A DNA stretch of 64,000 nucleotides, from the NCBI GenBank assembly GCA_035578905.1, contig JAQJVL010000417.1, forward strand, positions 186,001-250,000, given 5' to 3'. Made by a program: the position numbers and the translations under genes. A model generated the notes under the pieces. That model worked only from the letters and a program-made list of their open reading frames with translations, did no database searches and was not told the DNA's origin. Positions 1-64,000 of this stretch are shown piece after piece. Origin of the DNA: Stictocephala bisonia. Lineage: Eukaryota; Arthropoda; Insecta; Hemiptera; Membracidae. How positions within the stretch are numbered: the stretch's first letter is position 1; each line of letters starts with the position of its first letter.

Positions 1-1118
1 TAAAACCCAACATTTTATCAAATTATTTGTTTTATTATTAAATAAAATTATTTAATTAATAAACTACCAGAAGACCTCAATGAGGATCCAATTTTTAAAA
101 AAATTAAAAAATTTAGTAAATTATTGAAATAATCAATCGTACTGAAAGAAAAGACGTTCATTAAAGATATATTTACCAACATTAAAATATTTTTAAATTC
201 TATTTATAAATCATCCAAGTATAATTATTATTAATGAAATGTTATGAAACTAATAATATTATTGTTTATTATTTATTATATACTATGTATTTGTTTAGAT
301 TTACATTTTTAAATCTATTTTGTCAGCTTATGCAACTAAAAAAAAATGCTTAAAGCAATAAATAGTTCCAATTATGTCAGTTCTTAAGGATAACTGTCCT
401 TCATAAAATATTCTTTAAATCTGTCTGATCAAAACAGATTAAATTGTCAGTATTTTAAATTAAAATTTTATGTTGCAGTTTTGGGAATAACCGGAATATT
501 TATATATTTTTCGTTTCTTTTTGCGCTTTTATAGCTTTAGGATATATTTGGTAGGGACCTATGAACAGATATTGCCTTAGAGGCACTAATTTTTGTGTGT
601 GATATTTTGAGTAATATGTGATATTTTATGAAAATTAAATTGTAAATAATTTATATAGTTTGAGTATATTTTATTTTACTTTGCTATGTCCATTTTGTCA
701 TAAAATGGTGTTTAATTTATTTTCTAATTAAAGAAAATGTTTCCAATTTTTGTATTCGACATACTGATTCGTATTTTTGTAAATTTTTTGTGTTTGATAG
801 TATTGTGTATATCTATGTTAGAAATAGTTTAATTTGCAGAAACGTTTAATAAAAATTTATTTAGTTTTAAACATGGGTAAAAGCACACTTTTAAAGATAA
901 TTTCTAAGTAGTCCAATTCAGTGTACACAAAGTAAACTATTCTGCTTTTGAGCTCTATATACCAAATATATTTTTATTTTTGAATGAAGGACCCCCTGAA
1001 CAGACTTTATCAGTCTTAGGGGCCCTATTATTTTTCTCTCTTATGTAAATTATAAACAGTAAAAGTTTTGATATTTTGGTCAGCCTGGATAGGAATAAAA
1101 TAAAAAAATAAAAAAAAA
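1..1118. other. AT-rich DNA, nothing identified
   Basis: No open frame of note, RNA gene or repeat family recognised on either strand. Confidence 0.6.
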
Positions 1119-1330
1119 AGTATAACTGTGTATTTATTTGTTTGGTTTTTTACTATACATACTATTGTTGGATAGGTGTAAAAAAAAAAAATGTACAACT
1201 GTGTTTATTTATTACTGTTTGTCTATTTATTACTATACATACTATTGTTGGATAGGTATAAAAAAAAGTACAACTGTGTTTATTTATTACTGTTTGTTTA
1301 TTTATTACTATACATACTATTTTGTTATAA
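1119..1330. repeat. Three ~70-bp tandem units
   Basis: Units share ACAACTGTGTTTATTTATTA, CTATACATACTATTGTTGGA and TAGGTATAAAAAAA. A (TTA)n stretch follows AATAAAGAA at 1388-1430, which may mark the 3' end of a decayed retroelement. Confidence 0.85.
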
Positions 1331-1439
1331 GTTTAATACATCAGTTAAATGTTATTTGAATGTAACAATAATTCCTCTAATTGAGAGAAAAATAAAGAAT
1401 TTATTATTATTATTTATTATTATTATTATCATTGTGTAT

Positions 1440-2869
1440 AATATTGTTGTGTTTTTCAGGAAAATTGAATAACATTTTTTGTTCTTCATATCTTCCAAAC
1501 GGTCATGTTATTGAAGACCAATAACTTGTGTTTAAGGATCCATTAGTGGGGAATTTAAAATTTAACTATCCCTTAGTAAAATATTTTTTATATATAAATG
1601 ATGTTACATTTTAATCAATGTATCGAAAGGAGTAAAACGTATTTACAACTGGCCAAATTATCGAAATGAAAATTGTTTTATTGGCACCCAAAAACAGTGT
1701 GTACATTTGAGCTTAGGACATTAAGTCCTCTCTTTCGTAGGACCAAATAATTGTTTATACAACATAGTGCATCAAAAATGGTGTCATAGCTGTTAATTTT
1801 TGGATTGTGCACCTAATTTAGAGCTTAAAATGAGGAATCGCATTTTTTTTTCAATTACACTCCGTTTATTGTATGTCTATTTTTTTGATTTTACAAATAA
1901 AAAGTAATATTAAATAATAATAACTCAAAAACTGTTTGACTGATGGACTTGCTCCAAGACTCTCCTCAAAATAGTTATATAGAAAAAAAAATATAAATAA
2001 AGTTACTTTTAACCATTTGAAAATTAATCCCATTAATATTTTAACGAATTTTGGTGATATCTATGGCTAGCTATAGCTAAAGAAAAGATATTCATAATTT
2101 CTTGTTAGTACTAAATTTGGTGTAAAATCTGATAATTAACTACCTGTGAATCGTTTTTTACCCTGTAGGCTACTGATAATGATCAGTTAAATACAGCATT
2201 TAATTTATGATTAAATGATGATTAATTTTAGAAGTTGAGTTTAAAAAAGTATTCTAAACAACAATGCAATTGAAAGCATTTCAAATTTAGCTGACAGTAA
2301 AACATTTTTGAATAATATCAATAAAGAAAAATAAATCATGCATTCAGCTGTAGCAATTTAATTTTTTTTATTTGACATGACAGCAACAATTAAATGAAAG
2401 TGAATTTCTAAATCAATGTGTGGCCCCATTTAAAGTAGGTTAAACAGTTCAGTGCTCCTACAAAAGCAATTAACATAAATTAATGAAGAGCTGACAGGAG
2501 TATTAGTCATGACTAGTTGTTCATTATGCGTATTTAAGGGTTTTAGAGTGACATCACAATACAGGTGAGAAAATTATAAGTGAATCCATTGTCAAAAGTT
2601 CTGTGTATACAGAAAAATGACACATTTTAATATCAATTTTCATTTATCCAATTTCAATTAAAAGTTACATTTATATATGTATGGATAGAAAAATTGTAAG
2701 TAGTACTCAATAAATCCCGATTTGTACACCGTTTGAGGTTCTATAGGCGTGAACACGAAATTTAGCATATCACACAATTTTACTGCACTTATGGGGCACT
2801 GAATTTACATTGCTTGGGTAATTTCTTTATCGCCAGCTTTCATTTGCAACTAATTAATCAAACAGGTAT
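1440..2869. other. AT-rich DNA, nothing identified
   Basis: No supportable gene or repeat family. Confidence 0.6.
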
Positions 2870-3710
2870 TTTTATTTTCTCCCTTATACATTAGCATAGA
2901 GGACAAATTGTGATTGTAAAAAAAAATTAACAAGTTGATCTAAAAATCTATTTTAGGGTCCTCTGAACCCAAAAAGTGGGTTTTTAGAAAAACATTTTGG
3001 TGTGTATCCGTATGTCGTACAAGTAAACGTCACACAACACAAATTTATTACAATACAAGCACAGAATGCACAAATATATTACAATACAAGTACAATATGC
3101 ACAAATATTATGGTGATCGATTTCGGTGAACCACGCTCACCTTCCTCAGACCAGAGAGGAATGAGGGATTCCTTTGTGAATCCCTCTGGTCTGAGGAAAG
3201 TGAGCGTGGTTCACCGAAATAGATCACCATAATATTTGTGCATATTGTACTTATATTGTAATATATTTGTGCATTTTGTGCTTATATTGTAATACATTTG
3301 TGTTGTGTGGCGTTTACTTGTTCTGTATATGTCCCAACACGTATTATGCTAATTAAAAAACTATTTATCCGTATGTGTCTGTGTGTATGTGCAGTTAACT
3401 GGAGACCAAACGGATTGATACATTTTAATGAAATTTAGTATGTAGGTGTATTTAGCCAATATATCCTGGCAATTTTTTATCCTTTAATGACATTTTATTT
3501 TTAAAGGCAAAAAACATAAAAAAATGGAATTTTATCAAAACCGGCTCCAATGGTTTGTTAACAGTTTTCAAAAAATATGTGAATTACAATTCAAAATAAT
3601 TGAGCAAAAAGTGCATGTTGAATAGTTTTGAGTTATGACAAAAAAAAACATATTTGGGAATCAAACTGGTAATTTTCAAAGTTGTAATGGGGGTGAGTTT
3701 GTGCTAATTC
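2870..3710. repeat. Dispersed repeat E, copy 1 (interrupted by PAL copy 1)
   Basis: Matches 20160-20560 over several blocks: a CTCC...TTAGCA...ATTGTGAT block, a TTTTAGGGTCC block, GGCAAAAAACAT, and TTTGGGAATCAAACTGGT near the end. The PAL element splits this copy. Affiliation is unknown; no coding sequence is evident. Confidence 0.6.
3016..3365. mobile_element. Palindromic retroposon-like element (family PAL), copy 1
   Basis: 350 bp flanked by an 11-bp direct duplication TATCCGTATGT (3005-3015, 3366-3376). Two long inverted arms (left from GTACAAGTAAACGTCACAC, right ending GTTTACTTG) meet at about 3170-3180 around TCAGACCAGAG/CTCTGGTCTGA. The right arm is followed by an asymmetric tail, CCAACACGTATTATGCTAAT plus A-rich sequence. 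The same tail ends copy 3 at 52318-52579. It interrupts a dispersed repeat (2870-3710). Confidence 0.8.
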
Positions 3711-3943
3711 TTTTGAACTTTTTATTAAATTTGGGGTCAAACAGCTGTTTGCTGGTAATTTACTGTTGTTTACAATGATTCATAGCAATTCATCAGAACT
3801 ATGACTACTTCTCAGCAAAAAACTCAATGAGTCTTGTGGTTTACTTAATTTAAATCGAAAGTCTCATTTCAAAGTCGTTTTACAATTGAGTATGGTGTTA
3901 CTAACTCTCCATCGCGAAACAAACAAAGGGTAAAGAAGTTTAA

Positions 3944-5063
3944 GGGGAGCACGTCGTGGCGGGGGTTAAAAAATTAAATTTTTTATTATAATCTTAAAAA
4001 AATCTCCATTTCATCCTGTTTAAGAAAATATATAACACTTGGTACTTTCCTTGCTTTTTATGGTTAAAAAAAATAAAAACAAGAATGGCGTTGATGTATT
4101 CAGCACAAACTTTCAAGTGATGAAAAACCACAACACGAGCGTTGTCCTTTTGGAAATGAGTCTTGGTGTAAGTATAAAAAGGCACAAGAGCAAAATATAG
4201 AATATAAACATAAAAACTCTCTACCTGAAGAAGTAATGAATGTAATAAAGCCAGTTTACAAAGATTTGTCGGATCCAAAATTGTTAAAACGTTGTTTGCA
4301 CGGAAAGACTCAAAATCCGAATGAGAGCTTTTATAATGTGATTTGGAGTAGGGTTCCAAAAACTACATTTGTAGGGCTTAAAACTCTTCAGATTGGAGTA
4401 AATGACTCCTTTATAAGCTTCAATGAGGGTGCCATTGGTAAAGCTAATGTGTTTGAAAGATTGGGAATAACACCTGGGAAGTTTATGATTTAAGGACTGA
4501 AGAAAATTGATGAAAATAGAATAAAAAAAGCAAATAAAGAGGTTCAAGAGGAAAATAAGAAAAAAAGGGTTAGGAGAAGGTTGCTCAAGAGAATAAAAGA
4601 AGATACAGATTGTCAGGATTATGTTCCAGGAGGTTTTTAGTTTGTGTTTGCTATTGTAGACTTTAAATGGATTTTCCCGAAAGTTACTTTTTTCAGTGTT
4701 TAGGTACCATTTTCTCCCGAACTATTGGGCCTACAGACTTCAAAATTTATACACATAATTTACATTACTTAATGAGTAATTTACTTCATTTTTATGAAAT
4801 TATATTAAGTTTTAAGTAGTCTAAAAAAATTTTGAACTTTAAAATTAAAGATATTTTTATAGTATAAAAAAGAAATTTTTTCCCCTAAATAACTGTTGTA
4901 GCTAAATACTTCATAATGGAGTACTTCATTAACCAACATGAACATAATAAGCACAAAAAAATTCATCACCCTAGTTTTTATAGGTTATGAGAAACTTGTA
5001 CCTAAATAGTAACATGTTTTCCCATTTAAATAGCATTGGAGGCCTCGCCGCGGCGTGCTCCCC
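3944..5063 (+). mobile_element. DNA transposon relic with TTAA target duplication
   Basis: 1120 bp bounded by TTAA (3940-3943, 5064-5067). The terminal inverted repeats are about 18 bp: GGGGAGCACGTCGTGGCG on the left, and GGGGAGCACGCCGCGGCG as complement of the right end. It contains the transposase remnant 4143-4640. TTAA targeting is known for piggyBac and Sola3 families, but the remnant does not look like piggyBac to me. Confidence 0.75.
4143..4640 (+). pseudogene. Transposase C-terminal remnant of the TTAA element
   Basis: A frame open apart from one TAA (4491-4493), ending TAG at 4638-4640. Visible motifs are CPFGNESWCKY, then PVYKDLSD, then CLHGKTQNPNESF and IWSRVPKTTFVGLKTL, and a basic, coiled-coil-like tail (KKIDENRIKKANKEVQEENK). 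A CP..SWC.Y / CLHGKTQN.NES.N..IW / PK..FVG pattern recurs, from memory, in uncharacterised insect transposon proteins sometimes linked to Mutator-like transposases. That affiliation is uncertain. The upstream catalytic region is missing, so the copy cannot be autonomous. Confidence 0.6.
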
Positions 5064-5071
5064 TTAAAGAG

Positions 5072-5445
5072 ATAGGCAGTGTTTTGAAAGGCAATTCATC
5101 AGGAAGGCCTTGAGCATCAGAAGAGGACGTAGATCGAATACGGCAGTCTGTTCTTCGAAGTCTGTAAATAAACAGGGTTTAGGGCTAGGACTTTCAAAAA
5201 CGACAGTCCACAGGGTGTGTGAGACTGGACTTAACTCGAATTGATATTTTTTCTGGTCCTACGTCAAGAACATTGTGTTTTCAATGAAGGTTAGAAACTT
5301 GAACCACGTACGACAGTGGATAAGAGATATCGCAAAAGTTACTCAAGATATGGACAAATGCTTGAAGGGTGGTTGAATTTGGATTTGACACTTGCAGAGC
5401 TTTAAATCGTGGCCATATTGAGATTTATTGAGTTACACTAAAAAT
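5072..5445 (+). pseudogene. Decayed Tc1/mariner-type transposase relic
   Basis: Fragments in shifting frames resemble an insect mariner-like transposase: a helix-turn-helix part (GRPRASEEDVDRIRQSV, then a degraded STVHR-like piece) followed at once by a C-terminal part (GWLNLDLTLAEL, NRGHIEIY). The catalytic middle is deleted and stops and frameshifts are many. It lies directly beside the TTAA element and 65 bp before the mariner-type MITE. Confidence 0.45.
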
Positions 5446-5509
5446 TTTATGAGTTTTTCTATCAATACACACGTGAATTTTACAATATAGTTAACATTTT
5501 GTAAATATA

Positions 5510-5976
5510 AGGGGTTGAAAAAATATGGAAACGCTTCCAGAATAACGTTATTTTTCTCCATTGATAAAACTATAATTTATTATTTTTTTTAATAATTGTG
5601 ATCCATAATGTATAAGTTTTGATCAGAATAATTTACTTAAAACAGTTAAATAGTGGAGAAATAATATCGTTGGAATTAGTTACTTTGAAAATAAAATGCC
5701 CACTACTCTGGAAAGGATAAATATTTCGAAGTCCAGTTTGCAGCAATTCATTTGTCTTAAACAGGCCTTTCATTTGATTCCAAACTCGGCCTATGCTTAC
5801 GTTAAATATTTTCGTTCAACCCCTTGTCGGCCGAGATGAACCCCCTTTAAAAGATGAAATATCGCTAATGGCGTCAAAAAGTATGTTCTTTGTAACCATG
5901 ACCTTGAATAAGAATTTACTTTTAAAATGAAGTCATACAAAAATTGTGAAAACGTTTCCATATTTTTTCCCACCCT
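5510..5976. mobile_element. Mariner-type MITE (family M), copy 1
   Basis: Ends are inverted: AGGGGTTGAAAAAATATGGA on the left and the complement AGGGTGGGAAAAAATATGGA on the right. The internal block GCTAATGGCGTCAAAAAGTA is shared with the copy at 35853-36253. There is no coding capacity. The TA duplication is clear only for the second copy. Confidence 0.75.
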
Positions 5977-8900
5977 ATATATTGTTGTTGGATCGTCCTG
6001 TATTATTACATATAGTAAAAACTATCCTCTATGTTATCTGCTAAATTTGAGGACGATATAATTTGAACTGTTTATTACGATATAATATCAATCCTTTTCC
6101 TATTTCATTTTATACTCTATGAAATATAATTCAAAGTAAAATAATTCCCAACTACACGTCTGTTATCAACCGTCTTTTCAGCATTAAATTAGGGCACTGT
6201 ATTTGGTAACACCACAGAGAAAAAAGAAACAGATATCACTTTCTTTTGGCCGCAGCGTTCGCCTCAGTGGCAGTTATAATTAGATTACAGCTATCTATAG
6301 AAATCTATATCTAATCTTTATACATCTATAGATTAGATGTATCTACGTTTATCCTTAGGATTTGAGGGAATAAAGGAGGGACTGACAAAGTGCTGGCCCT
6401 GCCATTTGAACGGGAAACTGGAGAAATAAGTGCTCGACACACTATTAGATGCGACTCAGATTCATTCTTCTCTGCGTTAACACACAACAATCAGTAGAAA
6501 TGGTTAATATAATGATTTTAATACTGTTACACGTATATTATAAGTATAATTTAGGAATGAATCCCATTACAATTAAAAATAAAATATTTAAGAATTTTAA
6601 CGTTTTATATTACGGGCCTTTAGGCCTTGGCGGGGATCTAAAATATTATACACATCTCTTGTTAGAAATACTAGTACAAGAAGCGATGTGGTCCAGTATA
6701 ATTTTTGAAAAATTAATATAAATGATGTATATGCCCTTGATCTTTTAAAAGAATGTCGGTTTTGTTTTGGGCGTGGCCGGAGGGAAAATATGAAGTTCAA
6801 GTTTGTAAAGACCATTTCCCGCGCGTCAGTGAGTCATTAGTAACTTCGAAACTAACCAATTGGCACCGCCCATTTATGTGGAGCTATATATGAACTGAAA
6901 ATAAAAGTAGTTATAATTTTTTTATTTAACCTTACTAATTAATTAAGGTCACATTCAAAATAAACTGAATTGATTTTTCAGTTTGTACATTAAATTAAGA
7001 GCATTCAGATTGAAGTATATTAGATACTGTTTGCCTTGGTCTTAAAAAAATTTAGGAATAAAATGAATTTACCCTTTTTTTACATGATCAAATTTTAAAA
7101 TGTAAAAAGATTTTAGCACTTTCTAAAGAAACTAGTCATATATGAATGAAATGAAAAATTTGGAAAAGTAAGAATATAAACACAGATATATTATTATAAA
7201 CCTAAGAGGTGGCCATTCTCTTAGAGATTATTATTTCATTGTATTCACATTTAGTAAGATTTTTTAATAGAACGTAAATCCTACCTTAAAATAACCTTGC
7301 ATTTAATGATTTATTGTCTGTGTGTTTTTTTGTATAAGGAACCTCTAGCAGCGATTCAGTAGGCATACGTGAATAGAAGATAAAAAGTGCGTGATTTTAA
7401 TTTATTAATTATTTTACTCTTATTTTACTATCAGTATTAAAAACTCATGAAATACTATTAGTTTTGAAGATGGATTCGTTCAAGTCTGCACAACAGTTTC
7501 CCTACCATTAATAGGCATAACAGTAATTAATTGTCATTAAAACATTGTTTTACGTTTTGCAGCATAACTCAGCTGTTCTTTATCCATTTCTGTTGAAACA
7601 AACACTGTGAATAATATAGTTAAGATTTACTAAAAAAAATAATTTTGAATTTTGTTTGTAAAATTTGTCAATTTTTAGATATTTCAGTTATAAAAAAATA
7701 AACGTCCGCCATTTTGAAACGGGTGAAGATTTATTTTTTTATGGAAAAAAATAGAGCTACTCTAGGGTAGTAGTATCATGAAGTTTCACAATTGTACCTT
7801 GGATATAAAGTTATGAATTTTTATGTAAAAAACGCATAAAGAGATATAGATGGAAAACTAAAGGTTTTAGGACACACCTTCATATGAAGTTTTTTGCTAA
7901 TTTTTATGTGTACAATAACATCCTAAATTATATAAACAGTTTTACTGAAGACCACGTATATATTTCTTTGTTTATATTAATACCATTTATTAAATATTTT
8001 GAAATTATTAACTATATTTTAAATTAATAAGTATTACATACATTTTCTACCAAAGTAGCTAAGTAGGTTTCACAATAATTGTGATAAACTTTACTCAGAT
8101 TTATATTTATCTTACGCACTATTTTTTTCCTACTTACACGTTCGATTACGGGCGTAAATATGTATTCTTCAACGAAAAAAGATAGTTTAACGCTATTTTT
8201 AAACTGTTATTATTTAGAAAGGATAAGAATCATTTAACTTTTGTTTAGGGGTTACCTTCAACATTTTAACCAACTATTTAGACTATTTCAGATGTATTAA
8301 AATATTTGTTAGTCGGATATAATTATTTTGGAAAGCACCTACTAAATTTATTATTTATCTTAATTACAGATTAATTTTCCAAAACTAGACAATTAAATAG
8401 ACGATATTAATATGTGTATGGTTATATATAGTCAGTGGCTCTATTCCAGGGTGAAACATGTTGAGAGGAATCTGCTGAAAAATATTATTCAGGTCGTGCC
8501 AAGGTCATCATTAAAGTGACTTTTTAGTGTGGATTAATGTAAAAAATTTAAAAGACTACTATTTCAAACTGTGAAATATATTAATTTATTCAATATATAT
8601 AGAAATTATATTGAGAAATATTTATTACTTACCTACTCATACATTTGGGGAGAGTAATGGAATCAAATTGATATTTAAAGGTGTGCATTTGGATTTATTG
8701 ATATTTAAAATTTCAATGTTTTACTGGGTCTCCCACATTTTTCTTTTTACTTATTACAGTATTTAAATCACATGTTGAGCTCTGTATTATTTTGTATATT
8801 GAACATTTGTAAGCCCTTCAAGCTTGGAAAATTTTAAGACCAACTAATACTTTATTTAATTGACAATTTTAAGTAAATAATTTTTATCTTAAATTTATAA

Positions 8901-9199
8901 TTGAGTTTTCTGTTTTTGAAGGATACAAATTTTGTTCATATAATTAAATAGAACAAGTATGTTTAGTTTATAATAAAAACAATATGATTGTTAGTGCTAC
9001 ATTATATTCAAGAAACTACTTTAATTTGAAAAATGATTTGACTAAAATTGACCTTCTCATAACTAACACTAAATAAATTTAAATATAGCCTCTTAAGATG
9101 GGTTTGTTGTTTAAGGAGAAGCCTACAACCTCTTTCCGATATCCTCTTTAACCTTATTTTGCCCGTTGCCCGTAGAATATTGATCTGTGTAGACGACTT
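5977..9199. other. AT-rich DNA with one small repeat fragment
   Basis: Apart from repeat H at 6345-6425, nothing is recognised. The stretch at 7650-7900 (around CGCCATTTTGAAACGGG) looks like decayed transposon sequence but has no second copy here. Confidence 0.5.
6345..6425 (+). repeat. Dispersed repeat H fragment
   Basis: TCCTTAGGATTTGAGGGAAT through GTGCTGGCCCTGCCATTTG matches, inverted, the fragments at 9515-9592 and 63935-64000. Family unknown. Confidence 0.55.
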
Positions 9200-9346
9200 A
9201 TAAAACACAGTAAGGGAGAGAACCAGCACAGTTCAAAGTGAATATTACTGATAAAATCTTACAGTAAAGGCCAGGATTCCAACCTACGCTGCATCTAACT
9301 CGTTACAAAGTTTTGACACCTTAGACCGCTCGGACACTGACTCCCC
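9200..9346 (-). mobile_element. SINE-A (tRNA-derived), copy 1
   Basis: The complement has an A-box-like GTCCGAGCGGTCTAAGG, a B-box-like GGTTGGAATCC (9274-9284) and the family tail TATCAGTAATATTCAC. It matches the copy at 57531-57762. Confidence 0.7.
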
Positions 9347-9514
9347 TTTTTTGAATCGTATGGTCAAAGTGAGTGTTTTATTGCCCATGATCAAAATAAA
9401 TACTCTTGCGTAGTTTTTTTTATAGTGTTAAAAGTCTTTAATGTGTTAGGCCACAGACAATAAATAAACAGAGGCCGCAATGTGTCGAGTTAGTATGTCG
9501 AGTAGTCAGACCTC

Positions 9515-9592
9515 CAATTCACCATAGAGATGGCAGTGCTAGCACCGCAGTTTCTCCCTTTATTCCCCACAAATCCTCAAGGATACATGTAG
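9515..9592 (-). repeat. Dispersed repeat H fragment
   Basis: The complement reads GGTGAATTG, then TGCTAGCACTGCCATC, and CCTTGAGGATTTGTGGGGAA (in reverse order of the motif), matching 6345-6425. It abuts SINE-B at 9591-9742. Confidence 0.5.
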
Positions 9593-9742
9593 TAACTTCA
9601 CTCGCCAGTTAACAAGTGCTTACAGGCATGTGCGGGAACTTTATTCAACAAGTGAAGTACCGACCGTTATCTATGTTGGGGATTCGAACCTTGGAACGTG
9701 CCCTCCACAGTCCGTTGCCGTAGACACTGTGCCACCTCACGG
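9591..9742 (-). mobile_element. SINE-B (tRNA-derived), copy 1
   Basis: The complement carries a degraded GTGGCACAGTGTCTACGG head, the B box GGTTCGAATCCCC and the conserved GTCGGTACTTCACTTGTTGA tail shared with 46674-46836 and 56247-56404. Confidence 0.75.
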
Positions 9743-10875
9743 AGTTCGTAGTAATAAATTATTACTAAATATTAATAAAGATGTACATTAGTAACGGTGA
9801 TTGATCCATTCGCTGTGACCTCTATTTCTATTCTCTCTGTGATTTGGACAATAATGTATCCACTTTTAAATTTGTTTAGTACACATTATTGTGTTTTATT
9901 ACGGCGTGTAAATTAATTACAATTCTTGAATTAGCATTTTAAAGTACTTTGAGAACAAAGTGAATCACTAAGTAAAATATCAATAAAATTACATATAGCC
10001 TAAGTTTGGCTATAATGCATTCAACAACTTCGTGCGTGGTAAGCTACACCCACCTACATTTCACAGTTTCAGTAAATCTTCACTTCCTTATTCTTGTTTA
10101 CAAACATTTCGTAACTTTTCAAGGTGAAACGTGATAAAAATGTGTTTCAGTAAATAGTTATTATTAGAACTGAACAGAATTCCCTCGTGGAAAAATGTAA
10201 AATTATTCAGCATTATGGCTCCTTTAAGTGGAACAAATTTATATTTTTGAGGTTATGTAAATAAGTCGACCAGGCCAATATATGCTTTGGAATGAATCAC
10301 GTAACAGAAACATCAAATCGTATTCTAACGCGTTGAGGTATCGAATTTACCTATCGATTATTCTATCATACATTGAAGCACGGATAATAAAAAAACAGAG
10401 TTCACATCAGTAAGTGTGGTGAATTGGTGTTATGTTAAATCCACTTATGTCGAGAAGCCTCCTTATCTTTCTCGAAATCACGAATAATAAACGTAATAGT
10501 TTATACTACAAATTTATAAAGATTTATACTAGTGTTAACAACTACTAAGGCGTATCATAACATGAGAACGTGGTTTTATATAAGGTCCTTTTTCTAAATT
10601 AGAGTTATCATGATATAAGAAACATTATTGACACAACGTTTTACTCTAACAGGTTGTTTTATTCTCATGAAAGAGCCGGTGGCCGGTCAGTCTACATACC
10701 AGGACTGTATGTGTGAGTTAGAGATAGCGTAGGTTCGAACACTATCCTTGACTGATAGTTTGTATCAGAAATATTCACCTTGTATTGTACTGGTTCCCGC
10801 CTTACTCTGTCTGAAAGTTCGCCCTACACGTCAATAGTCTATGGGGTTTGACATTTTTAGCTATTTGATTGCTTA

Positions 10876-10902
10876 ATATTTATATATATATATATATATA
10901 TA
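10876..10902. repeat. (TA)n at the end of the Penelope-like element
   Basis: Alternating TA run next to the left arm; a shorter run closes the right arm at 11565-11577. Confidence 0.85.
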
Positions 10903-10936
10903 AAAAGAACTACACTTAGCAATCTTTTCTTGATTT

Positions 10937-10988
10937 TTTAATGTTTAAAATCGATTTCGGTCTCGAAAGACCATCATCAGTTTAACAT
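10937..10988 (-). ncRNA. Hammerhead-ribozyme-like motif in the left arm
   Basis: Complement of the right-arm motif: CTGATGA at 10980-10974, helix with loop, GAAA at 10958-10955. It keeps the same core and stem II. Confidence 0.6.
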
Positions 10989-11091
10989 AGAATACAAATA
11001 GGGTTATAAATATATCTTTAGAATAATTAATTTAACAGCTGATATTATAAAAATTTAAATAAAAATGTAGATGGATAAGTTGTAGATCTTG

Positions 11092-11340
11092 TTAAATTTT
11101 ATAATTTTGTATCTTCATGATAGAATCAAACATAATATTTGAGTGAAATTTTATTTGATCGTTGAGTAATAATGATGGGTTTTCTTTTGTGTTTTTGTAT
11201 ATGTAAAATTTTTCAATGGCATCTAGTTTTTTACTTTTAGGTGCAAAATGGATAATGTCTAAATTTTCTTCAATTGATGTAATATTATGGTTTTCTTGTA
11301 TTAAATGTTCAGCAAATGTTGATAAATTTTGATGTTTGTT
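11092..11340 (-). pseudogene. C-terminal remnant of a Penelope-type RT/GIY-YIG protein
   Basis: The minus-strand frame reads NKHQNLSTFAEHLIQENHN, then DIIHFAPKSKKLDAIEKFYI, then YKNTKENPSLLLND and ends MKIQNYKI before TAA (11092-11094). The pattern H(L/I)...GH/NH, then LE/AIE..(E/F)IY....K.NP..LLND is that of the C-terminal part of the GIY-YIG endonuclease domain of Penelope-like elements. The RT and the GIY and YIG motifs are missing through 5' truncation. The inverted right arm starts within a copy of the last codons (MKIQNYKI). Confidence 0.8.
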
Positions 11341-11479
11341 TTAATATAAATGAAGATACAAAATTATAAAATTTAACAAGATCTACAACTTATCCATCTA
11401 CATTTTTATTTAAATTTTTATAATATCAGCTGTTAAATTAATTATTCTAAAGATATATTTATAACCCTATTTGTATTCT

Positions 11480-11530
11480 ATGTTAAACTGATGATGGTCT
11501 TTCGAGACCGAAATCGATTTTAAACATTAA
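11480..11530 (+). ncRNA. Hammerhead-ribozyme-like motif in the right arm of the Penelope-like element
   Basis: Core CTGATGA (11488-11494), then one T, then a 5-bp helix GGTCT/AGACC closed by a TTCG tetraloop (11496-11509), then GAAA (11510-11513), then a minimal helix III ATCGAT and T. Stem I can form between ATGTTAAA (11480-11487) and TTTAAACAT downstream with one bulge. This is the type I layout with very short stem III known from Penelope-like elements. The extra T before stem II is non-canonical, so activity is not certain. Confidence 0.65.
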
Positions 11531-11624
11531 AAAATCAAGAAAAGATTGCTAAGTGTAGTTCTTTTTATATATATATAGTCTATGGGGGATGGGTATAGTA
11601 GGGTTAAAAAAATGTTCTCCGTAA

Positions 11625-13152
11625 CTCTACTACTCATATACAATTATCACTCATTATAACATTGAGTTAAAAATCCTTTCTATAAAAATATTTCTGAACC
11701 CAGAGCCAAAAATAAGTTACACTTATATAATAGCAAATTCCTCACAATTATAAACTATAGGAAATGTAAAGGAAAAAGGAATACATCGAAATTAAAAAAA
11801 TAAGATATTTTTTTAAAACATCTCCTATTTTAATTTTGGATTTGAAAATTGGAATTTGCCATTTTATTATTTTTTTAAAGTAACATTCACAGAACAAGCA
11901 AAGAAGAAAAAACGTAAAGTAACATTTATCATAAATTATGTAGGAAAATAAAATGTCTTTACAAATAAATAATAAATAGTTTATAAATTATATAAAAACG
12001 AGGTTAATGCATTAAATCTTGTGGTAACATTTAACTCAGTGATTTTTAACAGACCTTATTTCTTACGAGAAAATTTAAGTTAATGAATCCTTTCCTTTTT
12101 TAAAATCGTTTTCTTTCTTTCTTTGGCTATTTTTCTTCGTTGTTACATTTAAAATGCAATAGGCCTATTATGAAATTTCCATGTCTTCTTTTACATTAAA
12201 TCCTGTTGTAAAAACTGGAATACAGTTAAATTGAGCATTTTCTTTGATTTAAATCTGAACACATGTAAAATCAAGAGGACCAAGAAACTTGAATTAATTT
12301 AAGATAAAAACTGTAGTTATTTTATTATTAATTATCTGGAACTGCAGCCCAACAAATTAACGGAACCAACGGTAAGAATGCACAGTTTTATTTGATTTAT
12401 ACAATACCTTTAAAATAAAACTAAAATGTTGCTTTGTTTTTAGTTGCGTTTATATTTATGTTCTTCTTAGGAACTTATGTGATTGCTTTTAGGGTTCTTG
12501 CCCTAAATACTTACTAAGTCTACTTACTGGAGTCTCCAGGCTGTACGCCATCTAGAGACAGCTGATTGAGGAACTAATTCACTGTAGCATTTTTAGAAAT
12601 GAATATTAAACTAGCAAAATCATTGACATATCTTCAAAATTAATATAATTCTAAATTTGATCTAAAATCTGGACAAAATACCTTTATCACTCAATAAGTT
12701 GTATAAAGTGCTTGAATAAAAAAATTCATTAACAAATTAAATATTTGTTCAATTGTAGGAACTACATAAACACTTTTTTACACGCACAGAAAAAAATCTG
12801 TGACAACATATTTATGCTATTAATTGCGATATTGGTACTTATTTTGAAATGTTCAGAAACAGTACACAAAATGTCCTCAATTATAAAGAAAAATCTATTG
12901 GCGTGATTCTATTTGAAAACTTAAACTACAAAAAAGGATATAATTAGTTATTTCCTAGTTATAGCATGAATATGAAATTATGCTATAACTAGGCCAAATG
13001 AAATTATACCAAAACATCATAATCCAAATATTTTGATGATTTGGAAATTAATTGTTTTCAAGGTGGAAAAAAATTAACTTTGTTTATATCACAATATGGT
13101 GGTTGCAGGGAGTTAAATCATTTATAACAAAGAAAGGTTATGTATAAAATAT
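11625..13152. other. Intergenic DNA downstream of the cuticular gene
   Basis: AT-rich; no gene or repeat family identified. Confidence 0.6.
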
Positions 13153-13158
13153 TTTAAT
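13153..13158 (-). promoter_or_regulatory. Candidate poly(A) signal (ATTAAA) of the cuticular protein gene
   Basis: ATTAAA on the minus strand about 140 bp after the stop codon. It is the nearest recognisable signal; no AATAAA was seen between it and the stop. The DNA is AT-rich, so a chance match is possible. Confidence 0.35.
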
Positions 13159-13297
13159 TAGTGACAGTATAATTAATAAGTACCACAATCATTAAATAAG
13201 TTAATGCGAGGTTGAAGTTGGCTTAGACAATACTGATACCAAGTCAATATTTCACACTGTTACAATTTGATAACCTAAGGTCGTTTGTTCACGAGGT

Positions 13298-15821
13298 CTA
13301 GTGAGTGTGGGCACGTTCGTGGATGGGAGCGGGGGCACGGTAGGCGTAGCTGTGAGCTACGGGGGCGTGAACGCCGTAGGCAACAGCGCGAGCGGGGGCG
13401 ACAGCCACAGCGGGAGCTGGGACAGCGGCGTAGGCCACAGCGGGAGCGGCAGCTACAGCTGGAGCGGCGTAGGCCACAGCGGGAGCAGGGGCGACAGGGA
13501 CAGCTGGAGCGGGGGCAGCGGCATAAGCCACAGCGGGGGCGGGGGCGACAGGAGCAGCGACTACAGCAGGGCCTTGGACGACGGGAGTGCGGACCTCGAC
13601 CTCACTGACCACGGGGGTGTGGACGGGAACGTCATAAGGCACCTTCTGCACGCTGACTTCGGGTTCGACCTGAGTGACCTGAGGGACAACAGTCTCGACA
13701 GCACGGGCGGGGGCCAGGACAGGGGTCTGGGAGACGGTCTGAGCGGGGGTAGCCAGAGCACCAAGGTCAGGCTTCACAACAGTGGAGGTGTAGCCTGTCA
13801 CCACGGGGGTCTGGGCGTAATGTACGGTCTTGGAGATGGCTACTGCGGGAGCAGGGGCAGGGGCGTAAGCCACAGCGGGGGCTGGTGCAGGAGCGTAGGC
13901 TACGGCAGGAGCGGGAGCAGCGGCGTAGGCTACAGCAGGGGCAGGAGCAGCAGCGTAGGCTACAGCGGGAGCAGGGGCAGGAGCGTAGGCTACAGGGGCA
14001 GGTACGGCTACAGCTGGAGCGACGGGGGCAGGGTAGGCCACGGCGGGGGCGGCGTAGACCCTGGCCTCAGGAAGAGGGGCAGTGGCGGCAGGGAAGACCG
14101 CTGAAGGCCTGGCGGCCGACAGAGCGAGGAGAGCAGACAACACCACCTGAAGAGAAAAAAGAATGTAATATTATTGACGTTAAAAAAGAAATACAATATC
14201 GAATTGTGAAGACCCAGGCATTAAAGTCACCAGTGTAGAACGCTCTGATATTATCATAATTACATAGGCCTTGTTAATTTCTTCTTTGTTTTTGATCTAG
14301 TATTTATTGTATTGATTTAGTACTAAGTAAATAACCTATCAATAAAAGAATATGTGATAAGTCTTATTCGGTTACATCAATGAATAGAACACAAGTCTTT
14401 TTATTTGGAATTGTAAAGGTGTTAGGAATCTTAACATAACAATATTGCACTATACTGCGTTATGTTGACTCGGCTTGGTAATACAACATGGAAAAATGAT
14501 AAAACAAAACTAATTATATCATTAATTAGAAGGCTGACAAGTTTAATAATTACAAATTTATAACATTTCATTATTTTTTATTCTATCTACACCAAAGTCA
14601 TTTTTTATTTACTTAGTCTAAATTTTTAGTGAACCTCCCAAAATTTGATCCCGTGGCCCTCAGATTTGACCAAAATTTGATCCCTGCATATGAAGCAGAA
14701 GTGGTCTTTTAGAATATAATCAGCTGTTTAGTTCGTCATTAGTCTTACTACTATCTGCCATATAATAATTAAAACACATAGGCCTAACATGAACAACTTT
14801 GTGCTTGATGATGGGCCATGGAGTTGCACAGATTTACAATTAGAAGCATTTAACACTTAAAATACTTATTACTTTATGTAAATAACGAGTTCGGACACTT
14901 CATTAAGTAGTGTATCAATTAACCCAACATATTGTATCTTCCTTTGTACAATATGAATTTAAAATGTAATATTAATTATTTTATATACATTTAATTACAC
15001 AAAATATAAACAAAGGTTTAATGGCTAAATTATAAAATATTCTTAACAATTTGTATTATCTGTAGTCATTTTTATTTGAAGGCCTAATGTAGTCTAAATA
15101 TTAAATAAATAAAAACCTTTTACAGTAAAATTAATACATATGGCAGTATATAAGCAATAACTTGATGTAAACAATAGTTAACCATATTTCATACAGCATT
15201 TACTTCCTTTATTAAAATAAAATAATTATTCAACAACAGCAGGAACAAATTTTTAAATAAATTTTTGATCTTCAAATACATATATAAATAATTTCGTTAC
15301 AAATTATTCTATTTTAATTGTTAGATTTTAGGGTTAATAACAAATCTTAACAGGAATATTAGACTTCTATGTTATATTTTGTTTATTTTTTTCAGTTGTA
15401 ATAATTTAGTAACTTGATTCTATTATTAGGCTATACGTTGAGTAAGTATGAGCTTTATATATTCCGTCTATAGCCAAGTGTTTTGTGCTATTATAATAAT
15501 AGTTTGTCTTTTTTCAAGATAAAACTTATTTCTCCTGTATGTAGCTGATCGTGCATATATTGTTTTGTCTACCCATCTATGTATTGTTATCGAATTATAC
15601 ACGTTTGCATTATAAATGAAACAAACAGCAATCTATTGGGAAAAAACAAAGGAAGAAATTTTTCATAAAAAAAATAATAAAATAACATTTTGTGAAAATT
15701 CACGAAAGTATATTTATATAATTTATTTAAAAATTATAATAAAAAAGATAAGAAAACAGAGTTTAAATATACTCAAATGTAGACAAATAGAAATACAGTA
15801 TACACTTACCAGCTTGTACAT
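13298..15821 (-). CDS. Ala/Pro/Val-rich cuticular protein, two exons (join 13298-14146, 15810-15821)
   Basis: Predicted secreted structural protein of the insect cuticle. Exon 1 codes only MYKL; exon 2 continues in phase 0 as VVLSALLALSAA, giving a signal peptide (residues 1-16) before RPSA. The spliced product is 286 residues. Residues about 34-107 are AVAYAAAPAP-type decapeptide repeats. A non-repeat core (about 108-195) includes ISKTVHYAQ and PVVTGYTSTVVKPDLGA. A second AAPAV block covers about 196-255, and the tail ends HERAHTH. This matches the low-complexity CPLCP / 'cuticle protein 16.5-like' families, which lack the chitin-binding RR consensus; the family call is from memory. A 12-nt coding first exon followed by a phase-0 intron is usual for such genes. 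Exon 2 is a GC-rich island in AT-rich DNA, and its 30-bp repeats keep other frames open as shadows. The stop is TAG at 13298-13300. Confidence 0.9.
14147..15809 (-). other. Intron of the cuticular protein gene
   Basis: GT/AG intron in phase 0 (donor GTAAGTG, acceptor ending TCAG). It is AT-rich. I see no recognisable repeat family or other coding sequence in it. Confidence 0.85.
15810..15821 (-). CDS. Coding exon 1 (microexon) of the cuticular protein gene
   Basis: ATG TAC AAG CTG on the minus strand, followed at once by the donor GTAAGTG (15809-15803). The intron is 14147-15809 (1663 bp) and ends TCAG before GTGGTG of exon 2. This start is chosen because exon 2 has no upstream ATG in frame and begins exactly at a splice acceptor, and joining the two gives a classic insect signal peptide. 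Confidence 0.88.
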
Positions 15822-15876
15822 GTTGAGCAGGTCTGTGTGTCCAATGACTGTGTACCAGTGGGGCGGAGTGGCTAGG

Positions 15877-15884
15877 TATATATA
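15877..15884 (-). promoter_or_regulatory. TATA box of the cuticular protein gene
   Basis: TATATATA on the minus strand, 56 bp upstream of the ATG. The sequence TCATTG at 15847-15842, about 35-40 bp downstream, is a plausible initiator. The spacing fits a TATA-driven insect promoter with a short 5' UTR. Confidence 0.6.
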
Positions 15885-16151
15885 GCGAGCCAGGGCGTGG
15901 CACCTTGACCTTGCACAGAACATCCTGGCCGCCTCGCCAAGGGATACTCAAGTAAACAAAACTACTCAAAATCATAAAATTTGGAATATTGGAGAAAAAA
16001 AACGATAATTAATTTTTCTATCTAAGAATTCATAATACAAACGAAAAATGCACACTACAAATTGATTTTAATGAGATTTTATCTTATGAGATTTTTAATG
16101 AAAATGAGTAGCGTAAAACAATTTTTTTGGGAAGGAAATGATTTTTGTAAC
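15885..16151. other. Region upstream of the cuticular gene promoter
   Basis: Short intergenic stretch between the TATA box and the TTAA MITE; only nearby upstream region available for regulation. No specific site recognised. Confidence 0.5.
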
Positions 16152-16155
16152 TTAA

Positions 16156-17411
16156 CCGTTTCCCTGGAAAGTCGATAGCCCTAGTGTTACTGTCTGTGGA
16201 CTAAACCATGTCGTTATATCTCAACTCTACAGTTCGTGTTTGTTATTATGAGGAGTTATACATAGTTAGGCTCACCATACATTTATTTTCCCAGTGAAAT
16301 ACGGACACCAGAATGATATACTTGTGAGATGGTGGGAGGGGGGTGGTCTTATGAATTTTATTATATGTGATTCAGGTTTTTATTGTGGAAAATAATTCAC
16401 GACAGTGATAAATACGTGTAATATTAATATTATAACTATATTTTAATTTAAGATACACAATAAAACAATACCAACAGTTATTTTTTAAAAGTCATAACGT
16501 TTTTAAAACGTTTAATTTAACTGGGCAGAATTCAATAAATTGTCAGAATTGTTCTGGCATCTCTTGTGCTAGTTGCACTAGTACTGCCTGAGGGCTGAAA
16601 ATAGTAAAATGTTTCTGAAGATATTAATTTTTAAAATAATACATGACATGTCATTGTTAACTTTGATGCTCAGAACAGCTTTGCCCTTCTCCACTGACAG
16701 TCTAATTTTATCGGGTGTTCACACATTTTAGATTAGAATAAAACTCGTTCAACTGGTACTGAAGGACTGAGTAGAGAAAGAGCAAACTCCAACACTCTTT
16801 CAATATTTTCACACTTATTTTCGGCCAATTTCAAGAGTAGAAAAACATCTTTTTTAAGGGGTAGGAAGTGTATGTTATTATAATAATAGAGCATAGTATG
16901 TGAGGCATTACATAACCTCTCACGAGTGTCGATTGTAGATTGTCCAAAGTAATACATGTTTGTATTTTTTACAATATTAAATGTTTAAAATGTTCTATTA
17001 ATATTAAAATATGTTTAATATTAATAGAATGAAAAATACGGACATTTACCCGATTTTTTCTTTGTACGGTACGAACACGTACATTGAATGTAAAATACAA
17101 ACTGTCCGTACAAAATATGGTCGTATGGAAACCCTATACATAGTGAAAACTGTTATTGGTCTATTTTATTTAATATTATGAGTTTTCAACTTAAAACCGT
17201 AAAGAATGACATTTTCAATTTCATATTTAAATGGTAAAATATACAAATCTGTTTAATTTTTTACGAAAATCGACATTGGTCCATTAGGATAGTTATTTGG
17301 TCCGTCTATAAAATTACATACAAAGTGTTACTATACCATAGTTATTACGGCCCGAATACTTGAAATAGAAAGCCATGGTCCTGGCGTTTTCAGTGAAACG
17401 AAACAGCTCTC
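16156..17411. mobile_element. TTAA MITE (family T), long copy
   Basis: 1256 bp between TTAA at 16152-16155 and 17412-17415. The left end CCGTTTCCCTGGAAAGTCGA and the complement of the right end, GAGAGCTGTTTCGTTTCACT, match the ends of the shorter copy 33448-33838. Internal motifs such as TTCGTGTTTGTTATTATG are shared. No transposase frame was found. The TTAA target suggests a piggyBac-type source. Confidence 0.65.
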
Positions 17412-18108
17412 TTAATTTATTTTCATATGACATGAAATGAAAAACATCCTTATTTTTTAAGGCCATAGGACTAGGTAGAACCACCGAATCATAATTAAAA
17501 TTAACAATATTATTGAATCAATAATATAACCACGTTACTATTCACACAAAATAAAATCATTTACTTACAATTAATCACAAAACAAAAGACTTAATAAAAC
17601 AAATTAAAATGTCTATGATAAATCATAACTAACCATAATAAATCTTGATAAAAAACAAATTATTTTGAAACAATCATCCGCTATTCATTCATACTTGCCG
17701 CAAACAAAGATACCTCTCAGCTAGTCCTCCTTGGCTATATAAAAGTTATGATGAAGTTTTCAAAATGTTTGTATGAAGTGCCTAAACGATTCTCATATGA
17801 TATTTTATTTAAAGAAGGTTCTGCTTGTCCATACCATAGTCATATGACGTGCTAGTTTTCGTTCATTATCCAATTACCGACATATATGTTATCAACGTTT
17901 GAGGTAACCCTTTTTATACTGTTATTGTACTTTATCTACCATTATTGTTGATTTATGATTTTTTAGTTTGTACGTATTCTTTATTGGAGCTACCTTAAGA
18001 CAGCTGATTTCATATACAGTACACTAAATAAATAAAACTTCAAATTAATAGGAATATATTGAAAATGAATGGCTTTTTATTACTAAACAAACAATGATAT
18101 ATCCACAT

Positions 18109-18112
<4 letters not shown>

Positions 18113-18157
<45 letters not shown>
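18113..18157. repeat. (TA)n microsatellite
   Basis: Uninterrupted TA run of about 45 bp. No Penelope coding remnant is visible beside it, unlike the runs at 10.9 and 47.7 kb. Confidence 0.95.
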
Positions 18158-18163
<6 letters not shown>

Positions 18164-19039
18164 GTAGATATCATGAGTGTTTCTATAATTTATTTAATTA
18201 TTCTTAAATTTTTTCATAAAATTTTAAATTGTACAATAAATTAAATTTTTTGCAAAGTTATGCTGTTATACTGTACTATTAAGTGTTATTTGAATTTTAT
18301 TTTTAATGCTACAAAACAGAAAAATCCAAAGTATAAGTACAAAAAATAAATAAATAAAACATTGTTTTATAGTGAAATAACAATGTTATATCACTGTTTG
18401 TTTCAATTATAATGAAAAAAGTATATAATTTGATAACGATACATTGATGCATAGACAAAATTATACATGCACGAATCAGCTACATAAAGGAGAGGTACAT
18501 TTTGTCTTTAAAGTACAAATACAAAGTAGCATTAAATTAATTTACAATAAATATAAGTGGAACAAGTGTTTATGGCCGATTAATCAACAATTCATAAGTC
18601 CTAATCTTGCTTTATGAATTGTCACTTGAAAACAATAATCATAAAAAATAATATAAATAGAAACATATCAAGACAGTGTAACAACAAGATTAATAAAGTA
18701 GTAGAATATATATTAATAACAATGTAACAATAGGTTAACGAAAATAATAACAACAACAACGGCAAAAACTAAAAAAACATATCCAAATATAATAAAAAAG
18801 GACAACAAATGTTAATTAAATAAGTAATAAATAATGAAAGGACAAGGCAATAAAAATAAAATTTTATATTATGAAATTAGATTTAAATTGTTTTATATAT
18901 ATGTGACATTAATTTTCTGAAAATTTTATAATTTATAGGTTTGAAAATTTCTAAATTATTTATTAAAAAAAATTCTTTACTGAATAATGGTATTTTGATT
19001 TTTCAGTTGAACTGCAATTTTAACAATGTCACTTATATG

Positions 19040-19082
19040 TTTTGTGTTCGTTTGATAAATAAAGATTTTTTATTATTATTAC
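19040..19082 (+). repeat. Probable 3' end of a non-LTR retroelement
   Basis: GATAAATAAAGATTTTTTAT followed by a short (TTA) tail, a form common at the 3' ends of CR1/Jockey-group elements. No coding part is recognisable upstream. Confidence 0.3.
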
Positions 19083-19448
19083 TATACAAAGGGTAAATGC
19101 CGTATCTTAATAAGCGAATACAAATTGTTGAACACTAGGTATTTTCAGGATGCAATTGATCTAAAAATGTTCGCTGTAATTATAGATTAAACTGATCTTT
19201 CAACCATGAATCCGGCTTACGCCTTGGACTTCCAAATGTAAGTAATTTCATGTATACGAGAAAAATTATGGGATTACTTCTATAATGTAGTATATATCTA
19301 TCAAGAAAAAAATGGTAGGCCTAATTTAAATTCATTGATAGGAAACGTTGAATATATATATATATAGAAAACATAATATAAGAGTATTGAACTATTTTAA
19401 CCAGTTTAAGGACATAATAGATTCTTGATTACGTGTTGGTAGAAATGC

Positions 19449-19640
19449 AATGCAAGTGAACGTCACACAACACAAATATAGTATCGTATAAATAACATGT
19501 GTACAAATATTCTTCATGAATCCCTCTGGTCTGAGAATATAAACACGGTTTACCGAAACCGATCACCGAAATATTCAAACTTTCTGTACTTATACTGTAG
19601 CATATTTGTGTTGTGTGACGTTCACTTGAACTGAAAGGAT
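19449..19640. mobile_element. PAL family, copy 2 (diverged, tail missing)
   Basis: Inverted ends CAAGTGAACGTCACACAACA and its complement, enclosing the shared core GAATCCCTCTGGTCTGAG and a degraded GTTTACCGAAACCGATCACC. It is shorter than copies 1 and 3 and lacks the 3' tail; I could not define a target duplication. Confidence 0.7.
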
Positions 19641-20159
19641 TAATATATCTTATTAATCAGTAGTCGGGTAAGGTCGAACAAACTGCCAACTGAATGAGCC
19701 TGAAAATAAGTTCTCTTTATTTGCTAAAGAAATTAATTAAAAGCTAATAATAGAACAATAAGGAATCTTTTATTAAGTGTTCTCATACCCAAAACAAAAT
19801 AGACGTCCTGACAAAGTATAACTATGGTGAACTGTGGTTATTCAGAATCTATTTTTATCTTATAGCTACAGATGAAAAATTACAGAAATGAATCTAAAAT
19901 TTCTGCTGTTTTGAAGTAAATTTAACTAAAAAGGAACATGGATTTTTTGGTTATCTTGCTACAACATTAGTTACTCAGTTAAAATTAGTAGTTCTAGTTG
20001 AAATCATTAATTTATTGAACATATTAGTAAGGTTACCGGATATTTAACTTTCCAATATGCCCGAGTTGTGTGAACTGTTTATAATATTAATACATCAAAT
20101 CATAAATATTTTTGAATTTGTATTAAAATAACATCTTGATCACTGTGACAATTTGAACT

Positions 20160-20560
20160 AAACCTGAGTAATTTTCGTTCTTTTTCTCCGACATGCGTTA
20201 GCACAGAGAAAGTATTGTGATCGTCCAAAAAAATCATTTTACGAGTTGGTTTAAAAATTCATTTTAGGGTCCATTTTTGACCCGATATATCCAGAGTATA
20301 TTTTATATATTTTTAAAAATTTTTTTTTATTTTTAAGGGCAAAAAACATTCAATTATGGAATTTTCTCAAAAACAACTCAAACTATTATGATTAAATTTT
20401 CAAGATAGGTGTGAATTACAATTTAAAACACTTTAGTTATAACTTAACACGACTAGTTTTTTAGTTAAGGCAAAAAACGATATTTGAGAATCAAACTGGT
20501 CATTTTGAAAGTTTTGATTCTTTAGTGTTTAATATTGGAGAACGTCTTATATCACCTAAA
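20160..20560. repeat. Dispersed repeat E, copy 2
   Basis: Same orientation and block order as 2870-3710 (TTTTAGGGTCC, GGCAAAAAACAT, GAGAATCAAACTGGTCATTT) without the PAL insertion. A head fragment of the ~430-bp repeat D, minus strand, follows at about 20565-20630. Confidence 0.6.
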
Positions 20561-21347
20561 ATTGCCTTAACACTTTGTTCCTAAATAGCTGGGTTACAGC
20601 ACTGCGCTTCTAGTTCTGACAGTGACTTAACAACCAATAAGTAAATAACCTAAGCTTCTATTTTTTTTAAATTCAAGATTTAGATAGGGATTTTAAGCAA
20701 AAGATTTAGTACAGTTTACCGTTTAAGGAAAAATTAACCAAATGCACCGAAAGTTCTATCTTTTACATATATATTTTTTTCATTTCCTTTTAGTAGTAAT
20801 TTTAAGCTGTGATCGTATTTAATTTTGTGACTCATTTTGGGCTTACTTTAAGCCACATAAAAATATATACCTATTTATTGATATGTTAAAGTTCACTACA
20901 CCAAACTATTTGAAGAAAAAATAAACATATAAAAGTGAATAATACGATAGTACGCTATGGTGAAAATTTTTAATTTAAATGGATTTACAGGCTCTTTATC
21001 GCCCTTGGAAATGTTGAGCTTTGATGAGAAATAAAAATATAAAGTAAAGACAACGTGATGAGCCTAGGACGAGTTGAAGAACCTGTTTGAAAGATTAGGT
21101 GCATGTTTAATATTTAAATCCTCCTCAGAATGGGCAATATAATGGTATCCATGATAACTACAGTATGTGACAGTATGATAATATATCTAGTTTTAAAACA
21201 GTAGGAACATTATGATAATAGTTCAACGTCTTCAAAAAGCTGGATTACAATACTACACTGTGTAGTAGTTTATGCTAAATAGTTCTAATCTATATTTTGA
21301 TTTAATGACATTTCATGTTCAGGAAGTCAGATGCTGAGACTGCGAAG

Positions 21348-22098
21348 TAGGGCTGGGAACGATATATCGATAAATGTGTTTCGATATACTGATGTATTAG
21401 TTTCGATATTTTCTTTTGATAATATCGACCATATCGATATTTTCTTTTGATAATATCGACCATATCGATATTTTCTTTTGATAATATCGACCATATCGAT
21501 ATTTTGTTTTCATATAATATATCACTAAATATTGACGATATTCTCCCTCTTCAAAATCATCACGATTCGAATAACACGTTTAAATTGCCTCTTATGCGTA
21601 CAAAACATGCATTGAAATAATAAAGTAACTTTATTCAGTTTTTACATGAGGTGAACATACTGACACTAAAGCGTAGTTTATTGTAGACCAGTGGGTGGAA
21701 GCTTAGTGTTTATAAGAAGCCTAATGGCATTTTAAAATGTTAAAAACAAAAATAACAATGTTATTACGTTATGTTTTTTAATAATTAACAAAACAATTAA
21801 AGGTATAATTATTCTTATTTCAAAATTTTTCATTCAACCCCACAGACCACAACTTGTTTCGAGTAGATAAAAAAAATCATTTTTACATTCAGTAGGATGT
21901 AATAGTGACAGAAGAGCATGAGTATATATTTGTTCACGACATTAGAATTAGTGAATAATTTAAAACTGATAAATCAACTACAATTCGATATATCGTTTAC
22001 CCGATATATTGATATTTTTCTTTCGATAGTGTTATTAGATCACAATTATATTTGGTTTACGATATATCGATAATTCGCAAAAATATTTGCTATCCCTA
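21348..22098. mobile_element. hAT-type MITE (family Hat), copy 1
   Basis: 751 bp with an exact 8-bp duplication CTGCGAAG (21340-21347, 22099-22106). Ends are TAGGGCTGGGAACGATATAT and the complement TAGGGATAGCAAATATTTTT. 8-bp targets and TAGGG-type ends are diagnostic of hAT elements. Both ends are rich in CGATATATCGAT. Three tandem 31-bp units lie at 21405-21497. Non-coding. Confidence 0.85.
21405..21497. repeat. Three 31-bp tandem units inside the hAT MITE
   Basis: Units start GATATTTTCTTTTGATAATA and end CGACCATATC (21405, 21436, 21467). They appear identical, so the duplication is recent. Confidence 0.9.
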
Positions 22099-22875
22099 CT
22101 GCGAAGTGTCTCCTCCAAGGCTAGTAACTGAAACTGGTAACTCCCTCACCCCTCTCATAGAATTGACGACTGTCGATTACTGTGTTTCTGATGTAACGAA
22201 ACACGTTAGTTTAACTATACAAATTTAAATGAGTAATACCGGTAATAATGATAATGTATAACAGTAGAAAAATATTGACCAATTTCACTTTTACTCCTAG
22301 ATTCATAAAATTTAAAAAAAAGTAGAATAACTTTGTTAGTTATAAATGTTGAGTAGCGGCATTTGTACACTACAGCTTAATACAATCGATATGTACAGCT
22401 GAGTATTATATATCGGTGCTTAATATACTGATACAAGTTATACTTATCTTGATAAGGAATTTTTCCGTCTGTAACACAAAACTGAATATCAGACTAGAAG
22501 TAAATGACACGCCTGAGTTATCAAGATGTAGGTTAAGTAAAACTATGAGTTGTCATAAATATGTATGCATTTTTAGAGTTATTATACAATGGCTCTTTGG
22601 CTAGACTGGATGGACAAATATTTTGCAGATATTTTATAAAATTGGTTGGCAAAAAAGCTTTTACTATAGATCAGGCGAGTTTTTCGTGTGTAAAAACAGA
22701 ATAGTATTGAAAGTTTTAAATTTGTTAAATGGCAAACATACTTATTTAAATCAAAGCTACTGATAAGGGGCATTTAATTGACAATGTATATTTGAAATAT
22801 ATGTACTATATATTGTGGAAAGAAAAATAAATCTTGTCTATTGTCTAAACAAATTGAACTTCTAACTTTCCGATT

Positions 22876-22962
22876 TGGCCTTGCACTCTACGAGTACCCA
22901 CGCATGAGACTTAATACCACTTAAGTGCGAGGACTGAGTCATACCAGTGCAAGGCCAAATAC
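22876..22962. repeat. Short inverted repeat
   Basis: TTTGGCCTTGCAC and its complement GTGCAAGGCCAAA face each other about 60 bp apart. No element could be assigned. Confidence 0.5.
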
Positions 22963-22989
22963 AAGATCTTTGTTCTTTCATCTGAATCA

Positions 22990-23184
22990 GTTCTGACACT
23001 CAGTTCTCATTCCTATACAACATCTGAACCTTGACTACCATCCAACATGGATACCCCAGACTTCTCTAGTAGTGTCCTCGTCGATGGCAACCATTGAGCG
23101 GACGCCGTGTTGGTGTTAAGGTGTGGAACCTATCGCCTACAATCTCCCAAACACTTTGTCTCCAAGTGCACCAGCAGTGCCGAC
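22990..23184 (-). mobile_element. Repeat D (SINE-like, ~430 bp family), partial copy
   Basis: Shares ATCTGAACC, CTACCATCCAACATGGA, CCCAGACTTCTCTAGTAGTG and CACTTTGTCTCCAAGT with the other D copies. Confidence 0.7.
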
Positions 23185-24239
23185 TTGAAAAAATATTATT
23201 AGCACTTAAAAAAACATTTTTTCTTAAAACTATTTATTTTGTAACATGAACAGATGATTTCATAAAATCTCTGTTGACTGTAAAATCGTGGTTTGAAAAC
23301 ATGATTCTTGTAAATTCGTTCCTTTACTAACGAAATAGAAAAATTGTTTAAAAACACATTTTGTTCATAGAAATACATCATATAAATAGCGTGAATTACC
23401 ATATTGAATTAGAATTTATAAGCTGACACCGCAGTTGCTTACAAAATTGCAGCTTTCTACTTGCTATTTATGGTTTGAAAAATTTATTTCATGGTAATTA
23501 ATATGGATAGTAACAAGAAACTATCAATCATTATTATATTTAACTAAATAACAAGTGACCTGCTTTAAAAAACATACAAACACTTTCTTTACTAGATGAT
23601 CAACTTTATTTACTAAAAACTAAGGGGCTCTATGAATTTCACACCATTTCTTTCTTACACTTTTTCTTTCGTATTGCACACGAAGTCTCCTAAATATCTG
23701 ATAACTTCAAGTATTTGTCTCATGTTAGTGCCCGGGAAACACGCAGGGGTGCTTCGCTTCTTTGTATTCCTACTCATAGAACTTCAATATTTAATAAATC
23801 GTTTACCGTAAATTCTTGCCGTCTGTGGAATCCCTTCGAGATGGTATGAGGAACATTGATAACTGTCATCGCTTCATGGCGGAGGTATAAGCCTTTCTCC
23901 TGCGGGTCCGATGATAGCCGGTAGTGTTTGGCAAGCATCTGGAGGATACGTATGAATGTGGTTTGTAAGGTTTTTTTTTAGTTCTTATGATTTGCTATTA
24001 AGTTAATAAATGTGTGAATGAGCATGTGTGAGGGTGTAAGTGGAATTTCATAATTTTATTTTTATTTCTAAGTCTGTTAATTCATTTCATACTTGTAATT
24101 ACATATATCATTTCACTATGGTTATTAATATTATTTACTTTAAGATAGTTGATTATTTTTTGTAATATTAGTTATTGTTACTTTTATTCAGTCGTAATTA
24201 CTTTATTTAAAAACAAACTGTTATAATTGTTATTATTTT

Positions 24240-24312
24240 TGTATCAGGTTAAGTAGAAGAAAGGACTTTCTAGTCCCAACTTCGCCTGTTTAAATAAAGA
24301 CGTATTTCATTT
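24240..24312 (+). repeat. Probable 3' end of a non-LTR retroelement
   Basis: GGACTTTCTAGTCCCAACTT, then CGCCTGTTTAAATAAAGACG, ending in a short AT-rich tail. A poly(A) signal right before the end suits a retroelement or gene 3' end; nothing coding was recognised upstream. Confidence 0.3.
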
Positions 24313-24839
24313 CAAACACAAACTATGTGTAGGATACTACGTACAGCTTACTGCTGATAGAGTTAATGGATATAGCAGAGTACCAGAAGTAAAAGAAAGA
24401 AAAAAAAAACGAACTGGTAGAGACCAGGTTTGAATGGGACCGTTACCTGTGAGAGTGACAACTGAGAGGTGACTGGGACCAAGGTCATCTCGTGTACAGC
24501 ACACTGGCTGGATATAGGTGGACGAACTACTCTAAAACAAACTCTACGATAAAGAGTGAAAGGGAATAAAAAACCTCTGTAACTCTTTATTTACACGAGG
24601 TTCAACTCAACCAATCACCAATTTTTTATGCATGTAAAATATCGTACATTTACTACGCATAAAGAGTTTTTAAAATTAACGTAACTTTCAATAAGTATGA
24701 AACGCCTGTCGTGTTCAAGTGCTATTTACTATCCCATCCTACTTATAAAAATAATTTTATTTAATACTCTAAACTAATCATGTAAACGTAGATTCAACTT
24801 TTAAATCATATGTTTATAGATTGTTTAAACATATGATTC

Positions 24840-24960
24840 AAACTACACTCATCCACACTCATCCTACACTCATATCATCATTCATATTCGCCTTAAAATA
24901 CCCACAACGGTGTGTCATCGTCTCATATGTAAGAATGTAAGATTACGACATGCTTTACAA
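24840..24960 (+). repeat. Repeat D, 3' tail fragment
   Basis: ACTACACTCATCC, CATTCATATTCGCCTTAAAA and CGTCTCATATGTAA match the tail of the copy at 44130-44470. Confidence 0.45.
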
Positions 24961-25144
24961 AGAGTCATGTCTTCTTACAAATTATTACAATTTAACAAAA
25001 TAACAAATAACAAAAGAAAACACTTAAAAATCGTAACAAAATAACACGATATCAATCAAGCATACGCAGCAAAAACTCAACAGCGTATGATTTTCCTACT
25101 CTACTTGAGAAAAATCGTTTTATATGTACGATAAGGTAGTAAGA

Positions 25145-25191
25145 AGCACCTGAAGACGACCGAAGTTTCATACCTGCCGAAAAGTTGTGTT
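25145..25191 (+). ncRNA. Weak hammerhead-like motif
   Basis: CTGAAGA (25150-25156) and GAAA (25179-25182), with a possible 5-bp stem I between AGCAC and GTGTT. The intervening 22 nt do not give a convincing stem II, so this is a degenerate motif at best. Confidence 0.2.
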
Positions 25192-26609
25192 AGTTTTAAA
25201 AACACTTGAAACGTTGACCATTTCCAATAAATTTACACACATGAACAATCCAATGCTAACAATTAACTTTCAAACTCTATTTTATGTACAGTACACCCCA
25301 ACTAACTATATTTATCTGTTTAAATTATGTACAAATTTAAATAATATTGTATTAAATAAAAAATAATTTTCAACTTAAGTCCGTACCAAAATTAGTTTTA
25401 CATTTTGTTGGTTTTGTTTTGTAATTTTTATCGGACTATGTATAAGTGGCTAGTCAACTCTTTTTCGTGAGTTAGCCTTACTTCGTGCTTTTTATGTTTT
25501 TATTCTGCTTTTAGTGCTTCATACAGTAACCGCATCAACCTATTTTAACTGTTACTTTTAGCCTCACTTTTTTCTAACTTACGTTTTGTTTTAAGATTTT
25601 AAAAAGAAACAAGTTCTTTGAATGTGTATTATATGAAGCTCAAAATGAGACATCAGTCAAAAGTTTACGATATAATATAATGTTTCTTGTGATGATGTTT
25701 AACCATGCTCTTTGGAGCTCATATTTTCGACGGTCGACAGAAGACCCTTCAGAGTTCACGGTGAAACATTCAATTAGACTTTATCGGTTCAATTCTTCAG
25801 CAGAATTCCCTTCGATATTGTGTCACTGAATGTGATTTGCAAAAAATCGCACGTGTTCAATTTAAAATTGTTATCTCATTTGCCAAATACGTAACGTAAC
25901 TGACAAAGAGCCAAATTCTCTACATTGGAACGTCATATAATGGTAGGAAAACTAACAAATTCTTCTTCTACGAAAAACACAGACCACAAATAAAAACTTC
26001 TTCCAACTAAAGATCACACGTTAGCAGTTTATTCTTATGAAAAATCCTGGTTCTATAATTCTTATTACAAATGCATCATTGCCATTGATACAACGAAAAT
26101 GATGTGCCTTAAACATGTGTTAAACGTCTTTTCGACGAAGAAAAAAAATGTTTTTCTAACACTTAGATTTCCGTTATTTACTGTAGTGTAAGTACTAACT
26201 TTGGGTAGGATGTCCGTTTCCCCAGCGAGCACCTATTTAGAGATTGCTAAAAGAAGTTAAACTCTTTAAATACCTGTAAAATATTGAGATATTACAAAAT
26301 TTTTACAGCATTTTTGAATAATATCAAAATTCAATGATAGTTACCGGTGATCTTGCAACAGTTAAAATCAAAATATTGGAAATTAAACGATACACCCTGT
26401 TTCAAGCCTGCAAACCTATGTCACAATGATATAATATCAACTATGAACATTATCGGCAGGTTCTATCTAAATATTAATGGTACGGTATTTAATTACGTAC
26501 ACTATCTACGTGCAATATCTATAAATATTGAGTAACACAGATTACCGATGATTGTGAATTAGCAAAACGAATGCCAACTCAGGGGTCTTTACACGAATAC
26601 CATTTTACG

Positions 26610-26915
26610 TGTGTGGGTGGACGGGTGGGTCAATAACACTGTATGTATGTGGGTGGGTCAACACCACTGTACGTATGTGGGTGGGTGGGTGGGTCAATAC
26701 CACTGTTCGTGTATAGGCAGGTGGGTGGGTCAATACCACCGTACGTGTATGGGCGGGTGGGTGGGTCAATAACACTGTACGTGTATAGGCGGGCGGGTGG
26801 GTCAATACCACTGTACGTGTATGGGTGGGTGGGTGGGTCAATACCACTGTACGCGTATGGGCAGGCGGGTGGGTCAATACCACCGTACGTGTATGGGCGG
26901 GAGGGTGGTTTATTG
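26610..26915. repeat. 36-bp GC-skewed minisatellite
   Basis: About eight units of GGGTGGGTCAATACCACTGT plus ACGTGTATGGGCGGGT-type sequence. Because 36 is a multiple of three, frames stay open on both strands; I see no sign they are genes. G-runs are dense on the plus strand. A related array in opposite orientation is at 48640-48750. Confidence 0.95.
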
Positions 26916-27582
26916 TTTGATGACAATTTTATCAAACAATTGATAATACTTGACTTACATTAATGGCCTTATGTCAAATAAAGGTAAGGAATAATTGCAT
27001 GTATGTCATTAATTTTTATGTTGACTGGGCTGAAATGGTGACATATTGTTTCTTTGCCGGACATTTATAAATAATAAAACAATAATTAACTGTCCATTAA
27101 CATGGAAATAAATTATTATTACATAATTGATTTTATTTAAAATACATCATTAATTATATAATATGTCAAAAATTATCAATGGTTATATTCAACAGAATAC
27201 CTCCTGCAGTAATTTTGTAGACGTACACCGAACAGAATTACGTTGCAAAATGCAGTCACAACATGAAGGCGTATACTAAAGGCAAAGGTGAATGCATCGA
27301 AAGTTCATTTACCTTCTTTCAAACTGTAACAAAAGACAAGTAAAATGGATTAATTATTTTACAGGTTTTATTAGGATTTATTTTTCAGAGAGAAATTGAT
27401 TCCTGTTTACAACTTTAAATTACTGTTAGTGAATAATTTTAAAATAATCATTCTGTTAAAATGTGTTTAATATTGTGAGGAGTATTGTTACTCTATCACA
27501 TGTTAACTACCAAAATCAATAAATTCGGATTCATTTTTAGTTTTATAAATTTAAAAAGCAAGTATTAAACAAGTATTAACTT

Positions 27583-30500
27583 TTGAGGGACAAAACTAAT
27601 AACTATGTATTAACATATGAAGCCGTTATGGCGAAATGGGGCTTAGAACAAGGTATATGGGATTATACAAGAGAAGAGATAAGACTAAATAATTTAACTA
27701 GGTCGTGTATTGACCATATTTATTACAGAGTAAATAGGCCTATAGACAGAATTTTTACAGGGGTTATAAAGACAATGATATGAGATCACTACCCTATAAC
27801 TGGCAGATTTGAGATATTGTAGGGAGGAATAGGAGACGCAGAGGTAGAAAAATATACGAAAATAAATAAATTTTTACTGAAAGCAAAGATAAAAGAAGAG
27901 AACTGGACCGTAAGCCAATACAAGGATGTAAACAGGGGATTTGAAGAAATAATCGGTAAGTTTACTAAAAATTATAAAATCTGCTCTAGCCCGATAAAAA
28001 AAAGCAAGGTGGGGGGAACCACGAGCAAAGCCGTTTATATAAAAAATGGCCTATGAAAGAGTGGATTAATAATAAACTAATAAACCTAATCAGAGAAAGA
28101 GAGAGAGAGAGAATTTTTAGACTGTGGAAAGGGGACCCCACAAATAACAGTTATAGGAATTTATACAAGCGGCTAAGAAATAGGCTGAACAATTATTATT
28201 TATATAAAGAGAAGGAAAAATCGATACTACCAACAATGTTTTGAAAAAAATAGCAATAACATGAGAAAATTATGGGAGAATATTAACTGTTTACTAGGTA
28301 GAGGATACAAAAACAGTATTGATTCAACAATCAAAACTGCTTTGGGGAAATCGATGAAGAAAGATGAAATTGTAAATGGCTTTGCTCAATTCTTTATTGA
28401 AGGTATAGAATGCTTAAAGCATGATTGTGTACACAAAACGTTAGAACAAGACAGGTATGATGAAGCGTATGAATATAATAATGAACCGATATATAATTTG
28501 TATATACCAAAGATAACACAAAATAAGATGAAATCAATAATACTTAAAATGAAAACTAACAAATCTCCTGGTGACGATGGGATACGAATGGAGGATATGA
28601 GGGAGATAGTAGATGAAATCAGCGAACCTCTAAGCAAACTGGTGAATGAATCAATTTCACAAGGACAATTCACTAACTGCTTAAAAAAGTCACTGATAAG
28701 ACCAATTTATAAAAGCAAAAGTAAGAAGGAATAACAGAATTATCGTCCAATTGCAATTTTGACTTCTTTAGATAAAATAATCGAGATATACGTATTAGAC
28801 TGTCTAAATAAATATTTAACAGAAAATGATATACTTAATGATAAACAATATGGATTTAGAAAGAATTGCAGTACAGAAATGGCATTACAGGAATTTACAA
28901 ATGTAGCTAATAGAATTATGAATAACAAAGAGCATGGTCTGGCCTTATTTATTGATTTTTCAATAATATCCACTGCGTTTGACACAGTGGAACATAACTG
29001 TATAATTATGGCGTTGAGCAAGATAGGAGTGAGGGCCCCTATTTAAGATGGTTCAAGAGCTATCTTAGTGGTAGAAAACTTGCCGTTAAAGCATTAAACA
29101 CTACAAGTGACGAAAAATATATTAAATATGGCGTTCCACAAGGAAGTCAGTTAGGGCCTGTCCTGTTTATAATTTATATGAATGATGTGTAAAAACAGGA
29201 AACATGAAAGCCACATATGGGCTTTTGCAGATGATGTGCTTATCCTAGCAAAAGATAGGTATTTACATTTAGCAGAGGAAAAGCTACAGAGAGATTTTAA
29301 AGTTTTCAATAAATGGGCTCATGATAATGGATTGATTATAATAGCCAGAAAACTAATTTAATGCATATACATCAAAAAAATATTAAGATTGAAAAAGAAA
29401 TCAATATTAAACTTCATAACTGTAATTGTTTACATGTTGAGGAGCAGTGTCAATGTGAAGATATTAAATTAGTAAACGTTACCAAATATTTGGGATTAAT
29501 GGTAGACAATAAACTGACGTGGAAATAACATATAGTGTCACTACATAAAAAACTTGTGCCATGCACTGCGATAATGTATAGATTGAAAAATAAAGCAACA
29601 CATCTGGTTAAGAATACAATATATAAGGCTTTTTTCGAATCATTGTTGAGATATGGAATATCAGTCTGGGGGACATCAGCAAAGAGCCATTTAAACCAGA
29701 TAATAAATCTGCAAAAGTTTGCGAACTCTGTATGGTGACGAAATTCAGTTTGTAAATGGCAATATTAATTTAAATGAATTCAGTTTCATGGGACAATTGA
29801 CACCGAAAGGTATGTATGAATTAAAAATTATATTAGATAACTTTAAATATAGTAAATTTAAAACATCTAACAACAGGAGTTTTGAAACTAGACATATTAA
29901 AAAATATGTTACCTCATTCCCCAGAACAAACTATGGGCGAAGACTCCCAGAGTTCATTATTCCTTATCTTTATAATTTATTACCTGAAGAAATAGAAAAC
30001 ATATCTAACTATGCAGAGTTTAAGAGAGCTGTGTTTTTATGGCTTACATACTTCAGAACTGGAAATGAAAACAATTACCTGTACTTGTAATCCTAGAATT
30101 TCAATGATTCCAGCTTCAGGACACTTATGCACTGCACTTACACTAATACTCTAAACGAACATATTTTAACGTAACATGTGATTTTGAATTTAATTTATGT
30201 GTATAGTAGGTATTCAAAATGTAATATAGTAAATTTAGTGTTAATTGTATTGTAAGATGTTAAATTGGAAAGACAACAGGTTGTGTGATGGGCAGTGTCG
30301 GCCACGGATCGCGCGTCATGTAACTCGTAAACGAACAAACTTGCCAAGTTTGTTAGTAGGCTGATGATGAACAACTGATATTAAAATCAAGAAAGGAAAT
30401 AGACAGGATTCCAAAATATAAACCTGTCTGTTGCATGAAAAATTCAATTGTTCATTTCAATTTGACAGTGCATCTGGGGCCGGCACGTTCCAACTTTCTC

Positions 30501-30690
30501 TTTCATTGTACTGCCAAACGAGTTATAACATTGTAGTGCCGTCCTAAACCACCACAATTACTTTGATAATTTTTAAATAGAGTTATTTATTGAATGTTAA
30601 ATGGACCTCACCGACAAGAGACACCAAACTTGGTGAGGCCAACGCTGTAAAAATAAATGTATTAATAAATAAATAAAATAAATAAATAAG
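27583..30690 (+). pseudogene. Broken non-LTR retrotransposon (LINE, CR1/Jockey group): EN tail, RT, 3' UTR
   Basis: Remains of an apurinic-type endonuclease end (CIDHIYYRVNRPIDRIFTG, then a stop where the catalytic S of SDHYPI should be, 27781-27783). A linker follows (RLWKGDPTNNSYRNLYKRLR), then reverse transcriptase: NKSPGDDGIRMEDM, NYRPIAILTSL, QYGFRKNCSTEMAL, ALFIDFS...AFDTVEHN, SYLSGRKL, YGVPQGSQLGPVLF and the catalytic FADD (29224-29235). The C-terminus is RTNYGRRLPEFIIPYLYNLL, with its stop near 30088. Frames are broken by stops (28732-28734) and frameshifts (about 29030, 29190). The 3' UTR ends in TAAATAAA repeats near 30690. It is not functional. The clade is judged by eye only. Confidence 0.85.
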
Positions 30691-30929
30691 TAATTAATAT
30701 TGTGGTGTTTACAAAACATATATCCTATAGGAAAACTTTAACCTTTTTTCAACTTTTTTTACATTTATGAATTTTGTATCTAAGTAAGTATGATTTATAT
30801 ATAGACTATGACAGTAAATATTTTCTATACTAAGGTTATTGATAATATACAAATTGTTCATCAAACAAAAATGTATGGTTTTTACATTTATTATTTACTC
30901 TTTTTGCTATTTAACCTTGCTTCAGCTAA

Positions 30930-32281
30930 TACTAGCTCTGTTCATAAAGTAATTAAACTTGCCTTAATAACTCTGTTCATAAAGTAATTAACCTTGCCTT
31001 CATAACTCTGTTCATAAAGTAATTAACCTTGCCTTCATAACTCTGTTCATAAAGTAATTAACCTTGCCTTCATAACTCTGTTCATAAAGTAATTAACCTT
31101 GCCTTCATAACTCTGTTCATAAAGTATTTAACCTTCCCGTCATAACTCCGTTCATAAAGTATTTAACCTTCCCGTCATAACTCCGTTCATAAAGTATTTA
31201 ACCTTCCCGTCATAACTCCGTTTATAAAGTATTTAACTTTGCCATCCTAACTCTCTTCATAAAAGATTTAACCTTGCCTTTCTAACTCTGTTCAATAAGA
31301 TTTAATCTTGCCGTTCTAACTCTGATCACACAAAGTATTTAACCTTGTAGTACTAATTCTGTTCATAAAGTAATTAGCTTTGCTGCCTAACTCTATTCAT
31401 AAAGTGATTAACCTTGCCGTCATAACTCTGTTCATAAATTAATTAACCTTGCCGTACTGATTCTGTTCATGAAGTATTTAACCTTGCCATCCTAACTCTG
31501 TTCATAAAGTAATTAACCTTGTCGTACTAACTCTGTTCATGAATTAATTAACCTTGCCGTACTGTTCTGTTCATGAAGTATTTAACCTTGCCATCCTAAC
31601 TCTGTTCATAAAGTAATTAACCTTGTCGTACTAACTCTGTTCATAAATTAATTAACCTTGCCGTACTGATTCTGTTCATGAAGTATTTAACCTTGCCATC
31701 CTAACTCTGTTCATAAAGTAATTAACCTTGTCGTACTGATTCTGTTCATGAAGTATTTAACCTTGCCATCCTAACTCTGTTCATAAAGTAATTAACCTTG
31801 TCGTACTAACTCTGTTCATAAATTAATTAACCTTGCCGTACTGATTCTGTTCATGAAGTATTTAACCTTGCCATCCTAACTCTGTTCATAAAGTAATTAA
31901 CCTTGCCGTCATAACTCTGTTCATAAAGTAATTAACCTTGCCGTACTGATTCTGTTCATGAAGTATTTAACCTTGCCATCCTAACTCTGTTCATAAAGTA
32001 ATTAACCTTGCCGTCATAACTCTGTTCATAAAGTAATTAACCTTGTCGTACTGATTCTGTTCATGAAGTATTTAACCTTGCCATCCTAACTCTGTTCATA
32101 AAGTAATTAACCTTGCCGTACTAACTCTGTTCATGAATTAATTAACCTTGCCGTACTAATTCTGTTCATGAAGTATTTAACCTTGCCATCCTAACTCTGC
32201 TCATAAATTAATTAACCTTGCTGTACTAATTCTGTTCATAAATTAATTAACCTTGCCGTACCAATTCTGTTCATGAAGTAA
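30930..32281. repeat. 35-bp minisatellite with higher-order structure
   Basis: About 38 units of CTCTGTTCATAAAGTAATTA plus ACCTTGCCGTACTAA-type sequence. Variants (AAGTAATTAA, AAGTATTTAA, AATTAATTAA; CATCCTAA, CGTACTGA, CGTCATAA) alternate in repeated blocks of two to four units from about 31440 on. No coding potential. Confidence 0.97.
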
Positions 32282-32579
32282 TGTTATTAAAGAATATGTA
32301 TTTTTATTTTAAGACAATTCTTGTTATATTTCTTACTTTTTAAATAAAACAAATTCTAATTAGAAATTAATAAACTTTGTTGTAAAGCAATAGTAGAAAC
32401 ATTTCAAAATATATACACGAAAAAAATTAGTTACAAATAATATAGCCTATAAAAGACGAAGTTATTGGAAGAAGAAAAAGACATTTTTGTAAAAACTGAT
32501 TCTATAAATATTTAATTTTGATTCAATAAATGTATTTATTTATACTCAAGACCATCAGTTTAGAGATTTGTACGTATTA

Positions 32580-32862
32580 TGGGATTTGAATGAATGTGAT
32601 GAGTGTAACCGACAAAGTGTATTCTTTGTTACTAAGTAAGGTCGACTGATGCTTAGAAAGGGCCATTAATTAATAACCAACTAGCCAGGGCGACTAAGGG
32701 ACCTACAGTTCTACGTGGAAACCGAACCACTTACCAATGGTCTGAGATAACTGACAAGTCTGATACCCAGTTCTCTCTCTTAGACATCATCTGAATCCTG
32801 TCCAACATGGACAACCCAGACTTCTCTTATAATATTCACGTTGACAGTAACCATTAAGTGGT
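32580..32862 (-). mobile_element. Repeat D, partial copy
   Basis: Contains complements of the family markers: CTAGCCAGGGCGACTAAGGG, TCCAACATGGACAACCCAG and CCTACAGTTCTACGTGG. Confidence 0.65.
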
Positions 32863-33109
32863 ATTAAATGTACTTATGACAGAACCATAATCATGTAGAA
32901 TTTGCTGAAGATGAGTAGGCTCTATCGTTTTTAGAGTAGTTGAATGTTTGAAGGCCAACATTTTGAGGATTGACTTGCAATGTTGTAAACATTGACGAAC
33001 CTTCGACTCACTTTACGTAAAGTAAAAGACTCTAGATAGTTTTATAATTGACTCTTAAATATATTTAAAATTAATCTAATAATATACTTAATTTGGTAAA
33101 TAACCCGCT

Positions 33110-33443
33110 TGACAAGAGCGCGCTTAGTGGCATTTGAGTGTAGCTCTGATGCGCGGTGTTGCCAAGAGTACTGCGTTTGTCATATGATATACTTGTTCAT
33201 GTAAAAATCCACTTGAAAAGGCATTTTTAATATATTCAAGCAATAAAACGATAGGTCAATCTATAAATAATGTGATACAAACAGTCTATAAACAACAGGA
33301 AAGAGTAATATAAGGTCCACAATCATATTATTTTTATTCACACTCAAATTCACAATATAAAGCAAGGTTATAAAACAGGTGCATTCAATGAACTGAAATG
33401 TGACAACAACGCAAGACGAAAAAGCGTTGCTATTAAAGGCAAC
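33110..33443. repeat. Dispersed repeat F, copy 1
   Basis: GCGCGGTGTTGCCAAGAGTA, CACTTGAAAAGGCATTTTTA and GCAAGGTTATAAAAC match blocks in 48560-49440 in the same order. Family unknown. Confidence 0.6.
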
Positions 33444-33447
33444 TTAA

Positions 33448-33838
33448 GACAGCCGTTTCCCTAACTGGAAAGTCGACAGCCATAAATTAAACATACGATC
33501 TTACCATTGACAGGTCAAAACATTCTGTACTATATCAATTATACGATTCGTGTTTACAGTGTATGATAGTTAAAGGTCCATTGTAGTCGACTGTAAGTTG
33601 GTATATGAGTTGTTTTTCTTTTAAAGTATAAATAATTACATTTAAATTCTCACACATTTAACTGTGAAAATTTATATAAATACTATTTTTTTTTCAAACA
33701 AACATTTATAGTTCACTATAACAGGTCTTTATCTATCAAATAACTCTTCAGCTGTTGTGATACAAACATTATTATGGATCAAGTAATAAAAATATAAAGC
33801 CATGTTTTGTGAATTTTCCATGAAGCGAAACAGCCCTC
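33448..33838. mobile_element. TTAA MITE (family T), short copy
   Basis: 391 bp between TTAA at 33444-33447 and 33839-33842. Terminal inverted repeats of about 29 bp: GACAGCCGTTTCCCTAACTG and GAGGGCTGTTTCGCTTCATG. Non-coding. Confidence 0.7.
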
Positions 33839-34860
33839 TTAAAGGTGTACGTCACGGCACCCATTTTAGCACTGTAAGGAATTTAGTACTAGATTTTATC
33901 GCAACCACCACTAAGAGTAGTAAACATTCTGACTCACTAACAGACAAGCAATGATTCCCTCCCCTCTCCCCCTCTTCCCCCTCATATCCCCCGCCTTCCC
34001 CACCCCACAAATTCAACAGAAGAATATAACTCCCTCATTTAAAGTAAACTGTAGCGATTAATTATATATATTATTTATCTACTTTTTTAGCCAAAGACGA
34101 TTGTACCAATTAAAACTGAAAATTTGAAGAAATATCATTTATAGAAAAATAATTCGTAACACTTGAGAACAAAATGTTTTTTTTTTATAGATTTACTATA
34201 TACCAGGTTGGTTAGTACCTTTTATCTACTATATTCACAAAATGTTAATAACATATTTCATACGGTTTGTTTATGAGCTTTGCACCAAAAAGACCAAATT
34301 AGTCTCTTTTCGCAGCCATATCTCCATAAAGAAATTGTTTAGAATTTTTTCCCGTAACACGTTTATTACTTAGATGAATACTAACAGTTTTATTCCAAAA
34401 AAAATTCAAAAATAATTTTCGATCTAACACATTTATAACTCAATCCTCATGATCAAAGAAGGATTAAAATGTCGTTATGTTGGCAATGAACATGTGATAT
34501 TCCAGCAACCTCTAAAGGTATGGAAATAGGTCCAGTTATTTATAATGCCATGTAATAATTAACCCAGTCAAGGCTACCAACGTTACAGCTCTGTATTTAT
34601 GTTCCATTGTATTGAGATAATGTACTCTTTATATATCATAACAATCTTATAAACGAAAGTTAAGTACATGAATACTCAGAATGGCACTTGGTTTGTATAA
34701 ATCAATAATACACTATCAACTAATTCAAAATGGTAGTTTACTTATGTAATATGTAACGATCGTCTTGTTTATTCATTGTGTATTTTCATTAATACATATA
34801 TATTTGTTATTAATATTAATGTATTTTAATTAATAGATTAAGACATGGTGTATTTGTAGG

Positions 34861-35288
34861 CACTGATGGCGCAGTGCTGTAACCTAGCTACTTGGGGACA
34901 AAGTGTTGAGAATATTGTAGGCGATAGGTTCTATGCTCGGGCCTCTTAAAACTGTCATGGCGTTCACTCAATGCTTACCATCGACGTGGACACTACTAGA
35001 GAAGTATGGGGTGTTCATGTTGGATGATGTTGCGTAGGGAAGACAGCTGAGTATTAGGCTTGTCAGTTAGCTGAACATCAGATCAACACTTCGAGGTTTG
35101 GATTACACGTCAAGCTGTTGGTGCCTTAGTTTCCCTGGCTATCGGACTATTAATAAATAGCTATCCTAAGTAGAGGAACAGTCAACCTTAGTAATAATGA
35201 CTACACTCTTACTTCATCTACATTCATTCGCCCCTCACATTCACCCTTAACTCTACGATCGGTGTCTTACAAATTAATAATGAATAGA
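34861..35288 (+). mobile_element. Repeat D, near-full copy (reference for the family)
   Basis: Starts ACTGATGGCGCAGTGCTGTA (A-box-like) and continues CTACTTGGGGACAAAGTGTT, GACGTGGACACTACTAGAGA, a degraded B box GAGGTTTGGATTACACG (GGTTCGGATTCCACG at 61390), GCTATTAATAAAT-type sequence and TCTACGATCGGTGTCTTA. A pol III promoter-like head and lack of coding capacity suggest an unusually long SINE. Confidence 0.7.
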
Positions 35289-35409
35289 AAAAATTTAATA
35301 GTAAAATGCCACTTTAAAAAAATTAATTATGACATTATTGCAAAAAAAAAGAGCAATAAATTTTTTTGTCGAAAGTGATTTTCTAAAATAATTCTCTGAT
35401 TACTCTTTG

Positions 35410-35750
35410 TGCGTATTTTAAGGTGAATATGAATGTTCATATGAGTGTAGGGTGAGTGTGGATAACTTGTGTAGTATGGTTAGTAACTTAGTTTCAGCTG
35501 CTCTCAGAAAGGACCGAGCTAATTGACAAGCCTGATACTCAATTATCTCCCCTACACAACATCCAGACACTGACTACCACCCAGCACGGACACCCCAGAC
35601 TTCTCTAGTAATTTCCACGCCAATAGCAACCACTGAGAAGACGCCATGTAGGTATTAAGATCCGAGAATAGAAACTATCGCTTACATCCTCCACAACACT
35701 TAGTCTCCAAGTAGCTGAATTAAAGTACTGCGCCACCAGTGCTGACATCA
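35410..35750 (-). mobile_element. Repeat D, convergent with the copy at 34861-35288
   Basis: Complement carries the family from its head (GCGCAGTACTTTAATTCAG) to its CATTCATATTCACC-type tail. Orientation is opposite to its neighbour 120 bp away. Confidence 0.65.
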
Positions 35751-35852
35751 AATTACTACATCCTTTCCAAAATGTATCATGCGACATTTTTAATGCATAT
35801 CACAAGTAGAATCATAGAACTGTAACTATGGTTTGGGTAATATTACCATATA

Positions 35853-36253
35853 CATGGTGGAGGGGGAATGGAAACACTGTCACAACAACGTTATTTTCTT
35901 TTCCATAGAAAATTCGATAGTTTATTTATTTTTTTTTTTTTAGTTATTGTGTTCCATAAAGCATAATTTTATATCAGAATAGTTTACTTTTAAATCTAAA
36001 CAACCGCTACTCTGAAAAGGATAAACCTTTTAAAGTTCGGTTTACGGCAGTTAATTTCTGTTGAACATACCTTTTATTTGATGCCAACCTTGACCTAGTC
36101 TTACGTTAAAGATTTTCGTTTAACTCCTTATGGGACGTCCCCCTGAAAAGAAGAAATGTCACTAATGGCGTCAAAAAGTATGTTTTTTGTAACCATGATC
36201 ATATACAAGTCAGAGAAAAGTTATGAAAGTGTTACCATATTTTTTCCACCCTG
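35853..36253. mobile_element. Mariner-type MITE (family M), copy 2
   Basis: 401 bp flanked by TA (35851-35852, 36254-36255), with ends CATGGTGGAGG and the complement CAGGGTGGAAAAAATATGG. It shares CTAATGGCGTCAAAAAGTAT and ACGTTAAAGATTTTCGTT-like blocks with copy 1. TA target and CAGGGTG-type ends are typical of Tc1/mariner. Confidence 0.8.
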
Positions 36254-36897
36254 TATATGCAAGTAGTAGGTGTGTACCTAATTACCTAATTTACGTATGG
36301 AATTTATGTTACATCCATATTAAAACACGGGAACTAATTTTAAATACTATGAATACGTGATCTAGAGCAATAACATCGCAAAGGATACATTATTTAACTG
36401 ATATATCGATATTTCTCATTAAGTGTTACAGTTAGATGACATTCATTTTACAAGCTATGTGTATATGTCAATATGTTTATGTTGCAAATTATTGCCATCT
36501 CCAACTGCGCATCTCTGCCCGAGTTCCTTGTTGTGACTGGACGCCATACTGGCTGCCACCTGTCCCGTTAAAGAAGGCTCTTTACGTGGACAGAGCGGAT
36601 TGAGCAAGAGACCACATTTATAAACCCGTTATGTTACATGTACTCTATGATATAGAGTTACATGACACGGTCCAGGGTGTCCGGTGGACAGTCACCGAGA
36701 GCAGGTAGCTCTGCACTGCTGGATTTGTCATCCCTGACCTCAATTATTGGAATAGGAAAGTCTTTTGGGATGGTGATGCTGAAAATAGTATCTTTTCCAT
36801 TTAATGGGGAATACATAAGGGGTTTTATGGCATTATTCGGTACTTTCAATTTGGTAACTACCGTTTTACTAAATGCCATGAAAATTGTTTAATGGAA

Positions 36898-37620
36898 TGA
36901 CACAGTCAGGGAAGATTAGTTCTCTATCTCACTTCCACCATTCAGTGCATCTCTCTCCCACAGTAGGTAAATTTCTAGGTTAAAACTATTAGGTACTTTT
37001 AGTATTTATTGTATTTTGAGCTTAGAAAAGTGTTTGTTGTTAGTTTGAACGTGTCTTATCACTAGTCGTTAAAATTATTTTACATCACAAAGAGCATGTA
37101 ATTTTATTATTACATTATTATTACTTCTCTTTACTAGTTAGTTTGGAGAGAGAGTGAACTGTGTGATATATTTATCACATATAGTGGGTTTCAGCAGCGG
37201 AGGGGTGGTTCCACCCACCGCTCAGCTTCCGTACATCACGGGCATGACAACATCGGTCTTCAAATGTTCAACTTCAGCAGCAGTGTTTAGCTGAAAAAAT
37301 AAATATCTGTACAAGTGTGTTTAACTCTTATTTATTTTTTATATTATTATTTATTGTGATTATTAATAATAACTAACCTATTACTGCTATTTGAGTGATA
37401 AATAATAATTTAATTTAATCGTCACGATTTAATTTAAGTGCAAAGTGGTCACTACTGGTAATGACGCAGTAGGCGGGGCTTGGTACTGCGCTGCCAGCCC
37501 ACTGCCTACCGTCTTACCAGATAACATGAACATTTTTAAATTGATAAACACAGTAAAGGAACATTAGTTATTTATCTCACATTCCACAATTCAGTGCATC
37601 TCTCTCGCATAAGTGATCAT
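36898..37620. repeat. Dispersed repeat G, copy 1
   Basis: Shares CAGCAGCGGAGGGG, TGTTCAACTT, TGTACAAGTGTGTTTAA and GGCGGGGCTTGGTACTGCGC with 44690-45260, and more weakly with 52690-53290. A 60-70-bp direct repeat around TTCAGTGCATCTCTCTC occurs at about 36900-36965 and 37545-37610. Confidence 0.5.
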
Positions 37621-39059
37621 TTAAAAAATCGTTTTATTTTTTATTTCAGTTGGTGACATTATGGTTATAAAATTGCTTTTTTAAATTGAAAAATACACGT
37701 TCAAAAACACGTTTCTGTGGTTTGTAATACTCGAACATGAGATTTTTAAAAATATATTACATTATAATACGTCTTAAGATGCGTTTACATTACTGTATCG
37801 ATTTTATTAATATTTTTATTCAACATATAAGATCATATTTCCATTTTATATCAGTTTCTCACTGTACCTGTCACTCATTGCTTAACCTTATATCTCCCCC
37901 CTACATACGTTATCCTTATATATCCGCCTACATGCATTTTTAATTTTTGTATTTACTATTACATTATTAGTAGTGTATTATGTAACTTAGTATTTACTGT
38001 ATAAGGTTTAAATATTTTAGTTTAGTTAAAGAAGAAGTTATGACACTTGAGTTTACACTTGTTTGCAAAATTGAATAATTTGATTTTTCACTTCGTTGAA
38101 AAAACTCAACAAAGCAGTCAGCAACAGAAAATCCTCGTGACCGTCTAAATATACACCAGAACAATTTTTAATCATTCGTATTTTGAGATTGGAGAGGATG
38201 ATGTAATGTTTTTCAGTTCTATTCCTGTGTATTACAATCCAAACAAGCATGATGTAAGCGATTTGTTGACCCATTTTTTAGAGTTAATGCATAGATATAC
38301 GTTTTTTCAACGTATATATTTTAAGTTGAGTTACCTTAAATTCATGTTCAAACCCTTTAACTATGAATGCATTCATGCAAACGAACTCAAACTTTTATAT
38401 GTAACATTTGAAATAATAATACAATAAAAATCGAGACTTTGTAACTGTTAAATGTCGCATAGACCTTAATATCTATGTATTCGAAAAACGATGTACTCAC
38501 TCATCGTGAAATCTCCGGAACCACTAAACAGATATCGCTGATATTTGGAGGGAAGTTAGCTATTGTATCATGCTTTTCCATTCGTAAGTGGTAAACATAT
38601 ACCATACATATTTTTTTTTTCCCATTAGAGTAACATTGGCATTTATTTAAGTCAGTATATTATTAAAACATAACTTTTCTGATTTTGTTTTCATTATGAA
38701 ATGCTTAAAGCCATTTCTACTCACTGTGATATGATTGTACTACTTCGCATCCTCCTGAAGTAGACTTATAGATGATAAGGACCATAAACATTTGTTATCT
38801 ATGAGAACGGTAGCAGGATGAGCTTTTATATTGATGCGATGGTCTAGAAAGAACCACAGAGGAAAGGGTAAGCAATCGTAGAGAACCATCCCGTAGCAAA
38901 GCATGGGCTGTCATCTAGTGGCATATATCTTATAATATATGTAAATGAATTACAATATTTTAGAACTTAGGCTTAAGCGGCCGGTTTCATAACTAGAATC
39001 TACAGTTTCCGGTGACAACCGCGTCAAGGTACTATCTACAATATTTACAAGATGACCAG

Positions 39060-39100
39060 ACGTTTCGCCCATACTGTGATGTGGCATCCTCAGTCTCAGA
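39060..39100 (-). ncRNA. Hammerhead-ribozyme-like motif, minus-strand arm
   Basis: Complement reads CTGAGGA, then TGCCACATCACAGTATGGGC, then GAAACGTC. Stem II (GCCA/TGGGC) is kept here, but the 5' partner for stem I has changed (GAGA instead of ACCA). Confidence 0.5.
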
Positions 39101-39103
39101 GAA

Positions 39104-39142
39104 ACCACTGAGGATGCCACATCATAGTATGAAACGTCTGGT
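39104..39142 (+). ncRNA. Hammerhead-ribozyme-like motif, plus-strand arm
   Basis: Stem I ACCA (39104-39107) / TGGT (39139-39142), core CTGAGGA (39108-39114), GAAA (39131-39134), then CGTC with the predicted cleavage after C 39138. Compared with the opposite arm, four bases (GGGC-type) are missing before GAAA, removing the 3' side of stem II. Activity is therefore doubtful. Confidence 0.5.
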
Positions 39143-39635
39143 CATCTTTTAAATATTGTAGATAGTACCTTGACGCGGTTGTCACCGGAAACTGTAGATT
39201 CTAGTTACAATATTTTAGTTTGTTCTATTTTTGAAGCAACAGGCCAACACTTAAGTTCATTGGATTATATATTGGATAATATAGATTAAAGCAGATGAAA
39301 TTCTTTATGAAAATATTGATTCTACTTATTTATGTATTTGTGGGTATGTCGGAATTGGGTAATGAAGAAATAAGTTAGTTTGATCCAAATAAATATTGAA
39401 AGGATTTTTCTTGCCAAGCTAAAATAATAAGAAAACTGGAAGAGCTACATAAGAAGTAAAATCTATACTAAAAGAATCATAGTTTAAAAACAAATACTGA
39501 TCTCGCGTAACATAGCTAAGTCACAGATAAGAAGGACACAGAGGTCGTATTGGGCTGAATGTGTGTCGAGTAGTTATTTCTCTAATTTGCATGCGATGAC
39601 TGGGCCAGTACATTTTTAGTTCCTTTTTCATTCAT

Positions 39636-39950
39636 TCATTATTAAGACGCCTAATGTCAAGATACGGGCGAATATTAGAGGCGAATGAATGTGGATGAAT
39701 GAGTGTAGTCATTGTTATTAACTAAGGAGATCTATTGTCCTCAGAAAGAGATATTTATTAATAGCCCAATAGCTAGGGCAATTATGGAACCTACAGCTTT
39801 ACGCGGAATCCGAACCAAGTAGTGTTAGTATGATTTTCAGCTAATTGATAAGCCTGAAACTCAGTTCTCTTCCCTGCACAGCATCTGAACCTTTACTACC
39901 ATCCAACATGGACACCCCGGACTTCCCTAGTATTGTCCGCGTTATTTATT
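39636..39950 (-). mobile_element. Repeat D, partial copy
   Basis: Markers GCTAGGGCAATTATGGAACC, GGAATCCGAACCAAGTA, CATCCAACATGGACACCCC and AAGACGCCTAATGTCAAG are complements of the family sequence. Confidence 0.65.
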
Positions 39951-40712
39951 TATTATACCCTTCGTTATATCCTCAAATATCCATGATTAATTTATTCATT
40001 ATTGGTATGCAGATGTATGAGTTGTATATAACTGCCAGTGAGGTATTCGCTGTGCAAATAAGAAAGCGAAATATGTGTCTTTTTTCTCTGAGGCTAAGTC
40101 CAAGTTTTATAACCGTACAACTTGGTACTAATTACTTAGTGAATATTGAAACGAATTATAAACGTTAGAAAATTTGTTTTATTCAAGCCCTCTAAAACAA
40201 TGTTTGCCAGTAATTGGGTTAATATACTATGAGCAATTAAAATTGCCAGGGCTCAGTTGGCCTTTTGTGTAAACCCAAACATTGTGTAAAGCCGAGTTTC
40301 CTCACATTTTCAGGCCAGCAATCATCGACAATAACTAGCCCATGAGTACTTCTTGGAAGTATTGCAACACCGTGTCAGGTGCAATGTGCCGTTTAAAGAA
40401 GGTGTTACGGCTAAACGCAAATTTATCCGTTAAGTGGAGCAAGGATAGAATCAAAATAACTAAAGAATGCTGGCAGAACTTGGGTTATTATTTTTTTTTC
40501 TTTCATTATTTAAGACTCAACGAGTCTTGAGATATAAACTAAAAATGGTCGATTAGTTATTGAACTATACTTAGTTGTAATACTGCGTTATATTCAAACA
40601 TAATTAAACCTAATATATAAATATATCCTTACAAAACCTAACCTAACAATACCCAACCCATCCTTACAAAACATACCTTAAACAAACTTGCACTTTTCCG
40701 GTTCTAAAACGA

Positions 40713-42430
40713 TTACCAATACTCTGATTGAAACCGCCTTGCCATATTACCAATACTCTGATTGAAAACCCCTTGCCATATTACCAATACTCTGATTGAA
40801 AACCCCTTGCCATATTACCAATACTCTGATTGAAAACCCCTTGCCATATTACCAATACTCTGATTGAAAACCGCCTTGCCATATTACCAATACTCTGATT
40901 GAAAACCGCCTTGCCATATTACCAATACTCTGATTGAAAACCCCTTGCCATATTACCAATACTCTGATTGAAAACCGCCTTGCCATATTACCAATACTCT
41001 GATTGAAAACCGCCTTGCCATATTACCAATACTCTGATTGAAAACCCCTTGCCATATTACCAATACTCTGATTGAAAACCGCCTTGCCATATTACCAATA
41101 CTCTGATTGAAACCCCCTTGCCATATTACCAATACTCTGATTGAAACCGCCTTGCCATATTACCAATACTCTGATTGAAAACCCCTTGTCATATTACCAA
41201 TACTCTGATTGAAACCGCTTTGTCATATATTATTGGTAATAATATGGCAGATTGAAACCCCCTTGCCATATTACCAATACTCTGATTGAAACCGCCTTGC
41301 CATATTGCCAATACTCTGATTGAAACCGCCTTGCCATATTACCAATACTCTGATTGAAACCGCCTTGCCATATTACCAATACTCTGATTGAAACCGCTTT
41401 GCCATATTACCAATACTCTGATTGAAACCGCCTTGCCATATTACCAATACTCTGATTGAAACCGCCTTGCCATATTACCAATACTCTGATTGAAACCGCC
41501 TTGCCATATTACCAATACTCTGATTGAAACCCCCTTGCCATATTACCAATACTCTGATTGAAACCGCCTTGCCATATTACCAATACTCTGATTGAAACCC
41601 CCTTGCCATATTACCAATACTCTGATTGAAACCACCTTGCCATATTACCAATACTCTGATTGAAAACCGCCTTGCCATATTACCAATACTCTGATTGAAA
41701 CCCCCTTGCCATATTACCAATACTCTGATTGAAACCGCCTTGCCATATTACCAATACTCTGATTGAAACCCCCTTGCCATATTACCAATACTCTGATTGA
41801 AACCCCCTTGCCATATTACCAATACTCTGATTGAAAACCGCCTTGCCATATTACCAATACTCTGATTGAAACCGCCTTGCCATATTACCAATACTCTGAT
41901 TGAAACCGCCTTGCCATATTACCATTACTCTGATTGAAACCGCCTTGCCATATTACCAATACTCTGATTGAAACCCCCTTGCCATATTACCAATACTCTG
42001 ATTGAAACCGCCTTGCCATATTACCAATACTCTGATTGAAACCCCCTTGCCATATTACCAATACTCTGATTGAAACCGCCTTGCCATATTACCAATACTC
42101 TGATTTAAACCGCATTGCCATATTAATAATACTCTGATTGAAACCCCCTTGCCATATTACCAATACTCTGATTGAAACCACATTGCCATATTACCAATAC
42201 TCTGATTGAAACCCCCTTGCCATATTACTAATACTCTGATTGAAACCGCCTTGCCATATTACCAATGCTCTGATTGAAAACCGCCTTGCCATATTACCAA
42301 TACTCTGATTGAAACCCCCTTGCCATATTACCAATACTCTGATTGAAACCGCCTTGCCATATTACCAATACTCTGATTGAAACCACCTTGCCATATTACC
42401 AATACTCTGATTGAAACCACCTTGCAATAT
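40713..42430. repeat. 34-35-bp minisatellite, about 50 units
   Basis: Unit TTGCCATATTACCAATACTC plus TGATTGAAACCGCC, varying in GAAAACCGCC, GAAACCCCC and GAAAACCCC. Units are highly uniform, so the array was homogenised recently. An inverted partial unit, TATTGGTAATAATATGGCA, sits at 41231-41249. Confidence 0.98.
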
Positions 42431-43897
42431 TCGGGATCAGGACAACACTTTCGCACAATTTTAGTATCCCCAACGCTATATTTAAGGAAAAATAGTTCTC
42501 CGTTTGTCCTTGATTGATTTCATAATTTTGCCAAATTTTCTGCTGAAACTCATACAATCATATTAATACTTCTCAATAAATAATCTACGTCAAAAAGAAA
42601 AAAGTCTGTAAAACAAAACAAAAAAGCATCTGCTATATATAATTACCATTTTAAAAATCAACAATAATTTAAAATTATAGCTACTTTTTAAACTTATATC
42701 TCAACTAACATGCAAAGATCAATACTGACACTTCTTTTGCGAAATACACATTTCTCGAGAGGGAGTCAGATCCTTCCACGATAGATTCAGACTAAATAGG
42801 TCATCATATAACTCCTTCAAGTAAATATGTCCCTCAACTCACCCTACATGTGTAATACAAATGTCAGCCCTCTTTCCCACCTCCAACACTCTATCAATTC
42901 CTGAATATAGAAACTAAATCTGATTCTAAATACTCCCTGTATATGTAAGGTGTTATTTCGTACGCCAACCTGACTAGTGTACTCGTTGATATCCCAGGAA
43001 AGTTATCTTTCTCAGTGACTATATCCTGATAGTCATTCCAACTCAATCTTGATGGTCTGACGAGTGATCTCTGCTTTCTCCTTAACTACGAAAACTGTAA
43101 ACAGTAATTTGTTTGGATTGAGTGTACGCAGGTCTGCGCTATTGGGCGATGATTTGAATAATCAAGCCCTTTTCACTTGGACCGTTTTTTCTCTGCTTAG
43201 AAGCTTTCTAACGGATGACAGCACTCAATCCGAGTTAACTCACCGTTTCGTCAAACTTAATAGAAATAACAAACCAATAGGGACAACATTATATATAATA
43301 AAACAGTCTACTGTACTTTTCCTCACTTATTAAATTTATAATATACTAACAACTAAACAATTCTTGTTATTATTTTTTTACGTCTTTATCCTCATCATGT
43401 TTACAAGTATGTTTAGCACCAGATAATCTTGTTATCCTGGAATTAAGTTGTTGAAAAGAGTTAAATAGGTCAACTTCATAAATTAATAAGGCTTCATTTA
43501 ATGTGAGGAAAGTGGAACTAAAAACAAGTTTCCGCTTGTTGTTATATTCACATATAAGATTGGACAAAATTGCGTCACTTCAAATTCATATGATACATCT
43601 TATTTTAAAAATTGATTGTTTAAAATAGCGTTTGAGCTGGACCAATATAAAGTAAAGACGAAAATGTGTACATCGATACAAATTATCCCAAACATGGCAT
43701 TATTGTACCTCTCAGAAAAACTAGAATTTAAAACTTTTACAGAATCCTTTATTTTAATTTGGACATACCTACTATTTAGAAAACATATTTTAGACAATGC
43801 AACACTGTAAAAACATTCTCAAACTCTTTATTTTGGTGCATATTTAAAAAATGTAATGCAGACATAGTTTTTATGCTTAAATAAAGTAGATATCCCC
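42431..43897. other. Intergenic DNA, no gene
   Basis: Short open frames here have no recognisable domain, start context or splice context. Confidence 0.55.
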
Positions 43898-44032
43898 AAC
43901 TAGTGGTTAACCGATACTTATGGTCCATGGTTCGAACCCCTAACAACTGAGCCAACGGTCGGTACTTCACTCGTAAAGGACTGCGGGGCCATGTATACTG
44001 GTGAGTGAAGTAAAAAAAGTAAAAAAAAAAAA
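43898..44032 (+). mobile_element. SINE-B, copy 2 (internally deleted)
   Basis: B box GGTTCGAACCCC, GTCGGTACTTCACTCG, GGCCATGTATACTGGTGAGT and an A-rich 3' tail. Confidence 0.7.
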
Positions 44033-44129
44033 TACAATAATGAAGATAAACCTACTTCCAGAGAGAAATCACACAGCTTCAAAAATGTGCTAACTGGGTG
44101 ACTGCCTGTATATGATTTCAAGTAGACTA

Positions 44130-44470
44130 CTATTGTCCGCTCAATGGTTGTTTTTCGTGTAGATACTACTAGAGAAATCTGTGGTGTCCATGTTGGCTGA
44201 TGGTCAGTGTCCCGATGTTTTGTACGGGAGAGAACCGTGTATCAGGCTTGTCAATTAGCTGAAAGTCAGACCAATACAACGTGGTTCAGATTCCATGTAA
44301 CGCTGTAGGTCCCTTAGTTGCTCTGGCTGTTTGATTATTAATAAATTGACATTTCTGAGCATAAATTGGATTCAGTTAGTAACTAGACTACACAAGTTAT
44401 ACAAACTCATTCTACTCTCATGAAATCATTCATATTCACCGTCTCATATGTAATGGACTCTAAGATTTAC
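44130..44470 (+). mobile_element. Repeat D, partial copy
   Basis: Markers TACTACTAGAGAAATCTG, GGCTTGTCAATTAGCTGAAA and ACGTGGTTCAGATTCCATGT. Confidence 0.65.
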
Positions 44471-44689
44471 TAAACAAGTTTGTTATGAATGTTGTAAATC
44501 ATAAAACACATTATAAAAAATAGAACATCTTTAATTAAAGTCTTTCAGTATTTTAGTAAATATTAATACCATTTAATACGGCTGTAGCCCTTCCAATCAA
44601 AAATATTATTTAATCCTGTTTCACTTTCTTTATTCAAATGCCTTGAAGTAATGAATTGGCTAAGTGTTTTTACGAATACATGATCTCAT

Positions 44690-45260
44690 TTGGAGCCGTG
44701 CCCTGGAGTGAAGGGGAACTAATCCGTGACTCCAGGGCACGACTACACGGCGCTTGCTGGAAGACACCTGTCCGGCCACTGGAAATACAACAATGGAAGT
44801 AGAATGTGCTCTACTGGCGTAAATTGTAACAGTGTGCTAAATTATAAAACTGCAAACAACATATTTTTTTTAATTGAAAGAAAGCATGCGATATATTACA
44901 CTCTAATTGGTCCGGTCAGAAAGCGTCTTAGGGGTTTAGCAGCAGAGGGGAGTCATTCCACTGCACTAACTTCATGGGCGTAACTAACTGCCACCTTGAA
45001 GTGTTCAACTTGTAAAACTGTGTTAACTATAGTGAACTGTACAAGTTTGTTTCATTGCTATTTATTGTTTACGTTAATATTCATTATATTACAATTAATA
45101 TTAATTATTATTTGCATACTAAATAATGATTAAATTAAATAGTTCTAAGGTTGTTACTTCAATGTTATACAATCCATACAATAGTTTCTGCTGCTGTAGT
45201 GGGTGGGGCTTGCTACTGCGCCGTCAGTCGTCTCTCGCACCATTGCATTTAGTTGGTTTC
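44690..45260. repeat. Dispersed repeat G, copy 2, with a perfect hairpin
   Basis: Shares the GCAGCAGAGGGGAG, GTGTTCAACTTGTAAAACTG and GGGTGGGGCTTGCTACTGCG blocks. It includes the 13-bp perfect inverted repeat CGTGCCCTGGAGT (44697-44709) / ACTCCAGGGCACG (44729-44741). Confidence 0.5.
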
Positions 45261-45473
45261 TTTCTAAGCGGCTTACCTATTGTTAGAACAGTATACATTT
45301 AGTGTTATTTATAATGGCAAACATATAATTGGTGTGTTTAATAATTGATAGTTTAGCATTGTAAATTAGCATATTAAAGCACAAAATAAAACTAATCAAG
45401 CCTCACAAAGCTTATGGTAATAAAAAAATATTGCTTTAATATTTAATTTCAGATAAGTGATTAATACGAATCA

Positions 45474-45880
45474 ACTCAGCTACTTGGGTACAAAGAGTTG
45501 TGGATATTGTTGGCGATAGGTTCAATGTTCGGGATTAAGCAGCTTTGAAGCAGCTTAATGGTTACCATTGACATGGATGCTATTAGAGAAGTCTGGAATG
45601 CTGTTAAAGGAAGCAAAGTCCGGCTTATGTGTATGGAAAGGAAATGAGTGTCAGGCTTGTCAATTAGCTGAAAATCATATCGGTACTACGTGGTTCGGAT
45701 TCCAAGTAAATGTGAGCTAGATGCCCTTGCTATTGGGCAGCTAATAACTGACTATTTTGCCGGAACAGCCAACCTCAGTTACAGTGACTTCTGTCGTTCA
45801 TCAACACACATTACACTCATTATCTGCTTATATTCAACAATATTTGTACGATCGGTGTCTTAAGATAAATAATGAATACG
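45474..45880 (+). mobile_element. Repeat D, near-full copy
   Basis: Markers CTACTTGGGTACAAAGAGTT, GTTACCATTGACATGGATGC, GGCTTGTCAATTAGCTGAAA, ACGTGGTTCGGATTCCAAGT and TACGATCGGTGTCTTAAG in family order. Confidence 0.7.
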
Positions 45881-46489
45881 GCTAATTTAAAGTAATTAAA
45901 TGTAAATTCATAACAAGCCGAATGACGTACAAGGATTTTGATCGATAATTAGACTGATGTAAATTATAAATTTTAGAATATAACTTTTTCTAGTGCGGTA
46001 TTCCGAAAATGTTGACGGTCTAGTTTCACGTTCAATGTTTCCCACAGGAATCTTAAATCATTATTATTTGATATATGCAATAAAACTGGAGTTAATTGCT
46101 TGGAAAGGATGTTATATTTCAGGAGTAAACGTTTACCGAGAGCTCCAACAGGCATAATAGTTTCCGTTGACTCTAGAATTGATTTTACTGTTTCCACCTT
46201 GTTGGACTTAATGGACTGGGGAAGTTCTTATCATTAGCCTGATTGTGACTTTCACGTGGGCACCTGATTACATGCGGCATGTACCATGTACCTGTCATGA
46301 GTTTCCTGTGTGTCTTTATGACTGCGGACAATCTCTATTGCGTATGATTGGGAAGTCTCATCACTGAGTCAGTGCTAGATGATGAACGTGAAAGTCTACG
46401 TTAAGATATTTAAAAATCAATACGATACATAGTTTTATTAATATAGAGTTAATTATAATTTAAGTTTACACTCTAGTAGTAGGAGAAGT

Positions 46490-47250
46490 GGGAGAAGAGA
46501 GGGGTTTAATCTGTTATGTAGCATACAAGAAAAAAGGCGTTTTTATAGCAATGCTGGTGTTGCAATCAACTACTGAAATCGCAGCAGGTATTGCAATTGG
46601 TTGCTGTTTCTATCATCCAGTAGTGATATCAGTTGGTATTTCTGTCAGCTGGTGTTGCTGTTGCTATTGCCGACCTGGTGGATGAGTGGCTGAGGCGTCA
46701 GACGATGGAGAGCAGTGTCCAAGGTTCGAATCCCCAACTGAGCTAACGGTCGGTACTTCACTTGTTGGATAAAGTTCACGCACAGGCCTGTAGGCCCATG
46801 TGAACTGGAGAGTGCAGTTAAAAAAAATAAAAAAAGCGTTGCTACTATTGGTTGATATTGCTATCAAATGTCGTTGCTATCAGCTAGTGTTGAAATTAGC
46901 TGATGTTTCTAGATATTTTTAGCAGCTGTTGTTGTAATTGTTAGTTGTTGTTATCAGCTTGTGTTTGTATAAGCTAGTTTTGCAATCGATTGCTGTTGCT
47001 ATCGGCTGGTGTTTCTCTCATATGGTTTTGCTATCGTTAACTGTTGTTATCACCTGGTATTGCTGACAGTATCTGTTACAATCAGCTGGTGTTGATATTG
47101 GTAGCTCTTGCTTTCAGCTGGTGTTTTAACAGCTGATTTTCCTATCGATAGTTGTTGATGGCAGCTGGTGTTTATTTCATATGATGTTGTCATTGGTCAA
47201 TATTGCTACGGTTTGATGTTGATATAAATACGAATATGTGTTTTTTGAAC
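46490..47250. repeat. Degenerate tandem array (GTTGCTATCAGCTGGTGTT-type), interrupted by SINE-B
   Basis: Imperfect repeats built on TTGCTATC(A/G)GCTGGTGTT recur at roughly 25 bp and multiples of it across the region (for example GTTGCTATCGGCTGGTGTTT, GTTGATGGCAGCTGGTGTTT). The SINE at 46674-46836 splits it. No gene. Confidence 0.65.
46674..46836 (+). mobile_element. SINE-B, copy 3
   Basis: Head GGTGGATGAGTGGCTGAGG, B box GGTTCGAATCCCC, GTCGGTACTTCACTTGTTGG, AGGCCTGTAGGCCCATGTGA and an A-rich tail ending near 46836. Confidence 0.8.
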
Positions 47251-47384
47251 ATCTAAGCACGAAACTTAGTTTTTTTTATATTTTCAAACATAACTAGTTT
47301 TAATGAGCTAATGATTATAGGTTAAACAATTGTTATTTATTTTTTCATAAAATATTAAGAAGGAAATCCAAATATAAATAACCA

Positions 47385-47695
47385 TATCAAATAAATAATA
47401 TTGGATAAACTAGACGTTCTTTCAAGACAAGATTCGGCGAACATATTAAAGTATTAACAACGTCACAAAATTCAAAATATGGAGAACATCTTAATAATTC
47501 AGGCCACACTTACAAAAATATACAAACTAATCTTGAAATTTTACATACTTGCAAGAAAAGCAGTTTAATGTCAACATTAGAACGTCTCGAAATTTATAAA
47601 AGTGCAAAGAACAATCCAAATTTTCTTTTAAATGACAAAGACACAGTTCCTAAAAATTTACTTTCTGAAAGATTATTAAAATGTACAAATTAATT
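47385..47695 (+). pseudogene. Penelope-like element fragment: GIY-YIG endonuclease domain
   Basis: The plus frame reads YQINNIG, a stop, then TRRSFKTRFGEHIK, SKYGEHLNNSGHTYKNI, LEILHTC, TLERLEIYKSAKNNPNFLLN and ends LLKCTN-stop near 47693. NIG-stop-T is a decayed YIG(K/Q)T motif; RSF..R..EH, then LE.LEIY....NP.FLLND, is the Penelope-type GIY-YIG signature. RT and the GIY motif are missing (5' truncation). The 3' end runs directly into a long (AT)n tract. Confidence 0.8.
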
Positions 47696-47696
47696 T

Positions 47697-47697
47697 A

Positions 47698-47757
<60 letters not shown>
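47697..47757. repeat. (AT)n microsatellite at the 3' end of the Penelope fragment
   Basis: About 60 bp of alternating AT just after the stop codon. The Penelope-like element at 10.8-11.6 kb is also bounded by TA runs. Confidence 0.95.
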
Positions 47758-47759
<2 letters not shown>

Positions 47760-48639
47760 CATATTATCAACAGCTGTGAATAACTTGGACACCATAATTG
47801 TTTTATTTATATTGTTTTATAACCTAAATGTACCTGAAGTTGACGTCATAGAAGTTGAAATGTACATAGTACAACAAATTGTGAAGAAATGTGTTATTGA
47901 GAATATTTTATTTTATTCATATCAACTCTACAGTGTTGTTAATGACAGTCATGGGAGACGATAAGGTGATTGTTAAGAAATATGTATACTGTATAGTTGT
48001 TATATTGTATATGGTTTAATATTTAAAGTTTCTAAACTAAAAATTAACTCTTAATGGAGAGCAATTTTAACTAACCACTAGTAAAAATTCAGAGTCTGAT
48101 TTGAAGAAAATATTGTGTTTGAAAAGTCAAAGGGCCTTAGATATATGAATTTTAACGTAAAGATGGAAAAAAGTCTTTTTACAAATATCAAAATTTTACA
48201 AACATTATCTAGAATCTAAACTATTTAAGTTAATAAATACAACTTTAGAGTTGGTTAACATATTTCATATAATTTATTTTTACCATCCTGATTTTATTGG
48301 CTTTGTCACTTTTTTTATTTAAGCTCGTGGCTTTTAAGAACTGCGATAATAACAAAAGTGGCTCGTGTGTGCAACATACAGCGTTCCCCGAACTGCAGTA
48401 ATGAAGTATTTATTCTGTTGCTAACGTAATTATGTGCTATTGATAATTTAATCGATGGTTAACAGTGTTTTTAAAAATGTAGCCTATCAAACAAATCTTT
48501 ACACTCTTCGTATTGTTACGTTAAACGTGTATACTGTATTTAATCGGTGGCCTGATTTGACATGAGTGAGCTGGTAGCTTTCGAATACCTCTGACGCGCG
48601 GTGTTGCCAAAAGTTCTTCGTTTGACATACAACGGACAC

Positions 48640-48750
48640 TAACCCACCCGCCCACCCATACACGTTCAGTGGGACTGACCCACCCACTCACCCATACACG
48701 TACAGTGAGATTGACCTAACCGCCCACCCATACACGTTCAGTGGGACTGG
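48640..48750. repeat. 36-bp minisatellite, inverted relative to 26610-26915
   Basis: About three units of CCCACCCATACACGTTCAGT plus GGGACTGACCCA-type sequence. These are complements of the GGGTGGG...CACTGTACGTGTATGGG unit at 26.6 kb. Confidence 0.85.
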
Positions 48751-49127
48751 GTGTACCAATTTTAATACCTTGTTGATACTCCTCATAGAGAAATGTTTTT
48801 ATAGCGTGGAGGAATTTCTCGCAAAGTAGATATTTGTTCTTTCATTACCTAGACATATAAGATTTTATTTAGCATTATAAATTGTACATAGTTATGACCC
48901 ATTTCATGCAGTTTTGTATATACTGTCAATTGAAATGAAGAATTATTTGACTATGACTTGAGTTTGATACGGCCGTCCTCTTGAAGAGGCATTTTCAATT
49001 TGTCCAAACAATTGAACAATAGAAAAATAATATGATAAGAACAATACATGAACATTAGGAAACAAACACGTAAAAGACAATAGAAACAATAAGAAAGTTC
49101 ACGATAATAATAAGTTAAAAAGTTAAA

Positions 49128-49328
49128 GTTAAAGTTTGTCTTATTTTACCAGGTGAAGTTAGGGCTAAGGAGCCCTCTCTAACACTTAACCTGGGGACCA
49201 ACGGCTTTACGTGACTTCCGAACCACGAGAGCGGCAGGGCAAAATATATTAGTGGTCACATCGGGAATCGAACTCAGACCGGCAGCGTGGCAAGCCAGCG
49301 CCTTAGCCCCTTATCTACGGCCGCTCCA
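49128..49328 (-). mobile_element. SINE-C (tRNA-derived)
   Basis: The complement starts GAGCGGCCGTAGATAAGGGG, with A-box-like GGGGCTAAGGCGCTGG and B box GAGTTCGATTCCC. It ends in a TTAACTTTAAC repeat. It interrupts repeat F copy 2. Confidence 0.75.
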
Positions 49329-49440
49329 AGTTTACTCACAAGTAAGTTTACTCACTTTAAATAACAATATAAAACAAGCAAGTTATAAAACGTGTATTTA
49401 GAGAACTAAAATGGGGGAACAATGCAAAACTTAAAGGTGT

Positions 49441-52306
49441 TGATATTGTTTCAGCTGGCTCACATCGTCATGCCATTGGTTGTAGCATTCTCGTAGTTCC
49501 AGCATTCGCTACAAGAGCGCTCTGAAATCAAGTCGAGATATTTAGTTCATAAATTTTAAGCACGTGTATATACTGTTGTATATAATAGTTAAATATTGTT
49601 GCATTCCAGAACATACACTTACGCACACAAGTAATATGCGGGTGAACTTTTACTTATTTTAATTTTTTAAATTTATGTTTGCTCGAATTGATTTTCTATT
49701 ACTGTTATATAAATTATATACTGATGAAACGAAAAAGACTATTTTGTATGGCAAAACCATGACCATTTTGTATCTACCGCTAAACCACACTTTTTTATAC
49801 ACTTTTTTTTTTTTAGATAAGAAAATGAATACATTCCCAGGTATCGAATGACGTATTGAAATTATCAAATTTGAAAATGAACTTAACTAAACCAAAATAT
49901 ATTGACAGGAAAATCGTACGTCTTCAAAAAAGTTGCGTAATACAAAATATTTCTCAGCATATTCGGAATTTACAACATCAAATTTGGAAAATGGGTTTAT
50001 CCGAACTGATTGGACGGTGTATGAGAATAAATTATTGTATAGAATGTTGCACCAACTCGTCTGATGTAATGCAGAAATTACTGTTTATGACGCGTAATTT
50101 GCAAATTATGACCTATTAGGTATTTCCAATCGCTTATTTGTTTCATTTACACAACGTTCCGAGGGATAAAATATTTTTTAGTCATCAGGGCATAGTCAAG
50201 TGAGAATAACCTGCATAGTACGTATAATATAAAATACTAGGGGACACCCCTGCAAGCTTCACGTGCTTTCATCGTCAATCCCAGTCTTGTTGTCTCGGCG
50301 TTCGGCCTCGGTCTGCGACTTTTCCCTTCAAATATTAGTACGTAAAATGTATCGAGTTAAATCATAATACTTTAATATATTTACCTTAGTTTACTCAATA
50401 CACTTGAAATTGCTAATTAGTTTTATTAACAACTTATGATTATTGAATAAAATAATTCCATTCGATTGGCATTGAAACTTTAAAGGCTGGTGGAACAGAG
50501 TCAAGATGGAAAGACAAGAAAACAAAAAGAGCAAGACTCGCAATTTTAACGCCTTCTAATCCAGGTCGAGTTTGTAGTAGTAATAAAATCATTATAATAT
50601 ATCACACAACTGTAGGCCTCAATGTCGTCTCTATATAGGAAATCTGTGAAGTGTGCAGTTTTAGTGTTTTATTCTAAAAATTGATATACAGAACCTATCA
50701 GGTGACTGAAAAAAGTTTATTTAAACACTTTCATAATATAATATGGGTAATAGATGCAATGAATATGTTCATGCAAGTCACAGTATATCTAAAGAAATGT
50801 CACATTTGTTTAATATTAAATGTATGCAGTGAATTAGATGTATTATAGGATCTACAGTTTAAGGCCCTAAGGTCTCTATTTTACAAATAACTATTTTTAT
50901 TTCTAAAAACCCCAACAAGTAAGGTAATGCTTTGTAAAAGTCTCTTTAACAACTTAGAATAAAGTTAAAATTACGTAATATATAGGTATAGGTATATACC
51001 AAAAATTAATTTTCTTCAGTTATCAATCTGACATTCTTTGAACAATTTTCAATCGGAGAAAACATATTTTTTCAGTGACATTGACTGACATTGAGAAAAA
51101 TGTTTTACATCGAAACTGTTTTTGTTATTTTTTAACTATTACTAAAAACGCTTATTTTTATAACTTTCATGAAAAGTATTGTTCAACTCGCCTAAACAAA
51201 ACTACTATTTAAGACTAGTTGTCAATACTAATTGTTACTAATCATCTGGTTTTAAATATTTTTGTTGGTGTAACATCATGGATTCAATTTTGTGTCTTTG
51301 TTTTCTATTTTATTGAATGAAGACCAACTTAATAAATCTATTTTTATACTTCATAATTATTCAGGTTCCTATCGATATTGAGAGTTTCGAAAGCAATTAG
51401 AAATAAAATATTTAAGATATCTTACAACATTGTTTATTTATTGTAATAATTGTTTTTTTTTGTTTTTTTTCACAGTTTGTTCTAGTCTAATTCCTTGAAA
51501 CACCAGACCAAGGGCTTCCAGTAGCTCCAGCCACCTTGGTGTTCTACCGTTGGTTCTGGAAGAGTGCGCGGATCATTTTACTGCAACTGTCTCAAGGACC
51601 CAGCAGTAAAAAGTCCTGTTACAGGATAATAGGAACAAAGTCCACTTTCTTCCCCCTTCAGACACAAACTGTGTTGCGAAAATGTAATATAACACTGTAT
51701 TTACTGCACAACTGACATTGTCCTTGTTTACATGTACATGGTCGATTACATTGTGATTGACATTTCAAGGTCTAACAATAATTGAATTCAGATTACTAGA
51801 ATTTTCCACTGCCGAGTGGTCTAAGGAACCGGTCATCCGCTCCCCCAATTTAATGATGAATACATATGTAATGTCTGAATGTACGTATTTATAACATAAT
51901 TGAAAAAAGCTATACAGGAATAATTAAAAAGCAAAACCGTTCTCTAAGACAAATACTAACAAACAAAACTTACCCCGTTCGTAATTCTTACAAACAGTAA
52001 TGTTTGTGTGGTCTTATATTTATAAACAAAAATTGTTCAATGACTTTTCGTAGCCCCATTTTTAAATTATCTTTCTCTGTGATACAATACTTACAAACAA
52101 AACGGTTTTTGGGAGACAATGATTATAAAAACAGTTTCCATCAATACTTTTACGCAAAACATTTCTGAGGCCCAAAACATTCAAACAGTTCTTTTTATTT
52201 GACCAACATTTCTAGAAAATATTACTTTAGATAAATAACTACATACAAGAGTATTTTATCTTAGCATAATAAAAGAGAACCGATAAAGCAATATTAAAAT
52301 CAGTAC
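49441..52306. other. Intergenic DNA, no gene
   Basis: Slightly GC-richer islands at 50260-50330 and 51490-51660 could be decayed exons or repeats, but no coherent frame is present. CTGCCGAGTGGTCTAAGG at 51813 may be a SINE-A head fragment. Confidence 0.5.
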
Positions 52307-52317
52307 AGTTATTCTGA

Positions 52318-52579
52318 CAGTACAAGTAAACGTCACAAAACACAAATTTATTACAATACAAGTACAAAATGCACAAAAACAAGAATTCTTTTATGAATCC
52401 CTCTGGTCTGAGGAAGGTGAGCGTGGTTCACCGAAATCGATCACCATAATATTTGTGCATTTTGTACTTGTATTGTAATATATTTGTGCATTTTGTGCTT
52501 ATATTGTAATAAATTTGTGTTGTGTGACGTTTAATTGTACTGTATATGTACCAACACGTATTATGCTAATTAAAAAGCT
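52318..52579. mobile_element. PAL family, copy 3
   Basis: 262 bp flanked by an exact 11-bp duplication AGTTATTCTGA (52307-52317, 52580-52590). It shares arms, core and the CACGTATTATGCTAATTAAA tail with copy 1. The left arm is internally deleted compared with copy 1. Confidence 0.8.
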
Positions 52580-52689
52580 AGTTATTCTGAATAAAAGCCT
52601 AAAAAAGGCTATTAAATTAAACGCTGTAAATAATATATAAATATTATTGCTTACCATTAGGTATAATTGGGCCGGATACAAAAGGATCT

Positions 52690-53290
52690 GTGTGTCGAAT
52701 TTAGCACATCTTGGGGTTACAGCAGTGGAGGGGAAACGTTTCACCACTTCGTCTCTCGTTGACATAAGTGACAGTGTTTGGAATGGCGGCAGTGGAAGAT
52801 TTAAAAAAAATTGCATATTCTGTAATATGCCAATTAAAATTTTAATGTAAGTAGAGATATACATTATTTAGGTACGAAGGTAGGTCACTCAACATTTTAA
52901 TAACTTTATAGGTATTTCAAATATACAGTAGTATAACACAAACACAATAATATGGCAAATTAAATTATAATACACCTCAATAACTTGATAATAACAACAA
53001 ACCGCCTTTCATCAGCTGATTCCTCACTACTGTCACAGCTATTTCCCCCTAACGTCATCTTCCAAATGTGCAATATTTCAGTCCCCACCTCGTGCCTGAC
53101 CTGCCAAAAGTCAATTAGCACAATGACGTCATGGGCGGAGCTGGTTACTGCGTATCTGTGACTTAGAAATGTTAAAGTAGGACGTCGTTCCAGTGGTGGA
53201 AAAAGAGTAATTTTTCCTCTCACATCCACGACTAACTTTAACTCTCTCGCACAAGTGCTTTCATTAGGTCGCAATTCAAGTGGCCAAAAT
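52690..53290. repeat. Dispersed repeat G, copy 3 (diverged)
   Basis: GTTACAGCAGTGGAGGGGAA, GACGTCATGGGCGGAGCTGG and CTCTCTCGCACAAGTG resemble blocks of the other G copies. The similarity is patchy. Confidence 0.35.
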
Positions 53291-53299
53291 GTAGTTTGC

Positions 53300-55552
53300 A
53301 ATCGTGTGAACCAATATTATTTATTTAAAGTACCCACCAGTTTGAAAATGATAAATACCAATACTGTATTAGCATTTATATTATTTCAAAAAAGTAAATC
53401 ATAATGTCACATTTTCAGAACTAAAAAAAATTAATAACTGACTTCAATACCATTTAGGTCGTGCCAGATTGAATATTCATCGATTGTTCGAAATAATACA
53501 CAACTAACATCAAACACCTATCAAGTAAATTGCAATACCAATTAATTAATGCATGGATACTGGGACGTTGTCAAGGTGACTAACTAATTCGCAGAAATAC
53601 ATTGCAGGAGAATTCCTTGGAAAAAACCTCAGTTTTTAGCAATATGAAAATAATATGGATATTATTCGGGTGCATAAATTTCCAAAATATTATGTGGTTG
53701 ATTGTAAATTCATTTAATTTGCTGTATGTACCCTAAAAAATTTAATAAAGTGTCGGTGTATTATTCTTAATTCAAGCTAACAATAGAAATATCAATCATA
53801 CGAAGCGTTAAAAAAAAGTGGGACGTATTTTGGAATGTTGAAATCAAAAAAGCTCCTCTAAGACTATCGTTCATCTAGCTTCGTTAACGAAAAATGTCAA
53901 TGATTCTGATCTAAAAAATGTTTTTGATTTTTGTTCAAAAGAAGAAAAAGTTCATAATTTATAAACTGTTTAAACTGTACCGTTGTAATTTTAAATGGTT
54001 AGATCTATTTTTAGGACTTAAATCTTTGTTAGGGGACAAATATTGATCAGTAGTTAGAAAATCACAGATTAAGAATGTATATATTTGAGCCGAAAAACCA
54101 TGTGATTATCATTAAAAAAGCTTATCAAATATATTACATTAATTAATCGTTATAAACTTATTTCAGATAAGGGAAGAAATATGTTTTGCTACCCCCTTGC
54201 AATAAATTTCAGTCAAAGTAATACACGGTAAAAATATTTAGCCATTCATCATACTGACATCAAAAAACAGTTGTTGGTTAAAAAAAATAAATAAAAACGA
54301 ATCTGGTGATGAATTTCATATACCGCGATGGTAAATATATTACTGTGCAATGTCCTATTTAGCCACACTCTTAGTACATCTCTATAATTTCATTTTCGAG
54401 GTTGGTAAGAATCATCAGCTGATTTTTCGTGTTACATTGACTGAAATGGACTGCACGAGAGCAAACACGTATTTATTCTGTTTATATTCGTTTAAATTAT
54501 AAACCTGCAACTAAAAATGTTTTTGAGTTATAAATAAATGAAAACACAGATAGGTAGACGCTGAAGAAAGTGATTTAAACCAAACCACATTCTTAGAGTC
54601 ACTTTGTTGTTTATTGTGAACTATTATTTCATATCCTACAATATTTCCCCAAACGTTACGACACCCTGTAGAAATTATTATATTTTTTATATTTATGTAC
54701 TTATGGACAATTTACTGAATTAAGACTAGGAAGAAAAATAAAACACCATACAAGTAAAAAACCTATATTAACATAAATATTACAAAAATGTGATGTATTT
54801 GAATTTTAAGGTATAAAACACTTTATGAGTTTATTATTGATCAGTCTTTTTTAGAGAAAGGTTAAAAGGTACAATATAATAAAAAAAATATAATTACAAT
54901 ACTGATTATATTTATCGTAACTGATGACAATTATATGCCAGAGACATTTATATATCTTATATAAAAGAGAGAAATTAGTTCCTATCTAATAATTAAAATG
55001 GTAAAATATATCATGTAACTTCAAAGTATAAATTAGTTATGTACAAACTATACATAAATTTACATTTAATAATAAAACTAAATATACTAAGTGTAAGCCA
55101 GCAAAAATATTGTTCTAAAACATAGATAAAATAAAAGATTTTAAGGAGAAATAAATATGATTTTATCTCTGTGAGTTCTTTTTTTTAAATGAATGGAAAA
55201 TGACCTTTTTGGCAAAAGAACCTTTTACCAAGCCTCTGGTTGTAACATTTGTATTATAAATGATTTACTAATTATAAACTAAACAATACAATGTTAAAAA
55301 ATGATGTCTATTGTTACTCTTGTTTTACTTTAAAATAAGTTAAGGGTTAGACATTTAAGTATGCATATTTCTAAGGATTTGCCTGATAAATGAATGTGGT
55401 TTGAGACCTTAATTAGATAAGGGGACCTCACCAATAAATCTGTTTACCAACCCCGGATAAAAAAACGTGAGTGATAATATTAAAAGTTGCTGCCTGACCT
55501 TTAGGAGTCACACAGTTAGCTGGCTTACATACAACTTTGGCCTGTGCGGGAA
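53300..55552. other. AT-rich DNA downstream of the 55553 gene
   Basis: Nothing identified. No clear poly(A) signal was seen close to the stop at 55553. Confidence 0.5.
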
Positions 55553-55783
55553 TCAAGGGTGGTAGAGTCCATGGAGGTCGTAGACGTCTGGTTCATTCCG
55601 CGTAGGAAGAACGGCTCGAGCGACGGAGTAGACAGGCCTGTCATGGTAGGTATAGCGGGGAAGAGGCACAGAGACCACCCCCAGCTCAGGTCCTAGGTAG
55701 TAGGAGTAGTACAGACCGGAGTCAGGCCTATCATCCTGCACGATGATAGCTGAAGAGAAGGCGAGGAGGAAGCCGGCGAACAC
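55553..55783 (-). CDS. Exon 2 of a small secreted protein gene (unknown family)
   Basis: Open from a strong acceptor (pyrimidine tract ending TTCTAG just above 55783) to TGA at 55553-55555, 76 codons. It begins VFAGFLLAFSSA, the hydrophobic core of a signal peptide lacking only its first few residues, as in exon 2 of the cuticular gene at 13298. The rest is a short Pro/Tyr-rich protein (RPDSGLYYSYYLGPEL, VPLPRYTYHDRPVYSVARAV, ending GLYHP) with no domain I recognise. A secreted or cuticle-associated product is inferred from the gene architecture only. The first exon should lie at higher coordinates; one candidate is at 58346-58357 but sits inside a MITE. A RTE relic and two SINEs occupy the presumed intron. 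Confidence 0.65.
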   Translation of the reverse strand: MFAGFLLAFSSAIIVQDDRPDSGLYYSYYLGPELGVVSVPLPRYTYHDRPVYSVARAVLPTRNEPDVYDLHGLYHP

Positions 55784-55950
55784 CTAGAACGAAAAGGAAG
55801 CTTGAAGACATTTGAAGAAAAACGGGTTTGGTGCAGGAGGGATTGTAAAGGATATATCACGGGACTTTCTCCTCTGGAACTGTCGTTATACATCTATCAT
55901 TAAGAACGAAGATCTATAGAGATAAACAGACCAAGTGCGATTTAAGCTGC

Positions 55951-56162
55951 AGATTTGGGAGAGGAAGGCATACGCTAAAGAAGGCAAATGAGAAGGGAGC
56001 GCTTAATTGGAACCCGCAAGGTGCTAGGAAAAGACGACTCCGAGAAACCTGGAAAAGATTTATTGTTAAAGTAGCAATGGAAGCTATCTAGACTTGGGGA
56101 TAAGTGAAGTCACTTGCGGGAGACAGGGATAGGGAGATTTTTCGGACTCTAGAACTAATTAT
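55951..56162 (+). pseudogene. RTE-type retrotransposon C-terminal relic
   Basis: The frame reads RFGRGRHTLKKANEKG, then ALNWNPQGARKRRLRETW, KRFIVKVAMEAI, stop, TWG, stop, VKSLAGDRDREIF. The pattern (G)HTLRK...ALxWNPQGxRKRGRPxxTWRR....A...TWGE(V/L)K..A.DR..W is characteristic of the end of RTE-clade elements. Two stops and loss of all upstream sequence make it a relic. It lies in the presumed intron of the gene at 55553. Confidence 0.7.
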
Positions 56163-56246
56163 AATAAAAATAAAGGCTACATTTTTTAGAATTCCGCTCT
56201 AGTTGTTGTCGGTTTTTGCGTGTTTTTTACAGTAACGAAACATAAT

Positions 56247-56404
56247 GGTGTGGTGGCTCAGTGGCTAAGGCTTCGGACTGCGGAGGGCAATTTCCAAGGT
56301 TCGAATCCCCACTGAGCCAACAGTCGGTACTTCACTCGTTGAATAAAGCTGACGCACAGGCCTGTAGGCCCATGTCAACTGGTGAGTGAAGTAAAAAAAA
56401 AAAA
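56247..56404 (+). mobile_element. SINE-B, copy 4 (best preserved)
   Basis: A-box-like TGGCTCAGTGGCTAAGG, B box GGTTCGAATCC (56298-56308), GTCGGTACTTCACTCGTTGA, GCACAGGCCTGTAGGCCCAT and a poly(A) tail. It is a pol III-type tRNA-derived SINE, not an intact tRNA: no cloverleaf 3' half follows the B box. Confidence 0.85.
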
Positions 56405-57530
56405 TTAAAATTATAACTATAACTAAAAAACTGTCTTAACTATGATTGGAAACTTCATACACTTCTAAACATTTCTTTCTAAAAAATTTACAAAAATTGA
56501 GTTATGTTCAAATATTTTGTAAACAAAAAAATCCTTTAAGCATTTTGCATCTCCGTGTAAAAATGCTAAAATACAGATAAACCCTAAACGGGGGGGAAAC
56601 CGAACAATTGTAATCCTTTATATCTTACTCCTATTTAGGTGTAAAATTAAAAAATTAACTGCCAGGACAGCCTTATTGTGACACCTTGAATACATAAATC
56701 ATGTATTGTCGTCTTTCATTGAGGAGGTATCGTCAATTATATATTTCATTTCCATCAGTGCGTATCAAAACATCCAAATTAAAAATAATAATAATAATAA
56801 TAACAACATTTTAAAATGATCCGTCACAGAACTAAGTCCAAATCCAATACACCTTCTTAAATAAGTTTGTGAATACCAATCAATCACTTATTGATTGATC
56901 AAATAGAGCAATCTGGGTCTGAATAGGTTCTCCACAGACACAAGACTGATCTGGCGTCATACATCTGCATACATTGTTCGAAAACGATTGAGCAACGTTC
57001 ATTCCCTGCAAGGGAGGATCATCCTAAGGGATTTTTGAATCGACACTACAATTATTATTTTGTCCATAAAATAATTAATAGTCTGTCTCCATAATACTTG
57101 GATGTGGGTTTAATAAATAAAATGAGTTGAGTGAGATATCATGTAGAAGTGACATAATATAACTATTATAATACAATAATCTAGATAGATTCTGGCATTC
57201 ACGACATAGGCAGGGGTTCACGATGAATTAGCACGAGGATTCTGAAAGGGCAAACAATTTCCTTACAAATTTAACACTATAAAAACGTCTAGTACTCTTA
57301 TATGTAAACTTACTTAAATTTATTGTTTAATGTACAAAACATGGCAGACAGATCAATCGTAAGAATATATTTTGAAAATTTGGACAGACAAACAATAAAG
57401 AATACGTAGTTAAAACCACTAAATTTCTTAAACCATATATTGATAGGCATAATTATTTTTGTAATAATGTAAAATTACTGCCATTATAGGAGTCTCCAAT
57501 TTCATTTGACAACTAAACTTGTCATTTTAG

Positions 57531-57762
57531 GCGAGTCGGTGGCCGAGCGGTCTAATGCTCAGGACTTTGAGCTTGGGTTAGAGATAAGGTTGGTTCGAAT
57601 CCGGCCTAGACTGAAAGATTTATCAGTAATATTCACCTTGTACTGTACTTGTACTGTTTGTAATATTCACCTTACTCTGTCTGAATAAGTTCCTTGCACA
57701 GATCTATGGTCTATGAGGAATGGATAGAGTAAGGTTAAGAACGAGATCGGCCTCTCCTTTTA
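57531..57762 (+). mobile_element. SINE-A, copy 3 (uninterrupted)
   Basis: A-box-like TGGCCGAGCGG (57540-57550), B box GGTTCGAATCC (57592-57602), tail ATTTATCAGTAATATTCACC, CCTTACTCTGTCTGAATAAG, CTATGAGGAATGGATAGAGT. The head resembles a class II tRNA (Leu/Ser), but the 3' part is SINE tail. Confidence 0.8.
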
Positions 57763-57968
57763 TTAAAAATATAAACTTTAATTAAACATTATTAGCACTT
57801 TTCAGCCAGATAGAAACGGCAATGCTTCGTCAATATAAAAAATGCGGAAAGAACTAGATGTGGCTATAAATGTTGTCAAATCGTGCAGTTGAGAGAGGAA
57901 GGACTGTTTGGTAACGAACGAGAATTGAACCTTGGATTAAACAATGCAGTAACGTCCTAGTTAGTTTA

Positions 57969-58115
57969 TTATTCAACAGTTCCCGTCGGAGTCCCTTCGC
58001 CTCCACAGCCCCCTTGGTAAGTCAAGGGCGCGGACACGAAGTTGGCATTTTGGAACGAAGCGACTCCCACTTCAACTTCCTGGGAGTCGAATATGGTCTG
58101 AAGCGTGCTCAGGGC
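57969..58115 (-). CDS. C-terminal coding exon of an unknown gene, cut at its 5' side by a hAT MITE
   Basis: On the minus strand the frame reads ALSTLQTIFDSQEVEVGVAS, then FQNANFVSAPLTYQGGCGGE, then GTPTGTVE and TAA (57971-57969). AATAAA overlaps the stop (57970-57965). The stretch is GC-rich with GC-rich third positions, unlike the surrounding AT-rich DNA, so it looks truly coding. I recognise no family. Its 5' edge coincides with the insertion point of the MITE at 58116-58655, whose target duplication (58108-58115 and 58656-58663) lies at the exon edge. Beyond the MITE the minus strand reads TGACAG then GTCCTGAG, which could be the original acceptor followed by GTC CTG AGC in the same frame. 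The gene may be broken, or splicing may now use a site in the MITE. Confidence 0.45.
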   Translation of the reverse strand, partial: ALSTLQTIFDSQEVEVGVASFQNANFVSAPLTYQGGCGGEGTPTGTVE

Positions 58116-58655
58116 TAGGGATGGCACTCTTGTTAAGCTGTCACTATTTAGAATAGCCTAATGAATGTAACAATTAATACATTTACGTAAACGAAACAAG
58201 TTGTGGTCTGTGTGGATGAATGAAAAAAATCAAAATAAGAATAATTATACATTTAATAATTATTATGCTAATTATAGAAGAATAATGAAATAATTGTTTG
58301 TAATGTGACTAGCTAGACATCTTAAAGTCAGCATTTCCAACTTACACACAACTTCATTTACCCGTTCCACTCACTGGTCAACAATAAAATACATTTTAGA
58401 ACGTTAACCTAACATAAAAAAAAAAAACTAAATAAAGTTACGTTATCATTTCAACGCATTTTACTGTATAAGAGGCTATTTAAATATGTGTTTCTTTTTT
58501 AATCGTGATGATTTTGAGTAGAGGGAATTACGTCAATAATTATTTATATGATTTATCAGATCAAAATATCGATATGGCCGATATTATAGAAAGAAAAAAA
58601 ATCGATACGTATTTATTGATATTTCCGATATATCGATATATCCTGGCCATCCTTA
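58116..58655. mobile_element. hAT-type MITE (family Hat), copy 2, inverted relative to copy 1
   Basis: 540 bp flanked by CTCAGGGC (58108-58115) and CTCAGGAC (58656-58663), an 8-bp duplication with one mismatch. It begins TAGGGATGGCAC; the complement of its end is TAAGGATGGCCAGGATATAT. The interior matches copy 1 in reverse (for example GACCACAACTTGTTTCG). It abuts the coding exon 57969-58115. Confidence 0.8.
58346..58357 (-). CDS. Candidate coding exon 1 (MKLC) for the gene at 55553-55783
   Basis: ATG AAG TTG TGT followed by a perfect donor GTAAGTT, phase 0, so splicing to 55783 would give MKLC-VFAGFLLAFSSA. The same four-codon exon layout is seen in the gene at 13298-15821. However, it lies within the hAT MITE 58116-58655, and the aligned region of the other MITE copy lacks this ATG/donor. 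It could be a TE-derived exon or a chance match. Confidence 0.25.
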
Positions 58656-59097
58656 CTCAGGACCTGTCATATAATTTGTAGTGTGTTAAGAGTCTGCTAC
58701 ACCAGCCGACATATTGGATTTGGATCTCCAAAAAAGTCAATTGTAATTTAAAAAAAGTTACAGCTTTATTTACGAACATACCATTTTAAACTTGACTTTA
58801 TTTGAAAGAGGATAGGCCTACTTTTGCCAAGTTCCCCCTTGGACAGATTTTTTCTAGAGGTTTTTGTTTAATTTTTGTATCACAATAACTACACTGCTTA
58901 AAATTCGAGGTGGACCAATGTGATATTTAGACAAGAGCAAATATGTTTATGAAAGTGCACTTCCTCATTTTGATCTTTTTTTTTCATTAAAATGCAATAC
59001 ACCGTTAATTGTGGCCTGCAAAATCTAAAGATCTTAATCCTATAAAAAACTTGTAGGATTGTCTTAAGAGGTAAATCAGGGATCACGCTGTTACCTC

Positions 59098-59525
59098 TGA
59101 CAACTTTGAAGAACTTCAACAGGACCCCTGTTACCCCTGACCACTTTGAAGAACTTTAACAGGACCCCTGTCAACCCCTGGTACCCCTGACAACTTTGAA
59201 GAACTTTAACAGGATCCCTGTTACCCCTGACCACTTTGAAGAACTTCAACAGGACCCCTGTTAACCCCTGGTACCCCTGACCACTTTGAAGAACTTCAAC
59301 AGGACCCCTGTTAACCCCTGGTACCCCTGACAACTTTGAAGAACTTCAACAGGACCCCTGTTAACCCCTGGTACCCCTGACCACTTTGAAGAACTTCAAC
59401 AGGACCCCTGTTAACCCCTGTTACCTCTGACAACTTTGAAGAACTTCAACAGGACCCCTGTTACACCTGACCACTTTGAAGAACTTCAACAGGACCCCTG
59501 TCAACCCCTGTTACTCCTGACCACT
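59098..59525. repeat. Minisatellite of alternating 40- and 50-bp units
   Basis: Units of TGACCACTTTGAAGAACTTC plus AACAGGACCCCTGTTACCCC. Longer units carry an extra 10-bp duplicate of the AACCCCTGGT type, and CCACTTTG/CAACTTTG variants alternate. Frames are open on both strands as a by-product. Confidence 0.95.
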
Positions 59526-59529
59526 TTGC

Positions 59530-61380
59530 ACATTATAAACTCTGCTAAAAAGATGAGAGGATGTAAAAGGGTAAGGAAGTGGTCCACTATTGAAATCAAC
59601 TTGTTTATAAAACATAAATTTTTTATACGTTTCAAAAGTACTTTCAATTATTACTACACTGTAGTTAATGTTATCAGTTGAGTAATGTTACCAAAAAAAT
59701 ACCTTAAGTTGCCTACTTCCTCTTCTATAAAATTATGTAATTCAAGGGAAGCAATAAAAAAGTGGAAAAAATCCTTAGAGCAAACAGGAAATGTATGAAA
59801 ATTAAATTATCACTAGAAATGTAAGTGTTTCACTTCGAGTATAGAGCGGTGTATTGTTATAGTTGAATATTTAAAAAAAACCAAAACAATTATAAAAATC
59901 TGTCTCAGATTATACTAGTCACTCTTATACTACTAAGCATGTTAAACATTTGAAATACACATGTTAAAAATGTAGGCGTGAAACGTTGTCAGTAATGTTC
60001 TACTCCAAGACGCGGGTGTCAGCTACTGATAAGTGGCGCTGCCTGGTAGTTAAGTGGGGAAGTAGAGTCAACTGTCAGGACTGTTCAATCACTAAATGGT
60101 TCTGGGACGGACGGACAGACGAAAACCAGTTTTCTGATAGTCGCCGGAGTAGCAAGTAGTCCCAACATCAAGTTCGGAGGCTTGAGTGTGACTAAATTTT
60201 TCTCTAGGGAAGACTATTAAAAGGACCGTAGATCCTAGAGTATGGACATTCTACAATGAACAGTATTCTTCAGTAAATATTTTTATCGTAGTCGAGCATC
60301 CGACGCTCTATCTGGTGTTGAATTTCGGAACTACTTCTAACACCTTCTAACACCTCAGTAGACCGGTTGTCGTTTGAGTATCCATCCGCTGTTGGGTATT
60401 GTTGTTTGATAAACACTACTGACAATTCACTCTCTCTTTCTCGTTCGGTTTTAGGCACTTCCTCATTTAACCAACAAACCGTGCGTTTATAAGTGATTGG
60501 CCCTGCATTTTGCATTTGGACATTTCCCCAATTGCAGGCTTAGAAGTAAAGTATGTATTTTAAATTTTGGTATGCTTTACAGGATAAATATGCCTAAAAG
60601 CACCATGAGATTAAACGTTTCCAACTAATTTCGGTTTATTTAAACAAATATTAAATTACAAGATTATTAAAAATTAGTGGACAAAGTTAAAATATGATCA
60701 CAGAGGACTTTATAAAATTCTGTTCTCCCTCAAAAAACAGGAGACTTAAAAATGTTATGTCCATAAATAATGTTTTTAATTTTTGTTACAAATAATGAAA
60801 CACGCTATATAAATTACTTCTTTTTGTACAACATTTCATGTTGGTGTTAAAAATACTTTCTTTTTTTGCTGGTGTTAAAAAATACAATGATGGATATCTT
60901 GCATCAACTGAAAGTTACGAACTACTTAAAACTTATTTAAAATATTAACAAGGAGATAATGTGCTAGTGATAACAAGCCTTGTTTTGTGATAAAAATATG
61001 TCTTAATTTTTATTTTAGTATAGCTTGTGAGGTCAGTATTATTAATTAACTTTAATTGATCAGTTTTAATTGATCAGTCGTGATCAGTTTAGTACTTGGC
61101 CTAGAGCTCAGGCAATTACAGATGAAGGCAATAAGCAGACACTTGCCTTGAACTAACGTGAAAAATTTGTGTTTTTTAGTTAAATATGGAAGACAGCGAA
61201 ATGTTTATTGTCACTTTAATTTTAAGAGCTATAATAGTATCGTAAACAAAAAGTAAATTTTTTAAATCAGGAAATCGATTGTTAAACATTTACAATTAAT
61301 AATGGAATTTAATATTTAGATATAATATCTTAGCTTTTATTGCATAAAATCGAACAAATGCTTTATACGTTGCGTATATA
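59530..61380. other. Intergenic DNA, no supported gene
   Basis: A 81-codon minus frame (60270-60515) has no recognisable domain or splice sites. The rest is AT-rich and unassigned. Confidence 0.5.
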
Positions 61381-61589
61381 AATGAGCTGGTTCGGATTCC
61401 ACGTAAAGTTGTAGGTCCCATAGTTGCCCTGGCTACTGGGCTATTAATAAATAGTCCTTTCTGAGCTAAGTCGACTCAGATAGTAACAATGACTACACTC
61501 GTTCATCTACACTCATCACTCTCATTCACTCCTCACATTCGCCCATATCTCTACGATCGGCGTCTTAGAGATGAATGAATAATAAGCTA
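61381..61589 (+). mobile_element. Repeat D, 3' half
   Basis: Begins GGTTCGGATTCCACGTAAAG (B-box-like) and ends CTACGATCGGCGTCTTAGAG before AATGAATAATAA. Confidence 0.65.
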
Positions 61590-61959
61590 AACCTATAACT
61601 TCGGGAAGACCAATTTGTTAATATCTGTATTAGTGTTACAGTGTTCAACGCAACCTAAGTACACACAAAAGGTTTTGCGAGGTTTTTTTGTTTTGACTCA
61701 CTGCTAGCCATTGTTAGCCTGGAATGAACATCTTAACCAAAATTGTATCGAATCATTTCGTTGTACGTAATACCGGACGTTCAAAGCGTGGTGGAAATAA
61801 AAAGCCTGGTTGGTTCCTCCATGGTCCAGAAGGCGTCATTAGTTCTGCTGTGTCGAAATATCTTTATTGTATTATATATATTGTTTCCGGCGAACATTTT
61901 TATTTCAGCCATTTTAACTTTAAAGTTTTTGCCTATTTACGCACTAAAGTTGCCACTAT

Positions 61960-63235
61960 AACTTGTCCACCCACCCATCATGTATATGAACAACTTGTCT
62001 ACTTATCAACACTCGTACAAGAACAGCTTGTCTCCTTATCCACACTCGTACATGATCAACTTGTCTACTTATCCACACTCGCACATGAACAGCTTGTCTC
62101 CTTATCCACACTCGTACATGATCAACTTATCTACTTATCCACACTCGTACATGAACAACTTTTCTACTTATCCACACCCGTACATGAATACCTTGTCTAT
62201 TTATCCACACTCGCACATGAACAGCTTGTCTCCTTATCCACACTCGTACATGATCAACTTGTCTACTTATCCACACTCGTACATGAACAACTTTTCTACT
62301 TATCCACACCCGTACATGAATACCTTGTCTATTTATCCACACTCGCACATGAACAGCTTGTCTCCTTATCCACACTCGTACATAATCAACTTGTCTACTT
62401 ATCCACACTCGTATATGAACAACTTTTCTACTTATCCACACCCATACATGAATAACTTGTCTATTTATCCACACTCGTACATGAACAACTTGTCTACTTA
62501 TCCACACTCGTACATGAACAACTTGTCTACTTATCAACACTCGTACATGAATAACTTGTGTCCTTATCCACACTCGTATAAGAACAGCTTGTCTCCTTAT
62601 CCACACTCGTACATGAACAACTTGTCTACTTATCAACACTCGTACATGAATAAATTGTGTCCTCATCCACACTCGTACAAGAACAGCTTGTCTCCTTATC
62701 CACACTCGTACATGAACAACTTGTCTCCTTATCCACACTCGTACATGAACAACTTGTCTACTTATCCACACTCGTACATGAACAACTTTTCTACTTATTC
62801 ACACCCGTACATGAATAACTTGTCTATTTATCCACACTCGTACATGAACAACTTGTCTACTTATCCACACTCGTACATGAACAACTTTTCTACTTATTCA
62901 CACCCGTACATGAATAACTTGTCTATTTATCCACACTCGTACATGAACAACTTGTCTACTTATCCACACTCGTACATGAATAACTTGTCTACGTATCCAC
63001 ACTCGTAAATGAACTACTTGTCTATTTATCCATACTCGTATATGAACAATTTGTCTCCTTATCCACACTAGTACATGAACAACTTGTCTACTTATCCATA
63101 CTTGTACATGAACAACTTGTCTACTTATCAACACTCGTACATGATCAACTTTTCTACTTATCCATACTTGTACATGAACAACTTGTCTACTTATCCACTC
63201 TTGTACATGAACAACTTGTTTACCCAATAACATAC
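61960..63235. repeat. 33-bp minisatellite, about 38 units, open in several frames
   Basis: Unit ACTTGTCTACTTATCCACAC plus TCGTACATGAACA. As 33 is divisible by three, there is a 342-codon plus frame (61980-63008) of 11-residue repeats (NNLSTYPHSYM). A second plus frame (to 62455) and two minus frames (62127-62771, 62898-63257) are also open. There is no signal peptide, no splice context and no non-repeat domain. A four-unit higher-order block recurs at about 62113-62440. I treat it as non-coding DNA. Confidence 0.9.
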
Positions 63236-63934
63236 GGTCATTTTCTTGTCTACCCACTTACATATTCACAACTGCGTAGATTACATTAGGGTATTAGATA
63301 TAATAGGTTTAATTAGACACTGTTCGTTATCGATACTGTTATAATTGATTATGAACTTGATATGTTGATTTAATTATGTAATGTTTTGTTTGTTATTATA
63401 TTTATTAAAACCAGATTGTTTTTGTATTCGTTATTTTATTATTATTATCGTTATTATAACCAGGCTACGCTTAGTTGTGGTTTAGTTTGATTTTATTGAC
63501 TATTAGTAGTTATTTTTTTACTAGATTTTATTAGGAAGGGTCTTCAGAAATAAAGTGAGTTACAGTTTTTTTTTTTATATATACACAATCATCTGGCTTC
63601 AGTAATACACTTAATGGACATGACTTGGACATAATATGGATATAAATCCGCTGGTCACAGCACTTTTTCAGCACTGACAGTTAATTTCAAATGTGAAAAG
63701 TACAAAATGTTATTTTCATAGATCAGGAAATACTTGAAATGCTCTGTTCCTGTTTAGAACTTTAGGAAGTAGGTATATAAAAACACCCTATAATATAGGT
63801 TCAATGTTGTATAAACATTTCAATGAGGCTTTAGAATCTTATAGAACAATCCGAAGTTTGTTCATGATTACTACAGAGAAGAAAGCATCAGAAGTTGCAA
63901 TCAATAGTGCGGTGATTTTGTGTCTCCAGTTGTC

Positions 63935-64000
63935 CATGCTATGGCAGGGCCAGCACCTTGTCAGTGCCTCCTTTTACTTCCCTTTATCTTGAAGGATAAC
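63935..64000 (-). repeat. Dispersed repeat H fragment at the window edge
   Basis: CTATGGCAGGGCCAGCACCT and CCTTTATCTTGAAGGATA are the complement of the 6345-6425 motif. The fragment may continue past the window. Confidence 0.5.

What the first reader, a model, noticed from the sequence alone, without database searches (positions are those of the whole stretch)
38964..39204. Minimal foldback element with hammerhead cores and a 14-bp target duplication
The sequence shows an almost perfect ~100-bp palindrome with a 29-bp unique lead, bounded by an exact 14-bp duplication. Both arms carry CTGAGGA...GAAACGTC, the hammerhead core with the very short helix III known from Penelope-like elements and retrozymes. 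It has no coding sequence, so it must have moved in trans. A 241-bp mobile unit made of little but a paired ribozyme may be an undescribed non-autonomous family.
Basis: partly seen in the sequence, partly recalled or inferred. Interest (0 to 1): 0.8.

Follow-up and report, generated by a model that had tools for sequence, protein, structure and literature searches.

The report
Two-sided footprint of a Penelope-like retroelement
The hairpin-like insert is not a new mobile family: it is a very short insertion of a Penelope-like retrotransposon, apparently made when both cut ends of the host DNA were extended by copying the start of the element's RNA, and its sister copies help show how these poorly understood elements insert.

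Summary
In detail: a ~100-bp near-perfect inverted repeat with a one-sided lead, inside an exact 14-bp duplication. The interpretation changes. The right arm is the 5' end of a Penelope-like element (PLE) transcript: initiator, hammerhead-like motif overlapping the ATG, first ~32 codons; the lead is the PLE "tail". Longer copies in this 1.68-Gb genome continue into a promoter and an RT/GIY-YIG-type ORF. It is a body-less PLE insertion, not a family of its own.

Sister copies show a rule. Outer ends lie at two RNA positions (+114..125 and about +150). Of 27 head-to-head pairs found by a motif inside both arms, 26 have exactly one tail (independent choice allows at most half; P=2e-7). Inner ends vary (41 distinct pairs in 45), often lie at the RNA 5' end, and are joined with filler or short overlaps. 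Duplications are ~13 bp. Both arms of an insertion share rare variants. Best reading: each staggered target end primes cDNA on RNA of one source locus, one from each start site, and the cDNAs are end-joined. No Rfam hammerhead model matches, and this copy's hammerhead is incomplete in both arms.

The parts
38950..38963 (+). left copy of the target-site duplication (its last TTAG also fits the end of the PLE tail)
   Evidence: exact 14-bp repeat; comparison with other copies
38960..38989 (-).
   Evidence: BLAST of the L054-derived reference to the copies; 1605 exact genome matches to its 26-mer
38960..39094 (-). tail arm: PLE RNA +16..+150, antisense on the + strand
   Evidence: 98.6% match to the PLE end in L082; (L048)
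39090..39207 (+). short arm: PLE RNA about -1..+120; outer end = RT start site 1
39090..39094 (.). apex: overlap of the two arms (RNA start joined to position +16, sharing AGT)
   Evidence: overlap 5 for L048, which is this place; mirrored and other apices in other copies
39092..39092 (+). inferred transcription start (A of TCAGTC) of the PLE RNA
   Evidence: TATA about 30 bp upstream in long copies, read by eye; 21 of 45 tail arms and 25 of 45 short arms end within -4..+4 of it
39104..39142 (+). minimal hammerhead-like motif (ACCA-CTGAGGA...GAAACGTC-TGGT); lacks GGGC of helix II in this copy
   Evidence: sequence, majority of copies; no Rfam hammerhead match
39114..39207 (+). start of the PLE open frame (ATG inside the hammerhead motif); shifted in this copy by the loss of 4 bases
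   Evidence: reference frame MPHHSMGETSGHLVNIVDSTLTRLSPETVDSSYDTGRLSL; GETSG also at the start of the Anolis relative P0014
39205..39218 (+). right copy of the target-site duplication (its first TTA also fits the end of the short arm)
   Evidence: exact 14-bp repeat

Best explanation
The insert is a body-less insertion of a Penelope-like retroelement made by two-sided target-primed reverse transcription. Both target strands are cut about 13 nt apart in AT-rich DNA. One target 3' end primes cDNA at RNA start site 2 (about +150, which gives the tail), the other at start site 1 (+114..125). Both cDNAs run toward the 5' end of RNA from one source locus, often to the transcription start, and their inner ends are joined by end-joining, with filler or short overlaps. 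The result is a head-to-head inverted repeat with one tail inside a target duplication. Shown by sequence: PLE identity, two outer end positions, one tail per insertion, variable apices, duplications, shared variants. Inferred: the enzyme doing each step, their order, whether one RNA molecule is copied twice or two RNAs of one locus are used, and the joining pathway.
For: PLE body and ORF upstream of the same end in long copies. Outer ends of inverted arms at +114..125 in all 45 inverted insertions of groups B+C (the script accepted 108..131, the listings show no other). 26 of 27 tail-blind pairs have exactly one tail. 41 distinct inner-end pairs in 45; 20 of 45 differ by more than 20 nt. 25 of 45 junctions with filler; of 20 without filler, 15 overlap by 2 or more, against 27% of 1350 simulated blunt joins. 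Duplications median 13 bp. Shared rare variants 40 against 4.4 permuted, 0 of 2000. Published in vitro work: an Anolis PLE protein cuts and extends both strands, starts internally at two sites that bound the tail, and is predicted to dimerise (PMC11167929, main text).
Against: The Anolis paper saw no difference in start site between the strands, so it does not itself show the one-site-each rule. 4 of the 38 group B loci other than the window's end near the RNA start with no inverted arm found (L052, L062, L063, L076), and L068, L070, L092, L095, L111 also lack one in what was fetched. One pair of 27 has two tails (L117). Inner ends of the two arms are correlated (Spearman 0.41, p=0.005). Overall overlap of at least 1 (19 of 45) is not above simulation (53%) unless filler junctions are set aside. 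Only one genome was examined.
Confidence: 0.8

Rival explanations
1. Self-priming: one cDNA or an antisense template folds back on a palindrome and copies itself, giving the inverted arms, as suggested for Adineta vaga PLEs (PMC3846280, passages).
For: Arms of one insertion share rare variants; the 5' end holds a quasi-palindrome TCTCAGAGA, and some apices overlap by about 10 nt there (L020, L021, L096).
Against: Inner ends differ by more than 20 nt in 20 of 45 insertions, 25 of 45 junctions have filler, and a copied arm would not explain why exactly one arm carries the tail in 26 of 27.
Confidence: 0.08
2. A self-contained non-autonomous foldback family, copied as a unit through a hairpin RNA.
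For: The window's apex type (+16 joined to the RNA start) occurs in 11 of 35 window-like copies.
Against: That set was chosen by similarity to the window. Its mirror image, which copying as a unit cannot make, occurs in 7 of the same 35; in groups B and C the type is found in 2 of 38 and 1 of 20 by the script, and one of the 2 in B (L057) has filler and the other (L071) is the same place as L010 of group A. 41 of 45 apex pairs are distinct.
Confidence: 0.04
3. Two successive nested PLE insertions in opposite orientation.
For: Gives inverted arms.
Against: One duplication surrounds the pair, the arms share rare variants, all 27 close pairs are head-to-head, and 26 of 27 have one tail.
Confidence: 0.02
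4. A DNA-transposon MITE or foldback transposon with long terminal inverted repeats.
For: Long inverted repeats and a direct duplication.
Against: The arms are the 5' end of a PLE, the ends are asymmetric, and copies with the same outer ends contain anything from no body to over 1.4 kb of PLE body.
Confidence: 0.01

Closest known systems
Poseidon PLE of Anolis carolinensis (PAc; PMC11167929, passages and main text read)
   Same: RT plus GIY-YIG protein; an Anolis carolinensis protein (P0014; not shown to be PAc itself) is 49% identical over 99% of the query; ORF starts inside the hammerhead motif (GETSG shared); two internal RT start sites bounding a tail; AT-rich targets; both strands cut and extended in vitro.
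   Different: The paper reports no strand difference in start sites and, in the parts read, does not mention inverted pLTRs; here start sites are paired one to each arm, and over a thousand tail ends are found.
EN-containing Penelope elements of Adineta vaga (PMC3846280, passages read)
   Same: pLTR with TATA and initiator-like motifs reaching into the ORF, inverted pLTR head-to-head, 31-bp tail on one inverted pLTR, target duplications (8-10 bp in the passages).
   Different: There the inverted pLTR flanks an ORF-bearing element and is ascribed to self-priming; here most inserts examined have no body, duplications are about 13 bp, and the data fit two-sided priming.
Metazoan retrozymes with type I hammerheads (PMC7229834, abstract and outline; PMC7761336, passages)
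   Same: Small non-coding inserts carrying a type I hammerhead-like motif, moved in trans.
   Different: Retrozymes are direct tandem repeats spread through circular RNA; here repeats are inverted and no direct tandem pair was seen among 27 close pairs.
LINE-1 twin priming (recalled)
   Same: The second target end also primes on the RNA, giving inverted pieces joined head to head.
   Different: In twin priming the pieces are adjacent parts of one RNA; here the same RNA part is present in both arms, and it is the usual outcome.

Membership tests
Penelope-like element (EN-containing) | Reverse transcriptase domain in the associated ORF | tested here: met
   RVT_1 E=2e-11 in P0001, the ORF next to the same end in L082; weak sequence matches to telomerase RT (E=0.009); 2205 relatives among 7986 scored
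Penelope-like element (EN-containing) | GIY-YIG endonuclease domain | tested here: inconclusive
   Pfam reported no GIY-YIG domain in P0001 at E<=0.01; but GVYEIPCSCGSVYIGETKR aligns with the same region of P0014 and others, with conserved Y, Y and G, and 2 of the 120 listed relatives bear PF01541
Penelope-like element (EN-containing) | pLTR with tail at one end and inverted pLTR | tested here: met
Penelope-like element (EN-containing) | Target-site duplication | tested here: met
   68 of 79 insertions with at least 9 bp, mismatched-locus control 0.4%
Penelope-like element (EN-containing) | The window insert itself codes for the enzymes | tested here: not met
   no body between the arms; it is a product of the element, not a complete element
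Hammerhead ribozyme (minimal type I, PLE kind) | Match to a curated hammerhead model | tested here: not met
   no Rfam hammerhead match; such variants lack helix III (PMC7761336)
Hammerhead ribozyme (minimal type I, PLE kind) | Conserved core with helices I and II | tested here: inconclusive
   family majority has core, 4-bp helix I and a short helix II with one extra U (by eye; one of two folds of the 51-nt piece shows them in part), but energies equal shuffles; the window copy is incomplete in both arms
Hammerhead ribozyme (minimal type I, PLE kind) | Self-cleavage | not testable with these tools
   needs an assay; the Anolis PLE motif cleaved only with protein
Retrozyme | Direct tandem repeats of a hammerhead unit | tested here: not met
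   all 27 adjacent motif pairs under 6 kb, among 100 listed of 1903 places, are head-to-head

The most novel reading that the evidence does not exclude
PLE insertion is normally a two-sided reaction with a built-in asymmetry: the enzyme (perhaps a dimer) uses the two start sites of one RNA, or of two RNAs held at one locus, one for each target strand. The inverted pLTR and the one-sided tail, long-standing oddities of PLEs, are then both direct products of this single reaction.
Probability: 0.5. Interest if true: 0.75.

Novelty: new member of a known kind. Interest (0 to 1): 0.55.

Why it matters
How PLEs insert is open: the 2013 rotifer paper suggests self-priming on an antisense template, and the 2024 in vitro paper leaves second-strand and repair steps to be validated. 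This genome has 1605 exact matches to the tail end, many on inserts short enough to read from end to end. They record which start sites were used, where each cDNA stopped and how the two were joined, so the mechanism can be tested by counting. They also warn that such inserts can be mistaken for foldback or MITE families.

Tried and rejected
Rfam hammerhead search: no match; the MIR807 and other microRNA-precursor matches stay below gathering scores and are explained by the near-perfect hairpin. Folding of short hammerhead pieces: energies like shuffles. Self-propagating foldback family, nested insertions and MITE: rejected for the reasons given among the rivals. Independent RNA sources for the two arms: rejected by shared variants. 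Arm ends at the hammerhead cut: 4 of 90 within +50..+54 in B+C, 0 of 68 in A; inconclusive. L045 looked like a two-tailed insert, but its flanks are inverted copies of each other too, so it was left out by the outer-end rule. Rows dropped: L019, L031, L033, L047 (same flanks as other loci) and L048 (the window itself) before the counts; also L071 (same place as L010). L071 was not dropped, so one search counts one place twice. One search's 45 junctions include L048 and leave out L072; one search's 45 insertions leave out L048 and include L072.

Full report
What is in the sequence. The window carries an exact 14-bp repeat (38950-38963, 39205-39218) around two inverted arms of about 100 bp, 96-99% complementary in the two stretches reported, with a lead on the left only. 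As RNA the insert folds far better than 200 shuffles. The window lies in a 1.68-Gb genome of 11105 contigs.

Copies. A search with 38964-39204 gave 80 match rows from 40 scored of 1719 first-look candidates; 39 copies besides the window's were fetched (group A, L009-L047). They were chosen by similarity to the window, apex included. Copies typically begin with (TAATC)TTAGAACTTAGG and end with TTCTAGTTA(T). A second search with the tail arm alone (40 scored of 554) gave group B: 39 of its 40 places (L048-L077, L086-L094; the 40th is L020 of group A). L048 is the window itself and L071 is the same place as L010. A pattern search with the tail-end 26-mer gave 1605 exact matches and 0 for the control (an intact PLE frame would also contain the 26-mer). 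Group C is the first 20 of the 100 listed places, one already held (L036) skipped (L095-L114).

What the arms are. In long copies (such as L053, L054, L055, L058, L059, L064, L065, L070) the arm continues upstream into CTGTTATAAAGC...TTTCAGTCTCAGAG: a TATA box about 30 bp before a TCAGTC initiator (spacing counted by eye, motif names recalled). Taking the A of TCAGTC as +1, the ATG of CTGAGGATGCC lies at +23 and opens MPHHSMGETSGHLVNIVDSTLTRLSPETVDSSYDTGRLSL through arm and tail. Upstream, L082 has a 777-residue open frame ending WEPILSKLK, with RVT_1 at 2e-11. Residues 140-777 have 2205 relatives at E<=0.001 among the 7986 candidates scored; the 120 listed include a leafhopper protein at 61%, an Anolis carolinensis protein at 49% and many other insect proteins. 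The first part of the frame is a repeat outside the PLE (by eye). Pfam did not report GIY-YIG in it, but GVYEIPCSCGSVYIGETKR aligns with the GIY-YIG-type region of relatives. The arms are thus the 5' end of a PLE.

The hammerhead. The family majority ACCA-CUGAGGA-U-GCC...GGGC-GAAACGUC-UGGU has the core, a 4-bp helix I, a short helix II with one extra U, and no helix III loop (by eye). A review describes PLE hammerheads as minimal type I motifs lacking helix III (PMC7761336, passages). In the Anolis PLE the ORF starts at stem II and the cut lies 26 bp into it (PMC11167929), and the Anolis protein P0014 has GETSG near its start. No Rfam hammerhead family matched, and short pieces fold no better than shuffles. 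In the window copy the right arm lacks GGGC and the left arm stops at +16, so neither has a whole hammerhead. Ribozyme activity is unproven for the family and unlikely for this copy.

One tail per insertion. Leaving out the window's own place, 45 of 58 group B and C loci (28 of 38 and 17 of 20) have an inverted short arm in the stretch examined, with outer end at +114..125, while the tail arm ends near +150. Of the 13 others, L054 and L064 have it further out (L078 and L082), L113 has a partner motif 2.9 kb away, L088 runs off the fetched piece, L052, L062, L063 and L076 end near the RNA start with none found, L068, L070 and L092 have none in the fetched flank (9.9 kb for L070, as L084), and L095 and L111 are short and single. 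These loci were chosen by their tail, so I made a tail-blind test: the 18-mer GGAAACTGTAGATTCTAG, inside both arms, has 1903 matches; the 100 listed contain 27 adjacent pairs under 6 kb, all head-to-head. Of the 27, 23 have exactly one exact tail, 1 has two (L117, no duplication seen by eye) and 3 had none exact; reading those three shows one changed or slightly shortened tail each. So 26 of 27 have exactly one tail. If each end chose its site independently at most half would (P=2.1e-7).

Apices. Among 45 inverted insertions of B and C (window excluded) there are 41 distinct pairs of inner ends; 21 tail arms and 25 short arms end within -4..+4 of the inferred RNA start, 14 insertions both; 20 differ by more than 20 nt. 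Tail arms reach from -919 to +115 and short arms from -366 to +105. The two ends correlate (Spearman 0.41, p=0.005), which I read as long templates giving long arms on both sides. Junctions (45; with L048, without L072): 25 with filler, 1 with neither, 19 overlapping by at least 1. In 1350 simulated blunt joins 53% overlap by at least 1 and 27% by at least 2; of the 20 observed without filler, 15 overlap by at least 2. The window's apex type recurs in 11 and its mirror in 7 of 35 group A loci, but in 2 of 38 B loci (L071, also in A, and L057, which has filler) and 1 of 20 C loci.

Duplications and templates. Duplications are at least 9 bp in 68 of 79 insertions (one place counted twice), median 13 in each group, 80% A+T in those; mismatched loci reach 9 in 0.4%. 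Non-majority bases are shared by the two arms of one insertion at 40 places over 78 insertions, against 4.4 on average in 2000 permutations (maximum 16); 34 against 2.8 with CpG sites masked; 25 against 2.1 in the 44 of B and C. Both arms thus come from one source, one RNA molecule or RNAs of one locus. Hints against one molecule: in L053 and L065 one arm goes to -823 and -378 while the other stops at -4, and in L102 the tail arm has two recurrent variants that the other arm lacks. Gene conversion between arms is another possible cause of sharing.

Mechanism. These facts fit two staggered cuts, priming by both target ends, one from each RNA start site, and end-joining of the two cDNAs. The Anolis PLE protein was reported to cut and extend both strands, to start internally at sites bounding the tail, and to be a predicted dimer (PMC11167929, main text); it reports no start-site difference between strands. 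Self-priming, the published suggestion (PMC3846280, passages), does not fit unequal inner ends, filler or the one-tail rule.

Novelty. Inverted pLTRs and the one-sided tail are in print, as are two RT start sites and two-strand extension. In six library searches and the papers opened (PMC11167929 main text; passages of PMC3846280, PMC7761336, PMC12910113; abstract and outline of PMC7229834) I did not see these joined into a two-sided mechanism or a one-tail count. Two hammerhead papers were not held, and the original Penelope papers were not seen. I file the insert as a new member of a known kind; the mechanism evidence is its main value.

Noticed in passing
window 40712-42431, 61960-63223, 30908-32282, 59088-59528: Internally repetitive stretches in a self-BLAST of the window, shifted by multiples of short units: tandem arrays.
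   Followed up: no
window 28189-28734 (+): 181-residue open frame that looks by eye like part of a non-LTR retrotransposon reverse transcriptase.
   Followed up: no
window 13298-14170 (-): 290-residue open frame rich in AAPAVAY-type repeats, by eye like an insect cuticular protein, in a local GC peak.
   Followed up: no
window 26596-26908 and 48642-48744; L082 about 7157-7359: A minisatellite-like repeat 77-86% alike in the window and between the inverted arm and the PLE body of L082; how it came to lie there is unexplained.
   Followed up: no
L045 500-920: A foldback insert with tails on both sides whose flanks are also inverted copies of each other: a larger palindrome or an assembly effect.
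   Followed up: partly
L117 1-581: The one pair of 27 with two tails; holds a promoter piece between the arms and no duplication seen by eye, perhaps a recombinant of two insertions.
   Followed up: partly
group B and C arms, RNA positions +50..+54: 4 of 90 arm inner ends lie next to the expected hammerhead cut (+51/52); too few to say whether some templates were ribozyme-cut.
   Followed up: partly
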